Shown here one piece after another: positions 1-64,000 of a stretch of 64,000 bases of DNA. This DNA is from Burkholderiaceae bacterium (lineage in GTDB: Bacteria > Pseudomonadota > Gammaproteobacteria > Burkholderiales > Burkholderiaceae), in the NCBI GenBank assembly GCA_947455485.1, contig CANGNV010000003.1, positions 26,233 through 90,232 on the forward strand. Direction: 5' to 3'. Within the stretch, counting starts at the first letter, position 1; every line of letters starts with the position of its first letter. The position numbers and the translations under genes were made by a program. A model generated the notes under the pieces. It did not search any database. It saw only the letters and a program-made list of their open reading frames with translations, and was not told where the DNA came from.

Positions 1-88
1 CAAGCATCCTAAGTACTTCAATTTCTTCGGAAGGTTCAGATTTAAGTTGACCAATTTTGACCAAATTATCTAAATTTTGATTAGTCAA
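1..88 (-). CDS. HEPN-domain-like protein, N-terminal fragment (runs off the window edge)
   Basis: Minus-strand reading from TTG at 88: MTNQNLDNLVKIGQLKSEPSEEIEVLRML..., resembling N-termini of HEPN partners of MNT nucleotidyltransferases; start overlaps the stop of the upstream NTase gene. Confidence 0.5.
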   Translation of the reverse strand, partial: MTNQNLDNLVKIGQLKSEPSEEIEVLRML

Positions 89-656
89 TTAAGGCGCCAT
101 ACACTGAGATGGTAGGTAGTTCTAACACTTTATTTACAAATGAATTTCGCTCTGCGCGACGATTCTCAAACTCTTTTGGTGTGTAGCAGGTGGGATTAAT
201 TTTTCGTCCTAACTTATGTTCAACTGGGGTGAGTAGATCCAGTATTTTACTAAGACGTAAATTCTTTCCGACTAAAAGAAGGTCAATGTCACTACTTGCT
301 GTATCGGTATTTTTGGCGACCGAACCGTAGATCAATGCGTGCTGTAAATCTTGATGCAATGGTAATAAAGCAACATTGATTTCGTGATCAATACCCAATG
401 TCTTTTTTACAAGGCTATGAAGCTCTTTATAGATAGGTGAGCTTTGATTGGCTTTGCAAATTCTTAAGTTTCCAAGCTTTGTTGAGCTAATAATCCCGCT
501 TTCCGAAAGTCGGTTTAACTCTCTCTGTAGTGATGCGCTACTTAACTTAGTCAGGCGCAATAATTCACTTAAATGAAATTCTCGTTCAGGATGGCCAAAG
601 ACCCAGCCTAAGACTAGGCTTTGGCTGGGTGAAAAAAGAGCGCTTGATAGTGACAT
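81..656 (-). CDS. HTH + nucleotidyltransferase (MNT/KNTase-like) domain protein
   Basis: N-terminal winged-HTH-like segment (FHLSELLRLTKLSSASLQRELNRL) and NTase motif GSVAKNTDTASSDIDLLLVG. Confidence 0.8.
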   Translation of the reverse strand: MSLSSALFSPSQSLVLGWVFGHPEREFHLSELLRLTKLSSASLQRELNRLSESGIISSTKLGNLRICKANQSSPIYKELHSLVKKTLGIDHEINVALLPLHQDLQHALIYGSVAKNTDTASSDIDLLLVGKNLRLSKILDLLTPVEHKLGRKINPTCYTPKEFENRRAERNSFVNKVLELPTISVYGALID

Positions 657-852
657 TACTAAATAATAGCATGATTGTGCTAAAAATTAGCAAGTAATAT
701 TCACAATAAACAACAGAAACCACGGGGCGTATGTTGAATGCGTTGGGGCGCCAAACTAGATTCCATACTTGCTGGGGATTCAGATCGGTTGGATCTGTGA
801 AGGGTGGGGATCCTCCCATCCCTGCAATACCTGTCTTAAGAAGCGACCTTAT

Positions 853-1320
853 TTATTGATCTGGCTTATGACCAGAGCATTCATTAGGCTCTAATTCCTT
901 ATCCCATAAATCATACTTAGATTGCATTACTATCCACAGCTGAGGCCCATTGCCTAAATAAGTGCCTAGCCTTAGCGCTAGTTTTGGTGTGATGCGGTAT
1001 CTCTCAGACAGAACAGCATGCAGAGTTTGCTTTGAGACTCCAAGATGCTTGGCAAATGTAGCGGCAGAAATGCCCAATGCAGGTAAAACATCCTCTCGCA
1101 GGATAGTGCCAGGGTGGGTAGGCAATCGTTTACGCATACTTTTGGAAAGTGAGTTTCTTGCGTTGATTTTTTTCAGCGCATTTCGAAAATCTTTGAGATC
1201 TTCATAGCTGTGTGCTTCTGTAAGGCCGATAGATTTCCTCTGATCTAATTCTTTTGCTATTTCCCTTGCTCTTGCAAAAAAATCGTCAACATTTCTGAGT
1301 CTGACTATTGGTTTTCGCAT
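853..1320 (-). CDS. HigA-family antitoxin-like XRE regulator with N-terminal extension
   Basis: C-terminal part RLPTHPGTILREDVLPALGISAATFAKHLGVSKQTLHAVLSERYRITPKLALRLGTYLGNGPQLW is HigA-like; ~60 aa N-terminal segment precedes it (internal Met at 1137 is an alternative start). Confidence 0.75.
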   Translation of the reverse strand: MRKPIVRLRNVDDFFARAREIAKELDQRKSIGLTEAHSYEDLKDFRNALKKINARNSLSKSMRKRLPTHPGTILREDVLPALGISAATFAKHLGVSKQTLHAVLSERYRITPKLALRLGTYLGNGPQLWIVMQSKYDLWDKELEPNECSGHKPDQ

Positions 1321-1469
1321 CTATAGCTATTTCTTAATCTCAAGGGCAGAGTTATCTATGCCTTAAATAATAAATGATTAATGTTTGTGAATTGGTGACC
1401 ACTACGAGAGTAGGTCTATGGTGGGAAATAAAATAATGTCTTAACCACTGAATGAAATTTTGAATAAAT

Positions 1470-1817
1470 ATGCTGCGCTACAAGGATGGTGGTTTAAAAA
1501 ACGTTTGGCTCAAGAACGGATTTGAGATTCGTGAGACACCTTATGGGGAGGGTGTAGCCATTCATGACATTGATGGCTTAACCAATGCGATCTGTTTGGC
1601 TTTGACTAATAAATCTAGCGCATTAACTGGCGTGGAATTCCGTTACATACGTAGCGCTGGAATTTTACTTTCCGTCTCTGAGCTTGCTACGATGATGGGG
1701 GTGAATACCCAAACGGTCACTCGGTGGGAGAAGAATGGACGATTGCCCAAGTGGGCAGATAGGCTGATCCGAGCCCTATTTATTGCCCATGTAGAAGCAG
1801 GCAAAACTACTAGCTAA
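1470..1817 (+). CDS. MqsA/YgiT-like HTH transcriptional regulator (antitoxin-like)
   Basis: ETPYGEGVAIHDIDGL and LTGVEFRYIRSAGILLSVSELATMMGVNTQTVTRWEKNGRLPKWADRLIR. Confidence 0.65.
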   Translation: MLRYKDGGLKNVWLKNGFEIRETPYGEGVAIHDIDGLTNAICLALTNKSSALTGVEFRYIRSAGILLSVSELATMMGVNTQTVTRWEKNGRLPKWADRLIRALFIAHVEAGKTTS

Positions 1818-1821
1818 AGCT

Positions 1822-2805
1822 TCAATACAAACCCAGTGCTTTGGTTAATTCCGCCTTTACCCTTGTCTTAAGACTAGCCGGCCCAATTACCTCAACGCCT
1901 GATCCATGTTTCAGGATATCCATAACCAACTCGGGATCTTGGTTGTAATCAAACTCTAGGTTGTAATAACCGTCTTTATCAAAGCTGCCCACTTGCTGGC
2001 CATGCCAATGCTCGCCTGACACCCATTTTGCATGCTCAGGAGTAAAGCGTAGCTTAGCTCTTTGTGTGGCTTTACCTGAGAAGATACCGTAGCTCTGTGC
2101 AAAGTGTTCCTGACATTCTTTTTCAGAAACTTCTTGAGCTTTCTTATTGGTAAGTACTGCACTCTGAATACCATCTACAGAAAAACTCCTCAAACCATTG
2201 CGTAAGTGGCAATACGCATCGAGGTACCAGTTCTCGCGGTAATAGATTAATCGTTGAGGAGAGATTTCACGAGCAGTGTTCTCGTCTTTACCCCTAGAGT
2301 GGTAGGTGATCTCTAGACGATTACGTTTGAGTAGGGCGGCACCAATTTCAGAGAAGTTCTCAATAGAGTTCTTACGTGAACCCATGCCGATTACTTTGAT
2401 GCGTTTACGTAACTCTTTAGCTGTTGCTTCACTTTGACCAAGGATGCCATCAATGATGGCTGTAAGTGGCTCAATATGGGGTCCAATTAAACCGCCTTGA
2501 TCGAGGGAGGAGAGTAAGTGCTGCATTAGTACTAAGGCAGTAGCCTCTTTCTCGGAGAACCAGAGGCCTGGCATCTCAATCCTCTCGATCGAGGAGGAAT
2601 TCTCAAACTTATATCCACCCATGAAGCGGTCATAAACTATGGATGCCTGCATACGGCTACGCAGATACTCTAGGTCACGCTTGAAGGTAGCGGGGGAGAT
2701 CTCTAGCTCGGATAAGAAATCCTCCCTTGGAACGCATTTGCGTTGCTGAATCATGTACTTAATCCGGTGCAGACGCTCCATATCGCTCATATCAACCCAA
2801 TCCAA
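1822..2805 (-). CDS. WYL-domain transcriptional regulator (N-terminal HTH)
   Basis: N-terminal HTH (MERLHRIKYMIQQRKCVPREDFLSELEISPATFKRDLEYLR) and WYL-type core (ISPQRLIYYRENWYLDAYCHLRNGLRSFSVDGI). Confidence 0.88.
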   Translation of the reverse strand: MDWVDMSDMERLHRIKYMIQQRKCVPREDFLSELEISPATFKRDLEYLRSRMQASIVYDRFMGGYKFENSSSIERIEMPGLWFSEKEATALVLMQHLLSSLDQGGLIGPHIEPLTAIIDGILGQSEATAKELRKRIKVIGMGSRKNSIENFSEIGAALLKRNRLEITYHSRGKDENTAREISPQRLIYYRENWYLDAYCHLRNGLRSFSVDGIQSAVLTNKKAQEVSEKECQEHFAQSYGIFSGKATQRAKLRFTPEHAKWVSGEHWHGQQVGSFDKDGYYNLEFDYNQDPELVMDILKHGSGVEVIGPASLKTRVKAELTKALGLY

Positions 2806-2897
2806 AGAAGAGAAACATTTATTGTTTTTATAACTTTAGATACTTTATAGCTCATTTATTGAGCTAGTGGCAACTATGTAGTAAATACGGCGTTAAA

Positions 2898-3209
2898 TCA
2901 GCGTTTTGAAGGCGAATAACCAATCCGATTGCCATTGTTATCAAAGACATTAGTGACACCCGAGGGTGCAGTGACTTCGTAACCCATCCGCTTGCCGCTA
3001 TTGTCATAGACCCCATTAGTGGAATTCCAGTTACTGGAGCTGTTTTGCCAATTGCTAGGACTGTTCTGCCAGTTACTTGGTGAATTATTCCAATTACTTT
3101 CAGAGTTTTTCCAATTGCTTGGCGAGTTATCCCAATTTGTTGTCTGTGTAAACGCGGGTATTGCGATACCAGAGAGCAATAATGCAATGAGTAATCTACT
3201 TGTATTCAT
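2898..3209 (-). CDS. Small secreted protein with tandem SNWxNSP heptad repeats
   Basis: Signal-peptide-like N-terminus (MNTSRLLIALLLSGIAIPAFTQ) followed by NWDNSPSNWKNSESNWNNSPSNWQNSPSNWQNSSSNW. Confidence 0.6.
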   Translation of the reverse strand: MNTSRLLIALLLSGIAIPAFTQTTNWDNSPSNWKNSESNWNNSPSNWQNSPSNWQNSSSNWNSTNGVYDNSGKRMGYEVTAPSGVTNVFDNNGNRIGYSPSKR

Positions 3210-3212
3210 CTC

Positions 3213-3527
3213 TTACCAGCCTTTCACTGAGGGTACTTGAGGAGCTTGACGAGGGGCATTGATGCTTGAGTTGGGTGCTGCATAAACGGGGGCTGTTGAA
3301 GCGCCTTGATAGTTGCCTTGCGGACTATAGAAATTGGTTTGACCGTTATCCGTCTGAAACGACTGAACGTTCTGACCAGTGGCGCTGTAGATATTGGTCA
3401 CACCGCTAGGAGAGGTTTGGCTGTAACCCACATAGTTTCCGTTGGGACCATAAATAGCCTGAGCAGAAGCGCTGCGAGCCAATATGACGCACTGAGCCAC
3501 GAGAAGAAGGGTGATTAGGTATTTCAT
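3213..3527 (-). CDS. Small secreted protein sharing a PSGVTN motif block with the downstream neighbour
   Basis: Signal peptide from MKYLITLLLVAQCVILARSASAQA (start moved from 3551 to the internal Met at 3527); GNYVGYSQTSPSGVTNIYSATG matches KRMGYEVTAPSGVTNVFDNNG in the next gene; only a 3-nt gap between the genes. Confidence 0.6.
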   Translation of the reverse strand: MKYLITLLLVAQCVILARSASAQAIYGPNGNYVGYSQTSPSGVTNIYSATGQNVQSFQTDNGQTNFYSPQGNYQGASTAPVYAAPNSSINAPRQAPQVPSVKGW

Positions 3528-3604
3528 ATTGAGCTTCTGAAGAGTATTCATAACAACAGAATAAAAACCTTAAAGCTCACCTAATGAGCTAGTAGCTCAA
3601 GAAA

Positions 3605-3928
3605 ATGAAATATCTAATAAATCAACAAAAGAGCGACATGCTGACCAGTGCCTTCGTATTCATGACAATCTTGCCGCTACAGATAAGCCCAAGTAGCAAA
3701 CCAGCCCATGTGCTTGATAGGCCTCTGATGGTGTCTGCGGTAGTCGATTGCGCTCGCATACTGGGTTTGCCCAAACTAAAACTCAGGGATAGCAATGGCA
3801 ACCGCTATCAAGCAGAAAAAATCATCATGCAAGAACCCTTTGCTATCTTGCAAGCATCATCAGATCAAATGGCTTTTAACCAAACGGGTCTCAGAAAAGC
3901 TTATATTCAATCCTATGTGCTTAGATAA
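3605..3928 (+). CDS. Hypothetical small protein, possibly secreted
   Basis: ORF only; hydrophobic N-terminal stretch MLTSAFVFMTILPLQISPSSKPA from an internal Met. Confidence 0.35.
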   Translation: MKYLINQQKSDMLTSAFVFMTILPLQISPSSKPAHVLDRPLMVSAVVDCARILGLPKLKLRDSNGNRYQAEKIIMQEPFAILQASSDQMAFNQTGLRKAYIQSYVLR

Positions 3929-3951
3929 GCAATTCGAGCTAAATTATGTAT

Positions 3952-4290
3952 TCAGGACTCATTGCCTATATTTTCTTGGGAGTTGATGATGAATTTTTTT
4001 AAGCGCTCATGGCGTCCAAGATGAATCATTTCAGCTGGAGAAGTGTCGCCTAATAAGGGGTTTCTTGCCTTGAACCAGGCGCACGCTCTCGCGATATCAC
4101 CATTGAATATTTTTACGACCATCATGATGGTGTCACTAATATCTTCCGTCTTGCAAGACTCTTGTGATATCAATTCTTGTTGAATTTGCCGGGATATAGT
4201 TCTTGCGATTGCAACGGCACTAGAGTGGTCATAAAGAGATTCCTCTTTCAAGAAGTCATCGAAACTGCTGCCATTATGTTTTTTCTTCAT
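3952..4290 (-). CDS. MbcA/ParS/Xre (DUF2384)-type antitoxin-like protein
   Basis: C-terminal FNGDIARACAWFKARNPLLGDTSPAEMIHLGRHERLKKFI resembles the DUF2384 toxin-binding domain; N-term SSFDDFLKEESLYDHSSAVAIARTISRQI resembles HigA2-type starts. Start placed at MKKKHNGSS. Confidence 0.6.
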   Translation of the reverse strand: MKKKHNGSSFDDFLKEESLYDHSSAVAIARTISRQIQQELISQESCKTEDISDTIMMVVKIFNGDIARACAWFKARNPLLGDTSPAEMIHLGRHERLKKFIINSQENIGNES

Positions 4291-4515
4291 GATGATTTTC
4301 CTAGCTCGAGATTTGTCACTTAAAAAATAAATCAATGACAAAAATTTCGTTCTACAGTTTTATCAGCTGCTTGAGATAGTTGATGTCATCTTTTACTGAA
4401 AAGCTTGTAGGAAAGCATAGATATTATGAGGGGCAAAGAAAGCCAGTTTCTATGGGTCGTCTGCTTGCACATATGGAAAAAATTAGGAAAATCTGAAATA
4501 AAGTTATCTAATTAG

Positions 4516-7500
4516 TTATGCTGATCTAATGATGGATAGTCTCCTGAATATTTCAGCCGTCATGGCTTGCTTGAGTAGCCAGGTAATTTGAATTGGACGC
4601 TCCCCTTCATAAGCTTGTAAGATCGCCTCTCCAAGCGCAAGAAAGGCTGATTCATTGTTTTCTCGTACAAATAAGAAAAATTTCCAACCATTTCCACTAG
4701 CGCTCTCAATGTATCTTCGACCAGTTTTATTGCTTAAGCTTGCTTTATTTTGAGTTTGCCAATGGAATAGAGATGGGCTGATTGCATAATCGTGATACTG
4801 CACCGATTCGTTAAAGCCCTTACTTTTATCGAGAGTCACAAACATTAATTCAGTTTTGATGCCGTCTAAAGTGAGGCAGCCTTCTCGAAAGTCGGGCCTC
4901 TTAAGTGCATCTCGAAAGCCAACTGCTGTCAATATATCGGACCTTGTATACCGACAGTGGAGAGAGATTGGCCAACTGGCTGGCGCATTTTCTAATGAAA
5001 TATAGGATTTATCTGACTGATTTAGTTGCCAGTCAATTAACTCAATCAATTCATCCTTAGCGTAAGGTTGATTTATTAACTTTGTTATGAATTGGTCTGG
5101 ACTGATCGTGCCCGAAGTTATTAACTGATAGGCAAGCATTTGAGTGCGAACTAAATCGATGGGCTTGCCACTTAACGCTTCCCGCCAACAGGTTAGCAAT
5201 TCCCTGTCATCCACATAAAGGAGGCTACCAAAACGCTTGGATAATTTATCGTCTACAACGTCTATGGGATGAGAAATAAGATTACACCTTAGCTTATATT
5301 CGTTCCAGTAATGCTTGCCGTTATAAATATCACTTACTTCAATCTGATTTTCGATTAAAAAATTATTTAGAGTAATTTGTTCTCTTGACTTAGTTGATGC
5401 CCACGCAGCGAGTTCTGATGTTAGACGAAGTGAATTAAGTTTAAGAGACTTCTTAAGGCTATCAAGTACCCGTTCACGCGCCACTTTGTCAAATTGGATA
5501 TAGCATCCGGGTGGTAAGAAGCTAAATCCAGACTCAACGGCTTCCTTGATTCTTAATCTCGTTTGACCAGTGAGAGACCTAAAAAGAATATCAAATCTAA
5601 ATTCCTCCGAATAGTTGCCAATAAAATCCAATACAAGGCAGCAATCTTTCCCTATAGATAATCTGAGGCCTCTGCCAATTTGTTGTTGAAATAAGATCGG
5701 ACTCTGGGTTGGCCTAAGTAGAAGTAAGGTATTAATTTCTGGGATATCAACACCTTCATTAAATAGATCGCAGGTAAAAATCACCTTAATATTGCCAGAG
5801 GATAATTCCTTGATTGCAATATTTCGCTCGAGCTCAGATTGGGCTCCAGTCAGAGATCTTGCAGGTATATTTCTTTTATTAAAAAAATCAGCCATGAATT
5901 CAGCATGCTTTACGCTCACGCAAAACCCAATTGACTTCAAATCATCTAGGCTTGATGAGTACCTCTCAACAGCTTGATATACCGAGCGCGCTCGCACGTT
6001 GTTGGAAGATATGATGGCATCAAGTTGATTTTCAATATTTGACTTACGCCAGTCAATTGATGTTAGGTCAATATCATCATGTGTTGCATAGTATTCAAAT
6101 GGGGCAAGCAACTGCTGATCTAATGCATCCCATAGGCGGAGAGAAACTGACGGAGATCCATCAGGTCTCAAGTCAAAATATTTTCCTAGCGACATCCCAT
6201 CTGTTCTTTCGGGGGTAGCTGTCAACCCTAATAATATTTTTGGTTTAATTGATGTGGCAAATTTATCGAAAGATTGCGCTGGTAAATGATGCGCTTCATC
6301 AATAATTACCATCAGCCAGTAATCATTGCCGAGCTTATCAATTAGATTTCTGGTGTTGATAGTATTAATAGTTGCAAACAGATGTTCATATTGGGTTGGC
6401 TCATTATTACCGTCCATCAATTCACCGAAGCTCGAGTCCCGAAGTACTTGTCTAAAAGTATAAATAGCCTGCTTAAGTATTTGAACGCGATGAGCTACGA
6501 ATAGTAATTTTGGTTGCCCACCTTCCTGCCTGCATACTCTTTCGTAATCAAATGCTGCAACAACTGTCTTTCCAGTACCAGTTGCTGCAACAACTAAATT
6601 CTTTTTTCTATTTTGATCTCGCTCGGACTGGAGTCTATCTAACATCCCTTGTTGATAAAACTTAGGCCTTAATTCAAACCACGTTTGATTGGCAATAATT
6701 TCTGATGGACTAGATTTGGTAGTGAGATATTTTTGCTCATGCAGGGCCCTGTTCAGGGCTTCTCGATGACTTTCGTTATATGGGTCATAAGTCTGAAATT
6801 CAGCGTCATTCCATAAAGTCTCAAAATGTGCCTCCGCATTTTGATAGACTTGCCCGCTAGTTTTTTGTGCAATTTTAATTGTCCATTCAATTCCACTTAC
6901 TAATGCTGACTCGGATAAATTAGCGCTACCTATATAGGCAGTTCCAAAGCCAGTATCCCTTTTAAAAATCCAGGCCTTTGCGTGTAAGCGCGTTCTTCTT
7001 CCATCTAGTGAAATTTTCAATTCAACATTAGGAAGTTCGGCTAAGGAATTGACAGCCCTTGCATCAGTTGCGCCAATATATGTTGTAGTGATAAATCTAA
7101 ATTTAGTCTTTGATTTGCCTTGGGCATTAACTGACGTAATGCTCTTTAGTACATCGTAAATTTTTCTGACACCACTCCAGGTAATAAAGCTAACTAATAT
7201 GTCTACGGAATCAACGGCCTGTAGCTCGCTAATAAGCTCAGAAAGAAGTGCGGGCTCAGATTTTGATGAGCTAAATAGCCATGAGCTTCTTAGTCCTGTA
7301 ATTGGGAAAATTCCCGGTAAATTTGGTTCATGTATGGACTTTAGTAATTGCGGCGGAGTGGCTAGTAGTTCTGTGTCTTGATCTGCCTTAGCAAGCAATC
7401 TGGCTTGTTTTAATATTTCAGAAATTAGCTTAAGTTCAATTTTTGCCTTTTCGTCACTTCCATCCTTGTTTATTGATATCTGGTCTAGCAATTCAGGAAT

Positions 7501-7653
7501 TCTAGAAACTAATTCTGAAATGAGATAGCTGCGACTATTTTCTGCTGAAGGCAATTCAATGCTTGCTCGACCTTCTCGCTCCAATTCGTCAAGCTCCGGC
7601 AACTCACTTTCATAAATTAATCTATCGTATAGGCCATGCTTAAATTTTGACAT
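4516..7653 (-). CDS. PLD-nuclease / DEAD-DEAH helicase / DUF3427 protein
   Basis: PLD motif HAKAWIFKRD...GSANLS; Walker A AATGTGKT; DEAH (VIIDEAHHLPAQ); TATPERTDG; motif VI QQIGRGLRL; C-terminal DUF3427-like YHDYAISPSLFHWQTQNKASLSNKTGRRYI...FFLFVRE. Confidence 0.9.
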   Translation of the reverse strand: MSKFKHGLYDRLIYESELPELDELEREGRASIELPSAENSRSYLISELVSRIPELLDQISINKDGSDEKAKIELKLISEILKQARLLAKADQDTELLATPPQLLKSIHEPNLPGIFPITGLRSSWLFSSSKSEPALLSELISELQAVDSVDILVSFITWSGVRKIYDVLKSITSVNAQGKSKTKFRFITTTYIGATDARAVNSLAELPNVELKISLDGRRTRLHAKAWIFKRDTGFGTAYIGSANLSESALVSGIEWTIKIAQKTSGQVYQNAEAHFETLWNDAEFQTYDPYNESHREALNRALHEQKYLTTKSSPSEIIANQTWFELRPKFYQQGMLDRLQSERDQNRKKNLVVAATGTGKTVVAAFDYERVCRQEGGQPKLLFVAHRVQILKQAIYTFRQVLRDSSFGELMDGNNEPTQYEHLFATINTINTRNLIDKLGNDYWLMVIIDEAHHLPAQSFDKFATSIKPKILLGLTATPERTDGMSLGKYFDLRPDGSPSVSLRLWDALDQQLLAPFEYYATHDDIDLTSIDWRKSNIENQLDAIISSNNVRARSVYQAVERYSSSLDDLKSIGFCVSVKHAEFMADFFNKRNIPARSLTGAQSELERNIAIKELSSGNIKVIFTCDLFNEGVDIPEINTLLLLRPTQSPILFQQQIGRGLRLSIGKDCCLVLDFIGNYSEEFRFDILFRSLTGQTRLRIKEAVESGFSFLPPGCYIQFDKVARERVLDSLKKSLKLNSLRLTSELAAWASTKSREQITLNNFLIENQIEVSDIYNGKHYWNEYKLRCNLISHPIDVVDDKLSKRFGSLLYVDDRELLTCWREALSGKPIDLVRTQMLAYQLITSGTISPDQFITKLINQPYAKDELIELIDWQLNQSDKSYISLENAPASWPISLHCRYTRSDILTAVGFRDALKRPDFREGCLTLDGIKTELMFVTLDKSKGFNESVQYHDYAISPSLFHWQTQNKASLSNKTGRRYIESASGNGWKFFLFVRENNESAFLALGEAILQAYEGERPIQITWLLKQAMTAEIFRRLSIIRSA

Positions 7654-8714
7654 TACACGCTTTCTACGATCTCAACTTGGCCTGACCTAAGTTGTGCCAT
7701 ATTGGAATATTCTCCTGGCTTTATCCAGCCTGATCCGCCACCCTTGTTGGCGGCCTCATACCCCCACTTTGCGATTGCCATTGTGGTTTCAAGGTTAGCA
7801 CTAATCCCAACCTCATTTCCTATCTTCACAATTTCATCAGAGTTTTTGGCAATTAACTCAACCCATTTATTCAAATGAATATTTGCTGCCAAGGTATCTG
7901 ATTTACTTCTATTGCATGTTGGACATGCTAAGACAAAGTTATGCATCAAATCTCTTGGGTAAAGCGAGAATGGGACGAAATGGTCCACCTCCAACTTGGA
8001 AGAGGTTTTGTTGCAATAAAAACATTTGTTTCCATAGATTTCTTTAAGCCCCTTGCATACAAGCGCAAGAGTCTTTCTTGAGGTTTCAAACAAGAAGCTA
8101 TTGAGGTCATCTTTTTTCCCAAGAATGGGGGCGTTATTGGTATTTCTCTTAATGAAGTCAGTCCATCGGTTTCTAGCTAGTTGCTGAATTAAAGGCTGAA
8201 ACCGCCTTAAGCAGTAAGCCACTCCATTTTTAAGTGTGATGGAGCTTGAATTGCGCTCATAGAGGAATGGAAGGGTTGCTCCACCAACATTCTGTAGGTA
8301 ATTGATTGGTTGCTTTGCAACTGTTGCAGCAACTGCAGCAACCAGCCGTTCATATTCCTTTGAGCCCTTGGCCGATGAGGGTGAATTGAAGCGGTTGCCC
8401 TGTCTAAACGCATCAATAGACTTCACAATTGCAGCTTGAACCCCATTATTTTGGAAGAGAACGCCACTTTCATTTGCCTTAGATGTTTTATAGGGGCTCG
8501 ATTGTTGCCAGTACAGCTCTATGAATCTTTCTGCAATTGTTTTGTTGCTAATCTCCAGTCGTGAGCTATCGTCTTTTCCATGTTCAATTGCTAAATCAGC
8601 CAAGGAAATAAGCAAGGCGTACTTATAGGTAGAGCTGAAGTCGCTCTCATTGAATAGTCGTTGAATCTTTGTAAGGAAGTCGAGTTGATCTTCTGCTGAT
8701 GGGGTAGCAATCAT
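7653..8714 (-). CDS. HNH endonuclease
   Basis: CFYCNKTSSKLEVDHFVPFSLYPRDLMHNFVLACPTCNRSKSD is a canonical HNH with CxxC pairs. Start set to ATG 8714 (ATGA overlap with HIT stop) rather than 8747. Confidence 0.88.
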   Translation of the reverse strand: MIATPSAEDQLDFLTKIQRLFNESDFSSTYKYALLISLADLAIEHGKDDSSRLEISNKTIAERFIELYWQQSSPYKTSKANESGVLFQNNGVQAAIVKSIDAFRQGNRFNSPSSAKGSKEYERLVAAVAATVAKQPINYLQNVGGATLPFLYERNSSSITLKNGVAYCLRRFQPLIQQLARNRWTDFIKRNTNNAPILGKKDDLNSFLFETSRKTLALVCKGLKEIYGNKCFYCNKTSSKLEVDHFVPFSLYPRDLMHNFVLACPTCNRSKSDTLAANIHLNKWVELIAKNSDEIVKIGNEVGISANLETTMAIAKWGYEAANKGGGSGWIKPGEYSNMAQLRSGQVEIVESV

Positions 8715-9091
8715 TCCCAATACTTCGCTTTCTCGGGAATAATCCATCTCACGCCACCCCTAGGATCATCTTGATCATCCTTATATCTGGGGATGAGGTG
8801 CATATGTAGATGAGGGACAGTTTGTCCGGCTACAGGCCCATCATTAATTCCTATGTTGTATCCATCTGGATTGAGTTCATGTTGTAGGACTGTTTTAGCT
8901 CTTGCTAGAAGATCTAGAAGCGCAAGCTGTTCATCGCTTGTGATTTCAAACCAAGACCCAATATGTCGCTTCGGTATCACCAGAGTGTGGCCAGGTGAAA
9001 CAGGATAGCCATCCCGAATCGTCACGCCAAATTCATTCGAGTCAATGATTCGCTCGGCTGGCAGAGTACAGAAGGGGCATGGCTTACTCAT
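8711..9091 (-). CDS. HIT-family hydrolase
   Basis: Histidine triad HLHMHLIPRY; N-term CPFCTLPAERII. Confidence 0.92.
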   Translation of the reverse strand: MSKPCPFCTLPAERIIDSNEFGVTIRDGYPVSPGHTLVIPKRHIGSWFEITSDEQLALLDLLARAKTVLQHELNPDGYNIGINDGPVAGQTVPHLHMHLIPRYKDDQDDPRGGVRWIIPEKAKYWE

Positions 9092-9425
9092 GAAATAGAT
9101 CTATTGATATTGGTATTTATGTTGTTTCATACTATTACATAACAAGACTGGCTCATATTCTGACCTTTAACCCATCCATTTCCTACATCCAAATCATCCC
9201 TAATGCCTGTCATTTGGTCTTGCCAACCTCTACGCTAAATCTTTCAGACTACGGCGGAGATTTGGATGCGACTTTCAATTGAGTGTTCTCACAAGCATTT
9301 AAAGCTATTCCGAATCTCTTTGGATTCAAGGGTCATGCTGGTTTTGCTGATTATTTGGATGATTTGGGGGATCTTCAGGGTCTTAAAGATCCTGTAATTG
9401 AGCTAAATCTAGCTTGGGGGAGGTG

Positions 9426-9521
9426 GACGAGCCCGACCCCCGGCACTGACAGAATTGGGTTTGGCTGCTTCGTTCCCGACCTGACCAGGTTATCCAAACC
9501 GCCATGCGGGGAGGCCCGTCC
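9426..9521 (-). ncRNA. ffs: Signal recognition particle RNA (4.5S, small bacterial type)
   Basis: Minus strand GGACGGGCCTCCCCGCATGGCGGTTTGGATAACCTGGTCAGGTCGGGAACGAAGCAGCC...GTGCCGGGGGTCGGGCTCGTCC; contains the conserved GGTCAGG...GGAA..AGCAGCC core and pairing ends. Confidence 0.88.
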
Positions 9522-9552
9522 AATTCCATTTTAGCTTGTTAGAATGTAATAC

Positions 9553-11226
9553 ATGACAGCATTGGCTTTAGCCCGTTCGTGGCGCCCTAAAACTTTCTCC
9601 CAATTGGTAGGACAAGACCATGTGGTTAAGGCCTTAACCCATGCCTTAGACCAGGGTCGACTACACCACGCTTGGCTCTTTACAGGCACTCGCGGGGTCG
9701 GAAAGACCACCATTGCCCGAATTATGGCCAAAGCCCTCAATTGCACCGGGGAAGACGGTCAAGGTCGCATGACCTCAGAACCTTGCGGAAAATGCCCAGC
9801 TTGCCTAGAAATCGATGCCGGTCGCTTTGTTGACTATATCGAGATGGATGCTGCGAGTAATCGCGGGGTAGACGATATTGCTGCTCTATTAGAGAAGGCA
9901 GCCTACGCTCCAAGTAATGCACGCTACAAGGTCTACATGATTGACGAGGTGCACATGCTCACCAATCATGCCTTTAATGCCATGCTCAAGACACTCGAAG
10001 AGCCGCCTGAACATGTGAAGTTCATACTTGCGACTACTGACCCACAAAAGATTCCGGTAACTATTCTGTCCCGTTGCTTGCAGTTCAATCTCAAGCAAAT
10101 GCCAGTGCCGCTCATCGTTGAGCATTTAGAAAAAGTACTTGCTGCAGAAAAAGTGGATTGCGAAACCAACGCACTGCGTGTTTTAGCTAAAGCAGCACAG
10201 GGTTCGATGCGTGATGCCTTATCGCTGACTGATCAAGCCATTGCATACGCAGCTGGAAAAGTATCTGAAGAAGCAGTGCGCGGCATGCTCGGCACATTGG
10301 ATGATGCTTATCTCATTCGCATTCTGGATGCCTTGATTGCAAAAGATGGGGCGACGTTGCTAGCCATCTCTAATGAGATGGGTGAGCGCAGCATGTCTTT
10401 CTCATTAGCTCTGGCAGATTTATCCAGCCTGATTCAAAAAATCGCTGCCGCACAAATTGTTCCGGAATCTGTTTTAGAAGATTGGCCTGAAGCTACAGAA
10501 ATTCGTCGCTTAGCTGGTGCGCTTACCAAAGAAGAAGCACAACTCTTCTACCAAATTAGCATTACGAGTCGTCCAGATTTATCACTTGCTCCAGATGAGC
10601 AAACTGGCTTTGCTATGACGCTCCTGCGCATGCTAGCCTTTCGCCCCGGAAATGAAACTCCAGGCAGAGCAGGGAATTCAGCGCCACCAATAGCAAGCGC
10701 CCCAAGACCAGCAGCACCAGCAAATCAAACAGCTGCTCCGGTCAGGTCGGCGCCTGCAGCATCTGCTCCAGCACCTATGGCGGCTAAGCCTGCCGCTTCA
10801 GCTCCCCCAGCTTCTGTGCCAGTGGCCACTGCATCTGCAGCCAGCCGCCCAGACTGGCATGCCTTGATGCGTCAGTTGCCAGTTAAAGGTTTGGTTCAGC
10901 AGTTAGCGTTTCAGACGGAGTTGCAAGATTGGGAAGATTCACCAGCAGGCGTGCGCGCTACTGTTGTGACACCAATGCCGCAACTGGCTTCCGAAGCTTC
11001 TGTTGGTCGTCTTGCCGATGCACTCACTGCGCACTTTGGTAAACCGGTCAAAGTGGTAATGGAGAAGGGTGAAGTTGAAGGCAAGACAGTTGCTAAAGTC
11101 GATGCCCAGATTCATCAAGAGAAAAGACAAAACGCAGAGCAGATGATTGCTCAAGATCCATTTATTCAGCAATTAGAAAAAGAGTTTGGAGCCAAAGTAG
11201 TTGGTGGTTCTGTTAAACCTCTTTGA
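9553..11226 (+). CDS. dnaX: DNA polymerase III subunit gamma/tau
   Basis: RSWRPKTFSQLVGQDHVVKAL, GTRGVGKTTIARI; Ala/Pro-rich linker. Confidence 0.97.
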   Translation: MTALALARSWRPKTFSQLVGQDHVVKALTHALDQGRLHHAWLFTGTRGVGKTTIARIMAKALNCTGEDGQGRMTSEPCGKCPACLEIDAGRFVDYIEMDAASNRGVDDIAALLEKAAYAPSNARYKVYMIDEVHMLTNHAFNAMLKTLEEPPEHVKFILATTDPQKIPVTILSRCLQFNLKQMPVPLIVEHLEKVLAAEKVDCETNALRVLAKAAQGSMRDALSLTDQAIAYAAGKVSEEAVRGMLGTLDDAYLIRILDALIAKDGATLLAISNEMGERSMSFSLALADLSSLIQKIAAAQIVPESVLEDWPEATEIRRLAGALTKEEAQLFYQISITSRPDLSLAPDEQTGFAMTLLRMLAFRPGNETPGRAGNSAPPIASAPRPAAPANQTAAPVRSAPAASAPAPMAAKPAASAPPASVPVATASAASRPDWHALMRQLPVKGLVQQLAFQTELQDWEDSPAGVRATVVTPMPQLASEASVGRLADALTAHFGKPVKVVMEKGEVEGKTVAKVDAQIHQEKRQNAEQMIAQDPFIQQLEKEFGAKVVGGSVKPL

Positions 11227-11266
11227 TTGCCAGATTTAACAATATTAGATACAAGGAAATAAAGCG

Positions 11267-11590
11267 ATGATGAAAGGTGGCCTTGCTGGTTTGATGAAAC
11301 AAGCCCAGCAGATGCAAGAGAAGATGAAAGTAGCGCAAGAGCAATTGGCAGCGCTAGAAGTCACTGGCCAAGCAGCCGGTGGTTTGGTTAAAGTCACCAT
11401 CTCTGGAAAACACGAAATGAAACGCGTGCAGATCGATCCAGGCGCAATGGATGATCGCGAAATGCTGGAAGACTTATTAGTCACTGCCTATACAGAAGCA
11501 TTCAAACAAGTAGAAGCTGCTAGCTCACAAGTGATGTCTGGTGCTACTGCTGGTATGCCAATGCCTCCTGGCTTCAAGTTGCCTTTTTAA
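11267..11590 (+). CDS. ybaB: YbaB/EbfC nucleoid-associated protein
   Basis: [16 protein letters not shown]...; position between dnaX and recR. Confidence 0.95.
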
Positions 11591-11615
11591 TCATTAATAA
11601 AAAACTGTTCATTTA

Positions 11616-12239
11616 ATGGCACGTCAAGAGGCTCCACAAGATGCCCTCGGTCGATTGATCGAGGCATTGCGCGTATTGCCTGGAGTGGGACCAAAGTCAG
11701 CGCAACGCATGGCTTTCTATTTGCTGCAGCACGATCGCAATGGTGCGGCTGTGCTTGCCCAATCATTAGGTGAAGCTGTAGAAACAGTAGGTCACTGCGC
11801 CCGTTGTAATACTTTCTCGGAAACCCAAATCTGCGCAACTTGTAATGATGATCGTCGTGATCCATCGTTACTGTGCATTGTGGAAACGCCAGCCGATCAA
11901 GTGATGGTCGAGCAGACCTTGAGCTTTAAAGGTAATTACTTTGTATTGATGGGTCGTATCTCACCACTCGATGGCATGGGCCCCAATGAAATCCATTTCG
12001 ATCGATTACTCAATCGCATTGAATCTCCGGATACCGGAGTGCCAGTGAGAGAAGTAGTTCTGGCTACGAATTTCACAAGTGAAGGTGAGGCCACAGCCCA
12101 CTATATTGGTGAAGTGCTCAAATCCAAAGGCATCAAAGTCACCAGAATCGCCAGAGGCATTCCGGTAGGCGGTGAACTTGAGTATGTGGATGCAGGCACC
12201 TTAGCCAGGGCGCTGATGGATCGTCGAACAGTAGGTTAG
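11616..12239 (+). CDS. recR: Recombination mediator RecR
   Basis: [20 protein letters not shown], zinc-finger [22 protein letters not shown] region. Confidence 0.97.
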
Positions 12240-12343
12240 ATCTCTAAAACCCCTTTGCTCTTGGCGTTGATATCAATGAGCTAACAAGTTACATTCATCT
12301 TTTAACTATAGTGCTGTCAGATATTCTTCTGATCTATTAAAAG

Positions 12344-12577
12344 ATGCCCTCAAAGCCTAATAAAAACCTTTTGCAAACTTTAGCTGCAATTGCAGAACTT
12401 GAGTCTGGTAAAGGGCAAGCGTTTAATACCGTCGAAGAATTAATGGCTGATCTGCATTGCAAAGAGCTTGAGGATCAACAGGATCTAACGATGGCTGATA
12501 AATCCATGAAAGAGCTGCGAAGTGGAAAGGTTAAGGCTACCCCTATAGATTTGGTGATTAAGAGGCTTAACTTATAA
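12344..12577 (+). CDS. RelB/DinJ antitoxin-like small protein (orphan)
   Basis: AIAELESGKGQAFNTVEELMADL resembles antitoxin C-termini. Confidence 0.45.
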   Translation: MPSKPNKNLLQTLAAIAELESGKGQAFNTVEELMADLHCKELEDQQDLTMADKSMKELRSGKVKATPIDLVIKRLNL

Positions 12578-12769
12578 GCTCTCATGCCCAATCGTCACTA
12601 AATCGACATAAATTCTAGGTAAATTGCCTCTTTTTGGGGATAATTTGGCCTGCACCCCTGTTGAGCTTCAATCTCACGCCGTGCCTATCTGAGTTGTCTT
12701 GTTTTTACCCCGGTAGATCTGGCCCTTAATTTTCATTGGCCATTGATGCTAAGCATGATGAAATTGTGA

Positions 12770-14182
12770 ATGACCCACAAATCCTATCTTCTCCTGTTGA
12801 GCTTGCTTGCTGCCTTTTACAGCGCGACTACGCTCGCCCAGAAGGCGGGATCTGGTTCTGATCAGATAGCAAGTTTTGCAGCGCAGATTGCCGACCTTCC
12901 TACTGAGGGAGAGTTGTTAGGTTTGCCTGTGAATGTGCATGGCCAAACGACTTATATCAATCAGCGCTATAACAATTTCACATCCTCCTACTCGGGTATG
13001 CGAAGCCTATCTAACGATAAGGCAATGAGTTACACCTGGTCAGGCACTTTATTTCTGGGTGCTCGTATTGCACCAGATACCGATATTTACTTCAATCCAG
13101 AAGTTATTTCTGGGGTCCCTTTCTCCGGTTTAAATGGTTTAGGTGGTTTCACAAACGGTGAAGCGACTAAAGCCAATGGCGCGCAAGCGAAGTTTTATTC
13201 AGCTCGTGCCTTTGTGCGTCAAACTATTAATCAAGAGGGCGATAAAGTCGTTCTTGAAAACGAAGCCAATCAAATTACCCAAACTGTCAGTAGTAATCGT
13301 GTTGTACTGACTGGTGGCCAGTTCTCCACGCTCGACATTTTTGATGACAGCCGTTATGCCAAAGATCCTCGCGTTCAGTTCATGAACTGGGGCAATATGA
13401 CCTATCTAGCCTATGACTACGCAGCAGATGCCAGAGGCTACAGCTGGGGCTTAGCGGGTGAGTGGTATCTTGATAACTGGGTGATGCGCGCCTCACGCAT
13501 GCTTGCCCCTAAATCACCGAATGGCCGTGATCTCAATTGGCAAATCTTCAATACCTATGGCGATCAAGTAGAAGTAGAGCGTCAGCATAATATTGCCGAC
13601 CTTCCTGGCAAAGTGAGCGTCTTGGCTTACCGCAACAAAATGATGTTGGCACGCTTCTCAGATGCCACTAATTACGTCATTCAAAATAATGCGCAGGGCA
13701 CACAAGCAATTAACAATGTACGCAACAACATGCAATACAAAACCGGTATTGGTTTGCATGGAGAGCAAGCTTTAACAAAAGACCTTGGTATCTATGGCCG
13801 CGCCTTTACATCGGATGGCCATACCGAAACAATGTCCTTCACTGAAGCAGACAACTCCATCTCTGTTGGTATGGGCATGAACGGTACAAGTTGGAAGCGC
13901 CCCCATGACAGTATTGGTATCTCTATGATGCAAAACGGCTTGTCTAGCTATCGTCGTTCCTACCTGCAAGCAGGGGGCGTGTCTTATTTCATTGGTGACT
14001 ACGCTAGCCCAAGCCAGACGATTTCATATTCACCTGAGCGGATCGGTGAGGTCTACTACAACGCCATCGTTATTAAGAATGTTCTGGCTGGATTGAACTT
14101 TCAGCACATCATTAATCCCGCCTATAACTCTGCCCGCGGACCGGTAAATATCCTGTCTTTTAGGGTTCACGCCGAGTTTTAA
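12770..14182 (+). CDS. OprB-family carbohydrate porin-like outer membrane protein
   Basis: Signal peptide, beta-rich pattern, VNVHGQTTYINQRY and C-terminal FRVHAEF; OprB-like motifs. Confidence 0.65.
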   Translation: MTHKSYLLLLSLLAAFYSATTLAQKAGSGSDQIASFAAQIADLPTEGELLGLPVNVHGQTTYINQRYNNFTSSYSGMRSLSNDKAMSYTWSGTLFLGARIAPDTDIYFNPEVISGVPFSGLNGLGGFTNGEATKANGAQAKFYSARAFVRQTINQEGDKVVLENEANQITQTVSSNRVVLTGGQFSTLDIFDDSRYAKDPRVQFMNWGNMTYLAYDYAADARGYSWGLAGEWYLDNWVMRASRMLAPKSPNGRDLNWQIFNTYGDQVEVERQHNIADLPGKVSVLAYRNKMMLARFSDATNYVIQNNAQGTQAINNVRNNMQYKTGIGLHGEQALTKDLGIYGRAFTSDGHTETMSFTEADNSISVGMGMNGTSWKRPHDSIGISMMQNGLSSYRRSYLQAGGVSYFIGDYASPSQTISYSPERIGEVYYNAIVIKNVLAGLNFQHIINPAYNSARGPVNILSFRVHAEF

Positions 14183-14357
14183 GCATTGCAAGGCGGTTCA
14201 GATTAATTATTGTCTTTAGAATCAATAAGATACAAAACCCCAATAATTCGACTTTTGGGATTTCTCACCTATAATCGTCCAAACCCCCTATAAATTCAGG
14301 GAAACCTGCATCTGGGGCTATAAAAACAGCATTAGTACAGATTTAGAGGCAGCCGAT

Positions 14358-15884
14358 TTGATTCACGGCCATAAAAAAACGAGCGCATTTGTTGATGCAA
14401 GATTAACTCCCAAGAGTCGGGTTGCTTGTGCCGTCGCCTCTTTATTTTTTGTGTCCTCTGTTTTTGCCCAGTCAAATGCCCCCATTCCAGCTGGCGTCAC
14501 AGTCCAAACGAATGAATCTAAGGATTCTTTGTCGGCGCCGCCGGTAGTCAGTAACGAGACTGCTAATCCTGCCAATGCCGCATCGTTGTTTGCACCGGTA
14601 ACGAAGAGCGATACACCCAAGATCTATACCAAGGGTGCACCATCAGGCCCGGCTGAAATGGATTTGCGTCAGCTCTGGACTGAACTGAAATTAAACAACC
14701 CGCAGTTGTCTTCATTGCGTGAGTCATACCTATCTGCCAAAGCGACTGTGCCGCAAATCAATGCGCCAGCTAATCCGCAAGTCGGCTTGGTGTGGTCTGG
14801 TATGCCAGCAAATTCACCATTAGGATTGGGCGGAGCTAATGCGCCGTCGCCACAGTACCCCAATGGCATTAGTAGCAATAACGCTATTTCTATTGCCCAG
14901 CCGTTTCAGTTTCCGGGCAAGAAGAGTCTTGCATCAGACATTGCTAATACCAATGCGGAAGCCTTGCTTGCCCAAAGTGAAGCAACCTATTTGCAGTTAG
15001 GCGCACAGCTTTCAACTCTGTATTACGGTGCACTGGCATCACAAAAGCAATTGCAAGTTTTAAAAGAGTCTGTAATGCGTTTGGAGATGATTAAGAACGT
15101 CGCTAAGGCGCGTTACTCCAACAATGCGGCTGCTTATGTTGAATATCTCAATGCGCAAGTGTCACAAAGCGCAGCGCAAGCAGACCAATTTAATGTGGAG
15201 CGCCAGCTATCGGTTGCCCTAAACAATATCAATACTTTAGTAGGTCGCCACTCTAGAGAAAAGCTTGTACTGCGTGGGGATGTTCGCCGCGCAATGAATA
15301 GCGTCCCAACCTTAATTGAGTTGGAAGACTATGCTGAAACTAGTCATCCTTCACTAAAGAGTTCAGCATTGCAGTTAGAGGCAGCACGCAAAGGCGTGGA
15401 TTTGGCGAAGAAGGCATATTTGCCGGACTTCCAAGTGATTGGCTCCTCATTTACTCCGCGCGGCCCATTCTCGGCCAATAACGGCGCGATGTTCTATCAG
15501 TTTGAGTTGGATTTAATCATTCCCTTGTATTTCTTCACGAAGGAGAAATACGGGGTAGAGCAGGCACAGCGCAATCAAGCGGCAGCCGAAGCGGGCAATA
15601 TCTCCAACCGTCAACAGATTGTGCTGGCGGTGAATGGTGCCTATGCTGCGTATGAGCAAGCAAAGAATCAAACGCAATTTCTGAAAGAGCGCCAAGTTCC
15701 CCAAGCGGATGCTGCTTATAAGGTTGGCCTCACTCAGTACTCCAATAATGGTCAGGGATTTAACGATTTGCTGACAGCGCAAACCCAATTACGCAATCTC
15801 GAAGTTCAATTGGCGCAAGCTGAGAGCAATCTCCTCCAAGCGCAAGCAGTGTTGCTAGTGACATCTGGCAAAGAACCTTTTTAA
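14358..15884 (+). CDS. TolC-family outer membrane efflux protein (CzcC/CusC-like)
   Basis: Two outer-membrane-efflux domain repeats; first gene of a TolC-MFP-RND operon. Confidence 0.88.
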   Translation: MIHGHKKTSAFVDARLTPKSRVACAVASLFFVSSVFAQSNAPIPAGVTVQTNESKDSLSAPPVVSNETANPANAASLFAPVTKSDTPKIYTKGAPSGPAEMDLRQLWTELKLNNPQLSSLRESYLSAKATVPQINAPANPQVGLVWSGMPANSPLGLGGANAPSPQYPNGISSNNAISIAQPFQFPGKKSLASDIANTNAEALLAQSEATYLQLGAQLSTLYYGALASQKQLQVLKESVMRLEMIKNVAKARYSNNAAAYVEYLNAQVSQSAAQADQFNVERQLSVALNNINTLVGRHSREKLVLRGDVRRAMNSVPTLIELEDYAETSHPSLKSSALQLEAARKGVDLAKKAYLPDFQVIGSSFTPRGPFSANNGAMFYQFELDLIIPLYFFTKEKYGVEQAQRNQAAAEAGNISNRQQIVLAVNGAYAAYEQAKNQTQFLKERQVPQADAAYKVGLTQYSNNGQGFNDLLTAQTQLRNLEVQLAQAESNLLQAQAVLLVTSGKEPF

Positions 15885-15890
15885 GGAGCA

Positions 15891-17165
15891 GTGTTGAAAG
15901 ACAAAATTCTTTCTTTTCTAAAGCAGCTTGCTGATAAAGCAAAGCCTATTACTGATAAGGCATTACATTTTGGCGGCCACAGATTGCATGTAGCCCTTGC
16001 TAGTGTTGCTGGCCTGTATTGGAATCTCAGTCCACAAAATCGTCATCGCGTTCGCTTGGCTGCCTTTGCGTTTGCCATTCTTTCGGTGGGTATCGTTGTT
16101 GGTCGCATTACCAATGTAAACCGTAACGTCAAAATTGAAGCCTCTGATAAAGCATTGAAAGTAGAGAAGAGCGGCATTCTAGAATTGAAGTTGGCGGGCG
16201 TTAAATTAAATCCAGAAATTTACGTTTTCCAAACGGCTGAAAGAGTTCAAGTACCAGTTGATATCAAAGTGCCTGGACGTTTAGCATTCAATGCAGAAAA
16301 ATCCAAAATGCTATCCGCACGGGCACCTGGCCGTGTAGAGCGTATTTATGCATTCGATGGTGCTGAGGTCAATATTGGTTCTCCAGTAGTAGAGCTCTAT
16401 AGCCCAGAATTCCTGTCCGCTCAGCAAGAGTATTTACTTTCCTCAAAAATGGCCAAAGTGCTAGAGGCTAATAAGACCATGAGCGACTTGCTAGGTGATG
16501 CCCGCATTACTCAACAAGCTGCTGCAAACCGTATGCGTAATCTTGGTGCTGGCGATGGCGATATCAAGGCAATTGAAACAACTGGTAAAACCCAGAACAA
16601 TTTAGTAATGCGTTCCCCACTCAAGGGGGTGGTAGTGAAGCGTAATGTTGAGCCTGGATCAGCCCTCAGCGCTGGTGATGTGATTGCCACTTTGGCCGAT
16701 CCAAAACAGCTCTGGTTCTTGGGTAATGTGTTTGAGCAAGATTTCCGCTTGATTAAGCCGGGTCAAAAAATGGTGTTACAGGTTGAGGCCTACCCAGATA
16801 AAGAATTTGTAGCTTACGCGAACTATGTGGCTCCAACGATAGATCCGCAAACTCGCGCTTTATTGATTCGTGCGGATATTGAGAACAATGACGATCTCCT
16901 TCGTCCAGATATGTACGCTTCTGCCAAGCTAACTACCGGCATGGCTGATGCTATCGTGGTTCCGCAAACCGCTGTAGTGCGTATTCGTGAGATGCGTTAT
17001 GTCATTGTGAAGGCGGGTGATGAGGTGTACCGCCGCTTGCCTGTTAAGGGCTATGACCTCAATAGCAAAACTTTTGCTATTACAGAAGGTGTGGAGCCAG
17101 GTTCACGTGTATTGGCCGAAGGCGCAGTCTTATTAAACGATCGATTCGCAAAGCAGGAAGACTAA
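15891..17165 (+). CDS. Efflux RND periplasmic adaptor subunit (GTG start)
   Basis: Membrane-fusion-protein pattern (RVERIYAFDGAEVNIGSPVVELYSPEF, GDVIATLADPKQLWF). Confidence 0.9.
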   Translation: MLKDKILSFLKQLADKAKPITDKALHFGGHRLHVALASVAGLYWNLSPQNRHRVRLAAFAFAILSVGIVVGRITNVNRNVKIEASDKALKVEKSGILELKLAGVKLNPEIYVFQTAERVQVPVDIKVPGRLAFNAEKSKMLSARAPGRVERIYAFDGAEVNIGSPVVELYSPEFLSAQQEYLLSSKMAKVLEANKTMSDLLGDARITQQAAANRMRNLGAGDGDIKAIETTGKTQNNLVMRSPLKGVVVKRNVEPGSALSAGDVIATLADPKQLWFLGNVFEQDFRLIKPGQKMVLQVEAYPDKEFVAYANYVAPTIDPQTRALLIRADIENNDDLLRPDMYASAKLTTGMADAIVVPQTAVVRIREMRYVIVKAGDEVYRRLPVKGYDLNSKTFAITEGVEPGSRVLAEGAVLLNDRFAKQED

Positions 17166-20100
17166 GTGAGCGTATTTACATCCTTTATTCGAGGCGTACT
17201 TGAGAAGCGGGTGCTGGTCATCGTTGGCTCTATCGTGCTCCTCGGTTTGGGGATGTTCAGCCTTTCTAAGCTACCAATTCAGCCTTACCCAGGCGTAGCG
17301 CCATTAACCATTCAGGCGATTTCACAATGGCCAGGAAGAAGTACGACTGAGGTAGAGCAGCAAGTTACGATTCCGGTCGAGAATGCCTTGGCTGGTATTC
17401 CGGGCTTGCAAGCCTTCCGCTCGGTATCTTTATTTGGGTTGTCGGTTGTTACATTGAAGTTCAATGACACCACGGATCCATTTAAAGCGCGCCAAACATT
17501 TATTACCAGTCTTGCCAACGTCACTTTCCCACCAGGCGTTACTTCGAGCATCAGTCCGGATTCGGATGCGACTGGCGAGATCATGCGTTATGAGGTGAAG
17601 TCGGATTACGCTTCATCGACTCAATTAAAGACACTACAAAACTACGAGATCTATAAAGAGCTCAAGCAAACCCCTGGTGTGGCTGACGTTTCCTCCTTTG
17701 GTGGCAAAGTTCGCCAATATCAAGTCATCGTTAGCCCAGAGAGTTTGCAATCGAAGGGTGTTACCGTTAATGAGCTGATTGATGCTTTAACAAACGCCAA
17801 TAGCAATACTGGTGGTGGTCTATTGCCTAGTGGTGAACAGCAATTTGTAGTCCGTGGTGTTGGTCTCCTTAGAAATATTGATGACATTAAGCGGGTGGTG
17901 ATCTCGATTCACAATGGAGTGCCAATTCGAATTGGTGATGTTGCCCGAGTAGAGATTGGTAATGCACCGCGCTTGGGTTTGTTCCAGTTCAATGACAACC
18001 CAGACTCTGTTGAGGGCATCGTCTACTTACGTCGTGGCGAGAATGCCACTGAGGTTTTAGCCCGCGTTCGCAATACTGTTGAAAATATCAACAAACAGGT
18101 GCTCCCCCCTGGAATTGAAGTAGTGCCATTCTATGACCGACAAGTGCTCTTGGATATCACCATTGGCACTGTGAAACACACATTGTTCTTTGGTATTTCT
18201 TTAGTTCTCGCGGTACTCTTTTTCTTCTTAGGTAATTTGCGTGCAGCAGCCGTAGTGGCAGCAGTGATTCCTTTGGCGCTGTGCGTCTCGTTTATTCAGA
18301 TGCATCTGTGGAGTGTGCCGGCGAATTTGATTTCTCTTGGTGCGATTGACTTTGGTGTGATCGTAGACTCTGCGGTGATTCTGACCGAGAACGTCATGCG
18401 CCACTTGGAAGAGGGCGGCAAGCGTCTTAATCAAAGCATTATCTTGGCGACTAGCGAAGTGCAACGCGCCATGATTTACTCAACTGGCATCATTATTGTT
18501 GCCTACTCACCATTGTTCTTCATGGGCGGAGTAGAGGGCATCATCTTTAAGCCAATGGCATTCACCATGGGCTTTGCTTTGATCGCTGCAATGGTGCTGA
18601 GCTTAACCTTCTTGCCAGCCATGATTTCTTTGGTATTTGGCGAGAACTTACATCACAAACCGCCTGGATTTATTACTAAGCTTCTGAATGGCTACAAACC
18701 GCTGTTGAGAAAGTGGATGGACCGCCCATTAACAGTTGTATCTGTTGCGGTATTTGTTCTAGGTCTGACCTTATTAAGTGTGACCCGTCTGGGAACGGCA
18801 TTCTTACCAACGCTAGAAGAGAACAATATTTGGTTGCGCGTCACTTTGCCAAATACCGTTGATCTCGACTACTCTGTCAAGATAGCCAATCAATTGCGTG
18901 AGACTTTCTTAAAGCAGCCTGAAATCGATAAAGTTGCTGGGCAGATTGGTCGTCCTGATGATGGTACGGACTCTACTGGTGTGTTTAACCAAGAGTACGG
19001 TCTGTACTTGAAAAGTCCGGAGAATATGCCAAGCGGCTCGAGCAAGAAGGATTTGATTGTTCACCTTGAAGCAGAGCTCAATAAAATCCCGGGCATCACC
19101 TACAGCTTCTCTCAATACATTCAAGATAACGTGAACGAGGCCTTATCGGGAGTTAAAGGCGAGAACTCCGTCAAAATTTACGGCACCGACTTAGATGTTT
19201 TGGATCAAAAGGCGCATGAGGTAATTGACCAGCTCAAAAAAGTACGCGGCGTAGCGGACGAGGGCATTCTGAAGGAATTAGGTCAGCCAACCTTGAATAT
19301 CCAGATTGATCGTGAGCGCGCAGCGCGCTACGGTATCAATGTCAATGATATTCAGACCGTGGTGGCAAATGCCATTGGCGGCGCTGCCGTTACCAATCTC
19401 CTGGAAGATGAAAAGACTTTCGGTATTGCGATTCGTTTAAATGAGGGTAGTCGCAATGATGTCGCTGATATTGGTCACCTCTTGGTTGACTCTCCAAATG
19501 GTGCGGCTATTCCTTTATCGATGGTGGCAACTGTACAGTTATCTGACGGTCCATTCTTTATTTATCGCGAAGCAGGTAAGCGCTATATCGCGATTAAGTT
19601 CAGCGTCCGTAATCGTGACTTGGGTAGCGCCGTTGAGGATGCCCAATACTTGGTTGAGAAAAATATCACCTTGCCACCAAATTACTCTATTAGCTGGGAT
19701 GGTCAGTTCAACCAAATGAAGCAGGCTCAGAAGAAGTTGATGTTGATCGTGCCACTGGCATTGCTGGGTATTTTCTTATTGCTAGTTAGCGCTTTTGGTA
19801 ATTTCCGTGATGCGGTGATCGTTATGATCAATGTGCCATTTGCTGCAATTGGTGGCGTGATTGCTTTACATCTTGCCGGTGAAACTTTAAGTATTTCTGC
19901 CTTTTTTGGATTCTTATCGCTCTTTGGTATCGCGATTCAGGATGGCGTGATTCTCATCTCCTTTATAAATAAAACTGCAGCTACAGAACATGGCGAGATG
20001 AAAGATGTCATGGTGGAGGGTGCTTCATTGCGCGTCCGACCGGTATTAATGACTGCAATGCTTTCAGGTCTTGGGCTCTTGCCGGCTGCGTTATCACATT

Positions 20101-20243
20101 CGATTGGTTCTGAAGCGCAACGTCCTCTAGCACTGGTGATCGTAGGTGGCATGGTGACCACCACTATTTTGACCCTCTTGGTGCTGCCAGTAATCTATGG
20201 ATGGTTCAGGGGTCGCTCATTAACCCCAATGGCAAAAGCCTAA
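17166..20243 (+). CDS. RND efflux permease, CzcA/CusA-like HME family (GTG start)
   Basis: 1025 aa; SQWPGRSTTEVEQQVTIPVENAL, DFGVIVDSAVILTENV, typical RND transmembrane pattern. Confidence 0.93.
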   Translation: MSVFTSFIRGVLEKRVLVIVGSIVLLGLGMFSLSKLPIQPYPGVAPLTIQAISQWPGRSTTEVEQQVTIPVENALAGIPGLQAFRSVSLFGLSVVTLKFNDTTDPFKARQTFITSLANVTFPPGVTSSISPDSDATGEIMRYEVKSDYASSTQLKTLQNYEIYKELKQTPGVADVSSFGGKVRQYQVIVSPESLQSKGVTVNELIDALTNANSNTGGGLLPSGEQQFVVRGVGLLRNIDDIKRVVISIHNGVPIRIGDVARVEIGNAPRLGLFQFNDNPDSVEGIVYLRRGENATEVLARVRNTVENINKQVLPPGIEVVPFYDRQVLLDITIGTVKHTLFFGISLVLAVLFFFLGNLRAAAVVAAVIPLALCVSFIQMHLWSVPANLISLGAIDFGVIVDSAVILTENVMRHLEEGGKRLNQSIILATSEVQRAMIYSTGIIIVAYSPLFFMGGVEGIIFKPMAFTMGFALIAAMVLSLTFLPAMISLVFGENLHHKPPGFITKLLNGYKPLLRKWMDRPLTVVSVAVFVLGLTLLSVTRLGTAFLPTLEENNIWLRVTLPNTVDLDYSVKIANQLRETFLKQPEIDKVAGQIGRPDDGTDSTGVFNQEYGLYLKSPENMPSGSSKKDLIVHLEAELNKIPGITYSFSQYIQDNVNEALSGVKGENSVKIYGTDLDVLDQKAHEVIDQLKKVRGVADEGILKELGQPTLNIQIDRERAARYGINVNDIQTVVANAIGGAAVTNLLEDEKTFGIAIRLNEGSRNDVADIGHLLVDSPNGAAIPLSMVATVQLSDGPFFIYREAGKRYIAIKFSVRNRDLGSAVEDAQYLVEKNITLPPNYSISWDGQFNQMKQAQKKLMLIVPLALLGIFLLLVSAFGNFRDAVIVMINVPFAAIGGVIALHLAGETLSISAFFGFLSLFGIAIQDGVILISFINKTAATEHGEMKDVMVEGASLRVRPVLMTAMLSGLGLLPAALSHSIGSEAQRPLALVIVGGMVTTTILTLLVLPVIYGWFRGRSLTPMAKA

Positions 20244-20277
20244 GAGCATTGATCAGAAATCAAAGGGTATTTAAAGC

Positions 20278-21072
20278 ATGAGTGAAAATTCAAAGCAGCC
20301 ACATATTCTGATTTCAAATGATGATGGCTATCTTGCTCCTGGTCTGTTGGCCTTGGTTAATGCCATTCGCCCATTGGGTCGTGTAACAGTCATTGCCCCA
20401 GAGCAAAATCACAGTGGCGCCTCTAACTCTCTCACTCTTTCGCGACCACTCTCTATTCATCGTGTAGCTGGTGGTGAGCGTGATGGATTCTTATTTATTA
20501 ATGGCACTCCAACTGACTGTGTGCATATTGCTATGACCGGTTTCTTGGATGAAAAACCCGATCTCGTAGTTTCTGGAATTAATCAGGGCGAGAACATGGG
20601 CGAAGATACTCTGTATTCCGGTACTGTTGCTGCGGCAGTTGAAGGCGTTATGTTTGGAGTTCCTGGGATCGCTTTCTCACAAATTGATAAAGGTTGGAAC
20701 CGCATTGAAGATGCTGCAAAAGCAGCGCACGATATCGTGGCTCAAATGCTGGTATCTAAGTTGGCGCATAGCGAAGGCCCTGCAACTTTGCTGAACGTGA
20801 ATATCCCAAATCGTCCTTATGCTGACCTGTATCGCTGGAGAGTTACTCGCTTGGGTAACCGCCACCATTCCCAGCCGGTAGTAGTTCAAAAAAGCCCTCG
20901 CGGTGAATTGATTTACTGGATTGGTGCAGCAGGGGATGCAAAAGATAGCTCTGAAGGAACAGACTTTCATGCAATTGACGATGGCTGCATTTCAATCACA
21001 CCGATGCAATTGGATCTAACCCATCATGCCCGTTTAGCCGCTATGCGCGCCAATGGTTGGGATCGCGGTTGA
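20278..21072 (+). CDS. surE: 5'/3'-nucleotidase SurE
   Basis: [39 protein letters not shown]. Confidence 0.97.
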
Positions 21073-21725
21073 GGCCAACCGCAGAGCGTAATGCCGGTCA
21101 TCGGCAAGCCTTAGCAGCGAAAGTACTCGCTGCCGGGGTTAAGCACGGTAAAACATTAGAAGCGATTGCTACTGTTCCACGCCATGCGTTCATGGATGCA
21201 GGCATGCATCCTCAAGCCTATGAAGATACCGCTTTACCAATTGGCCATTCACAAACGATTTCTAAGCCATCAGTAGTGGCTCGCATGATCGAGCTATTGC
21301 ATAAGCCCAAGCAGTCGCTAGGCAAAGTATTGGAGATTGGCACTGGCTGTGGATATCAGGCAGCAGTTCTCAGTTTGCTATCAGATGAGGTGTATTCCAT
21401 AGAGCGTATTCGTCCATTGCACGATATGGCTAGAGAGAAGCTCCGCCCATTTCGGATTAAAAATCTGCGCCTGATCTACGGGGATGGCATCTTAGGTTTG
21501 CCCCAAGCCGCTCCATTTGACGGAATTATTCTGGCAGCAGCAGGCTTAGGCATTCCGGATGCCTTATTGGATCAATTGGCTATAGGCGGGCGCTTAGTCG
21601 CCCCAGTGGCCAAAAATGAGAAAGAGCAGCAATTGATCATGGTGGAGAGGATGAGCTCCCAGCGCTATCAAAGAACCGTTCTGGACGAGGTCTTTTTTGT
21701 CCCCTTACAATCAGGGGTAGTATGA
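21069..21725 (+). CDS. pcm: Protein-L-isoaspartate O-methyltransferase
   Basis: [41 protein letters not shown] start overlapping the surE stop is likely. Confidence 0.94.
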
Positions 21726-22516
21726 AAAACCCAATGAACATTTTGTCTAAATACTTCTTATTGCTAGCAGCAATTGTATCCCTGGTGCTCAATACGGGTT
21801 GTTCAACAACCCCGAGAGCGAAGCCAGCGAATGTCGTTGATCGCACCAATGGAAACACTGAGCCTACGCCTCCTGGTTACTATCGTGTGAAACGTGGCGA
21901 TACTTTAGCTCGGATTGCATTGGATAACGGTCAATCTCCTCGAGATGTAGCTCAGTGGAACAACATGTCAAACCCTAATCAGATTGAAGTAGGGGATTTG
22001 ATATTAGTGAAGCCACCAGCAGGGTCTAAGTCTGCGGTAAAACCAGTCGCCAAGCCGCCAACAAATATTGATACTGCGAAAACAGATGCGCCAAAGGTTG
22101 ATGCTGCCAAGGCAGATACACCAAAACCAGAAGCTCCAAAAGAAATTGTTGCCGAGCCTGGAATTCGTTTGTCATCCCCAGCTAAAGGCAAAGTCACTGA
22201 AGAGTTCAATGACAAGAACAAAGGCATTGATATCGCTGGTAAGTTGGGTGATCCTGTGACGGCAGCTTCAGATGGAAAAGTGGTTTACGCCGGCAATAGC
22301 TTGCGTGGCTATGGCAATCTGGTCATCATCAAACATGACAATACCTATCTCACAGCCTATGCCCATAACCGCACACTCCTCGTTAAAGAGGGTGATACGG
22401 TAAAGAAGGGGCAGAAGATTGCGGAGATGGGCGATACCGATGCTACTTCAGTCAAGCTCCACTTTGAACTCCGCGTGAATGGCAAGCCAGTAAATCCAAC
22501 GCCATACTTGCAGTAA
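21722..22516 (+). CDS. nlpD: LysM + M23 peptidase lipoprotein (NlpD-like)
   Basis: Lipobox NTGCS, Lys[19 protein letters not shown]23 domain [25 protein letters not shown]...[14 protein letters not shown]. Confidence 0.92.
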
Positions 22517-22547
22517 TTGCCATCAATAAATTGCTAGTGATTTAAGT

Positions 22548-23369
22548 ATGGCAACGGTTCTCGTCTTCGATATTGAAACTATTCCCGATGTAGCGGGACT
22601 ACGTCGTCTCAATGACTATCCCGATACATTGTCAGATAGCGAAGTCGCTGCTACAGCGATGGCAGAGCGCGCTGAGAAAACGGGTAGTGAGTTTTTGCCA
22701 CTCTATCTGCAACGTATCTGCGCCATCTCTTGTGTGATTCGTAGAACTACCAAAGATGGTTCACCGCAAATAAAGGTGGGAACCTTGGGCACCCCTCAAG
22801 ATGATGAGAAGGTATTGATTCAGACCTTCTTTGAGCTCGTTGAAAAATATACCCCCCAGTTAGTGTCTTGGAATGGAAGTGGTTTTGATCTGCCAGTTCT
22901 GCACTACCGCGCATTAGCAAACCATGTGCAAGCACCCCGCTACTGGGAGATGGGTGAGAGTCAAGAAAACGATAGCCGCGAATTTAAGTGGAATAACTAC
23001 ATCAGTCGTTATCACATGCGCCACCTCGATTTGATGGATCTCTTGGCTAAATTTAATGGTCGCGCCAATGCGCCTTTGGATGGGCTAGCAAAGCTCTGCG
23101 GTTTCCCAGGCAAGATGGGCATGGATGGCAGTCAAGTCTGGCCCGCTTATCAAGATGGCAGGATCGATGAGATTCGTCGCTATTGCGAAACCGATGTCGT
23201 TAATACGTATTTAATGTACTGCCGCTTTCAGTTGATGCGAGGCGGCTTCTCATTAGAAGAGTACAAAGAAGAAATCATTTTCGTTAAAGCCTATTTAGAA
23301 AAAGAATCTAAAGAGCCGCATGGCGAGCAGTGGCAAGAATATCTCTTGGACTTTGCTCCCGATGCGTAG
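22548..23369 (+). CDS. 3'-5' exonuclease (DnaQ/PolB-like fold)
   Basis: VFDIETIPD, SWNGSGFDLPVLHYRAL, YCETDVVNTYLMYCR. Confidence 0.88.
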   Translation: MATVLVFDIETIPDVAGLRRLNDYPDTLSDSEVAATAMAERAEKTGSEFLPLYLQRICAISCVIRRTTKDGSPQIKVGTLGTPQDDEKVLIQTFFELVEKYTPQLVSWNGSGFDLPVLHYRALANHVQAPRYWEMGESQENDSREFKWNNYISRYHMRHLDLMDLLAKFNGRANAPLDGLAKLCGFPGKMGMDGSQVWPAYQDGRIDEIRRYCETDVVNTYLMYCRFQLMRGGFSLEEYKEEIIFVKAYLEKESKEPHGEQWQEYLLDFAPDA

Positions 23370-24789
23370 AGGTGAGAAGCCAGTCCATATCGTTGTGACT
23401 GAGCCGGTACGAGTTGACTCCCTTGATCTAGATGCCCAAGGCATTGCGCGCTTAGCGCCGAATGAGGAAGAGGCAGCAGAGGGTCAAAGTGGCAAGGTCA
23501 TTTTTATTCAGGGGGCGTTGCCAACTGAGCTCGTCACTTATGTCATTACACGAGATAAAGCCCGTTTCAGTAAAGCCAAAGTACTCGATATCCTTAAGCC
23601 TGCAGTATTTCGAGCTGAGCCTAAATGCAAAGCCTTTGGTGTTTGCGGTGGTTGTACTATGCAACACTTGGATATACGGGCGCAGGTTGCAATGAAGCAG
23701 CGTGTACTTGAGGATGATCTCAAGCACATAGCAAAAGTCGCCCCCGAAGAAATTCTTCGCCCCATGGGTGGTCCCGCCTGGGAATACCGTCATCGCGCGC
23801 GCTTAAGTGCGGTTAATCGCTCGATCAAAAAAGGCACCGTGCTGATTGGGTTTCATGAGGGCAAGAGTGGTTATGTTGCTGACATGACTGCTTGCGAGAT
23901 TTTGCCTAAACACGTTTCCGATCTGCTTCCAGAAATGCGTAAATTGGTCATGGGCTTATCCATTGTCGATCGCATGCCGCAGATTGAGATTGCTGTAGGC
24001 GAACCAGAGGATCCCAATTCGGATGATCCAAAAAAATCAAAGCCAGTCACTGCATTGGTTTTCAGAAACCTCCTACCTTTAACACCAGCTGATGAACAAC
24101 TGCTCAGAGACTTCGCAGACACCCATCAAGTCTGGGTGTGGTTGCAACCTAAAGGCATTGAAACTGTTGCGCCGTTCTACCCATTAACGGGCAAGCTTTG
24201 TTACCGCCTGCCCGAATTTGAAATCGAGATGCCGTTTAAGCCGGCGGATTTCACACAAGTGAATCACATGATGAATCGCGCTTTGGTCAGTAGGGCGATT
24301 CGCTTGCTGGAAGTGAAGCCAAGTGATCGAGTCCTCGACTTGTTCTGCGGTATTGGTAATTTCACACTGCCGCTCGCAAGACGAGCAAAAACTGTATTAG
24401 GTATCGAGGGCTTAGAAAGCCTGACCACTAGAGCCAAAGCCAATGCGGAACACAATCAGCTCGCCGATAAAGTCAGCTTCATGCAAAGCAATTTGTTTGA
24501 AGTGACAACAGAAACAATTGCCTCATGGGGCAAAGCTGAGCGCTGGCTAATGGACCCTCCGCGTGAAGGCGCCATGGAGATCTGCCATGCGCTAGCCTTA
24601 TTGCATGAGCAGGGCAGTGACTTGCCACCGCAGCGCATTGTGTATGTCTCTTGCAATCCAAAGACGCTAGCTAGAGATACTGACATCCTTTGCCATCAAG
24701 CAGGCTATGTCCTCAAGAGTGCGGGCATCGTCAATATGTTCCCTCATACTTCACACGTGGAGTCGATGGCGGTATTTGAAAGACCCTGA
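23362..24789 (+). CDS. rlmD: 23S rRNA (uracil-1939-C5) methyltransferase
   Basis: FGVCGGCTMQHL (Fe-S), VLDLFCGIGNFTLPLA, YVSCNPKTLARD; start corrected to ATG 23362. Confidence 0.94.
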   Translation: MRRGEKPVHIVVTEPVRVDSLDLDAQGIARLAPNEEEAAEGQSGKVIFIQGALPTELVTYVITRDKARFSKAKVLDILKPAVFRAEPKCKAFGVCGGCTMQHLDIRAQVAMKQRVLEDDLKHIAKVAPEEILRPMGGPAWEYRHRARLSAVNRSIKKGTVLIGFHEGKSGYVADMTACEILPKHVSDLLPEMRKLVMGLSIVDRMPQIEIAVGEPEDPNSDDPKKSKPVTALVFRNLLPLTPADEQLLRDFADTHQVWVWLQPKGIETVAPFYPLTGKLCYRLPEFEIEMPFKPADFTQVNHMMNRALVSRAIRLLEVKPSDRVLDLFCGIGNFTLPLARRAKTVLGIEGLESLTTRAKANAEHNQLADKVSFMQSNLFEVTTETIASWGKAERWLMDPPREGAMEICHALALLHEQGSDLPPQRIVYVSCNPKTLARDTDILCHQAGYVLKSAGIVNMFPHTSHVESMAVFERP

Positions 24790-24820
24790 GGATTGCGCAG
24801 GCAACTATCGAGATAAAGAA

Positions 24821-24844
24821 AAAGGCACCCGAGGGTGCCTTTTC
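24821..24844. terminator. Rho-independent (bidirectional) terminator between convergent rlmD and BI-1 family gene
   Basis: aaaGGCACCCgaGGGTGCCttttc perfect hairpin with T/A tracts. Confidence 0.85.
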
Positions 24845-24865
24845 TATTGAAGCTTGAAGCAATAC

Positions 24866-25567
24866 TTAGTCTCTATTGCCACCCACAATACCCAAGAGTG
24901 CGAGCAAGTTGGTGAAGACGTTATAGACATCTAGGTAGATAGCTAAGGTAGCCATGATGTAGTTAGTCTCACCACCATTGATGATGCGCTGGACATCAAC
25001 CAAGATGAAGGCCGAGAAGATCGCAATTGCCAAAACCATCACAGTCAACATCAAGGCAGGTAACTGCAACCAGATGTTGGCCAATGAAGCCACGATCAAG
25101 AGCAGTACGCCAACCATCAACCATTTGCCCATGCCTGAGAAATCGCTCTTGCTCACGGTAGCAATGGTTGCCATCACAGCAAAAATTGCACCAGTGCCGC
25201 CAAAAGCCAGCATGATTAAGGTAGCGCCATTGCTGTAGTTATTGAGTGTGTAGCCCACCAAGCCGGACATCATGATGCCCATGAAGAAGGTGAAGCCTAA
25301 AAGCAGCAGAACACCAGCTCCGGTGTCTTTGTTTTTCTCAATTGCCCAGAAGAAGCCAAAGGCGATTGCCATAAAGACGATGAAACCCATAAAAGGGCTG
25401 CTCGCCATGAAGTTAAGCCCAAATGCAACGCCAAGCCATGCGCCAATGACAGTAGGGACCATTGAGAGCGCCAAAAGGGCATAGGTATTGCGAAGTACGC
25501 GGTTGCGTATCTGCGGGGTGCTAATCGAGCTGGTTTGCCCAAAGCCGTAAGAGTTCAGATCACTCAT
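24866..25567 (-). CDS. Bax inhibitor-1/YccA family membrane protein
   Basis: Seven-TM hydrophobic pattern; NRVLRNTYALLALSMVPTVIGA, YLDVYNVFTNLLALLG. Confidence 0.93.
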   Translation of the reverse strand: MSDLNSYGFGQTSSISTPQIRNRVLRNTYALLALSMVPTVIGAWLGVAFGLNFMASSPFMGFIVFMAIAFGFFWAIEKNKDTGAGVLLLLGFTFFMGIMMSGLVGYTLNNYSNGATLIMLAFGGTGAIFAVMATIATVSKSDFSGMGKWLMVGVLLLIVASLANIWLQLPALMLTVMVLAIAIFSAFILVDVQRIINGGETNYIMATLAIYLDVYNVFTNLLALLGIVGGNRD

Positions 25568-25861
25568 ATTGACTCCTTTTTCATAGTTAATACACGAGCC
25601 CACAAGGGGCTGTTGTCAGTAAGTATAGACAAAATGGGCTAATTTCAAGCCCCCCATGAAAAGGACTACAAGTTAAAGGGTTATGCCCTGTAAATTCAAT
25701 GGCTTAGCTACGCCCAGATCAGGGTAAATACGGTCAGGCGATGTATAATTCGGGGGTCGCTGAATTCCTGGCGCGTTGTAGGAAATAGGGCAGAAGTTCA
25801 CCCTGGGTCCAAATTGGCGCCAATTTCAGCAAAATCTTTGAAATCACTATTGGAGTTTTAC

Positions 25862-26287
25862 ATGGCTATCGAACGCACCCTTTCTATTATCAAACCAGAT
25901 GCTGTTGCAAAAAACGTCATCGGCAAGATCTATGACCGTTTTGAATCTGCTGGTTTGAAGATTGTTGCGTCCAGAATGGCGCATTTGTCACAAGCTGAAG
26001 CTGAGCAGTTCTACGCTGTGCACGCTGCACGTCCTTTCTTTAAAGATTTGGTGAGCTTCATGATTTCTGGTCCTGTAATGATTCAGGTATTAGAAGGCGA
26101 AGGCGCAATTGCTAAGAACCGTGACTTGATGGGCGCTACTGATCCTAAGAAAGCTGATGCTGGCACTATTCGTGCTGACTTCGCTGACAGCATCGATGCA
26201 AACGCTGTTCATGGCTCTGATGCTCCTGAAACTGCTGCTGTCGAAGTTGCATTCTTCTTCGCTGGCATGAACGTTTTCAATCGTTAA
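25862..26287 (+). CDS. ndk: Nucleoside diphosphate kinase
   Basis: [41 protein letters not shown]. Confidence 0.98.
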
Positions 26288-26333
26288 TTCACGATTGCCA
26301 ACGAATAACCTATTTAATACATAAGTAGGCGCA

Positions 26334-27572
26334 TTGACCTCCCCGCGCGTAAATCTCTTAGATTTTGACGCTGACCAAATGGCAGCGTATGTCGCGGGGT
26401 TGAATGAAAAGCCCTTCAGGGCGAAGCAACTCATGCAGTGGATACACCAACGTGGTGTTTCTGACATCAACGACATGAGTGACTTAGCAAAAAGCTTTAG
26501 AGCAACACTGCTCGATAAAGCAGAAGTCCTTTCTCTCCCGGTAATTAAAGATGAGCATGCAGCAGACGGCACCCGTAAATGGTTGCTAGATGTTGGCGCT
26601 GGTAATGCTGTGGAGTCTGTATTTATTCCTGAAGATGATCGTGGCACCTTGTGCATTTCATCTCAGGCTGGTTGTGCAGTTAATTGCCGTTTTTGCTCAA
26701 CAGGGCATCAGGGCTTCTCGCGTAATCTGACCTCTGGTGAAATTATTGGCCAACTCTGGTTTGCTGAGCATTTACTCCGCACCGATCCGAATGCCGTTCG
26801 CCGAATTGAAAAATACCCAACACCAGGCTGGGAGCACACCGGTCGTGTGATCTCGAATGTGGTCTTGATGGGTATGGGTGAGCCCTTGCTCAACTATGAC
26901 AACGTTGTCACTGCTTTGCGTTTAATGCTCGATGACAGGGCTTATGGTTTATCACGTCGCCGTGTGACCGTATCTACTTCTGGCGTCGTGCCGATGATTG
27001 ATCGCTTGGCGCAAGATTGCCCTGTAGCATTAGCTGTGTCATTGCACGCACCGAATGACAAACTGCGTGACCAACTTGTCCCACTAAACCAAAAATATCC
27101 TTTAAGAGAATTACTTGCTGCGTGCGAACGGTATTTGCCTTTTGCCCCAAGGGATTTCTTAACCTTCGAGTACTGCATGCTCGATGGTGTGAATGACTCC
27201 GACATTCAGGCAAAAGAGTTGGTGCGCTTATTGGCGAACATCAAGTGCAAGATCAATCTCATTCCATTTAATCCATTCCCTGAATCTGGATTAAAGCGCT
27301 CAACAGCGCAACGTGTACATGCTTTCGCCAGCATATTGTTAGACGCTGGCATGGTGGCTACTGTTCGTAAAACCCGTGGTGATGATATTGCTGCTGCCTG
27401 TGGCCAGTTAGCAGGTGACGTAGTCGATCGCACTAGAGTGCGTGAGCGTGCGGTACATGACAAAAAAATAGAGCATGATTTAGATGATGATGCTCAAGAG
27501 CTCGAAGATGAAGAAGAGCAAGAGTATCAAGCCGAGCACCCAGTGCAATGGCTCAAAAGATTAGACGACTGA
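26334..27572 (+). CDS. rlmN: 23S rRNA/tRNA adenine C2-methyltransferase (TTG start)
   Basis: Radical SAM motif [28 protein letters not shown]. Confidence 0.97.
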
Positions 27573-27590
27573 TTTCAGAATACAAGTCCA

Positions 27591-28859
27591 ATGAGTAATT
27601 CATCTCACAATCTTCCAAAGCTGCCTTTAGGCCCATCGCCTAAGAGAGCTACACGCCAGGCAACGGTTGCCTGGAAAACGAACATCATTACGGTTGGTGG
27701 TGATGCGCCAGTGCGCGTCCAATCCATGACCAATACTGATACTGCTGATGCAGTGGCTACTGCAATTCAAGTGAAAGAGTTAGCGCGTGCCGGTTCAGAG
27801 ATGGTGCGTATTACGGTAGACACGCCAGCAGCAGCTGAAGCGGTGCCTTATATTCGTGAGCAGTTGGACAAGATGGATGTTTTGGTCCCATTGATTGGCG
27901 ACTTCCATTACAACGGCCACACTTTATTAAATGACTACCCAGAGTGCGCCAAAGCTTTATCCAAATATCGTATCAATCCGGGTAACGTAGGTAAGGGCGC
28001 TAAACGCGATCCTCAATTTGCACAAATGATCGAAGCCGCTTGTAAATATGACAAGCCGATTCGGATTGGTGTGAACTGGGGCAGCCTAGACCAAGACTTG
28101 CTCGCTAGCATTATGGATGCCAATGCAGCCTTGCCAGCCCCCAAGACTGCCCAAGAAGTGATGATTGAGGCATTGATTCAATCCGCATTGCAGTCTGCAG
28201 AAAAGGCTGTGGAGTTCGGCATGAACCCCAATCAAATTTTGCTGTCTTGCAAAGTCAGTAATGTGCAAGATTTAGTTGCCGTGTATCGCGATCTATCGCG
28301 TCGCTCTAATTACCCATTGCATTTGGGTCTTACAGAAGCGGGCATGGGCAGTAAAGGTATCGTATCTTCAACAGCAGCAATGGGCATCTTGTTGCAAGAG
28401 GGTATTGGCGACACGATTCGGGTTTCTTTAACGCCTGATCCTGGCGCGCCACGCGAGAACGAAATTATTGTGGCGCAAGAGATTTTGCAAACCATGGGAT
28501 TGCGTAACTTCACACCGATGGTGATTGCGTGTCCTGGTTGCGGTAGAACGACAAGTACGACCTTCCAAGAATTGGCTGCGAATATTCAGTCATACCTGCG
28601 TCAACAAATGCCGGTCTGGAAAAAGACTCACCCTGGTGTTGAGGCAATGAATGTCGCCGTCATGGGTTGTATCGTCAATGGCCCAGGCGAAAGTAAGCAC
28701 GCTAATATTGGCATCTCACTACCCGGTACTGGCGAGACTCCTGCTGCCCCCGTCTTTGTGGATGGCGTCAAAGTAAAGACTTTGCGTGGCGACAATATTG
28801 CCCAAGAGTTTCAGGTGATTGTGGATGAGTACGTGAACCAGAATTACGCACCGAAATAA
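27591..28859 (+). CDS. ispG: 4-hydroxy-3-methylbut-2-en-1-yl diphosphate synthase
   Basis: [45 protein letters not shown]. Confidence 0.97.
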
Positions 28860-28905
28860 ATTAAGCTAAAAATAAGAACAACAAAGAAGAACTGAAGCGC
28901 ACATC

Positions 28906-30234
28906 ATGACTGACCAAGCTAATCTAGCTAAAACACAAAAGATCCAAAAAATTAATGGCGTTCGCGGCATGAACGATCTCTTGCCAGCTGATGCTGCGCA
29001 GTGGACACATTTAGAGCATGTCTTGCGAGATCTCACTCGCGCCTATGGCTATGAGTTCTTGCGCACTCCGATTGTGGAAGCGACTGCGGTGTTTCAGCGT
29101 GGCATTGGTGAAGTAACCGATATCGTTGAAAAAGAAATGTATTCCTTTGAGGATCGCCTGAATGGTGAGCAACTCACATTGCGACCAGAAGGTACTGCCG
29201 CGGTAGTTCGCGCCGTAGTTGAGAATAATCTTCTTTATGAAGGACCAAAGCGTCTTTGGTACACAGGCCCGATGTTCCGCCATGAGCGTCCACAACGTGG
29301 TCGCTATCGCCAATTCCATCAATTTGGTATTGAGGCGATGGGCTTTGCTGGTCCGGATATTGATGCTGAAATCATTTTGATGGGTCAACGCCTGTGGGAT
29401 GAGCTTGGCTTGAAGGGTGTGCGTTTAGAGATTAATTCTTTAGGACAAGCTCCTGAGCGTGCTGAGCATCGTGCTGCCTTAGTAACGTACTTCGAGAAAA
29501 ATAAGGAACAGCTTGACGAGGATTCCCAGCGACGCTTGTTAACCAATCCATTGCGCATCTTGGATTCTAAAAATCCAGCAATGCAGGATTTGATTGAAGG
29601 CGCGCCAAAGTTATTGGATTTCTTGGGTGAAGAGTCGCTCAAGCATTTCGACGCAGTTCAGGCATTGCTCAAGGCAAATAACATTCCTTGCAAGATCAAC
29701 CCCCGTTTAGTGCGTGGCTTGGATTATTACAACCTGACTGTTTTTGAGTGGATTACCGAAGAGTTAGGTGCTCAGGGCACGATCGCTGGTGGTGGTCGTT
29801 ATGACCCCTTGATCGAACGCATGGGTGGTAAAGCTGCTCCAGCTTGCGGTTGGGCCATGGGCATGGAACGTGTTTTGGAGTTGATGAAGGTTTCTGGATC
29901 CTTGCCAGAGCCGCAGGCTCAGTGCGATGCCTTTGTGATTCACCAGGGTGGCGAAACCTTGACTGCCGCCATGATCATTGCCGAGCGCCTGCGTAACGCC
30001 GGTATCGATGTCATCCTCTTTTGCCCTCCAGATGGCCAAACTGCGAGCTTTAAGTCTCAAATGAAGAAGGCGGATGCGAGCGGGGCAGCCTATGCAGTCA
30101 TTATTGGACCGGATGAGTTGGCTAAAAATGAGGCTCAGCTCAAGGATTTACGTAGCAGCGGTGAACAAAAGGCTGTAGCGCTAGATAGCGTTGTGGAGGC
30201 TGTAATTGATGCCATAGTTGGCGCCACCGAATAG
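28906..30234 (+). CDS. hisS: Histidyl-tRNA synthetase
   Basis: [41 protein letters not shown]. Confidence 0.98.
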
Positions 30235-30281
30235 AATTAAGACATTAATATTAAAAACTGTATTTATTAGCTTGGATTGAC

Positions 30282-30941
30282 ATGCCTTTAGACCTAGAAG
30301 AACAAGAACAAGTAGATCAACTTAAAGCATTCTGGCAAAAGTATCGCAACCTGATTACCGGTGTTGTGACTACTGCTTTATTTGCCTATGCGGCCTATAG
30401 CGGATACCAATGGTGGCGTACTAGCCAGGCCGCAGCCGCATCTCAGTTATACGAGACCATGGTTACCGCGATTAACAAGGGCGATAAAGATCAAACCTTG
30501 CGCGCTGCCGATGATTTGCAGAAGCAGTTTTCTGGCACCCCTTATGCGGCCATGTCCAGCCTAGTCGCTGCCAAGATTGCGTCTGATGCGGGTGACTCGG
30601 CAAAGGCCATGGATTATTTGCGTTGGGCTGCTAAGAATTCTTCTGACCAGGGTTATTTGGCTTTAGCTAAATTACGTTTGGCAGCGCAATTGATAGAGCA
30701 GGGTGCTGAAAAAGATTTAGCGGAAGCGGATGCCATTCTGAAAGAAAAACCTGTCTCAGGTTTTGAGGCTCTTTGGTTAGAGCGTCGCGGTGATTGGTAT
30801 TTGGCTCAAAAGAACACGGCAGATGCCCGCAAGAGTTATGAGGCTGCATGGAAGCAGTTAAATGATGCAAAAGAATTCCCTGAAGAGGCGCGCCGTCTCT
30901 TGAAGGTTAAATTGGATGCCGTCGGAGGAGTAGCTCAGTGA
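30282..30941 (+). CDS. yfgM: YfgM-like TPR membrane protein
   Basis: MPLDLEEQEQVDQLKAFWQKYRNLI N-term; position between hisS and bamB. Confidence 0.88.
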   Translation: MPLDLEEQEQVDQLKAFWQKYRNLITGVVTTALFAYAAYSGYQWWRTSQAAAASQLYETMVTAINKGDKDQTLRAADDLQKQFSGTPYAAMSSLVAAKIASDAGDSAKAMDYLRWAAKNSSDQGYLALAKLRLAAQLIEQGAEKDLAEADAILKEKPVSGFEALWLERRGDWYLAQKNTADARKSYEAAWKQLNDAKEFPEEARRLLKVKLDAVGGVAQ

Positions 30942-32095
30942 TGATGGATTGCAAACGTGCAGCAAAACTAGCAACTACAACCCTCATATTGGGTTCTGTA
31001 GTGCTGGCCTTAACGGCTTGTTCTGGTGGCTCACGTGTACGCAAGCCTGCTGAGCTCGTCCCGGTTACCAATCAATTTGACTTAACTCCCGTATGGTCAA
31101 CCAGCGTCGGTTCATCTGAGACATTTAACTTTCATCCTGCGGTAGCGGGTGATGCGGTCTACGCCGCTTCTCATCGCGGAAATCTCACTAAGCTTGATTT
31201 ACGTACCGGTGAAAAGTTGTGGGAAGTATCAGTGCCAGATCGCTTGTCTATTGGCCCTGGATCTGACGGTCGCACTACAGCGGTAGTCACTACCAAAGGC
31301 ACTGTTTATGCTTACGACGATACTGGTAAGCCTATCTGGAATGTTAGCGTTGGCAGTGAAGTGTTATCTGAGCCAGTGGTTGCTGGTGGCGTAGTCATCA
31401 TTCGCGCATTGGATAACCGCTTTATTGGGTTTGATGCGCAGACAGGTGTGCGTAAGTGGACTTATCAACGCCAACAATCTGCACTGTCATTACGTGTTGG
31501 CTATGGCATGCTTGCCATTGGTAATGAAGTAATTGTCACTGGATTTTCTGGTGGTCGTTTTGGCATGATCGCAATTGCAAACGGTGGCCTAATTTGGGAA
31601 ACCCCAGTCTCCTTTCCAAAAGGCTTCTCTGAAATTGAACGCCTTAATGATGTGACTGCTAAGCCAAGTATGGAAGGCGAAATTATTTGCGCTGTTTCAT
31701 ATCAAGGTCGCGTAGGTTGCGGCCAAGCGCGTACTGGAAACCTTTTATGGTTCAAAGATTATTCAAGCTTTACTGGTACAGCACAAAGTCCTGATCTAGT
31801 TTTCTCCTCCAATGAAAAATCGTATGTCACTGCGTTTGCAGTCAAGGATGGCTCACAAGTTTGGGAAAATACGCAGCTGACATTTAGAGATGTTGGTGAG
31901 CCGATGGCAGTTGGCAGAGTATTACTCGTTGGTGATGCACAGGGTTATGTGCATGCACTTTCACAAGCGAATGGTGAAATGCTGGCACGCATTCGTCATG
32001 ACAGTAGTCCAATCACAGCCGCACCGATTGCGGTGAATGGCCTCATCTTGGTTCAATCTCAAGGTGGCAAACTAGCGGCGTACAGTCCAAAATGA
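30938..32095 (+). CDS. bamB: Outer membrane protein assembly factor BamB
   Basis: Lipobox LTACSGG, PQQ-like beta-propeller repeats. Confidence 0.94.
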
Positions 32096-33456
32096 ATCCA
32101 GTAATTACTATTGTCGGTCGTCCTAATGTTGGTAAATCGACACTCTTTAATCGCTTAACGCGTTCACGTGATGCCTTGGTTGCTGACTTCTCGGGTTTAA
32201 CTCGCGATCGTCACTACGGTAAAGGTCGTATTGGTGAGCGTGCATTTATTTGCGTAGACACTGGCGGTTTTGAGCCTGTAGCTAAGACCGGCATTGTTGC
32301 CGAGATGGCCAAGCAAACCAAGCAAGCTGTAGCCGAATCCGACATCATTATTTTCTTGGTGGACGGCCGTTTGGGTATGGCGCCACAAGATCGTGTGATT
32401 GCTGATTTCTTGCGCAAGACAGGTAGACCAGTCATCCTAGCGGTGAATAAAACTGAAGGTATGCAAGCTGGCGTAGTTACTGCAGACTTCCATGAAATGG
32501 GTCTTGGTGAGCCATTCCCAATTTCATCTGCACATGGTGATGGTGTTCGTGGCTTGATTGATGATGCTTTGGATTCCTTAGGGATCCCAGAGCCTGAACC
32601 AGAAGAATTAGAAAACGACCCTAATCGCCCAATGAAGATTGCGGTAGTGGGGCGTCCTAACGTTGGCAAATCTACCTTGATCAATAAATTGATCGGTGAA
32701 GAGCGTGTTATTGCATTTGATATGCCAGGTACAACGCGCGACGCAATTGAAGTTCCTTTCGAGCGTAATGGCAAGCCTTATATCTTGATTGATACTGCGG
32801 GCCTGCGTCGTCGTGGCAAAGTATTTGAAGCAATTGAGAAGTTCTCGGTTGTAAAAACATTGCAAGCGATTGCCGATTGCAATGTAGTGATCTTGATGCT
32901 CGATGCCCAGCAAGATATTTCTGAGCAAGATGCTCACATCGCCGGCTTTATTGTGGAAGCAGGGCGTGCATTGGTTGTTGCTGTTAATAAATGGGATGGT
33001 TTGGATGCCTACGTTAAAGAGCGTGCGCGTTTAGAGATTGCTCAAAAGTTGCGCTTCCTCGATTTTGCAAACGTACACCCCATCTCAGCTAAAAAAGGCA
33101 CCGGCCTGAAAGAGTTATTTAAAGACGTTGACCTTGCCTACGCTGCTGCGATGGCGAAATTACCAACGCCTAAGCTCACCCGTATTTTGCAAGAGGCGAT
33201 TGAGCACCAACAGCCTAAGCGTGTGGGTATGGGTCGTCCAAAATTACGCTACGCCCACCAAGGTGGCATGAATCCTCCAATTGTGGTCATTCATGGAACA
33301 TCGTTAAGCGGTGTTACTGATAGCTATAAACGCTACCTGGAAGGTCGTTTTAGAGAAGTCTTCAAGTTACGCGGCACCCCATTGCGCATTCAGATGAATA
33401 CAGCCAAAAACCCCTATGTTGATGCGGACAAAGGCAAAAAAGGCAAAAAGAAGTAA
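32092..33456 (+). CDS. der: Ribosome biogenesis GTPase Der
   Basis: Two G domains: [15 protein letters not shown] and [15 protein letters not shown]. Confidence 0.98.
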
Positions 33457-33547
33457 AAATACAGAAATGGCGCTACAGATTTAATTGTGTTTTCAGTAAG
33501 GGGCTTGATTTTTCAATATCAGACCCCTTATGTTGGAGGTAGACAGC

Positions 33548-33573
33548 AGCAGTAAGCAGTAGCAGTAAGCAGT
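33548..33573 (+). repeat. Perfect 2 x 13-bp tandem repeat in the der-hfq intergenic region
   Basis: AGCAGTAAGCAGT AGCAGTAAGCAGT read directly. Confidence 0.9.
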
Positions 33574-33640
33574 AGATTGATAAATAAAAAAGCAAGACTC
33601 CCAAAATAGAAGCAGCGTATAAAAACCAATAAGGAGCAGT

Positions 33641-33883
33641 ATGAATAACAGCAAAATCCAATTGCTACAGGATCCCTTCCTCAATGCTTTGCGCAAAGAG
33701 CACGTTCCTGTCTCCATCTATCTTGTCAACGGCATCAAGCTGCAAGGCAATATTGAATCTTTTGATCAATACGTAGTCCTTTTGCGCAATACCGTTACTC
33801 AGATGGTTTACAAACACGCCATTTCCACGATTGTTCCTGCTCGTGCAGTGGAGTTCCGTACGGAAGAAGTTAGCTCTGTATAA
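33641..33883 (+). CDS. hfq: RNA chaperone Hfq
   Basis: [54 protein letters not shown]. Confidence 0.98.
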
Positions 33884-35117
33884 AACGGGTGTAGATGCGG
33901 CGCGTGCCGTTCTAGTAGGAGTCGATACAGGCCGCGAAGATTTTGCGGACAGCATGGCAGAGCTCAGCCTTTTGGCTGAGAGTGCCGGCTCCATACCTAC
34001 AGCTAGTGTGATTGCCCGTAAGGGTAAAACAGATCCCGCTTTATTCATTGGCTCAGGCAAAGCAAATGAAGTTAAAAAAGTGATGGAAGAGCAAGGTGCC
34101 GAATTGGTCATCTTTAACCATCCGCTATCTCCAACACAGCAACGCAATTTAGAGCGCCATATTGGCTTTCACGTCATGGACCGTACGGGCCTGATTTTGG
34201 ATATCTTTAGTCAGAGAGCGCAAAGCCATATTGGTAAAACTCAGGTTGAGCTGGCTCAAGTGCGCTATCGCATGTCTCGTTTAGTACGTGCCTGGAGTCA
34301 CTTGGAACGTCAACGAGGCGGTATCGGTGTACGCGGTGGCCCTGGTGAAACCCAGATGGAGCTCGATCGACGGATGCTGGCTACCAAGGCTAAGCGTCTA
34401 GAAACAGAGCTTGAGAAGCTCCAGCGCCAGCAAAGAACCCAAAGAAGGGCTCGCAATCGCAAGGATGTCTTTTCAGTATCCTTGGTTGGGTATACCAATG
34501 CTGGGAAGTCCACATTGTTCAATTCCCTCACAAAGGCAGGGACATATGCTGCAGATCAGCTATTTGCGACCCTAGATACCACCTCCCGAAAGGTCCATTT
34601 AGATGGCGTGGGATCGATTGTGGTCTCCGATACGGTTGGATTTATCCGCGAGTTACCTCACCAGCTGGTGGAGGCGTTTAGAGCTACTTTGGATGAAACC
34701 ATCCATGCGGACCTGATTTTGCACGTGATTGACGCCTGTAGTCCGGTTGCCAGGGAGCAAAAGGCCGAAGTAGAGGCTGTTTTACGGGAAATTGGCGCAG
34801 ATGACATTCCCCGTATTGAGGTGATGAACAAAATTGATCAGATGCCCCAGACTTTTACGGAGGGTGCAGTCCTGGTCCGCGATTCCGAGGGAATTCCGAG
34901 CCAGGTTTTCCTCTCTGCCAAGACTGGCCTAGGCCTGGATTTATTGCGTTCAGCCCTCGCCGAATGCTCTCAAATGACTGATAGAATAAGGGTCGAGCAG
35001 AATCGTGCCAAGGTCCAAATGGCCCCAGACGAGTTTTTAGCTCCTTTACCCGAACGACCAGAGACTTCTGAATTTAACCCGATTCCCAACCGAAAATATT
35101 CACCAAACGATGCGTAA
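33831..35117 (+). CDS. hflX: GTPase HflX (exact start uncertain; overlaps hfq 3' end)
   Basis: [32 protein letters not shown]. Confidence 0.94.
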
Positions 35118-36618
35118 ATTTCTTGAGCTGTTTTCGGTCAATGATCCAGGCTGGGGCAATAGTCACCCAGGCAATGGATCCAAAGATGCCAAAGGTGGGC
35201 AGGGTAGCGATCAACCCCCTCAAGCTGAACCTAGCAATCCAGATGCTGAAAAGCCGGTAGAGGCTCAGCCAAATAACCAGCCCGCTAAACCGGATGGCCC
35301 TCCCGATTTAGATGAGTTGTGGCGTGATTTCAATGACCGCCTCAGCGGAATTTTTGGCGGCAAGAAAAAACCTGGTGCAACTTCAAGCAAGCCTGCCAAT
35401 AAACCAAATAGTACCGACATTCCTCCGCCATCTCAGCGTGGCAATGGTGGTGGCAACAATGGCGGTAATGGTGGCGGTAGTATGAGTGCGCCTAATTTCA
35501 ATTTCAGCAATCCATTTGGCTCTAAAGCTACAGTCTTGTTGGCTGCTGGTGGCGTGGTATTGGTTTGGATCTTTAGTGGCTTCTTCATTATTCAAGAAGG
35601 CCAAGCTGGAGTGATCTCTACCTTCGGTAAATATGATTACACCGCTAAGCCAGGTATTAACTGGCGCATGCCTTGGCCAATTCAATCTCAAGAGACGGTT
35701 AATTTATCTGGCGTGCGATCTGTAGAGGTGGGTCGCCCAACATTAATTAAGGCAACCAATCAAAAAGATTCTTCGATGTTGACCGAAGATGAAAACATTA
35801 TTGATGTGCGCTTCGCAGTTCAATACAGATTAAAAGATCCTACCGATTATTTATTCAATAATCGCGATCCTGATGCCACAGTAGTTCAAGCAGCAGAGAC
35901 CTCCGTTCGTGAAATCGTTGCTCGTAGCAAGATGGATACCGTCTTGTACGAAGGGCGCGAGAAGATTGGTGTTGATCTCGCAAACTCGATTCAGAAAATT
36001 TTAGATAGCTACAAGACCGGCATCTATGTAACTAGCGTGACCGTTCAAAACGTTCAGCCCCCAGAGCAAGTCCAAGCTGCGTTTGATGATGCTGTAAAAG
36101 CAGGGCAAGACCAAGAGCGTTTAAAGAGTGAAGGTCAGGCTTATGCAAACGATATTATTCCGCGCGCCAAAGGTACGGCAGCTCGTTTGATTCAAGAGGC
36201 TGAAGGTTATAAGGCACGTGTAGTGGCTACAGCTGAAGGTGACGCTGCCCGCTTTAAACAAGTATTTGTGGAGTATGCAAAAGCGCCCGGCGTGACGCGT
36301 GATCGCATGTATATCGACAGCATGCGCGAGATGTATAACAACGTGACTAAAGTTTTGGTGGACACGACTAAAAACAATAGCCTCCTCTATCTCCCGCTAG
36401 ATAAGTTGGTCGCTCAAGTGAGCGCTGAAAGTACTCAAGTAGCAACAGGCCAAGCGCCTGCTACTACACCAACTGGATCTGTCACAGTGGGTGGGGCAAC
36501 AGGCAATCCTGCGGCGCCAACCCCTGTTTCTCCAAGTGTTGCCGCTCCTAATAGTGGGTCTGCAAATACTGCTGATAAACGTGATGGCTTACGTAGTCGT
36601 GATCGGGAGGCAAGATAA
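35110..36618 (+). CDS. hflK: FtsH protease activity modulator HflK
   Basis: Gly-rich N-term, single TM, SPFH/band 7 domain; precedes hflC. Confidence 0.96.
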   Translation: MRKFLELFSVNDPGWGNSHPGNGSKDAKGGQGSDQPPQAEPSNPDAEKPVEAQPNNQPAKPDGPPDLDELWRDFNDRLSGIFGGKKKPGATSSKPANKPNSTDIPPPSQRGNGGGNNGGNGGGSMSAPNFNFSNPFGSKATVLLAAGGVVLVWIFSGFFIIQEGQAGVISTFGKYDYTAKPGINWRMPWPIQSQETVNLSGVRSVEVGRPTLIKATNQKDSSMLTEDENIIDVRFAVQYRLKDPTDYLFNNRDPDATVVQAAETSVREIVARSKMDTVLYEGREKIGVDLANSIQKILDSYKTGIYVTSVTVQNVQPPEQVQAAFDDAVKAGQDQERLKSEGQAYANDIIPRAKGTAARLIQEAEGYKARVVATAEGDAARFKQVFVEYAKAPGVTRDRMYIDSMREMYNNVTKVLVDTTKNNSLLYLPLDKLVAQVSAESTQVATGQAPATTPTGSVTVGGATGNPAAPTPVSPSVAAPNSGSANTADKRDGLRSRDREAR

Positions 36619-37490
36619 TGAATGCAAATCGTCTCCTAGCTAGCATTGCTGGATTAATAGCTCTTGCCTATGTTCTAGCATCCAGCATTTTTATTGTCGA
36701 TCAACGCAACTTTGCTGTTGTCTTTGCTTTTGGTCAGATTGTTCGCGTGATCGAGCAGCCTGGCTTGCAAATGAAATATCCAGCGCCGTTCGAAAGCGTA
36801 CGTTTCTTTGATCGCCGTATTCTCACAATCGACAACCCTGAAGCAGAACGTTTTATTACTGCTGAGAAGAAGAATCTCTTGGTGGATTCGTATGTGAAAT
36901 GGCGCATTGTGGATCCACGCAAATTCTTCATCAGCTTTAAGGGTGATGAGCGTTTGGCGCAAGATCGTTTAACTCAGTTGGTTCGCTCCGCCTTGAACGA
37001 AGAGTTCACCAAGCGGACTGTGCGTGAGTTGATTTCTGATCAGCGTGAAGAGGTAATGCAAGGTATACGCAAGAAGGTGGCTGATGATGCTTCAGATATC
37101 GGCGTAGAAATTGTGGATGTCCGACTCAAGCGCGTTGATTTGCTTGCTGAGATTAGTGATTCTGTTTATCGCCGTATGGAAGCGGAACGTAAACGCGTTG
37201 CCAATGAGTTGCGCTCTACTGGTGCAGCAGAATCAGACAAGATTCGAGCAAATGCTGAGCGTCAACGTGACACAATTCTGGCTGAAGCTTATCGTGATGC
37301 GCAAAAGATTAAAGGTTCAGGCGATGCAAAGGCCACTGCACTGTATGCAGAAGCGTTTGGTCGCGATCCACAGTTTGCACAGTTCTATCAGAGTCTTGAG
37401 GCTTACCGCAGCTCCTTCAAAGATAAGAAGGATGTCATGGTGGTTGAGCCTAATGGCGAGTTCTTTAAGTTCTTGCACAAAAAAAATTGA
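36618..37490 (+). CDS. hflC: Protease modulator HflC
   Basis: SSIFIVDQRNFAVVFAFGQIVRVIEQPGL; band 7 domain. Confidence 0.96.
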   Translation: MNANRLLASIAGLIALAYVLASSIFIVDQRNFAVVFAFGQIVRVIEQPGLQMKYPAPFESVRFFDRRILTIDNPEAERFITAEKKNLLVDSYVKWRIVDPRKFFISFKGDERLAQDRLTQLVRSALNEEFTKRTVRELISDQREEVMQGIRKKVADDASDIGVEIVDVRLKRVDLLAEISDSVYRRMEAERKRVANELRSTGAAESDKIRANAERQRDTILAEAYRDAQKIKGSGDAKATALYAEAFGRDPQFAQFYQSLEAYRSSFKDKKDVMVVEPNGEFFKFLHKKN

Positions 37491-37508
37491 AAGTGAATAT
37501 TTCAGATC

Positions 37509-38672
37509 ATGAATCGTTGGTTACTTCCTGAAGATATTGCTGATGTTTTACCAGCCGAGGCTCGTAAGGTAGAGTCTCTGCGTCGCGCCATTCTGGATTT
37601 GTATGAGTCCTATGGATATGAGCTGGTTGCCCCTCCGATTCTGGAGTTCCTGGATTCATTGCTCACAGGCACTGGTTCAGATCTCAATTTGCAAACATTC
37701 AAATTGGTTGATCAATTATCTGGTCGTACTTTAGGTCTGCGTGCAGACATGACTCCACAAGTGGCTCGCATTGATGCCCATTTACTCAATCGCAAAGGTG
37801 TGACTCGTCTTTGCTATTCAGGTTCTATTGCACACGCCCGCACCCCAGTAGGCAGCTCTGCTCGCGAAGAATTGCAACTCGGCGCTGAAATTTACGGCTG
37901 CGCAAGTTGGGAAGCGGATTTTGAAGCAGTCTCCTTGCTATTACAGACCTTAAGGGTTGCTGGCTTGAATAAGGTTTATCTAGATCTGTCTCATGCTGGT
38001 GTGCTCGCAGGAATCCTAGATGGGCAAAATCTTGAGAAGGGTGACATCGAGGCGCTCTATAGCTTGCTGCAAAGCAAGGATCGACCACGCTTGGCTATTT
38101 GGGCTAAATGCCTGCCAGCTAAATCTGCTGAAGCTTTAATGGCTCTTACAGAGTTGAATGGACCCTGCGCTCAAGTATTGGCTGACGCTAAAAAGTCTTT
38201 GCCAAAACACAAGTTGATTGATGAAGCCTTAGCTCAATTAGAAAAGCTTGCTGCTGCAACGACTGCATTGCCTCATGAGCTTGAGCTCAGTATTGATTTG
38301 GCTGATTTGCGTGGATATCAATATCACAGCGGTGTCATGTTTGCCGCTTATGTTGATATGTTGCCACAACCAATAGCCCGTGGCGGTAGATATGATCATG
38401 TTGGCCAGGCATTTGGACGTCCTCGTCCTGCGACTGGCTTTTCAATGGATTTATTGACTCTTGCCAATCTTGCCCCTACAGCGCAAAGAAAGTCTGCCAT
38501 CATCGCGCCTTGGATTGTTGATGCAAGCCTGGCTAGCAAGATTGCTGAATTGCGCAATGCTGGTGAAGTAGTCATTCAAGCAATGGATGGCGACGCTGTA
38601 GAAACCGCTGAATATATTTGTGATCGTGAGCTAGTAAAGCAGGGTAGCTCATGGGAGTTGAAAAAGAAGTAA
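37509..38672 (+). CDS. hisZ: ATP phosphoribosyltransferase regulatory subunit
   Basis: HisRS-like: WLLPEDIADVLP, LGLRADMTPQVARIDA. Confidence 0.93.
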   Translation: MNRWLLPEDIADVLPAEARKVESLRRAILDLYESYGYELVAPPILEFLDSLLTGTGSDLNLQTFKLVDQLSGRTLGLRADMTPQVARIDAHLLNRKGVTRLCYSGSIAHARTPVGSSAREELQLGAEIYGCASWEADFEAVSLLLQTLRVAGLNKVYLDLSHAGVLAGILDGQNLEKGDIEALYSLLQSKDRPRLAIWAKCLPAKSAEALMALTELNGPCAQVLADAKKSLPKHKLIDEALAQLEKLAAATTALPHELELSIDLADLRGYQYHSGVMFAAYVDMLPQPIARGGRYDHVGQAFGRPRPATGFSMDLLTLANLAPTAQRKSAIIAPWIVDASLASKIAELRNAGEVVIQAMDGDAVETAEYICDRELVKQGSSWELKKK

Positions 38673-38696
38673 CTCGCTTTATTAATAACGTACTAA

Positions 38697-40064
<1,368 letters not shown>

Positions 40065-40125
40065 TAAGATTTCCTTTACTAACTTTTTATATATTTAATT
40101 TACCTATTTGTTTCGGAGTTTCTAG

Positions 40126-42339
40126 ATGACTGCACGTACTCAATGCAATAGCCTGCAAGTGGCTACACCGTTATATCGCTTTATTGAAGATAAAGTTTTG
40201 CCTGGTACAGGGATTAAAAGCGCTGACTTTTGGAAAGGTTTTGACGAAATCGTTAAAGACCTAGGTCCAAAAAACGAAGCTTTGTTGGCTAAGCGCGATC
40301 GCTTGCAATTGGATTTGGATAAGTGGCACCAAGCCAATCCTGGCCCAATCAAAGATATGCCTGCTTATCGCAAGCACCTGAAAGAAATCGGCTACTTAGA
40401 TGAGGTGCCAGGAAAAGTTCTGGGCACAACCAAGAACGTTGATGATGAATTGGCTCTTCAAGCCGGTCCTCAATTGGTGGTTCCAGTTCTCAATGCACGC
40501 TATGCATTGAATGCTGCTAATGCACGCTGGGGTTCTTTGTATGACGCTCTCTACGGTACTGACGTTATCTCTGAAGATGATGGCGCAACTAAAGCTGGTG
40601 CTTACAACCCGATTCGTGGCGCCAAGGTTGTAGCCTTTGCTCGTAAATTTTTAGATCAATCTGCACCGCTGGCCAAAGGTTCGCATGCGGATGCTACGGC
40701 GTACACAGTGGATGGCAATAAGTTAGTTGTGAGCCTGAAGGACGGTAGCAACACCGGTCTTGCTGATGAGAAGCAGTTTGTGGGCTATCAAGGCGATGCT
40801 TCTGCACCTTCTTCAGTTCTCTTGCGCAATAACGGTGTCCATATTGATATTGAGATCAATAAGAGCAAAACCATTGGTGCTAGCGATGCTGCTGGTGTAA
40901 ACGATGTTGTACTCGAGGCAGCACTCTCTACCATTTTGGATTTGGAAGATTCAATTGCGGCAGTTGATGGCGATGACAAAGTCCTTGCTTATGAAAACTG
41001 GTTGGGCATTCTCAAGGGCACATTAGTTGAAGAAGTGAGCAAGGGTGGCAAAACCTTTACTCGCACATTAAACCCGGATCGTAAATACACTGCCGGTATC
41101 GGTGCTGTTGATGCCAAAGATGGCGTAGTGACTTTGCACGGTCGTTCATTGCTATTCCTCCGTAACGTTGGTCACTTGATGACGAACCCAGCGATCATCA
41201 CTGGCGACGGTAAAGAAATTTATGAAGGTATTTTGGATGCGGTAGTGACCGTGTTGATTGCCTTGTATGACATCAATCGTCCTGCAACTCAGGCAATTGG
41301 TAATACCCGTAAAGGCTCGGTCTATATTGTTAAGCCAAAAATGCATAGCCCTGAAGAAGTTGCCTTTGCTGCTGAACTCTTTAGCCGTGTTGAGAAATTG
41401 CTAGGCTTGCCAGCAGACACTGTAAAGCTGGGCATCATGGATGAAGAGCGTCGCATGAGCGCCAACATTAAGGCTGCGATTGCTGCTGCAGGTGCGCGCG
41501 TTGCCTTTATTAATACTGGCTTCCTTGATCGCACCGGCGATGAAATGCATACTGCAATGCATGCAGGTCCAATGATGCGCAAAGGCGATATGAAGACCAG
41601 CAAGTGGTTATCTGCTTACGAGCGTCGTAACGTTCTAGCTGGTTTGGATTGTGGCTTACGTGGTCGCGCTCAAATCGGTAAAGGAATGTGGGCAATGCCA
41701 GATTTGATGAAGGCCATGGTTGAGCAGAAGATTGTTCATCCAAAGGCAGGTGCAAATACTGCATGGGTGCCATCACCAACAGCGGCAACATTGCACGCTT
41801 TGCACTACCATCAAGTCAATGTAGCGCAATTGCAAAAAGAGATGGAGCAGTTAGATACTGCTGCTGAAGCTGAAGCCCTGATTGATGATTTGTTGACCAT
41901 TCCAGTGGTGGAAAAAGCCAACTGGTCTAAGGAAGAAATTCAGCAAGAGTTAGATAACAATTGCCAAGGTATTTTGGGTTATGTAGTTCGTTGGATTGAT
42001 CAAGGCGTTGGTTGTTCTAAGGTGCCTGATATTCATAACGTCGGCTTGATGGAAGACCGCGCTACGTTGCGTATTTCAAGTCAGCACATTGCTAACTGGT
42101 TATTACACGGTATCGTTACTGAAGCTCAAGTGAACGAGACTTTGCAGCGTATGGCTAAAGTAGTTGATGGTCAAAATGCTGGCGATGCTTTGTACAAGCC
42201 AATGATGCCAAATTACAAAGACTCTTATGCCTATAAAGCAGCTAGCGATCTGATTTTCAAAGGTCTAGAGCAGCCGAATGGCTATACCGAGCCTTTGCTT
42301 CATGCATGGCGCTTGGAAGTGAAGAAAGCTCACGCTTAA
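40126..42339 (+). CDS. glcB: Malate synthase G
   Basis: 737 aa; [43 protein letters not shown]. Confidence 0.96.
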
Positions 42340-42365
42340 GCCCTCAGTTCTTTGCTCTCAAGATC

Positions 42366-42397
42366 AAATGGATTTGTCGCAAGGCAAGTCCATTTTT
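42366..42397 (+). terminator. Rho-independent terminator downstream of glcB
   Basis: ATGGATTTGTCgcaaGGCAAGTCCAT stem followed by TTTTC. Confidence 0.75.
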
Positions 42398-42434
42398 CTT
42401 TGGCCTGCAACTTACTTAAACTCTAAGACATTCC

Positions 42435-42938
42435 ATGTTTAGTTTTTTAAACCCCTTTGCCAGACTGACTGCTGCTCGTGGGCAAGCGTTGGGTTTTCAA
42501 CTCAATGACGGGGGTAGGGAGGCAGCAGGTTTTAAGGGCGGAGCTGGTGACTGCGTGGTTCGCGCCATCGCGATTGCAGCTGAGTTGCCTTATATGCAGG
42601 TTTATGAAGATCTACGTGCCGCTAATGCAGTCTATGCGGAGCAAAGAAACGATAAGTTGGCCAGAAGGCTCAATGCTAAGGGTGCCTCACCTCGGAATGG
42701 CAATCACCGCAATGTCTTTCATGACTATATTCTGGGTCACGGTTTTGATTGGGTTCCCACCATGAAGGTTGGGGCAGGCTGCCAGGTACATATGCTGGCC
42801 AATGAGCTGCCCTCTGGCAGGCTAATAGTGAAGGTTTCTAAGCACTTAAGTGCGGTAATTGATGGAGTTATTGAAGATACACATAACCCGTCTCGGGGCG
42901 GTTCACGCTGTGTCTATGGTTATTACATCAAACGCTAG
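42435..42938 (+). CDS. Putative papain-like-fold cysteine peptidase-related protein
   Basis: GGAGDCVVRAIAIAAELPYMQVYEDL (Cys) and RLIVKVSKHLSAVIDGVIEDTHNPSR (His, Asp/Asn) arranged like C-H-D/N papain-like folds. Confidence 0.5.
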   Translation: MFSFLNPFARLTAARGQALGFQLNDGGREAAGFKGGAGDCVVRAIAIAAELPYMQVYEDLRAANAVYAEQRNDKLARRLNAKGASPRNGNHRNVFHDYILGHGFDWVPTMKVGAGCQVHMLANELPSGRLIVKVSKHLSAVIDGVIEDTHNPSRGGSRCVYGYYIKR

Positions 42939-42953
42939 AGTCTATAAAAGAAA

Positions 42954-42978
42954 AAGCCTCCAATACTGGAGGCTTATT
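42954..42978. terminator. Rho-independent terminator
   Basis: AAGCCTCCAatacTGGAGGCTTattt. Confidence 0.85.
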
Positions 42979-43028
42979 TCATAAAACTGACCAAAAATGG
43001 CCTAAAACAGGGGTAAATCAGCAATAAA

Positions 43029-43184
43029 TTACCAATTTCCGCTAGTTTTACGTGATTTCTGTTCCATTACTTTCGCTTCGCTAAATGCAGCTGCCAACAA
43101 AGCAAAGAAGTCTTTAATTGCAAATAAAGGCTTAAAGCTAAAGGCTAGTGCCTGGTGAAACTGTACTGAGTTTGAATGTGCCAT
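43029..43184 (-). CDS. Small 51-aa ORF, hypothetical (not in supplied track)
   Basis: ATG-TAA: MAHSNSVQFHQALAFSFKPLFAIKDFFALLAAAFSEAKVMEQKSRKTSGNW. Confidence 0.4.
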   Translation of the reverse strand: MAHSNSVQFHQALAFSFKPLFAIKDFFALLAAAFSEAKVMEQKSRKTSGNW

Positions 43185-43257
43185 GGTGAGCTCATTAAGG
43201 GTTAACCCTAATGATACACCCTATTACCCCAAATTGCAGCAATTCGATCGAATTTGC

Positions 43258-43752
43258 CTAATACACGCTGGTGTTTCGATACTTCTGATCCCAAGCGTTT
43301 TTATAAGCTGTAGTCATGCCGATCATGATTGACGTGGTCCATGCCAATGAAAACAGTCCGCTGAAGGAGATGAAAAATGCAAAGGTTTTCCAGCCATTAA
43401 CCAATGTGTCAGACTCAAAACCTACGGTTGTGTAGCAGCTGCCAGCAAAGAGAACTGCAGCAAGAGGAGTTTTCATGATTTCAAGGCCAATAATGAAGAC
43501 CGCCCAAAGGAGAATCTCTAATAAGTGAATCAAGGCAAGAAATACAAAGGTTGCATAGAAATGAAAGAAAACCCGGTTGTATTGGGTTAGCTTGATATTG
43601 CTACGCGTCAAACGCTCGAAGCGCATATAAAGGTGGTTGATGGCGCTGCCATGAAACATCAGAATGACAATCAAACAGGCAATTCCCCAGGCGGTATCCC
43701 GCGCAAGTAGTACAAAAGGGAAATCGGCAAAGGAGGTAATGATGTTATTCAT
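43258..43752 (-). CDS. Two-TM potassium-channel-like protein
   Basis: Pore-like LFAGSCYTTVGFESD between hydrophobic segments. Confidence 0.65.
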   Translation of the reverse strand: MNNIITSFADFPFVLLARDTAWGIACLIVILMFHGSAINHLYMRFERLTRSNIKLTQYNRVFFHFYATFVFLALIHLLEILLWAVFIIGLEIMKTPLAAVLFAGSCYTTVGFESDTLVNGWKTFAFFISFSGLFSLAWTTSIMIGMTTAYKNAWDQKYRNTSVY

Positions 43753-43849
43753 GGGTTCTGTATGGGGTGGGTTCAGGCATTGATTTCTTTGTCGGTTGAT
43801 AATGGCACATCTCTAATTTCATGTAAAGAAACCCTTGACCGAGCATCAC

Positions 43850-45064
43850 ATGCCGGGCGGAAAAAGCAAAGAACGCTTTTTCTTGTTCTCCCTGGCCGGA
43901 ATTCAGTTCACTCATATCCTGGACTTCATGATCATGATGCCTTTGGGTCCCGAATTTATTCGAGAGCTCAACATCAATACGCATGAGTTTGGCCTGTTAC
44001 TCTCTTCCTATACTTTTGCGGCAGCCATTGCCGGTGTCTTTGCTACTTACTTTGTGGATCGGTTTGAGAGGCGAGTACTGCTCCTGAGTTTGTATGCCTG
44101 TTTCATTATTGCCACCTTAGTTTGTGGTTTAGCCCCTGATTACCATTCACTATTTATTGCGCGGGCATTTGCAGGAGCGTTTGGTGGCATCTTGGGTTCA
44201 TTGGTTCAGACCATCATTGCAGATTCGATTCCGTTCGAACGCAGAGGCAAGGCTTTGGGTACGGTGATGTCGGCATTCTCTGTATCGACAGTAGCCGGAG
44301 TTCCCTTAAGTTTATTTTTAGCCAATAACATTCCATCCTTAGGATGGCGTGCGCCATTTATCTTTATCGCGCTGGTCTCGAGCCTCATCTTGTATTTAGG
44401 CTATCGCAATATTCCTAAGATCTCTGGCCACCTAGGTCACACCCATGAGGGCAGTCGCCTCAGTCAAATCTGGAATATCTTTGTTGCCCATCAGCATCTG
44501 CGCGCATTTATTTTTATGGCGCTGATTATGTTGACCGGATTTTCCGTGATCCCTTATATCGCGCTCTATCTCACCTCCAATGTGGGGATTGATAACTCCT
44601 ATATTTCCTTAATCTATCTTTGCGGCGGTATTGCAACACTCATGAGTTCTCGCATCATTGGTCATATGGCCGATCGTTATGGCAAGGTCAAAGTATTTAG
44701 AGTGCTTGCTGTGATTAGTCTTATTCCTTTGCTGGTGACGACTAATCTCATGCCGGTGCCGCTGTGGGTGGTGTTGATTAATTCCACTGCATTTTTTGTC
44801 TTAGTTTCCGGCCGTATGATTCCGGCGATGGCGATTGTGAGCCAAGTGGTGGAGGCCAAAGTTCGGGGAACCTTTATGAGTCTCGTGGGTTCAGTGCAGA
44901 TGCTGGCCTCGGGGCTTGCTTCAGTTGCTGCTGGTGTAGTCGTCACCATTGGCGCCGATGGGAAGATGGATCACTACAACTTAGTTGGTTATGGTGCAGC
45001 TCTGTGTGGCTTGCTTACCTTCTGGTTGGTGGGCTATATTCATACTGATAAACAAGCGCAATAA
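43850..45064 (+). CDS. MFS transporter
   Basis: 12-TM pattern; THILDFMIMMPLGPEF, DRFERRVLLL, RRGKALGTVMSAFS. Confidence 0.92.
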   Translation: MPGGKSKERFFLFSLAGIQFTHILDFMIMMPLGPEFIRELNINTHEFGLLLSSYTFAAAIAGVFATYFVDRFERRVLLLSLYACFIIATLVCGLAPDYHSLFIARAFAGAFGGILGSLVQTIIADSIPFERRGKALGTVMSAFSVSTVAGVPLSLFLANNIPSLGWRAPFIFIALVSSLILYLGYRNIPKISGHLGHTHEGSRLSQIWNIFVAHQHLRAFIFMALIMLTGFSVIPYIALYLTSNVGIDNSYISLIYLCGGIATLMSSRIIGHMADRYGKVKVFRVLAVISLIPLLVTTNLMPVPLWVVLINSTAFFVLVSGRMIPAMAIVSQVVEAKVRGTFMSLVGSVQMLASGLASVAAGVVVTIGADGKMDHYNLVGYGAALCGLLTFWLVGYIHTDKQAQ

Positions 45065-45093
45065 ACCCATTTATTTCTAATAGAGAGATTCAC

Positions 45094-45780
45094 ATGATTA
45101 CATTTCAAAGACCGGACGGCGCTTCAGTAGAGGCTTATTTAGTTGAGCCTGCCAATCCAAAAAATGCTCCTGGCGTGGTGGTGATTCAGGAGTGGTGGGG
45201 ACTTGATGATGAGATTAAAAATGTCGCTAACCGTTTAGCAAATGCGGGGTACCGCGCTTTGGTTCCAGATCTCTATCGTGGCAAATTGGCTCTCGAGGCA
45301 AATGAAGCGGAGCACCTCATGAGCGATCTCAATTTTGGTGATGCTGCCAGTCAAGATATCCGCGGTGCTGTTCAGTACCTTAAATCAACTGGTAGTAATA
45401 AAGTAGCTGTCACAGGATTCTGTATGGGCGGTGCGCTTACGGTCCTATCGGCTGGGCTTGTTCCTGAATCTGATGGGACGGTGGTTTGGTATGGATATCC
45501 TCCATTAGAGTATGTTGATGCATCAGCTATAACAAAGCCGATGCTCGCGCACTGGGCCCTTCATGATGACTTCTTCGCTATCGCTGGCGTTGATCAACTT
45601 GAGGAAAAGCTCAAAGCTGCTGGGGCCAAATATGATTTTCAGCGCTATGACGCTAAGCATGCCTTTGCTAATCCCAAGTCGGATTCGAGAGGTTTGCCAC
45701 CCCTACAGTACAACCCGGCTGCTTCTGATTTAGCTTGGGAGTGCACTATGACTTTTTTAAAAAATACTCTAGGTAATTAA
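45094..45780 (+). CDS. Dienelactone hydrolase family protein
   Basis: VVVIQEWWGLDDEIKNVANRLANAGYRALVPDLY, GFCMGGALT, DAKHAFAN. Confidence 0.93.
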   Translation: MITFQRPDGASVEAYLVEPANPKNAPGVVVIQEWWGLDDEIKNVANRLANAGYRALVPDLYRGKLALEANEAEHLMSDLNFGDAASQDIRGAVQYLKSTGSNKVAVTGFCMGGALTVLSAGLVPESDGTVVWYGYPPLEYVDASAITKPMLAHWALHDDFFAIAGVDQLEEKLKAAGAKYDFQRYDAKHAFANPKSDSRGLPPLQYNPAASDLAWECTMTFLKNTLGN

Positions 45781-45802
45781 TAGGTAATTAATAGGTAATT
45801 AA
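45770..45802 (+). repeat. 3 x 11-bp perfect tandem repeat spanning the dienelactone hydrolase stop codon
   Basis: TAGGTAATTAA TAGGTAATTAA TAGGTAATTAA. Confidence 0.95.
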
Positions 45803-45810
45803 AGGCGTAT

Positions 45811-46596
45811 ATGTTTTTTAATTGGATTTATAAACGGAGCAATGTCCAGATATTGATTATTTTGGTCTTGTTCTTTGTGGTTTTGTTGGATGTAATGCCG
45901 CGTATTTTGCAAGCTATCCCGATGTTTGCTCCTACCCAAGACAGCACTCGATTGGGCTTGAGTCTTTTTGGATCGATCATTACTTTAAGCGGCCTCTTAA
46001 TTGGTTTCTTATTAAATCAAGCTCAAACCAATTTTCGTGAAGTGCAATCCTTAGTCTCTAGAGAGGCTGGTCAAATTAATAATTTGGATCGCCTATTGGT
46101 TCGCTATGGAGATCCTGCAATCGCTCCTGTTCGTAAGGAGCTATTTGAGTATATGAATTCGATTGTGTTTGATGAGTGGGATTTGATGAAGGATGGCCTG
46201 GGCAGTTCAAAGACCCATATGCTGTGGCGAGGGATTTCTCGCCAGCTTTTATCCTTGGAGCCTCATACCAATAGACAGACGGCGATGTATACCGACATCC
46301 TCAAAAAAGCGGAGGAGGTTGCTGAAAGCAGGGAGTCACGAATTGAACGCTCATCAGTGCGCCTGCCAAATTTATTTTGGGTAGTCATTATTATTTGTAT
46401 GATGGCCTTGCTCGGCATTAATACCTTGTTCTTGCCATCTGACTCATTTTTTATGGGCTTGAAAATTTTGCCAGTGACCTTGGGTGCGTTAATTTCGCTT
46501 TTAGTAATTACAGATCAACCCTTTAAAGGTCAGAGTTGCGTTAAGGCTGACCCATTTCTTAAAATTATTGCGTCCATTAAAACTCGCACCGAATAA
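45811..46596 (+). CDS. DUF4239-like membrane protein
   Basis: GSIITLSGLLIGFLLNQAQTNFREVQSLVSREAGQINNLDRLL and C-terminal TM pair. Confidence 0.65.
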   Translation: MFFNWIYKRSNVQILIILVLFFVVLLDVMPRILQAIPMFAPTQDSTRLGLSLFGSIITLSGLLIGFLLNQAQTNFREVQSLVSREAGQINNLDRLLVRYGDPAIAPVRKELFEYMNSIVFDEWDLMKDGLGSSKTHMLWRGISRQLLSLEPHTNRQTAMYTDILKKAEEVAESRESRIERSSVRLPNLFWVVIIICMMALLGINTLFLPSDSFFMGLKILPVTLGALISLLVITDQPFKGQSCVKADPFLKIIASIKTRTE

Positions 46597-46613
46597 TATT
46601 TACTTCATTTTTT

Positions 46614-47111
46614 ATGCACCTTTTTTCCGAAAACCTCGCCGTTGAACTTTCTTCTTACTACCGCAATCTTGCTTTAGGGCATGGCGTGATTCCCAAGGTC
46701 TTCACCTTGGTGAATGGGGCAGGAGATCAATACCTCTTTTTTGTTGATGATCTGCGCATGAGCAAAGATGAGGAAGATCAATTCTTGGCTTATATCGTTC
46801 AAGAGCATGAGGCGGTTTGCTATGCGCGAGGCACTCTAGTAGTTCTTGAGAAATCCCAACAGTTGATTGAATTCGCAGTAATCGATCAGGATGACGCTGA
46901 AGCCATTGTGTGCTCAGCCCAATTAACGCGAGATATTGATGACAAGCCAGTTGGACTAAGTGAGTTTGAAAAGACTTTGGCGCCCAAAAAGACTATCTTC
47001 TTTAGCGGTCTCTTTGAGCCCATCAAGTTATCGGATGACAGGGCAGAGGAGTTTGAAAGTCTTTGGGAAGAAATGAAGCCCAAAATCTTGCATCGAACGA
47101 TGGGAATCTGA
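46614..47111 (+). CDS. Hypothetical protein
   Basis: Intact ORF with coding-like composition; no family recognised. Confidence 0.55.
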   Translation: MHLFSENLAVELSSYYRNLALGHGVIPKVFTLVNGAGDQYLFFVDDLRMSKDEEDQFLAYIVQEHEAVCYARGTLVVLEKSQQLIEFAVIDQDDAEAIVCSAQLTRDIDDKPVGLSEFEKTLAPKKTIFFSGLFEPIKLSDDRAEEFESLWEEMKPKILHRTMGI

Positions 47112-47165
47112 TCGCCTATTGAAAAAGGGCTATTTAGTCCCCATATAGGTCTTTGTAGGTGTATT

Positions 47166-47252
47166 TGGTGCCCAGGAAGGGACTCGAACCCCCACAACCT
47201 TACGATCGCCAGCACCTGAAGCTGGTGCGTCTACCAATTTCGCCACCTGGGC
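47166..47252 (-). tRNA. tRNA-Leu (anticodon CAG), CCA encoded
   Basis: Minus strand GCCCAGGTGGCGAAATTGGTAGACGCACCAGCTTCAGGTGCTGGCGATCGTAAGGTTGTGGGGGTTCGAGTCCCTTCCTGGGCACCA; folds as a type II tRNA. Confidence 0.96.
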
Positions 47253-47395
47253 ATGCCGTTATTATAAAGGTATGCGCCTTGTGGCCCACTTCCCAACCCC
47301 TTTTGGCTTTTCCCCTTCAGACTTGGTGGTTTGATACAGTAGCCTAAGCAAGAATAATCATTGATATATAAGGCATGTATTGCCGAAGGAATTAA

Positions 47396-49798
47396 ATGCG
47401 TAAAGCAAAAAACTTGGTGCCACGAGAGGCTGACCGCTTAGGTACAGTCCAGGGTCACCGAGATGGATTTGGATTTGTGATCCCAGATGACGGCGGTGAA
47501 GATATTTTTCTTTCTGAAAGAGAAATGTCCCGCGTCATGCACGGCGATAGAGTCAATGTCAGAGTTTTAGGAACAGATCGCCGCGGTCGCCCAGAAGGTC
47601 AGATCGTCGATGTGGTTTTGCATGCCAATAAAGTCGTTATTGGCCGCCTCTTAAATGAGAATGGCGTTTTGATTGTTGCGCCGGAAGATAAACGTATCGG
47701 TCACGATATTTTGATTCCGCCAAAAGGTCAGGGCAATGCTAAATTAGGTCAAGTGGTGAGTGTCGAGATCATCGACTATCCAGATAGTTATAGACAAGCT
47801 GTTGGTCGTGTTGTTGAAGTATTGGGTGAGATTGATGATCCCGGCATGGAGATTGAAATCGCCGTCCGCAAATATGGCGTTCCACATGAGTTTTCAGCGG
47901 CAGTAAAAAAAGAAGCGGATGCATTGCCCGATACCGTCCAGCAATCTGACCTTGAGGGTCGAGTGGATTTGCGTGACGTTCCTTTGGTCACTATTGATGG
48001 CGCTGACGCTCGTGACTTTGATGATGCGGTGTATTGCGAGCCAGTCATGTACGGCAAGAGTAAAGCTTGGCGCCTGATTGTGGCAATTGCTGATGTATCC
48101 CATTACGTCAAGCCGGGCCAACCTTTGGATGATGAAGGCCTCCTACGCGCAACCTCAGTGTATTTCCCAAGACGGGTGATACCAATGCTGCCAGAGAAGA
48201 TCTCTAATGGCCTTTGCTCATTAAACCCTGGGGTTGATCGTCTGTGTATGGTTTGTGACTCTGTTGTAGATAACAACGGAGTGGTGCTTGCGTATCAGTT
48301 CTATCCAGCGGTCATGCATTCGGCGCAACGCTTTACATACGATACGGTGTGGGAGATTCTTTCCAATAGCAAGGGTCCTGAGGCAACACGTTTTGCTGAG
48401 TTCAGACCTTTACTGACTAATCTTTATTCCCTATACAAAATTCTATTAGATGCACGTCAAAAACGTGGCGCTATCGAATTTGAAACTACTGAAACCCAAA
48501 TCATCAGCAATGAACTGGGCAAGATCCTGCGTATTGAGCCGCGTTTGCGCAATGATGCACATCGCTTGATCGAAGAGTGTATGTTGACGGCTAACGTTTG
48601 CGCTGCCGACTTTATTGATAAGAACAAGCACCTCAGTCTGTATCGTGTTCACGCTGAACCTTCTGAAGAAAAATTAGTTACCTTGCGCCAAGTCTTGCGC
48701 ACCTCTGGCTTGTCATTAGGTGGCGGCGAAAAGCCGAAGCCAAAAGACTATGCCAAGCTGATGCGTGAAATCAAAGAGCGTCCTGATGCCAACATGCTTC
48801 AGTCCGTTGTTTTACGCTCTATGCAGCAGGCAATGTACCAACCGGATAACGAAGGCCACTTTGGCCTTGCTTATCCTGCGTACTCCCATTTCACGAGCCC
48901 GATTCGACGCTATCCCGATCTATTGACTCATCGTGTCATTAAGGCAATTCTTGCGAAGAAGCCTTACGCGCCTGTTTTGCCACCCATGGTTCCGTTGAAC
49001 CTCACTTTGCCACGTAAGGGCAAAGGTCGTGAAAATGCAGTCAATGCCAAGAAGTCTCATAGCGATGCAAAAGAGGCTGCAGCCAATGGCACGCGTTTAC
49101 CTAAATTACCGAAAGGCGCCAATGCCGCATTGCCTATTTGGGGTCAATTAGGTGTTCACTGCTCATCCAATGAACGTCGCGCCGATGAAGCATCTCGCGA
49201 TGTTGAAGCTTGGCTCAAGTGCTACTACATGCGTGACCATTTAGGTCAGGAATATGCCGGCACAGTGACTGGTGTTGCATCTTTTGGCCTATTTATTCAA
49301 CTAGAAAACCTCTTTGTTGAGGGTATGGTTCACGTCACCGAATTGGGTGGCGATTACTTCCAGTATGACGAAGCTCGCCAAGAGCTCCGCGGGGAGAGAA
49401 CAGGCATTCGTTATCGCTTAGGCGATCGCGTACATGTCTTAGTAAGCCGTGTTGATCTGGATGCTCGCAAGATTGAATTTAGTCTCGTCAAGTCCGTTGG
49501 TCTGGAGCCGGGTGGAACCACAAATCGTCGTCAAATTGTTTTGGCTAGCGATACTGGCAGGCCAAATAAGAAAGCATCACCCAAAAAAGGTCGGCCAGGT
49601 AGTAAAGAGCCACAGAAGCATTCCGGTATTAATGTGAATGCTGCTAAGTCTGCCGGTAATCTTGGCGCCAATCAGTCGAAGAATCAAGCTGGACGAACAG
49701 CAAGTAAAGTTGCTAAGTCTGGCAAGCCTTCAAGGCCCACTGGTAAACCAGCTGGTACTAAGCCACCAGTCCGCAGCACTAAAGCGCGTCGTAAATAA
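47396..49798 (+). CDS. rnr: Ribonuclease R
   Basis: GFGFVIPDDGGEDIFLSEREMSRVMHGD, RNB domain DARDFDDAVYCE, S1 domain, basic C-terminal tail. Confidence 0.97.
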   Translation: MRKAKNLVPREADRLGTVQGHRDGFGFVIPDDGGEDIFLSEREMSRVMHGDRVNVRVLGTDRRGRPEGQIVDVVLHANKVVIGRLLNENGVLIVAPEDKRIGHDILIPPKGQGNAKLGQVVSVEIIDYPDSYRQAVGRVVEVLGEIDDPGMEIEIAVRKYGVPHEFSAAVKKEADALPDTVQQSDLEGRVDLRDVPLVTIDGADARDFDDAVYCEPVMYGKSKAWRLIVAIADVSHYVKPGQPLDDEGLLRATSVYFPRRVIPMLPEKISNGLCSLNPGVDRLCMVCDSVVDNNGVVLAYQFYPAVMHSAQRFTYDTVWEILSNSKGPEATRFAEFRPLLTNLYSLYKILLDARQKRGAIEFETTETQIISNELGKILRIEPRLRNDAHRLIEECMLTANVCAADFIDKNKHLSLYRVHAEPSEEKLVTLRQVLRTSGLSLGGGEKPKPKDYAKLMREIKERPDANMLQSVVLRSMQQAMYQPDNEGHFGLAYPAYSHFTSPIRRYPDLLTHRVIKAILAKKPYAPVLPPMVPLNLTLPRKGKGRENAVNAKKSHSDAKEAAANGTRLPKLPKGANAALPIWGQLGVHCSSNERRADEASRDVEAWLKCYYMRDHLGQEYAGTVTGVASFGLFIQLENLFVEGMVHVTELGGDYFQYDEARQELRGERTGIRYRLGDRVHVLVSRVDLDARKIEFSLVKSVGLEPGGTTNRRQIVLASDTGRPNKKASPKKGRPGSKEPQKHSGINVNAAKSAGNLGANQSKNQAGRTASKVAKSGKPSRPTGKPAGTKPPVRSTKARRK

Positions 49799-49827
49799 TT
49801 AGCAATACAGAATCGAGATAAGTAAAG

Positions 49828-50583
49828 ATGAAGCAAATATTGGTTGGTTTTCATGCAGTACAAGCGCGCTTACGAGTGGATGCGGCAAGTCTTAAGTCAG
49901 TTTATTTTGACCCGAGTCGTCGCGATCGTCGTATGGGTGATTTTCTCAAGCAGGCTGAAGAGGTCTTGGGCGAAAGATTGCACGCCGCTGACTCTGAGCG
50001 TCTTCATAAGCTAGCAGGGCATGATCGCCATCAAGGTGTGGTTGCACTAGCTGAGAAGATGACGATTGCACGCACCATTACCGAAGTGGTAGAGGATGCA
50101 GAAAGCAATCAAAGCAAAGTGATGTTCTTGGTATTAGATGGCGTAACCGATCCCCATAACTTTGGTGCATGCTTGCGTGTGGCTGATGGTGCTGGTGTTG
50201 ATGCGGTAGTTATTCCTAAGGATCGCTCAGCCTCTATCAATGCTACTGTGAGCAAGGTATCTAGCGGTGCTTCTGAGGTTATGCCGGTGATTACGGTTAC
50301 CAACCTGGTTCGCAGCATGAAAGAGATGCAAGAAGCCGGTGTTTGGCTGATTGGTACCGACGACGAAGCTGAAAAATCCATTTACGATCTAGATCTCACT
50401 GGTCCTATTGGTATTGTCATGGGCGCAGAGGGTGAGGGCATGCGCCGCTTAACCCGCGAAACTTGTGACGAGTTGGTACGCATTCCAATGAAGGGTGTTG
50501 TCGAGAGTTTGAATGTTTCTGTGGCAAGTGGCGTATGCTTGTATGAGGTACTAAGACAGCGTTTAGCTAAAGAGCCTAAATAA
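49828..50583 (+). CDS. rlmB: 23S rRNA (guanosine-2251-2'-O)-methyltransferase
   Basis: SpoU motifs DGVTDPHNFGACLRVADGAGVDAVV, IVMGAEGEGMRRLTRE, SLNVSVASGVCLYE. Confidence 0.96.
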   Translation: MKQILVGFHAVQARLRVDAASLKSVYFDPSRRDRRMGDFLKQAEEVLGERLHAADSERLHKLAGHDRHQGVVALAEKMTIARTITEVVEDAESNQSKVMFLVLDGVTDPHNFGACLRVADGAGVDAVVIPKDRSASINATVSKVSSGASEVMPVITVTNLVRSMKEMQEAGVWLIGTDDEAEKSIYDLDLTGPIGIVMGAEGEGMRRLTRETCDELVRIPMKGVVESLNVSVASGVCLYEVLRQRLAKEPK

Positions 50584-50617
50584 GCAGTAAATCCATTCAT
50601 TTACTCAAGAGGCTGCT

Positions 50618-50803
50618 ATGAAATGCAATATCGGACATACTGACCGCGTTCTACGAATGACCGTTGGCGTTACCCTTATGGGCCTTGCAGGTTTTGGAAT
50701 AACTGGCCCTTGGGCTTGGATTGGCGTCATCCCACTACTTACCGGAATGATCGGAAATTGCCCGGCCTATAGCATTTTGGGAATCAATACTGCTAAGAAG
50801 TAA
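50618..50803 (+). CDS. DUF2892 (YgaP-like) inner membrane protein
   Basis: MKCNIGHTDRVLRMTVGVTLMGLAG... GNCPAYSILGINT. Confidence 0.88.
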   Translation: MKCNIGHTDRVLRMTVGVTLMGLAGFGITGPWAWIGVIPLLTGMIGNCPAYSILGINTAKK

Positions 50804-50814
50804 CTGGTAATGCC

Positions 50815-51237
50815 TTAGGCAAGTAGTTGCTGCACAAATTGCTCTAATTGAGCTGGTGGTAGCGCTCCGCTAACGCGGTGAACTTCTTTGCCGTTCTTAA
50901 ATCCCGCTAATGTTGGTATTGAGCGGATATTCCATTGGGATCCGAGCAATTGCTCTGCCTCGGTATTCACTTTTACAAATAGCACTTGATTGGCATGAGC
51001 AATAGCACTTGCCTGAAAGGTTGGGCCAAACATCTTGCATGGTCCGCACCACGGTGCCCAGAAATCCACTATCACCGGCATTACAGACTGAGTTACTAGC
51101 TCACTGAAGTTTATCGCTGTTGCATTAATGGGTAGCGATAGTAGCTCTTGCTTGCAAGCTCCGCAGATAGGAGTCTGATTCAGCTTCTCAGTAGGAACTC
51201 GATTGCCTTTGTTGCAATGCGGACAATAAATAATCAT
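50815..51237 (-). CDS. trxC: Thioredoxin TrxC-like
   Basis: N-terminal zinc motif CPHCN...CGACK and active site FWAPWCGPCKMFGP. Confidence 0.93.
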   Translation of the reverse strand: MIIYCPHCNKGNRVPTEKLNQTPICGACKQELLSLPINATAINFSELVTQSVMPVIVDFWAPWCGPCKMFGPTFQASAIAHANQVLFVKVNTEAEQLLGSQWNIRSIPTLAGFKNGKEVHRVSGALPPAQLEQFVQQLLA

Positions 51238-51266
51238 CTTGACTCCTTGGTGAGTACTCTAAAGAC

Positions 51267-52235
51267 TTAACTACGTAATACAGCCTCGAGCTTTTCAGTA
51301 TCGATGCAGAAATTGCGTATTCCTTCGGCCAATTTTTCAGTGGCCATTGCATCATTATTCAGCTGCAATCTAAAGTTGGATTCATCCAGTTTGAGAGCGG
51401 AGATATTTTCACTAGCCAGTGCACTTGCTGCATTACTTGCATTGAGCTTTATTTCAACCGCTGCTGTGCTCTTCTGAAGATCGCCCAGCAACTCTGGACT
51501 GATGGTGAGCAAGTCACATCCGGCCAGCTCTAGAATTTGGCTGGTATTACGGAAGCTAGCACCCATGATTTCAGTAGCAATCCCAAAGTGCTTGTAATAG
51601 TGGAAAATGCGCTTGACGGATGTAACGCCAGGGTCATTTGCACCGCCGTTATCAACATCATTCCAATTGCTGCCGAGTTTGGCTTTATACCAATCAGTAA
51701 TGCGCCCCACAAATGGTGAAATCAATTTCGCATTGACTGCGCCGCAGGCTGCAGCTTGCACCAAGGAGAATAGCAGCGTCATATTGCAATGAATGCCTTC
51801 GGCCTCCAAAACTTTTGCTGCCTGAATACCTTCCCAGGTACCGGCTAATTTGATCAAGACGCGTTTGCGATCAATGCCATGGTACTCATACAGGGCGATG
51901 AGGTGTTTCGCTTTGGTAATGGTTGCCTGAGTATTGAAAGAGAGGCGTGCATCAACCTCAGTCGAAACTCTTCCGGGGACGGTCTTCAAAATCTCCAGGC
52001 CAAACGCTACCAGGATGTAGTCAACTAAATCGACTGGTTTCATACCCGGATGGGCTGATTTAACTTGGTTTACCAATGCCTGATAGTTGGGCTGCTGGGC
52101 AGCTTTGAGGATTAGGGACGGGTTGGTTGTGGCGTCCTGCGGCTGGTATTCCCGCATGCGTTCAAAGTCGCCGGTATCGGCCACCACGGTAGTCAGTTGT
52201 TTGAGTTGGCTCAGTGCGGTAGCAGGGGAAGTCAT
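51267..52235 (-). CDS. tal: Transaldolase
   Basis: [47 protein letters not shown]. Confidence 0.97.
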
Positions 52236-52344
52236 CAGGATCTTGAATGCTCTTATTTAATTAGTCAGTACAACAGATTGAATATCATATGATAGATGCA
52301 TAAATAAGGCTGTTCCAGTTCAGATAAGGGTGTCGGGCAAGATC

Positions 52345-53055
52345 ATGAATCAAGATCAACTAAAGCAATTAGTAGGTGAAGCGGCGCGGGATGAGGTATT
52401 AAAACTGCCTGCTGGCCAGATTCTGGGTGTTGGAACGGGTTCTACCGCCAACTGCTTTATTGACGCCCTAGCACCCCATAAGGCGCATTTCTTAGGAACA
52501 GTCTCCAGCTCTAACGCTACGACTGAGCGCCTGCTAAAACATGGTTTTAAGGTCTTGGATCCCAATGAGGTGGATCAGTTGCCTGCCTATGTTGACGGCG
52601 CCGATGAAATTGATCCCGCTGGGCACATGATTAAGGGTGGCGGCGGTGCCTTGACCCGTGAGAAGATTATTGCCTCGATGGCAAAGCAATTCATCTGCAT
52701 TTGTGATTCTTCTAAGCAAGTGCCGGTATTGGGTAACTTTGCCTTGCCTGTGGAAATCATTCCCCTGTCCAAAGGAGTTGTGACTCAAGAGCTGGCCAAG
52801 TTAGGCGGTACGGTAGCACTCAGAATGGCCAAAGAGACGCGTACAGATTTAGGGCAGACGCCAAGTCAGCCTTTTGTGACGGATAACGGCGGCTGGATTT
52901 TGGATGTTGCTGGCCTAAAGATTGCCAACCCAATCGCACTTGAAGCGCAAATTAATCAAATCGCTGGCGTGATCACTGTTGGCCTATTTGCTAAAGAGAA
53001 AGCCAATATTTTGCTGGTGAGTAATGCGTCTGGTGTGAGCAGAATCATTTTCTAA
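52345..53055 (+). CDS. rpiA: Ribose-5-phosphate isomerase A
   Basis: LGVGTGSTANCFID, YVDGADEID, KGGGGALTREKI. Confidence 0.97.
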   Translation: MNQDQLKQLVGEAARDEVLKLPAGQILGVGTGSTANCFIDALAPHKAHFLGTVSSSNATTERLLKHGFKVLDPNEVDQLPAYVDGADEIDPAGHMIKGGGGALTREKIIASMAKQFICICDSSKQVPVLGNFALPVEIIPLSKGVVTQELAKLGGTVALRMAKETRTDLGQTPSQPFVTDNGGWILDVAGLKIANPIALEAQINQIAGVITVGLFAKEKANILLVSNASGVSRIIF

Positions 53056-53061
53056 ATTAAA

Positions 53062-53099
53062 AAACCCGACGGGGCAGCAAGCTGATCCATCGGGTTTGT
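53062..53099 (+). terminator. Terminator downstream of rpiA
   Basis: AAACCCGA ... TCGGGTTTgtt stem with T-rich tail. Confidence 0.65.
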
Positions 53100-53277
53100 T
53101 TGCCATGATTCTTCATGGCGCGGGCAAAGAGAAGAGATTTAGTTCCCAATGCCCATAAGCACATAGATATGCTTACGAGTAGTGGCTTTCGCCAATGTAG
53201 TCAATCACGAGATCTGACTGACTACGTTTCAATCCTATGCCTATGGATTTAACTCGTCAAGCGATACTCAAAAATAA

Positions 53278-53550
53278 TTATTCAGCTGGCGGTACATAGC
53301 CCTGGGCCATGTCTGCACCGCCTTCAAAGAAGTATTTTTCAACTTGCTTAAGTAGGTACTGACGAGCACGAGGGTCGGCCATATTTAGGCGATTCTCATT
53401 AATGAGCATGGTTTGTTGCTTTAACCAGTCGGCCCAAGCCTGCTTGGAAACTTGATTCCAAATTTTCTTGCCTAGCTCGCCAGGAAGCGGGGCAAAGTCC
53501 ATGCCTTCGGCTTCTTTATTGAGTTTGATGCATTGAACCATGCGTGCCAT
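53278..53550 (-). CDS. yggX: Oxidative damage protection protein / Fe(2+) trafficking (YggX)
   Basis: [53 protein letters not shown]. Confidence 0.96.
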
Positions 53551-53612
53551 TTGTAATACCTTTCAAATACGGTGTGCTAAATATAAATAATAAAAAAAGT
53601 AGCTATAAAAGC

Positions 53613-54977
53613 TTATAAATCTTTGGTAAGGACCATGGATTTACGATCCCAGTTATAGATCTGCTTTCTTTCTTCAGGAAGATCATCAACAGAGGCGCGC
53701 TTAAAGCCACGCTTTAAAAACCAATGCTCTGTTCTGGTGGTTAAAACGAAAAGCTTTTTAATACCTTCGCGTTTTGCCCGCATTTCCACGCGCTTGAGTA
53801 GACGTTCTCCATCACCTGAGCCTTGAACATCAGGATCCACTGCGAGACAAGCAAGCTCACCCACGCCATTGGGGAATGGGAATAGGGCAGCGCAGCCGAA
53901 CAGAACGCGATCATGCTCGATAACGGAGAAGCGCTGAATATCACGCTCAATGACGTCTTGACCGCGAGCAGCCAAAATACCCTCTTCTTCAAGCGGGCTA
54001 GTCAACTGCAGAATGCCGCCAACGTCATCTTGATTGGCTTCACGCAAATTCTCAATATCAGATGATGCCAACATCATGCCGATACCATCATGGGTAAAGA
54101 GCTCTTCTAGAAGTGCGCCATCTTGATTGCATGGCAAGAAGTGGACGCGGCTCACGCCAGCACGAATCGCTCTGCCGGAGATATTGAGTAAGCTCTTCAT
54201 GCCTTGATCGAGCTCTGGATGATGGGTTACATACTCTTGAAGTTGCGGCATAGAAAGTTCAGTAATGAAATCACCATCATCATCTTTTAAGCCGGCGTAT
54301 GGACTTAAGAAAATAAGCTTATCTGCTTTAAGTGCGGCAGCCGTAGATGCAGCAACATCTTCAAAGGCCAAGTTAAACGCCTGACCTGTTGGGGAGAATC
54401 CTAAAGGTGAGAGCAGCACAATCTTATTGCTATCAAGTGAAAGTTTGATGGAGGTCGAGTCCACCTTGCGCACCAAGCCAGTATGGATGTAATCGATGCC
54501 CTCAACTACGCCCACAGGCATAGCGGTAATAAAGTTACCTGAGATAACTGACATGCGAGAACCTGCCATTGGCGTATTCGGAAGTCCGCGACTAAATGCC
54601 GCCTCAATATCCAAGCGCAATTCACCAGCAGCTTCTTTCACACACTCCAAAGCCGCAGCGTCGGTGATGCGATAGCTATGCATGGCGCTCTTGCCGAACT
54701 GGCTCTTGATATTGCGGAGCGTAAGCTGCTCTTCAATTTGAGGGCGGATACCATGAACTAAAACAATGCGCATGCCCATGGCATGCAACATGGCAATATC
54801 TTCAATGAGATTCTCAAGGCCGATTTCTTGGGCTAGCTCACCAGCGAAGGCGATTACAAAGGTCTTCTCGCGGAAGCTATGAATATAGGGCGCAACATCA
54901 CGCAGCCATCCTACAAAAGGAAAGTTGGAGCTTGATTCTTCGGCGTTTGAGCCGGGGTTTGGTGCATTTGTTGGCAT
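53613..54977 (-). CDS. argA: Amino-acid N-acetyltransferase (AAK + GNAT)
   Basis: AAK N-domain (VLVHGIRPQIEEQL) plus GNAT (GELACLAVDPDVQGSGDGERLLKRVE). Confidence 0.95.
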   Translation of the reverse strand: MPTNAPNPGSNAEESSSNFPFVGWLRDVAPYIHSFREKTFVIAFAGELAQEIGLENLIEDIAMLHAMGMRIVLVHGIRPQIEEQLTLRNIKSQFGKSAMHSYRITDAAALECVKEAAGELRLDIEAAFSRGLPNTPMAGSRMSVISGNFITAMPVGVVEGIDYIHTGLVRKVDSTSIKLSLDSNKIVLLSPLGFSPTGQAFNLAFEDVAASTAAALKADKLIFLSPYAGLKDDDGDFITELSMPQLQEYVTHHPELDQGMKSLLNISGRAIRAGVSRVHFLPCNQDGALLEELFTHDGIGMMLASSDIENLREANQDDVGGILQLTSPLEEEGILAARGQDVIERDIQRFSVIEHDRVLFGCAALFPFPNGVGELACLAVDPDVQGSGDGERLLKRVEMRAKREGIKKLFVLTTRTEHWFLKRGFKRASVDDLPEERKQIYNWDRKSMVLTKDL

Positions 54978-54994
54978 AGTGAGAAAATTATAGG

Positions 54995-57900
54995 GTGCAA
55001 GAGCCTATAAACCAACAAAAACCCAAAGCTAGCCCTGCGACTGTGCCTGCTTCCAACACCTCGCGAAGGCTAGAAATTCGCTTTCCGGAGGAGTTGCCGG
55101 TATCAGGCCAGCGCCAAATCATTAAAGATGCCTTGAGCTCGCATCAGGTGGTGATCGTCTGTGGCGAGACTGGGTCAGGTAAAACAACCCAATTGCCGAA
55201 GATCTGCTTGGATCTCGGTAGGGGCACAATCAATGGCGGCCGCCTCATTGGGCATACACAGCCTCGCCGTATTGCCGCGACAGCCACAGCGAAGCGTATA
55301 GCCCAGGAGCTGGGCACTCCCATCGGTCAGGACGTTGGTTATCAGGTGCGCTTTGCCGATAAGACTAGTCAGGGTGCCTCTATCAAGTTGATGACTGATG
55401 GCATCCTGCTAGCCGAGACCCAGAGAGATCCTCAGCTTCGTGCCTATGACACCCTCATCATCGATGAGGCTCATGAGCGTAGCCTCAATATTGATTTTCT
55501 ACTAGGCTATCTACGTCAGCTCTTGCCTAAGCGTCCCGATCTCAAACTCATCATCACCTCGGCGACTATCGACGCAAAGCGTTTCTCAGATCATTTCACT
55601 TTGAATGGCAAATCCGCACCCGTCATCGAGGTGAGCGGTCGACTATTCCCGGTAGAGCAACGTTATGAGCCGCTAGAGCCCGACGCTAAGCCAGATGGGA
55701 AAAAAGAGTCCAAAGAGGCTAAAGAAATTCCAGATGCAGTCGTAGAAGTGATTAGCAATGTCTGGCGAGAGGGTGCCTTAGGCGCTGGTGATGTCTTGGT
55801 ATTCTTGCCTGGAGAGCGAGAGATTAGGGATTGTGCAGAAGCTCTACGTAAAGATCATGTCCTTCAGCAACGCTTTCATCCGGAGATACTGAGTCTCTTT
55901 GCCCGACAATCGGTCGCGGAACAAGAGCGTGTATTTAATCCCGGTAATGGTCGACGCATCATTTTGACAACCAACGTTGCCGAGACCTCATTAACAGTTC
56001 CCAATATTCGTTATGTAGTCGATAGTGGTTTAGCGCGCGTCAAACGCTATTCCTATCGCAATAAAGTAGAGCAACTCCAGATCGAGCCGATTTCGCAAGC
56101 TGCAGCCAATCAAAGGGCAGGTCGTTGCGGTCGTGTATCGGATGGTATTTGCATTCGTCTGTATAGCGAACAGGACTATATCAATCGTCCTAAATTTACC
56201 GATCCAGAAATTCTGCGTAGTTCCTTAGCAGCAGTATTACTTCGAATGAGTTCTTTGCGCTTACCCCGCATTCAAGAATTCCCATTCATTGATAAGCCTC
56301 TTGGTCGTGCTATTGCCGATGGTGTGCAACTGCTTGATGAGCTGGGGGCTATTGTTTATGACGAAGATTCTGCAGACGACAACAAAGACAATAACAATAG
56401 CTTCAAGTTAACCCCTACGGGCAAGCAGCTAGCAGAACTTCCTCTCGATCCACGAATTGGTCGCATGCTCTTGGCTGCTAAAGAGCAGAACGCATTACGT
56501 GAAGTCACCATCATTGCCTCAGCCTTAGCTACGCAAGATCCCCGTGATCGACCGATGGATCAAGCTGCTGCTGCGGATCAAGCGCACTTGCAGTTTACAG
56601 ATGAACGCTCTGAATTTTTAAGCTTTGTGAAGCTCTGGGATTGGTATCAAGAAGCGCTGAAACACAAACATAGTAATCGTCAGTTGGAAAACTTATGCCG
56701 TAGTAAATTTTTATCCCCAAGACGTATGCGAGAGTGGCGTGATGTACATGGTCAACTCCATACGATGTTAGGTGAAAAGGGCTGGAAAGAAAATCCCTCA
56801 GCTGCTACTTACGAACAAGTTCACTTGTCTTTGCTAACGGGCTTGTTAGGTTACGTTGCAAAAAAAGAAGAGGATGAAAAATCCCAAGAGCGCGGTAGCA
56901 AGACGGGTGGTTATATTGGCGCGCGCGGTATTCGTCCATTTATTTGGCCGGGCTCAACTATTGGTAAGAAGGCTGGTGCTTGGATTTTGGCAGGTGAACT
57001 TCAAGAAACCAATCGGATGTATGCCCGAACGATTGCCAAGATTGAACCTCAGTGGGTTGAGAAGGTAGCAGCTCACCGTCTGATTAAATCTCTGAGCGAT
57101 CCTTTTTGGGATAGTCGTCAAGGTGAAGTCATGGCATTTGAGCGTGGTACTTTGTATGGTTTGCCCATATATCACGGTCGCAGAGTGCGCTATGAGTCTC
57201 ATAACCCAGAAGAAGCTCGCGAGTTATTTATTGGTCAAGCTCTAGTTCAAGAAGAAATGTTTGGGCGTATGGATACTCCAGCATTAATGAGGGAGACTGA
57301 AGCTGATGCTAGAAAAAAATACCCAGGTAGTTTTGAATTCTTCTGGCATAACCGCCGACTAATTAAAGAGATTGAGGCACTAGAGCATCGCTCCAGGCGC
57401 CCCGATGTCCTGGTAGATGATGATCTCCTATTCGCTTTCTATAACTCACGCATCCCGAAAGATGTCCTCAGTAGAGAGGGTATGAAGGCTTGGCTCAAGA
57501 AGGCGGCCAAGAGCGAGGGTGCTAATGAAGAGAGTGCGGACAGTCTCCTGCGGTTAGCTAAAGCAGATTTAATGCGCCATGAGGCTGCCGGTATTACGGT
57601 AGATCGCTATCCTAAAAAAATGATCGTTGGTGGTAGCGAGCTGAGTTTGACTTATCACTTTGAGCCTGGCAGCCCTAAAGATGGGGTCACTCTGGTTGTT
57701 CCCTTGACGCTGTTGAATCAGGTAGATGGTCGCCGCTGTGAATGGCTGGTGCCGGGCATGTGCGAAGAAAAGATCCACCTCCTACTCAAATCACTTCCTC
57801 AGAAATTACGTCGTCACTGTGTACCGCTACCGGAGTATGCAAAATCGTTCTTAGAGCGCATGCTGGCAGAAAAGCAGTTTGGAGTGGGGGACTTTTTAGA

Positions 57901-59077
57901 TAGCCTGATTACGGATATTCGTAAAGAGCGTGGTTTAGAAATTAAGCGGACTGATTTCAGGCCTGAATCCTTGCCACTGCATTCGTCTATGAATTTCCGT
58001 TTAGTGGATGAACATGGTCGCCAGTTAGAGCTCGAGCGCAATCTATCTCGATTACGGGCTGAGTATGGAGAAACTGCCCGAACCGCGTTTCAGGCAATAG
58101 CCCAACAAGCGGTGCAGGAGGAGCTAGGCGGTGAAGTTCCATCAACCGCCCCAAGCGCCTCCGTCAAAACAACTCAGAGCACTAATAACACCGCAGTAAA
58201 AAATATTGAGCAGGGTGGTTATCGTAGCTGGGACTTTGGTGAACTACCTGAAACCCTAGAGATTCAAAAAGGTAACCGTACCTTATTTGGTTACCCCGCA
58301 TTAGTTGACCGTGCAGAATCATGCGATCTTGAAGTATTTGATGATTTGCTTGAGGCCAGAAAACATCACTGGCAGGGTTTGCGAAGATTATTTGCCTTGT
58401 CGAATAAAGACACGCTCAAGGCATTACAAAAACAACTTCCTGGTATTCGGGAGCTGGGTTTGCTGTTTATTAATGTCGGTTCAGTAGATAGCCTGATAGA
58501 GCAAATTCTCAATCTTGCTCTAGAGCGAGCCTTTATGAATGATCCACTGCCAGTAAATGCCGAGCAATTTGCTGAGCGCTTACAAGCAGGGAAGCCTCGC
58601 TTGGCGCTAATTGCTCAGGAGATTTCAAAGCATGCTCTAGCGGCTTTACAGGCCCATGCAGACCTTCAAAAGAAACTGGCTCAGGCCAAAGCTGCCTCAG
58701 CTGTTGCATATACAGATATTCAAACGCAAGTTCAGGGTCTGATATTTCCCAAGTTTGTATCAGACACTCCTTATGGACAGTTAGTGCATTTCCCACGCTA
58801 TCTCAAGGCGATTGCGATGCGGATCGATAAATTACGAGCCAATCCTAGTCGAGATGCCCAGTGTCAAAAAGACTGGGAGTCTGTGGCTCGTCCATGGCAA
58901 AAGCTGGTTCAAGGGAGCCGTGGATCTGCGAACTATGCCCTGTCTGAAGACCAAGCTTTGACGGATTTTCGCTGGCAACTGGAGGAGTTAAGGGTGGCCC
59001 TTTATGCCCAAGAATTAAAGACCCCAACCCCAATGTCTTTAAAACGGCTTGAAAAGGTCCTAGCCAGCTTGCGTTAG
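54995..59077 (+). CDS. hrpA: ATP-dependent RNA helicase HrpA (GTG start)
   Basis: 1360 aa; GETGSGKTTQLPKICLDLG, DEAHERSLNIDFLLGYLR, QRAGRCGRVSDGICIRLYSE. Confidence 0.96.
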   Translation: MQEPINQQKPKASPATVPASNTSRRLEIRFPEELPVSGQRQIIKDALSSHQVVIVCGETGSGKTTQLPKICLDLGRGTINGGRLIGHTQPRRIAATATAKRIAQELGTPIGQDVGYQVRFADKTSQGASIKLMTDGILLAETQRDPQLRAYDTLIIDEAHERSLNIDFLLGYLRQLLPKRPDLKLIITSATIDAKRFSDHFTLNGKSAPVIEVSGRLFPVEQRYEPLEPDAKPDGKKESKEAKEIPDAVVEVISNVWREGALGAGDVLVFLPGEREIRDCAEALRKDHVLQQRFHPEILSLFARQSVAEQERVFNPGNGRRIILTTNVAETSLTVPNIRYVVDSGLARVKRYSYRNKVEQLQIEPISQAAANQRAGRCGRVSDGICIRLYSEQDYINRPKFTDPEILRSSLAAVLLRMSSLRLPRIQEFPFIDKPLGRAIADGVQLLDELGAIVYDEDSADDNKDNNNSFKLTPTGKQLAELPLDPRIGRMLLAAKEQNALREVTIIASALATQDPRDRPMDQAAAADQAHLQFTDERSEFLSFVKLWDWYQEALKHKHSNRQLENLCRSKFLSPRRMREWRDVHGQLHTMLGEKGWKENPSAATYEQVHLSLLTGLLGYVAKKEEDEKSQERGSKTGGYIGARGIRPFIWPGSTIGKKAGAWILAGELQETNRMYARTIAKIEPQWVEKVAAHRLIKSLSDPFWDSRQGEVMAFERGTLYGLPIYHGRRVRYESHNPEEARELFIGQALVQEEMFGRMDTPALMRETEADARKKYPGSFEFFWHNRRLIKEIEALEHRSRRPDVLVDDDLLFAFYNSRIPKDVLSREGMKAWLKKAAKSEGANEESADSLLRLAKADLMRHEAAGITVDRYPKKMIVGGSELSLTYHFEPGSPKDGVTLVVPLTLLNQVDGRRCEWLVPGMCEEKIHLLLKSLPQKLRRHCVPLPEYAKSFLERMLAEKQFGVGDFLDSLITDIRKERGLEIKRTDFRPESLPLHSSMNFRLVDEHGRQLELERNLSRLRAEYGETARTAFQAIAQQAVQEELGGEVPSTAPSASVKTTQSTNNTAVKNIEQGGYRSWDFGELPETLEIQKGNRTLFGYPALVDRAESCDLEVFDDLLEARKHHWQGLRRLFALSNKDTLKALQKQLPGIRELGLLFINVGSVDSLIEQILNLALERAFMNDPLPVNAEQFAERLQAGKPRLALIAQEISKHALAALQAHADLQKKLAQAKAASAVAYTDIQTQVQGLIFPKFVSDTPYGQLVHFPRYLKAIAMRIDKLRANPSRDAQCQKDWESVARPWQKLVQGSRGSANYALSEDQALTDFRWQLEELRVALYAQELKTPTPMSLKRLEKVLASLR

Positions 59078-59137
59078 ATCAACTAGGTCTTTAGTTGGGG
59101 ATCCTGTCTAGGGCGTCAATTGCTTACAATGTAAGTT

Positions 59138-60166
59138 ATGCATACTTATCTCAGTAAAGCCAAGTTTGGCACTATTTCAGCCTTGACTGTATTTGCCCTG
59201 ATCGGGTTTCAGAATGGCGTCTTTGCACAAATTCCAGCTGCAACTGACTCTAAAGGCGAGCCTAAGTTGGCGGTCGTGTTGAACTCTGGGGAAGCAACGG
59301 TCAGTTTGATCGATATGCCGAGTCGCAAAGTGATTAAGACTGTGCCCGTTGGTAAAGAGCCCCATCACTTGATGATGACTCCAGATCAAAAGACGCTACT
59401 CATTGCAAACGCTGCAGGTAATGATGTTGTCTTAATGAATCCCACTACTGGTGAGTTGACAGGCAAGATTCCTGACATCATTGACCCGTACCAAATTGGC
59501 TATTCGCCGAATCATAAGTGGTTTGTAGCAAACGGCAATCGTTTGGATAGGGTGGATGTCTATCATGCTCAAGGCGCAGATCTGAAGTTGGCCAAGTCTG
59601 TGAAGTTAGGCAAGACACCAAGTCACGTTGCGTTTACTGCAGATAGCAAGATTGCATTTATTACTCTACAAGATTCCAATGAGCTGGCAGCAATTGATTT
59701 GGATAGTCAGACTGTGCTTTGGAAAATGACAACGGGTAAAGTACCCGCTGGCGTCTGGATGACGCCAGGCGATCAATACCTCCTAGTGGGCATCACTGGT
59801 GAAGATAATGTGCAAGTGATTGATTGGAAAAATCGCAAAGAAGTCAAAAGGATCTTTACCGGGAAGGGCGCCCATAACTTCCGTCCCTTGGGCGACAAGA
59901 AACATGTGTTCGTCAGCAATCGTATTGCCTCAACTATCAGCCTTATTAATATGCAGACCTTGGAAAAGGTTGGCGATATCACTGGTCTGCCTGCAGGCCC
60001 GGACGATATGGAAATTACGCCTGATGGAAAAACTATGTGGGTCACATTCCGTTTCTCCAAAAAGGCGGGGGTGATTGATATCCCATCAATGAAACTGGTT
60101 ACTGTGATTCCAGTTGGCAAATCTCCGCATGGTGTTTTCTTTACTCCACGTGCTGGTTGGGAATAA
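59138..60166 (+). CDS. YncE/YVTN beta-propeller repeat protein, exported
   Basis: Repeated YVTN-type motifs (RKVIKTVPVGKEPHHLMMTPDQKTL). Confidence 0.87.
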   Translation: MHTYLSKAKFGTISALTVFALIGFQNGVFAQIPAATDSKGEPKLAVVLNSGEATVSLIDMPSRKVIKTVPVGKEPHHLMMTPDQKTLLIANAAGNDVVLMNPTTGELTGKIPDIIDPYQIGYSPNHKWFVANGNRLDRVDVYHAQGADLKLAKSVKLGKTPSHVAFTADSKIAFITLQDSNELAAIDLDSQTVLWKMTTGKVPAGVWMTPGDQYLLVGITGEDNVQVIDWKNRKEVKRIFTGKGAHNFRPLGDKKHVFVSNRIASTISLINMQTLEKVGDITGLPAGPDDMEITPDGKTMWVTFRFSKKAGVIDIPSMKLVTVIPVGKSPHGVFFTPRAGWE

Positions 60167-60174
60167 TTTAGGTA

Positions 60175-60945
60175 ATGCTTTTCAAAACCTCGTTTACAAG
60201 ACTTGCAGTACTTCTAGCTCTAGCGTTTTTTACATCGCTTGGGATTGCGCAAGAGTCCCATTGTAAAAAAACCATTTACCTTACCTTTGATACCGGCAAT
60301 ATGTCTGTTGCTCAGACAGTTGCGGACATATTGAATCGCCAAAAAATCAAAGCCACTTTTTTTCTGGCAAATGAAAAAACCAGTCGCGGTGATTTTTCTC
60401 TAGATGACTCCTGGAAATCTTTTTGGCAAGATCGTGTTCGCGAAGGTCATCATTTTGGTAGTCATACCTATGATCACCTTTACTTTGTCAAAGATGGTCC
60501 CAGCGGAGAGATCTTCGCAAAGCCACAGTTTGGCCCTAAGGCCGGAGTGATGAGTCTGTATAACGAAGCAAGCTATTGCCGAGAAATCAGGCGGGTAGAT
60601 GAGCGATTTAAAGAGTTAACTGGTAGCAATATTCAGAAAATCTGGCGTGCACCTGGTGGTAAAACTTCCCCTCGTTCAATTAGGATGGGCAGTCAATGCG
60701 GTTACCAGCATATCGGCTGGAGCCGGGCCGGATTTCTGGGTGATGAGCTGAGCTCACAGACCCACCCCAATCAGATGCTTCTGGATAAGGCGAGCAGTCA
60801 GTTGCAAGATGGCGATATCACCATGGCCCATTTAGGTATTTGGTCACGCAAAGACCCTTGGGCGCCAGCTGTCTTAGAGCAACTCGTTGTGAATTTGAAG
60901 GCTCGTGGCTTCTGCTTTGCAACCCTGCCAAAACAGGATAAATAA
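60175..60945 (+). CDS. Polysaccharide deacetylase (NodB-like), exported
   Basis: YLTFDTGNMSVAQTVADILNRQKIKATFFLANE; HHFGSHTYDHL. Confidence 0.9.
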   Translation: MLFKTSFTRLAVLLALAFFTSLGIAQESHCKKTIYLTFDTGNMSVAQTVADILNRQKIKATFFLANEKTSRGDFSLDDSWKSFWQDRVREGHHFGSHTYDHLYFVKDGPSGEIFAKPQFGPKAGVMSLYNEASYCREIRRVDERFKELTGSNIQKIWRAPGGKTSPRSIRMGSQCGYQHIGWSRAGFLGDELSSQTHPNQMLLDKASSQLQDGDITMAHLGIWSRKDPWAPAVLEQLVVNLKARGFCFATLPKQDK

Positions 60946-60960
60946 GTCACAATTGGATAT

Positions 60961-61938
60961 ATGGATTCCAATCCCTTAATAGCCGCCATCTCATCAGCCT
61001 ACGCTAGCATGCAAGAGTTCTTGTTTGCTAATGTAGCGGGACCGATTCTGTATCAATTCGATCTCATGTCGATGGCTGAGGATGTCTTTGATGGTATCGA
61101 TTGGTTTTTATTTGGCTGCATTCAGATCTTGCTAATTGCTGTCATCTTGCGTACGTGGGAAAGATTTTCTCCGGCAGAGATGCAGGAGCGTTTTGCTACA
61201 AGCTCTAAGGCGGATATTTTTTATACCTTGTTTCATCGACTGGGTATTTTTCATGGTTTGATCTTTCTCGCCTTATCGGGATTTTTCTTTCAGATCGACT
61301 CCGTTCTACATGACTTCCGATTTGGTAGGCTCAATGTAGAGTCATGGTGGCCTCCGATAACATCCATCCCCTTAGTCAGTTTTTGCATCTATTTTGTATT
61401 GCTAGACCTGGTCGAGTATCTGTATCACCGTGCTTCACATACTTTCAATTGGTGGTGGCAATTGCATGCCTTGCACCACAGTCAAACCGTCATGACCGCT
61501 TGGTCCGATGATCGGAATCATATTCTCGATAGCATCTTGCATGCGGTCGTGTTTGCTTTCTTTGCATTACTTTTCGGTGTATCTCCGAGCCAGTTTATTT
61601 TGCTGGTGGTATTAAGTCAGTTTATTCAGAGCTGGCAACACGCCAATCTGAAAATTCATCTTGGGGCTTTCAAATATTTATTGGTATCGCCGATGTATCA
61701 CCGGATGCATCATGCGGTTGGTTATGGCCATGAAGCTAAAGGCAAGCCTGGTGTTCTGGGGGGCTGCAATTTTGGTGTCTTGTTTCCGTGGTGGGACATG
61801 ATCTTCAATACTGCGATCTTCCCTAAAGAAGTTCATCCTACTGGAGTCAGGGATTTGACTATTTCACACAATGTGTTGCAGCAGCAGTGGCAAGGTCTAA
61901 TGCATTCAGTACGCGAAATTTTCCCCAAGACTAAGTAA
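60961..61938 (+). CDS. Sterol desaturase / fatty acid hydroxylase superfamily
   Basis: Histidine boxes YLYHRASH, HALHHS, MYHRMHH. Confidence 0.93.
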   Translation: MDSNPLIAAISSAYASMQEFLFANVAGPILYQFDLMSMAEDVFDGIDWFLFGCIQILLIAVILRTWERFSPAEMQERFATSSKADIFYTLFHRLGIFHGLIFLALSGFFFQIDSVLHDFRFGRLNVESWWPPITSIPLVSFCIYFVLLDLVEYLYHRASHTFNWWWQLHALHHSQTVMTAWSDDRNHILDSILHAVVFAFFALLFGVSPSQFILLVVLSQFIQSWQHANLKIHLGAFKYLLVSPMYHRMHHAVGYGHEAKGKPGVLGGCNFGVLFPWWDMIFNTAIFPKEVHPTGVRDLTISHNVLQQQWQGLMHSVREIFPKTK

Positions 61939-61973
61939 ATAAACAGCAGTCCAAGCGTTAGCACTGGAAATCT

Positions 61974-62843
61974 ATGGATAGCATGCAGCAGGTATTTAAG
62001 TCTTTCGGCTTGGCTTTAGTTGGCACGATGCATCCCAAAATGCTCTGGCTCAGTCTGCGCCCATTTTTGATTGTCTCTGTCTTATGGGGTTGCTTGATTT
62101 GGTTAACCTGGACTCCAGCCTTGGAGATGCTTAGCATCTTTCTAACAACATCCATGTTTACTAGCTGGATTCAGGATGGTTTGATTTGGGCTGGGTTTGA
62201 AAATGCACGCGCATGGATTGCGCCACTATTTTTTGTCATGCTGCTCATCCCATTAATCTCGATCAGCTTATTGGTTTTTATCGCTTTCACTACCGTACCA
62301 ACGATTGTCAGGGTAGTTACCAGGCAGCACGCTTATAAAGACCTTGAGCGAAAAAAAGGTGGCGGCTTATTTGGCAGTTTTGTTTACACGATCTGGTCTG
62401 CCTTGATCTGCTTGGCATTGGTGATGTTGACTTTGCCGGTATGGTGGATTCCACCATTGGTGGCGGTCTTGCCGCCATTACTCTGGGGCTGGTTAACCAT
62501 GCGCTTGATGTCTTATGACGTACTGGCTCAGCATGCTACTTCTCAAGAGCGCGATAAGCTCTTACATCAACACCGTTGGCCACTATTGGCCATGGGAATT
62601 GTTTCAGGAATGCTCGGTGCTGTACCCACGTTTTTCTGGGCAACCTCAGCATTAGCTTTAGTGTTGTTTCCCATTGTGAGTTTTGTTGCTCTGTGGATTT
62701 ACTCTCTAATCTTTGTATTTGCTGCGCTGTGGTTCACGCACTATTTACTAGAGGCGCTAAAAGAGATGCGTAGAAACGAGTTGGATCAATCTTTAAATAT
62801 AGAAGCACGTGTAATTGATATGGAGCTACCGTACCATGGTTGA
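61974..62843 (+). CDS. EI24 (CysZ-like) membrane protein
   Basis: Multi-TM; WGWLTMRLMSYDVLAQHATSQERDKLLHQHRWPLLAMGI. Confidence 0.83.
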   Translation: MDSMQQVFKSFGLALVGTMHPKMLWLSLRPFLIVSVLWGCLIWLTWTPALEMLSIFLTTSMFTSWIQDGLIWAGFENARAWIAPLFFVMLLIPLISISLLVFIAFTTVPTIVRVVTRQHAYKDLERKKGGGLFGSFVYTIWSALICLALVMLTLPVWWIPPLVAVLPPLLWGWLTMRLMSYDVLAQHATSQERDKLLHQHRWPLLAMGIVSGMLGAVPTFFWATSALALVLFPIVSFVALWIYSLIFVFAALWFTHYLLEALKEMRRNELDQSLNIEARVIDMELPYHG

Positions 62844-63699
62844 GGCGTCAAAACAGGTCAGCATTGATGCACCTGAGGTCAAAGCTCGTCGCTTTGGTTT
62901 GATTGTGATTGGTGATGAGATTCTGTCAGGCCGTCGCCAAGATAAACACTTAAGCAAATTAATTGAACTTTTGAATGAACGTGGCTTGAGTCTATCTTGG
63001 GCTAAGTATGTTGCAGATGATCCCGAGCAAATCACTGCAACCCTGAAAGACAGTTTCGCAAGTGGTGATGTTGTTTTCAGTACCGGTGGAATTGGCGCTA
63101 CTCCTGACGACCATACTCGGCAGTGCGCTGCTTTGGCCCTTGGCACCAAAACTGAACTGCATCCAACTGCACAAGAATTAATTGCGGGGCGCATTCAGTC
63201 GATGGCAGAAGGGGATCCTATTAAGGCGGATCTCAACACTCCTGAAAATCAACACCGCTTCAAGATGGGTGAGTTCCCAATTGGGAGTGACATCATCCCC
63301 AATCCGTACAACCAGATTCCTGGCTTTTGTATTCGTGAGCACTACTTTGTCCCTGGCTTTCCGGTGATGGCTGCCCCCATGATGGCTTTGTGTCTTGATA
63401 CCCATTATCAAAACCTGTTTCATCGTGAAAACTGGGCAGAGCAGAGCTTTATTGTTCCCAAGGGTATTGAGTCAACCTTAACGCCTTTGATGGAGCGTAT
63501 TGAAGCCACATTTCCAGGTGTGAAGGTCTTTAGTCTTCCATCCGTTGGCGATGCCTCTAAAGGTGGCGTTTATGCCGAACGTCATATTGAGTTGGGCATT
63601 AAAGGCAATGCAAATTTGCTTGATAGTGCTTGGATTGCTTTGCGCACTGGTACCGAGGCACTGGGTTACGTAATTCATGATATTTCTAAACCAGACTAA
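62836..63699 (+). CDS. CinA N-terminal / MoCF-type molybdopterin-binding domain protein
   Basis: GLIVIGDEILSGRRQDKHLSKLIELLNERGL, FSTGGIGATPDDHTRQ; start at internal ATG 62836. Confidence 0.9.
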   Translation: MVEASKQVSIDAPEVKARRFGLIVIGDEILSGRRQDKHLSKLIELLNERGLSLSWAKYVADDPEQITATLKDSFASGDVVFSTGGIGATPDDHTRQCAALALGTKTELHPTAQELIAGRIQSMAEGDPIKADLNTPENQHRFKMGEFPIGSDIIPNPYNQIPGFCIREHYFVPGFPVMAAPMMALCLDTHYQNLFHRENWAEQSFIVPKGIESTLTPLMERIEATFPGVKVFSLPSVGDASKGGVYAERHIELGIKGNANLLDSAWIALRTGTEALGYVIHDISKPD

Positions 63700-63715
63700 G
63701 CACTATTTTGGTGCA
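63699..63715. promoter_or_regulatory. NtrC-type binding site 1 upstream of glnA
   Basis: AGCACTATTTTGGTGCA versus consensus TGCACYNNNNNGGTGCA (one mismatch); overlaps the stop codon of the preceding gene. Confidence 0.7.
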
Positions 63716-63750
63716 AATATAGTATTTTTTAGCGTTTAGAGGGGTATTTC

Positions 63751-63767
63751 AGCACTTAATTAGTGCA
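63751..63767. promoter_or_regulatory. NtrC-type binding site 2 upstream of glnA
   Basis: AGCACTTAATTAGTGCA, palindromic and close to consensus. Confidence 0.65.
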
Positions 63768-63816
63768 ATAATGACTATTCCCGTTTGTTTGCTTCAGTAA
63801 ATTAGATACATCCCAA

Positions 63817-63832
63817 GGGCATATTTGATGCC
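63817..63832 (+). promoter_or_regulatory. Candidate sigma-54 (-24/-12) promoter of glnA
   Basis: GGGCATATTTGATGCC: GG and GC dinucleotides with sigma-54 spacing, downstream of two NtrC-like sites. Confidence 0.5.
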
Positions 63833-63896
63833 TGGAATAAACAAGGGTGTACACCTTAGGTTTGTATTCCGAATTTAGTTAATAGAGGAGATTTGC

Positions 63897-64000
63897 ATGA
63901 CGAAGACCGTCGCTGATGTGATGAAGTTGGTTAAAGAGAAAGAATGTACTTTCGTTGATTTCCGCTTTGTAGATACAAAGGGTAAAGAGCAGCACACAAC
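63897..64000 (+). CDS. glnA: Glutamine synthetase type I, N-terminal fragment (truncated by window)
   Basis: [44 protein letters not shown] upstream. Confidence 0.9.

Follow-up and report, generated by a model that had tools for sequence, protein, structure and literature searches.

A conserved palindrome upstream of a Polynucleobacter WYL regulator gene and nearby small-protein genes as a putative shared operator

WYL regulators are widespread, and for few of them have the operator, the regulon and the promoter mechanism been defined. The WYL activator DriD binds sites that overlap the -35 region, always equally far from the -10, in promoters whose -35 elements are poor, and the promoter region of driD itself is bidirectional (PMC12340889). 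SiwR also activates, and its palindrome spans the region from -35 to -10 (PMC10693628). BrxR represses; the 11-bp repeats to which it binds are 5 bp apart, and R-BOX1 is situated beyond the predicted -10, on its downstream side (PMC9122601). Our literature search returned nothing relevant on Polynucleobacter together with WYL, with umuDC or lexA, or on the half-site sequence described below.

Here we analysed a 64-kb stretch of DNA (the window) in which an initial annotation had noticed two copies of an operator-like element, and had proposed that a WYL protein regulates its own gene and an adjacent pair of secreted-protein genes. Our analysis makes it reasonably probable that both elements are operators of one Polynucleobacter WYL regulon, bound by the WYL protein and activating. 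The geometry of the locus is of the DriD/SiwR type and not of the BrxR type, with the palindrome over the -35 region and no consensus -35. The features of the locus are:

1822-2790, minus strand: WYL regulator with predicted HTH, WYL and WCX domains (annotated from TTG 2805; a start at ATG 2790 is likelier)
2833-2838, minus strand: predicted -10 (TAAAGT) of the WYL promoter, 10 nt past operator 1
2849-2865, minus strand: putative operator 1 (AGCTCA-ATAAA-TGAGCT), in the WYL gene promoter
2898-3209, minus strand: secB, a second small secreted-type protein with NxxxNWxN repeats
3213-3527, minus strand: secA, a small protein with a signal-peptide-like N terminus and GNYxGY-type motifs
3530-3535, plus strand: half site TGAGCT directly before the secA start codon, which may be chance
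3558-3563, minus strand: predicted -10 (TATTCT) of the secreted-protein operon, 10 nt past operator 2
3574-3590, no strand assigned: putative operator 2 (AGCTCA-TTAGG-TGAGCT on the minus strand), common to two back-to-back promoters
3594-3599, plus strand: half site AGCTCA within the 10-nt spacer of the divergent (96-aa ORF) promoter
3601-3606, plus strand: predicted -10 (GAAAAT) of the divergent gene, 10 nt past operator 2 on its opposite side
3638-3928, plus strand: conserved 96-aa ORF with a hydrophobic N terminus, divergent from secA

The presence and rarity of the palindrome were established by computation. Exact AGCTCA-N5-TGAGCT occurs twice in the window, while 100 shuffles gave a mean of 0.01 copies. 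The 27-mer consensus that the initial annotation had drawn from both places fits minus-strand positions 2842-2868 and 3567-3593 without a mismatch, with a chance expectation of 0.00, and the two extra half sites it had reported are both present. The GCTCA of the one at 3594-3599 is retained in most relatives. A scan of the own 1.65-Mb genome found no exact copy beyond the window pair, and the motif is accordingly not abundant there. The relaxed form RGCTCA-N5-TGAGCY added a single site (C3:13604-13620; L141 4604-4620), located on the same contig, 12.6 kb before the window start.

One correction concerns the regulator gene: the start at 2805 proposed earlier is less likely than ATG 2790, because the orthologues begin MSDMERL. 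Its product contains a WYL domain (PF13280, 73.5 bits against a cut-off of 21.8) and a WCX domain (PF25583, 56.1 bits, cut-off 23.9). HTH_DeoR scored 14.6 bits, under the cut-off of 21, and residues 8-67, the HTH region, were modelled as three helices and two strands with a pLDDT of about 80-90. The structure model is weak overall (pLDDT 69, pTM 0.34) and was used only to rank PDB matches, for which Foldseek placed DriD and PafBC chains above BrxR and CapW. Of the arginine pair that forms the ssDNA site of related proteins (R211/R214 in PafB, R204/R207 in SiwR), the first is kept (LRSF) and the second is Ser or Ala throughout the clade, as read from the alignment only. Since the second arginine is missing, we did not class the protein as an ssDNA sensor and left its signal unpredicted. 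The PDB contains a CapW structure with ssDNA, so that the missing residue stays compatible with nucleic-acid sensing. By analogy only, the signal may be a nucleic acid or DNA damage.

The secB gene begins 3 nt after secA, and the two probably form one operon. Site 2 sits between two divergent starts, that of secA at 3527 on the minus strand and that of the 96-aa ORF at 3638 on the plus strand. Because this divergent ORF is kept in relatives, where it belongs to the same promoter set, we consider that site 2 serves two genes. Neither secA, secB nor the 96-aa ORF had a Pfam match. Elsewhere in the same genome, C9:35092-35388 encodes a further copy of the secreted protein, with 61% identity, on a contig that lacks the exact palindrome.

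Other genes of the window resemble defence functions. Positions 4516-7653 encode a PLD-helicase-DUF3427 protein resembling type IV restriction enzymes (PADLOC PDLC03659, E 6e-192), and together with the HNH protein at 7653-8747, which has a weak likeness to PtuB, it makes up a candidate defence pair. These restriction-type genes lie 1.7 kb past the WYL start on the same strand, upstream of the WYL gene rather than downstream. A nucleotidyltransferase-like protein at 81-656 matches the PADLOC candidate family PDC-M05A (E 1e-71), and 3952-4341 gave a weak match to an Xre/MbcA/ParS antitoxin C-terminal domain, with no partner gene found for it.

The promoter geometry was computed from 72 non-redundant promoters of five families, namely the WYL genes and four small-gene families, whose flanks were aligned on the palindrome. 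The palindrome is followed, at a distance of exactly 10 nt, by a sigma70-like -10 hexamer whose two key positions are A in 70/72 and T in 68/72 promoters. The mean -10 score at this spacing was 2.7, and the best score at any spacing never rose above -1.2 in 500 shuffles; moreover, the maximum fell at spacing 10 in each of the five unrelated families taken separately. The hexamers are TAAAGT for WYL genes, TAATCT or TATTCT for the secreted and membrane families, GAAAAT for the 96-aa family and GATAAT for the 120-aa family. We found no -35 consensus 16-18 nt from the -10, as this stretch is the centre of the palindrome; with the hexamer placed at -12 to -7, the centre falls at -31. The pattern GCTCA-N5-TGAGC-N11-TAWTCT had matches in 77 genomes, and its reversed control had none. 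We rejected the TATAAA directly past the palindrome (the 'nTAArGT' of the 27-mer consensus) as the -10, since the conserved hexamer is 10 nt further.

At divergent gene pairs, both sides of the palindrome can carry a -10. In the window, site 2 has one on each side and site 1 on the WYL side only, which fits the absence here of a small membrane-type gene. That gene, of 61 aa and often divergent from WYL in relatives, is one of four nearby small secreted or membrane-type families preceded by the palindrome, the others being the secreted, the 96-aa and the 120-aa families.

The initial annotation had left conservation to be verified, and in our comparative analysis the site proved to be kept both before the secreted family and ahead of 46/48 Polynucleobacter WYL orthologues of at least 64% identity (28/30 in a first set and 18/18 in a further one). 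In the 28 of the first set it lies about 44-83 bp from the WYL start, and in one of the two exceptions (L075) it was found one gene further upstream. The site is still there at three WYL homologues of 55-56% identity (L012, L121, L126), and it is absent from a clade of 57% (55-57%) identity (L122-L125). In a paralogous clade of about 40% identity, GAGTCA-N5-TGAGAC stands before the clade's own genes, also 10 nt ahead of GAAAAT, and helix residues of the DNA-binding domain differ between WYL clades. Operator and protein clade therefore change together, as autoregulation predicts. Homologues below 45% identity (Desulfobulbaceae and others) shared no common N5-spacer palindrome at their start codons. 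At one locus (L107 17036-17554), a 133-aa WYL-domain protein without a DNA-binding domain has a palindrome site about 100 nt upstream.

Across 187 Polynucleobacter genomes we counted 167 palindrome (N5) sites against 67 control sites with an N6 spacer. The 71 genomes with a WYL homologue carry 1.49 N5 and 0.25 N6 sites per genome, against 0.53 and 0.42 in the 116 genomes that lack one. Of the N5 sites, 31/76 lie within 25 kb of a WYL gene, as compared with none of the 29 N6 sites that were checked, which are a part of all N6 sites. The presumed tie between motif and WYL genes is hence borne out where a WYL gene exists, as clustering at the WYL locus, and is loosened by a copy linked to umuDC that is intact in at least 29 genomes classed as WYL-less.

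This third site is the one at C3:13604-13620, located 3' of umuC and before a conserved 43-aa gene found in 122/187 genomes. A perfect palindrome with a correctly spaced -10 precedes the small gene in 21/34 WYL-carrying and 29/68 WYL-less genomes (p = 0.09), counts from which 8/30 loci that could not be placed were left out; nearly all loci without a perfect palindrome have no palindrome at all. Genomes were taken as WYL-less when they had no homologue at E 1e-70 or better. The WYL Pfam model detected no WYL protein in the 13 WYL-less genomes with the site to which it was applied, and a profile of the DNA-binding domain gave no convincing match in the 16 that were checked with it. We rejected umuDC itself as a target, because the site lies beyond the 3' end of umuC and a separate, perfect LexA-type box (CTGT-N8-ACAG) directly precedes umuD, at L141 2737-2752. 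The umuDC operon is probably under ordinary SOS control.

As a perfect copy persists in no fewer than 29 genomes where no WYL orthologue was detected, the WYL protein may not be the sole reader of the palindrome. Two explanations offer themselves: a WYL gene that is accessory within species and frequently regained, or a second regulator that recognises the same palindrome. Taken to its end, the latter option would make a different, core regulator the reader everywhere, with the WYL gene merely one of its targets. We hold this to be quite unlikely, even though the palindrome arms at the umuDC-linked gene are perfect in those WYL-less genomes while the spacer bases vary, and the presence of the site there hardly depends on WYL. 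The remaining sites of WYL-less genomes are near the chance level of the N6 control, the small-gene copy already making up part of the N5 count. Furthermore, in the diverged WYL clade the palindrome has diverged as well but keeps its position, and a comparison of 12 small-gene regions that have the site with 8 that lack it revealed no candidate for a regulator gene marking the locus. We also entertain, as a tentative and rather doubtful scenario, that the palindrome 3' of umuC represents an older, genus-wide promoter class served by a second regulator where WYL is absent, and that an accessory WYL regulator adopted this operator and spread it to small secreted and membrane genes. If true, two unrelated regulators would make use of a common operator code with a link to DNA damage.

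Returning to the WYL protein, which is most likely the binder, we propose that it binds RGCTCA-N5-TGAGCY as a dimer. As the palindrome fills the -35 region with the -10 hexamer exactly 10 bp on, the bound protein would stand in for the missing -35 and recruit RNA polymerase-sigma70, in the manner of DriD and SiwR. The promoters activated in this way would be those of the WYL gene itself, of the secreted-protein operon and of the gene divergent from it, the single palindrome of site 2 serving two back-to-back promoters. The effect is most likely activation. The same operator and the same protein could instead repress, by covering the -35 and blocking RNA polymerase until a signal releases it, which is how BrxR and CapW act in defence islands. 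A palindrome overlapping the promoter would suit such steric blocking, the neighbouring type IV restriction-type helicase and HNH genes are defence-like, the R-x-F-S of the WYL domain resembles CapW, and the BrxR repeats have the same 5-bp spacing (PMC9122601). However, a repressed promoter needs a -35 of its own, and there is none at the appropriate distance from the -10; the strict 10-nt distance in five families would be expected of polymerase contact rather than of simple blocking; R-BOX1 of BrxR is on the other side of its -10; and the closest solved structures are those of activators. Repression is on these grounds an unlikely reading.

Very improbable is an origin of the two copies by chance similarity, as a terminator hairpin or through recent local duplication, for which one might cite that the arms could pair into a 6-bp hairpin stem closed by a 5-nt loop and that the copies are just 0.7 kb apart. 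Chance is excluded by the shuffles, the N6 control counts and the reversed-pattern control. We rejected a terminator because no consistent T-run follows the palindrome, the -10 hexamer being found there instead. Spacer and flanks differ between the copies while the arms are kept in distant relatives, which indicates selection and not a recent copy.

Considering all the above results, the proposal that the WYL protein controls its own gene and the secreted pair is strongly backed by the comparative evidence as far as shared, conserved control is concerned, with activation as the likely effect; the umuDC-linked copy in WYL-less genomes speaks against its being the whole account, and at that locus one of the refuting outcomes named in the initial annotation does apply. 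Beyond the initial annotation, we add that the geometry favours activation, that site 2 also serves the divergent gene and that a third site exists at umuDC.

Altogether, comparison of up to 187 genomes defines, for a WYL clade not described before, a putative operator, the exact geometry of its promoters and a list of predicted targets, and the DriD-type activation model becomes directly testable outside Caulobacter. The small secreted or membrane-type targets lie near restriction-like genes and, beyond the window, near an SOS operon, which suggests a stress or defence response that has yet to be characterised. Polynucleobacter is an abundant freshwater genus, and the intact site in its regulator-less species poses a concrete question.

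Among described systems, BrxR and CapW resemble the present case in that these WYL regulators, too, have a palindromic operator ahead of their own gene, in some cases with a 5-bp spacer, and defence-like neighbours. They rank lower in structure than DriD and PafBC, and the BrxR operator is downstream of the -10, while here it is over the -35 and ends 10 nt upstream of the -10. PafBC of mycobacteria, the top PDB match by phmmer (E 3.5e-16), is likewise an activator, acting together with a sigma factor; it differs in being a heterodimer and in acting at -26, and its two-arginine ssDNA site is incompletely conserved in our clade. SiwR of Mycobacterium smegmatis is an activator with a palindrome between the -35 and -10 of the adjacent operon. 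It has one known target operon and requires two WYL-domain arginines, the second of which is Ser or Ala here.

DriD shares several features with the present regulator. It is likewise an HTH-WYL-WCX protein of about 330 aa; its palindrome-like operator covers the -35, keeps a constant distance to a weak -10 and also occurs ahead of driD; the promoter is bidirectional, and a small membrane protein, DidA, is among the targets (PMC12340889, PMC4211646). The two proteins are only weakly similar by phmmer (E about 1e-3 to 2e-4), and their operator sequences differ by every indication. DriD targets recJ, dnaG and bapE, whereas small proteins of the secreted or membrane type predominate among the targets here. 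Finally, DriD activates the operon divergent from driD and is reportedly not positioned to activate driD, in contrast to the geometry described here, which predicts that the WYL regulator activates its own gene.

What the first reader, a model, noticed from the sequence alone, without database searches (positions are those of the whole stretch)
4516..9091. Tightly coupled HIT / HNH / PLD-helicase-DUF3427 operon: candidate defence system
Seen: three minus-strand genes with a 4-nt ATGA overlap (8711-8714) and a TAATG overlap (7653), encoding a HIT hydrolase (HLHMH), an HNH nuclease (CFYC...DHFVPF...CPTCNRSK) and a 1045-aa protein joining a PLD nuclease motif, a DEAH helicase and a C-terminal DUF3427-like region. 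Established: PLD, HNH and SF2 helicase modules are common anti-phage effectors, and HIT proteins hydrolyse or transfer nucleotide adducts. Inference: the coupling and accessory setting suggest one system in which two nucleases and a nucleotide hydrolase act together. I cannot match this trio to a named system from memory.
Basis: partly seen in the sequence, partly recalled or inferred. Interest (0 to 1): 0.8.

Follow-up and report, generated by a model that had tools for sequence, protein, structure and literature searches.

The report
HIT–HNH module joined to SauUSI-like nuclease
Three overlapping bacterial genes form one operon made of a known kind of enzyme that cuts chemically modified foreign DNA (SauUSI-type) plus a little-described, widely reused pair of genes (a HIT nucleotide hydrolase and an HNH DNA-cutter), hinting that DNA-cutting defence enzymes travel with interchangeable helper enzymes.

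Summary
In detail: three tightly overlapping minus-strand genes, HIT (8711-9091), HNH (7653-8714) and a 1045-aa PLD/SF2/DUF3427 protein (4516-7653). The reading 'one unnamed three-part system' is only partly right. The big protein is a full-length relative of SauUSI, a Type IV (5mC/5hmC-dependent) restriction enzyme: PADLOC model mREase_IV 638 bits, SauUSI structure 7clg, and an SRA-like C-terminal domain by profile and fold. Close relatives elsewhere in Burkholderiales stand alone; the operonic trio was seen in only one other genome. The recurring unit is HIT-HNH: this HNH family directly follows either a HIT gene (18 loci, Betaproteobacteria and Planctomycetota; 16 with an NTGA overlap at the HIT stop) or a small TehB-like methyltransferase (14 loci, Gammaproteobacteria; once fused). 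The pair sits beside varied defence genes (SauUSI-like, SIR2-NACHT, Hhe, BREX, CRISPR I-Fv, McrBC, Type I RM) or alone. The same HIT subfamily also overlaps an unrelated phosphorothioate-dependent HNH restriction enzyme in 3 genomes; in one genus the HIT stayed while the nuclease changed. Best reading: a compound restriction operon, SauUSI-like enzyme plus HIT-HNH nuclease module, with HIT as a nucleotide-processing companion (function inferred). New variant of a known kind.

The parts
8711..9091 (-). HIT-family protein (126 aa, HxHxH motif HLHMHLIP intact); companion gene of the HNH
   Evidence: Pfam HIT 83 bits; alignment and tree of 34 HIT proteins
7653..8714 (-). HNH endonuclease with ~200-aa N-terminal helical domain of unknown fold; member of a family whose core members are always found 3' of HIT or a small MTase
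4516..7653 (-). SauUSI-like Type IV restriction enzyme: PLD nuclease (~120-300), SF2 ATPase (~325-690), coupler + SRA-like target recognition domain / DUF3427 (~700-1040)
8711..8714 (-). ATGA stop/start overlap HIT-HNH (translational coupling)
   Evidence: NTGA at the same place in 16 of 18 adjacent HIT-HNH pairs
7651..7655 (-). TAATG stop/start overlap HNH-helicase
   Evidence: conserved in L012
1822..2805 (-). WYL-domain regulator at the far edge of the island; possible but unproven regulator
   Evidence: WYL genes also adjoin HIT-HNH or HNH in L025, L033, L035, L039, L041

Best explanation
The operon is a compound restriction cassette made of two modules transcribed together. Module 1 is a two-gene HIT-HNH nuclease unit; module 2 is a SauUSI-family Type IV restriction enzyme that uses an SRA-like C-terminal domain to read modified cytosine in foreign DNA, an SF2 motor to translocate and a dimeric PLD nuclease to cut. 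The HNH protein is a second DNA endonuclease with its own, uncharacterised N-terminal recognition or regulatory domain. The HIT protein is a companion hydrolase acting on nucleotides or nucleotidyl adducts linked to the nuclease's activity; it is exchangeable with a TehB-like methyltransferase and serves unrelated nucleases, so it is unlikely to be a nuclease-specific part. Shown: gene content, coupling, family membership, recurrence and partner exchange. Inferred: that the operon restricts phage or plasmid DNA, what the HNH recognises, and what HIT hydrolyses.
For: SauUSI family: PADLOC PDLC03659 638 bits over residues 114-1040; 7clg E 1.2e-83; catalytic motifs (LHAK...GSAN, GTGKT, DEAH, QQIGRGLR) present and largely conserved in relatives; C-terminal profile hits 7clg 597-918 E 9.5e-14; AF2 model best match 7clg, then SRA proteins including AbaSI, AspBHI, LpnPI. 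Host genome shows no C5-cytosine methyltransferase gene, as expected if 5mC marks foreign DNA. HIT-HNH: adjacency in 18 loci and MTase-HNH in 14, NTGA junction 16/18, HIT/HNH distance correlation r 0.62, Mantel p 2e-4, MTase-HNH fusion L020. Third gene varies. Independence of helicase: L089-L094. HIT with PT-dependent HNH: L075, L095, L183.
Against: No activity data. The TRD model has modest confidence (pLDDT 72, pTM 0.51) and 5mC specificity was not tested. HIT genes close to this subfamily also occur away from nucleases (L076-L079, e.g. next to metG), so HIT may be an ordinary housekeeping enzyme carried along. Distant HNH members (L028, L029, L031) have neither companion. The trio coupling conserved in L012 could mean real cooperation between modules.
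Confidence: 0.6

Rival explanations
1. Single three-protein system: HIT, HNH and the SauUSI-like protein form one machine, the helicase delivering DNA to HNH and HIT processing products or a signal.
For: Stop/start overlaps on both junctions, both conserved in L012; an MTase-type HNH and a SauUSI-like gene are neighbours again in Pseudoalteromonas L065 and about 6 kb apart in L070.
Against: Close SauUSI-like relatives lack HIT/HNH; most HIT-HNH pairs lack a SauUSI-like gene; SauUSI itself is active as a single polypeptide (PMC3874153, PMC7913695); in L065 the two genes are convergent.
Confidence: 0.15
2. HIT (or MTase) is an antitoxin or safety switch and HNH a self-toxic DNase, i.e. a toxin-antitoxin-like pair riding beside defence systems.
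For: Companion gene comes first and usually overlaps the nuclease gene; two unrelated companions for one nuclease family; pair also found alone among housekeeping genes (L074). PADLOC authors proposed an off-switch role for HIT protein ThsC in Thoeris (PMC8565338).
Against: The same HIT subfamily precedes an unrelated PT-dependent HNH enzyme, which a specific inhibitor would hardly suit; HxHxH motif kept in all, pointing to catalysis; MTase-HNH fusion (L020) is unusual for an antitoxin.
Confidence: 0.15
3. A sharper form of the best explanation: HIT and MTase are nucleotide house-cleaning companions of modification-dependent nucleases; they destroy or detoxify modified nucleotides released from degraded foreign DNA (for example deoxynucleoside phosphorothioates).
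For: HIT couples to a PT-DNA restriction HNH in 3 of 5 genomes with a bona fide PT-HNH; HINT1, a HIT enzyme, converts dGMPS to dGMP + H2S (PMC8775712); NUDIX genes directly follow SauUSI-like genes in L099 and L101, as reported for Streptococcus SauUSI homologues (PMC7641849); TehB-like MTase also directly precedes a PLD-SF2 helicase in L066.
Against: What the window's HNH recognises is unknown; its N-terminal domain does not significantly match the PT-reading wHTH domain (hhalign probability 0.6%); dGMPS is a slow HINT1 substrate; TehB-like MTase substrate unknown.
Confidence: 0.2
4. HIT is a housekeeping gene carried along, and the HNH a mobile-island nuclease; adjacency reflects a recombination hot spot rather than function.
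For: The locus beside dnaX is variable within the genus; some HNH loci lie near large integrases on plasmids; HIT subfamily has stand-alone members.
Against: NTGA overlaps kept over deep divergence including Planctomycetota, and correlated HIT/HNH distances.
Confidence: 0.05

Closest known systems
SauUSI (Staphylococcus aureus Type IV restriction enzyme; PDB 7clg)
   Same: PLD nuclease - SF2 ATPase - coupler - SRA-like TRD order, alignable along nearly the whole length
   Different: about 1045 aa with a ~100-residue N-terminal extension and distant in sequence; encoded in an operon behind HIT and HNH; specificity unknown
PADLOC mREase_IV model PDLC03659
   Same: 638 bits over 927 of 945 model positions: the window protein belongs to this modelled subgroup
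   Different: model describes the single enzyme only, not the HIT-HNH companions
PT-DNA-dependent HNH restriction enzymes (ScoMcrA/SBD-HNH type; NCBIfam NF045808)
   Same: HNH nuclease preceded by the same HIT subfamily with an overlapping junction (L075, L095, L183)
   Different: unrelated HNH family; window HNH does not match NF045808 and its N-terminal domain shows no significant similarity
Septu PtuB / retron HNH, IscB and Cas9 HNH domains
   Same: HNH nuclease domain (46 bits best; Foldseek HNH-only matches)
   Different: similarity limited to the HNH core; no PtuA ATPase, RuvC or RNA partner
Thoeris type II ThsC (HIT protein; PMC8565338)
   Same: a HIT protein as accessory of a defence locus
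   Different: 43 bits only; no ThsA/ThsB genes here
SauUSI homologues with adjacent MutT/NUDIX (Streptococcus; PMC7641849)
   Same: SauUSI-like gene with a small nucleotide hydrolase next door; seen again in L099, L101
   Different: hydrolase is NUDIX, not HIT, and no HNH

Membership tests
SauUSI-type Type IV restriction enzyme | PLD nuclease domain with HxK motif | tested here: met
   LHAK ... IGSANLS at about 223-250, conserved in relatives; dimerisation itself not tested
SauUSI-type Type IV restriction enzyme | SF2 helicase-like ATPase motifs I, II, III, VI | tested here: met
   GTGKT, DEAH, TATP, QQIGRGLR; ResIII and Helicase_C above cut-off
SauUSI-type Type IV restriction enzyme | coupler and SRA-fold target recognition domain (DUF3427) | tested here: met
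   profile A4 vs 7clg 597-918 E 9.5e-14; DUF3427 in 7/7; Foldseek 7clg E 1.8e-8 then SRA proteins; model confidence moderate
SauUSI-type Type IV restriction enzyme | ATP-dependent cleavage only of 5mC/5hmC DNA | not testable with these tools
   only indirect: no C5-MTase (PF00145) found in the 85%-complete host genome
HIT superfamily | HIT domain with HxHxHxx motif | tested here: met
   Pfam HIT 83 bits; HLHMHLI
NF045808 PT-DNA restriction HNH | match above the curated cut-off; PT-binding N-terminal domain | tested here: not met
   no NF045808 match; hhalign prob 0.6%
Septu (PtuAB) | PtuB match plus adjacent PtuA ATPase | tested here: not met
   46 bits over the HNH region only; no ATPase neighbour
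IscB/Cas9 | above-cut-off match, RuvC domain, guide RNA | tested here: not met
   32.6 of 175 bits for IscB; no RuvC domain found
Thoeris type II | ThsA and ThsB beside the HIT gene | tested here: not met
   neighbours are HNH and SauUSI-like; ThsC 43 bits
   operonic trio only in window and L012; helicase relatives L089-L094 alone; HIT-HNH elsewhere with other partners

The most novel reading that the evidence does not exclude
Stand-alone restriction nucleases in bacteria are commonly paired with interchangeable small-molecule enzymes (HIT, TehB-like methyltransferase, NUDIX) that deal with modified or sulfur-containing nucleotides produced when modified invader DNA is shredded; HIT-HNH and MTase-HNH are undescribed two-gene defence systems of this kind, and the window shows one joined to a SauUSI-like enzyme.
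Probability: 0.25. Interest if true: 0.75.

Novelty: new variant of a known kind. Interest (0 to 1): 0.5.

Why it matters
If the companion idea holds, it would explain why HIT, MutT and small methyltransferase genes keep turning up beside restriction nucleases, and would point to a neglected step in immunity: handling the modified nucleotides left after foreign DNA is degraded. It also identifies a compact HNH family, not modelled as such in PADLOC v2, found next to at least seven different defence systems, that can be tested directly as a two-gene phage-defence unit.

Tried and rejected
Trio as a named system: PADLOC, Pfam and NCBIfam name only the SauUSI-like part. HNH as PtuB, IscB/Cas9, McrA or PT-restriction enzyme: only HNH-core similarity. 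HNH N-terminal domain as the PT-reading wHTH domain of SBD-HNH enzymes: hhalign puts 'YKFALLIALADL' against 'HKPLLLLAL' in register but without support, so not claimed. Phage records: no HNH match; viral contigs: only 3 full-length relatives. HNH fold search in viral structures: HNH core only. Literature searches for HIT with HNH or Type IV enzymes found nothing on this pairing, within an open-access library only. Synteny of L030 and L075 (same genus, possible nuclease exchange at one site) is suggestive but rests on two flank matches and a broken HNH, so it is only a lead.

Full report
OBSERVATION. HIT ends and HNH begins in an ATGA at 8711-8714; the HNH ORF has an earlier in-frame ATG at 8747 but homologues start at 8714. 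HNH ends and the large gene begins in a TAATG at 7653. Pfam finds HIT, HNH, and PLDc_2 + ResIII + Helicase_C + DUF3427, all above cut-offs. The only other genome with the same order, contig L012 (uncultured betaproteobacterium), keeps both overlaps.

THE LARGE PROTEIN IS NOT UNKNOWN. PADLOC's mREase_IV model PDLC03659 matches residues 114-1040 with 638 bits, and the related model PDLC03658 with 283 bits. The SauUSI crystal structure 7clg is the best PDB relative (E 1.2e-83 over 126-791). Catalytic motifs are intact and largely conserved in relatives. The C-terminal third, which single-sequence search could not align, matches 7clg 597-918 as a profile (E 9.5e-14), and its AlphaFold model, of moderate confidence, finds 7clg first and then SRA-domain proteins including the restriction enzymes AbaSI, AspBHI and LpnPI. 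SauUSI is known to recognise 5mC/5hmC through its SRA domain, translocate and shred DNA (PMC7913695; PMC3874153). The host genome shows no C5-cytosine methyltransferase (PF00145; assembly 85% complete), which fits. Hence 'works like and is a family member of SauUSI' is well supported; 5mC specificity is inferred.

IT IS NOT TIED TO HIT-HNH. In 200 Burkholderiales genomes 16 have a relative at E <= 1e-60; the six closest examined (L089-L094) have no HIT or HNH beside them. G096 has both a HIT-HNH pair and a SauUSI-like gene, on different contigs.

THE RECURRENT UNIT IS COMPANION + HNH. The HNH family is rare: 11 of 399 Burkholderiales genomes, and 2 of 369 and 3 of 299 in wider samples, counting the window's own genome. 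In 39 non-redundant loci the gene directly 5' on the same strand is a HIT gene in 18 (Betaproteobacteria, two Planctomycetota) and a ~195-aa TehB-like class I methyltransferase in 14 (Gammaproteobacteria; in L035, L039 and L043 the methyltransferase is broken, in L020 it is fused to the HNH). In L027, L041 and L065 the companion lies further upstream, with other genes between. Four members have none; three of these are distant (L028, L029, L031) and one is a fragment (L030). An NTGA overlap marks the HIT stop in 16 of the 18 adjacent HIT pairs, and HIT and HNH distances correlate (r 0.62, Mantel p 2e-4). What follows or precedes the pair varies: SauUSI-like (window, L012), SIR2-NACHT (L013), Hhe (L072, PADLOC 1423 bits), WYL + BREX (L033, L035), CRISPR I-Fv (L036), McrBC + RM (L039), Type I RM (L073), SNF2-GmrSD_C plus Type III Res (L043), or only housekeeping genes (L074). 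So HIT-HNH is a module that joins many defence loci and can stand alone.

PARTNER EXCHANGE. The window's HIT subfamily also overlaps an unrelated nuclease gene: L075 matches the phosphorothioate-DNA restriction enzyme model NF045808 above cut-off, and the same arrangement appears in L095 and L183; that is 3 of the 5 genomes found with a bona fide NF045808 protein. Five plasmid-borne NF045808 genes examined have no HIT beside them. In one genus the HITs of L023 (window-type HNH) and L075 (PT-type HNH) are sisters with full support, 82% identical in DNA, and the match stops at the HIT stop codon: the nuclease behind one HIT has been exchanged. Likewise the Pseudoalteromonas methyltransferase precedes either the HNH (L071) or, at 82% protein identity, a PLD-SF2 helicase (L066). 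SauUSI-like genes in two viral contigs are followed by NUDIX genes (L099, L101), as noted for Streptococcus (PMC7641849).

HOW IT PROBABLY WORKS. Shown: composition, coupling, recurrence, exchange, intact motifs. Inferred: the SauUSI-like enzyme restricts 5mC/5hmC DNA; HNH is a second endonuclease whose ~200-aa helical N-terminal domain (AF2 pLDDT 89.6, no PDB match beyond the HNH core) senses an unknown feature or regulates cutting; HIT processes nucleotides. A concrete but weakly supported idea is sanitation of modified mononucleotides: HINT1 converts dGMPS to dGMP and H2S (PMC8775712), suiting HIT beside PT-dependent nucleases. An antitoxin or off-switch role for HIT is the main rival.

SETTING. 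The island lies next to dnaX in a site that differs between species of the genus; one relative (G343/L189) carries the same WYL regulator (86% identity) and an Xre-type gene but other cargo there. GC is lower than the flanks. No tRNA adjoins it.

VERDICT. A real operon, over-interpreted as one new system. Known Type IV enzyme plus an apparently undescribed, widely reused HIT-HNH module: new variant of a known kind, interest 0.5.

Noticed in passing
window 81-656 (-): wHTH-nucleotidyltransferase protein matching PADLOC candidate PDC-M05A (239 bits), near an HTH protein (853-1320): possible separate candidate defence or toxin-antitoxin pair.
   Followed up: partly
window 3952-4341 (-): Xre/MbcA/ParS-like antitoxin C-terminal domain (weak Pfam match) with no RES toxin gene seen beside it; a similar protein lies at the same site in L189.
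   Followed up: partly
window 2864-3551 (-): Short secreted-looking proteins with Asn/Trp/Ser-rich repeats (NWDNSPSNWKNS...), function unknown.
   Followed up: no
L075, L095, L183: HIT gene overlapping a phosphorothioate-DNA restriction HNH (NF045808): apparently undescribed companion.
   Followed up: partly
L066:18082-21636: TehB-like methyltransferase directly before a PLD-SF2 helicase whose C-terminus is a Peptidase_S24-like domain instead of DUF3427.
   Followed up: partly
L025:5314-7167: Apparent fusion of a WYL regulator with a SIR2-type domain directly upstream of HIT-HNH.
   Followed up: no
L043:5858-9073: SNF2 helicase fused to GmrSD_C nuclease domain, followed by a Type III Res protein, behind the HNH.
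   Followed up: no
L041, L065, L027: Other genes lie between the companion (MTase or HIT) and the HNH, as if cargo had been inserted into the pair.
   Followed up: no
window 1-9500 and L186-L191: The region 5' of dnaX is variable between species of the genus; a candidate defence hot spot.
   Followed up: partly
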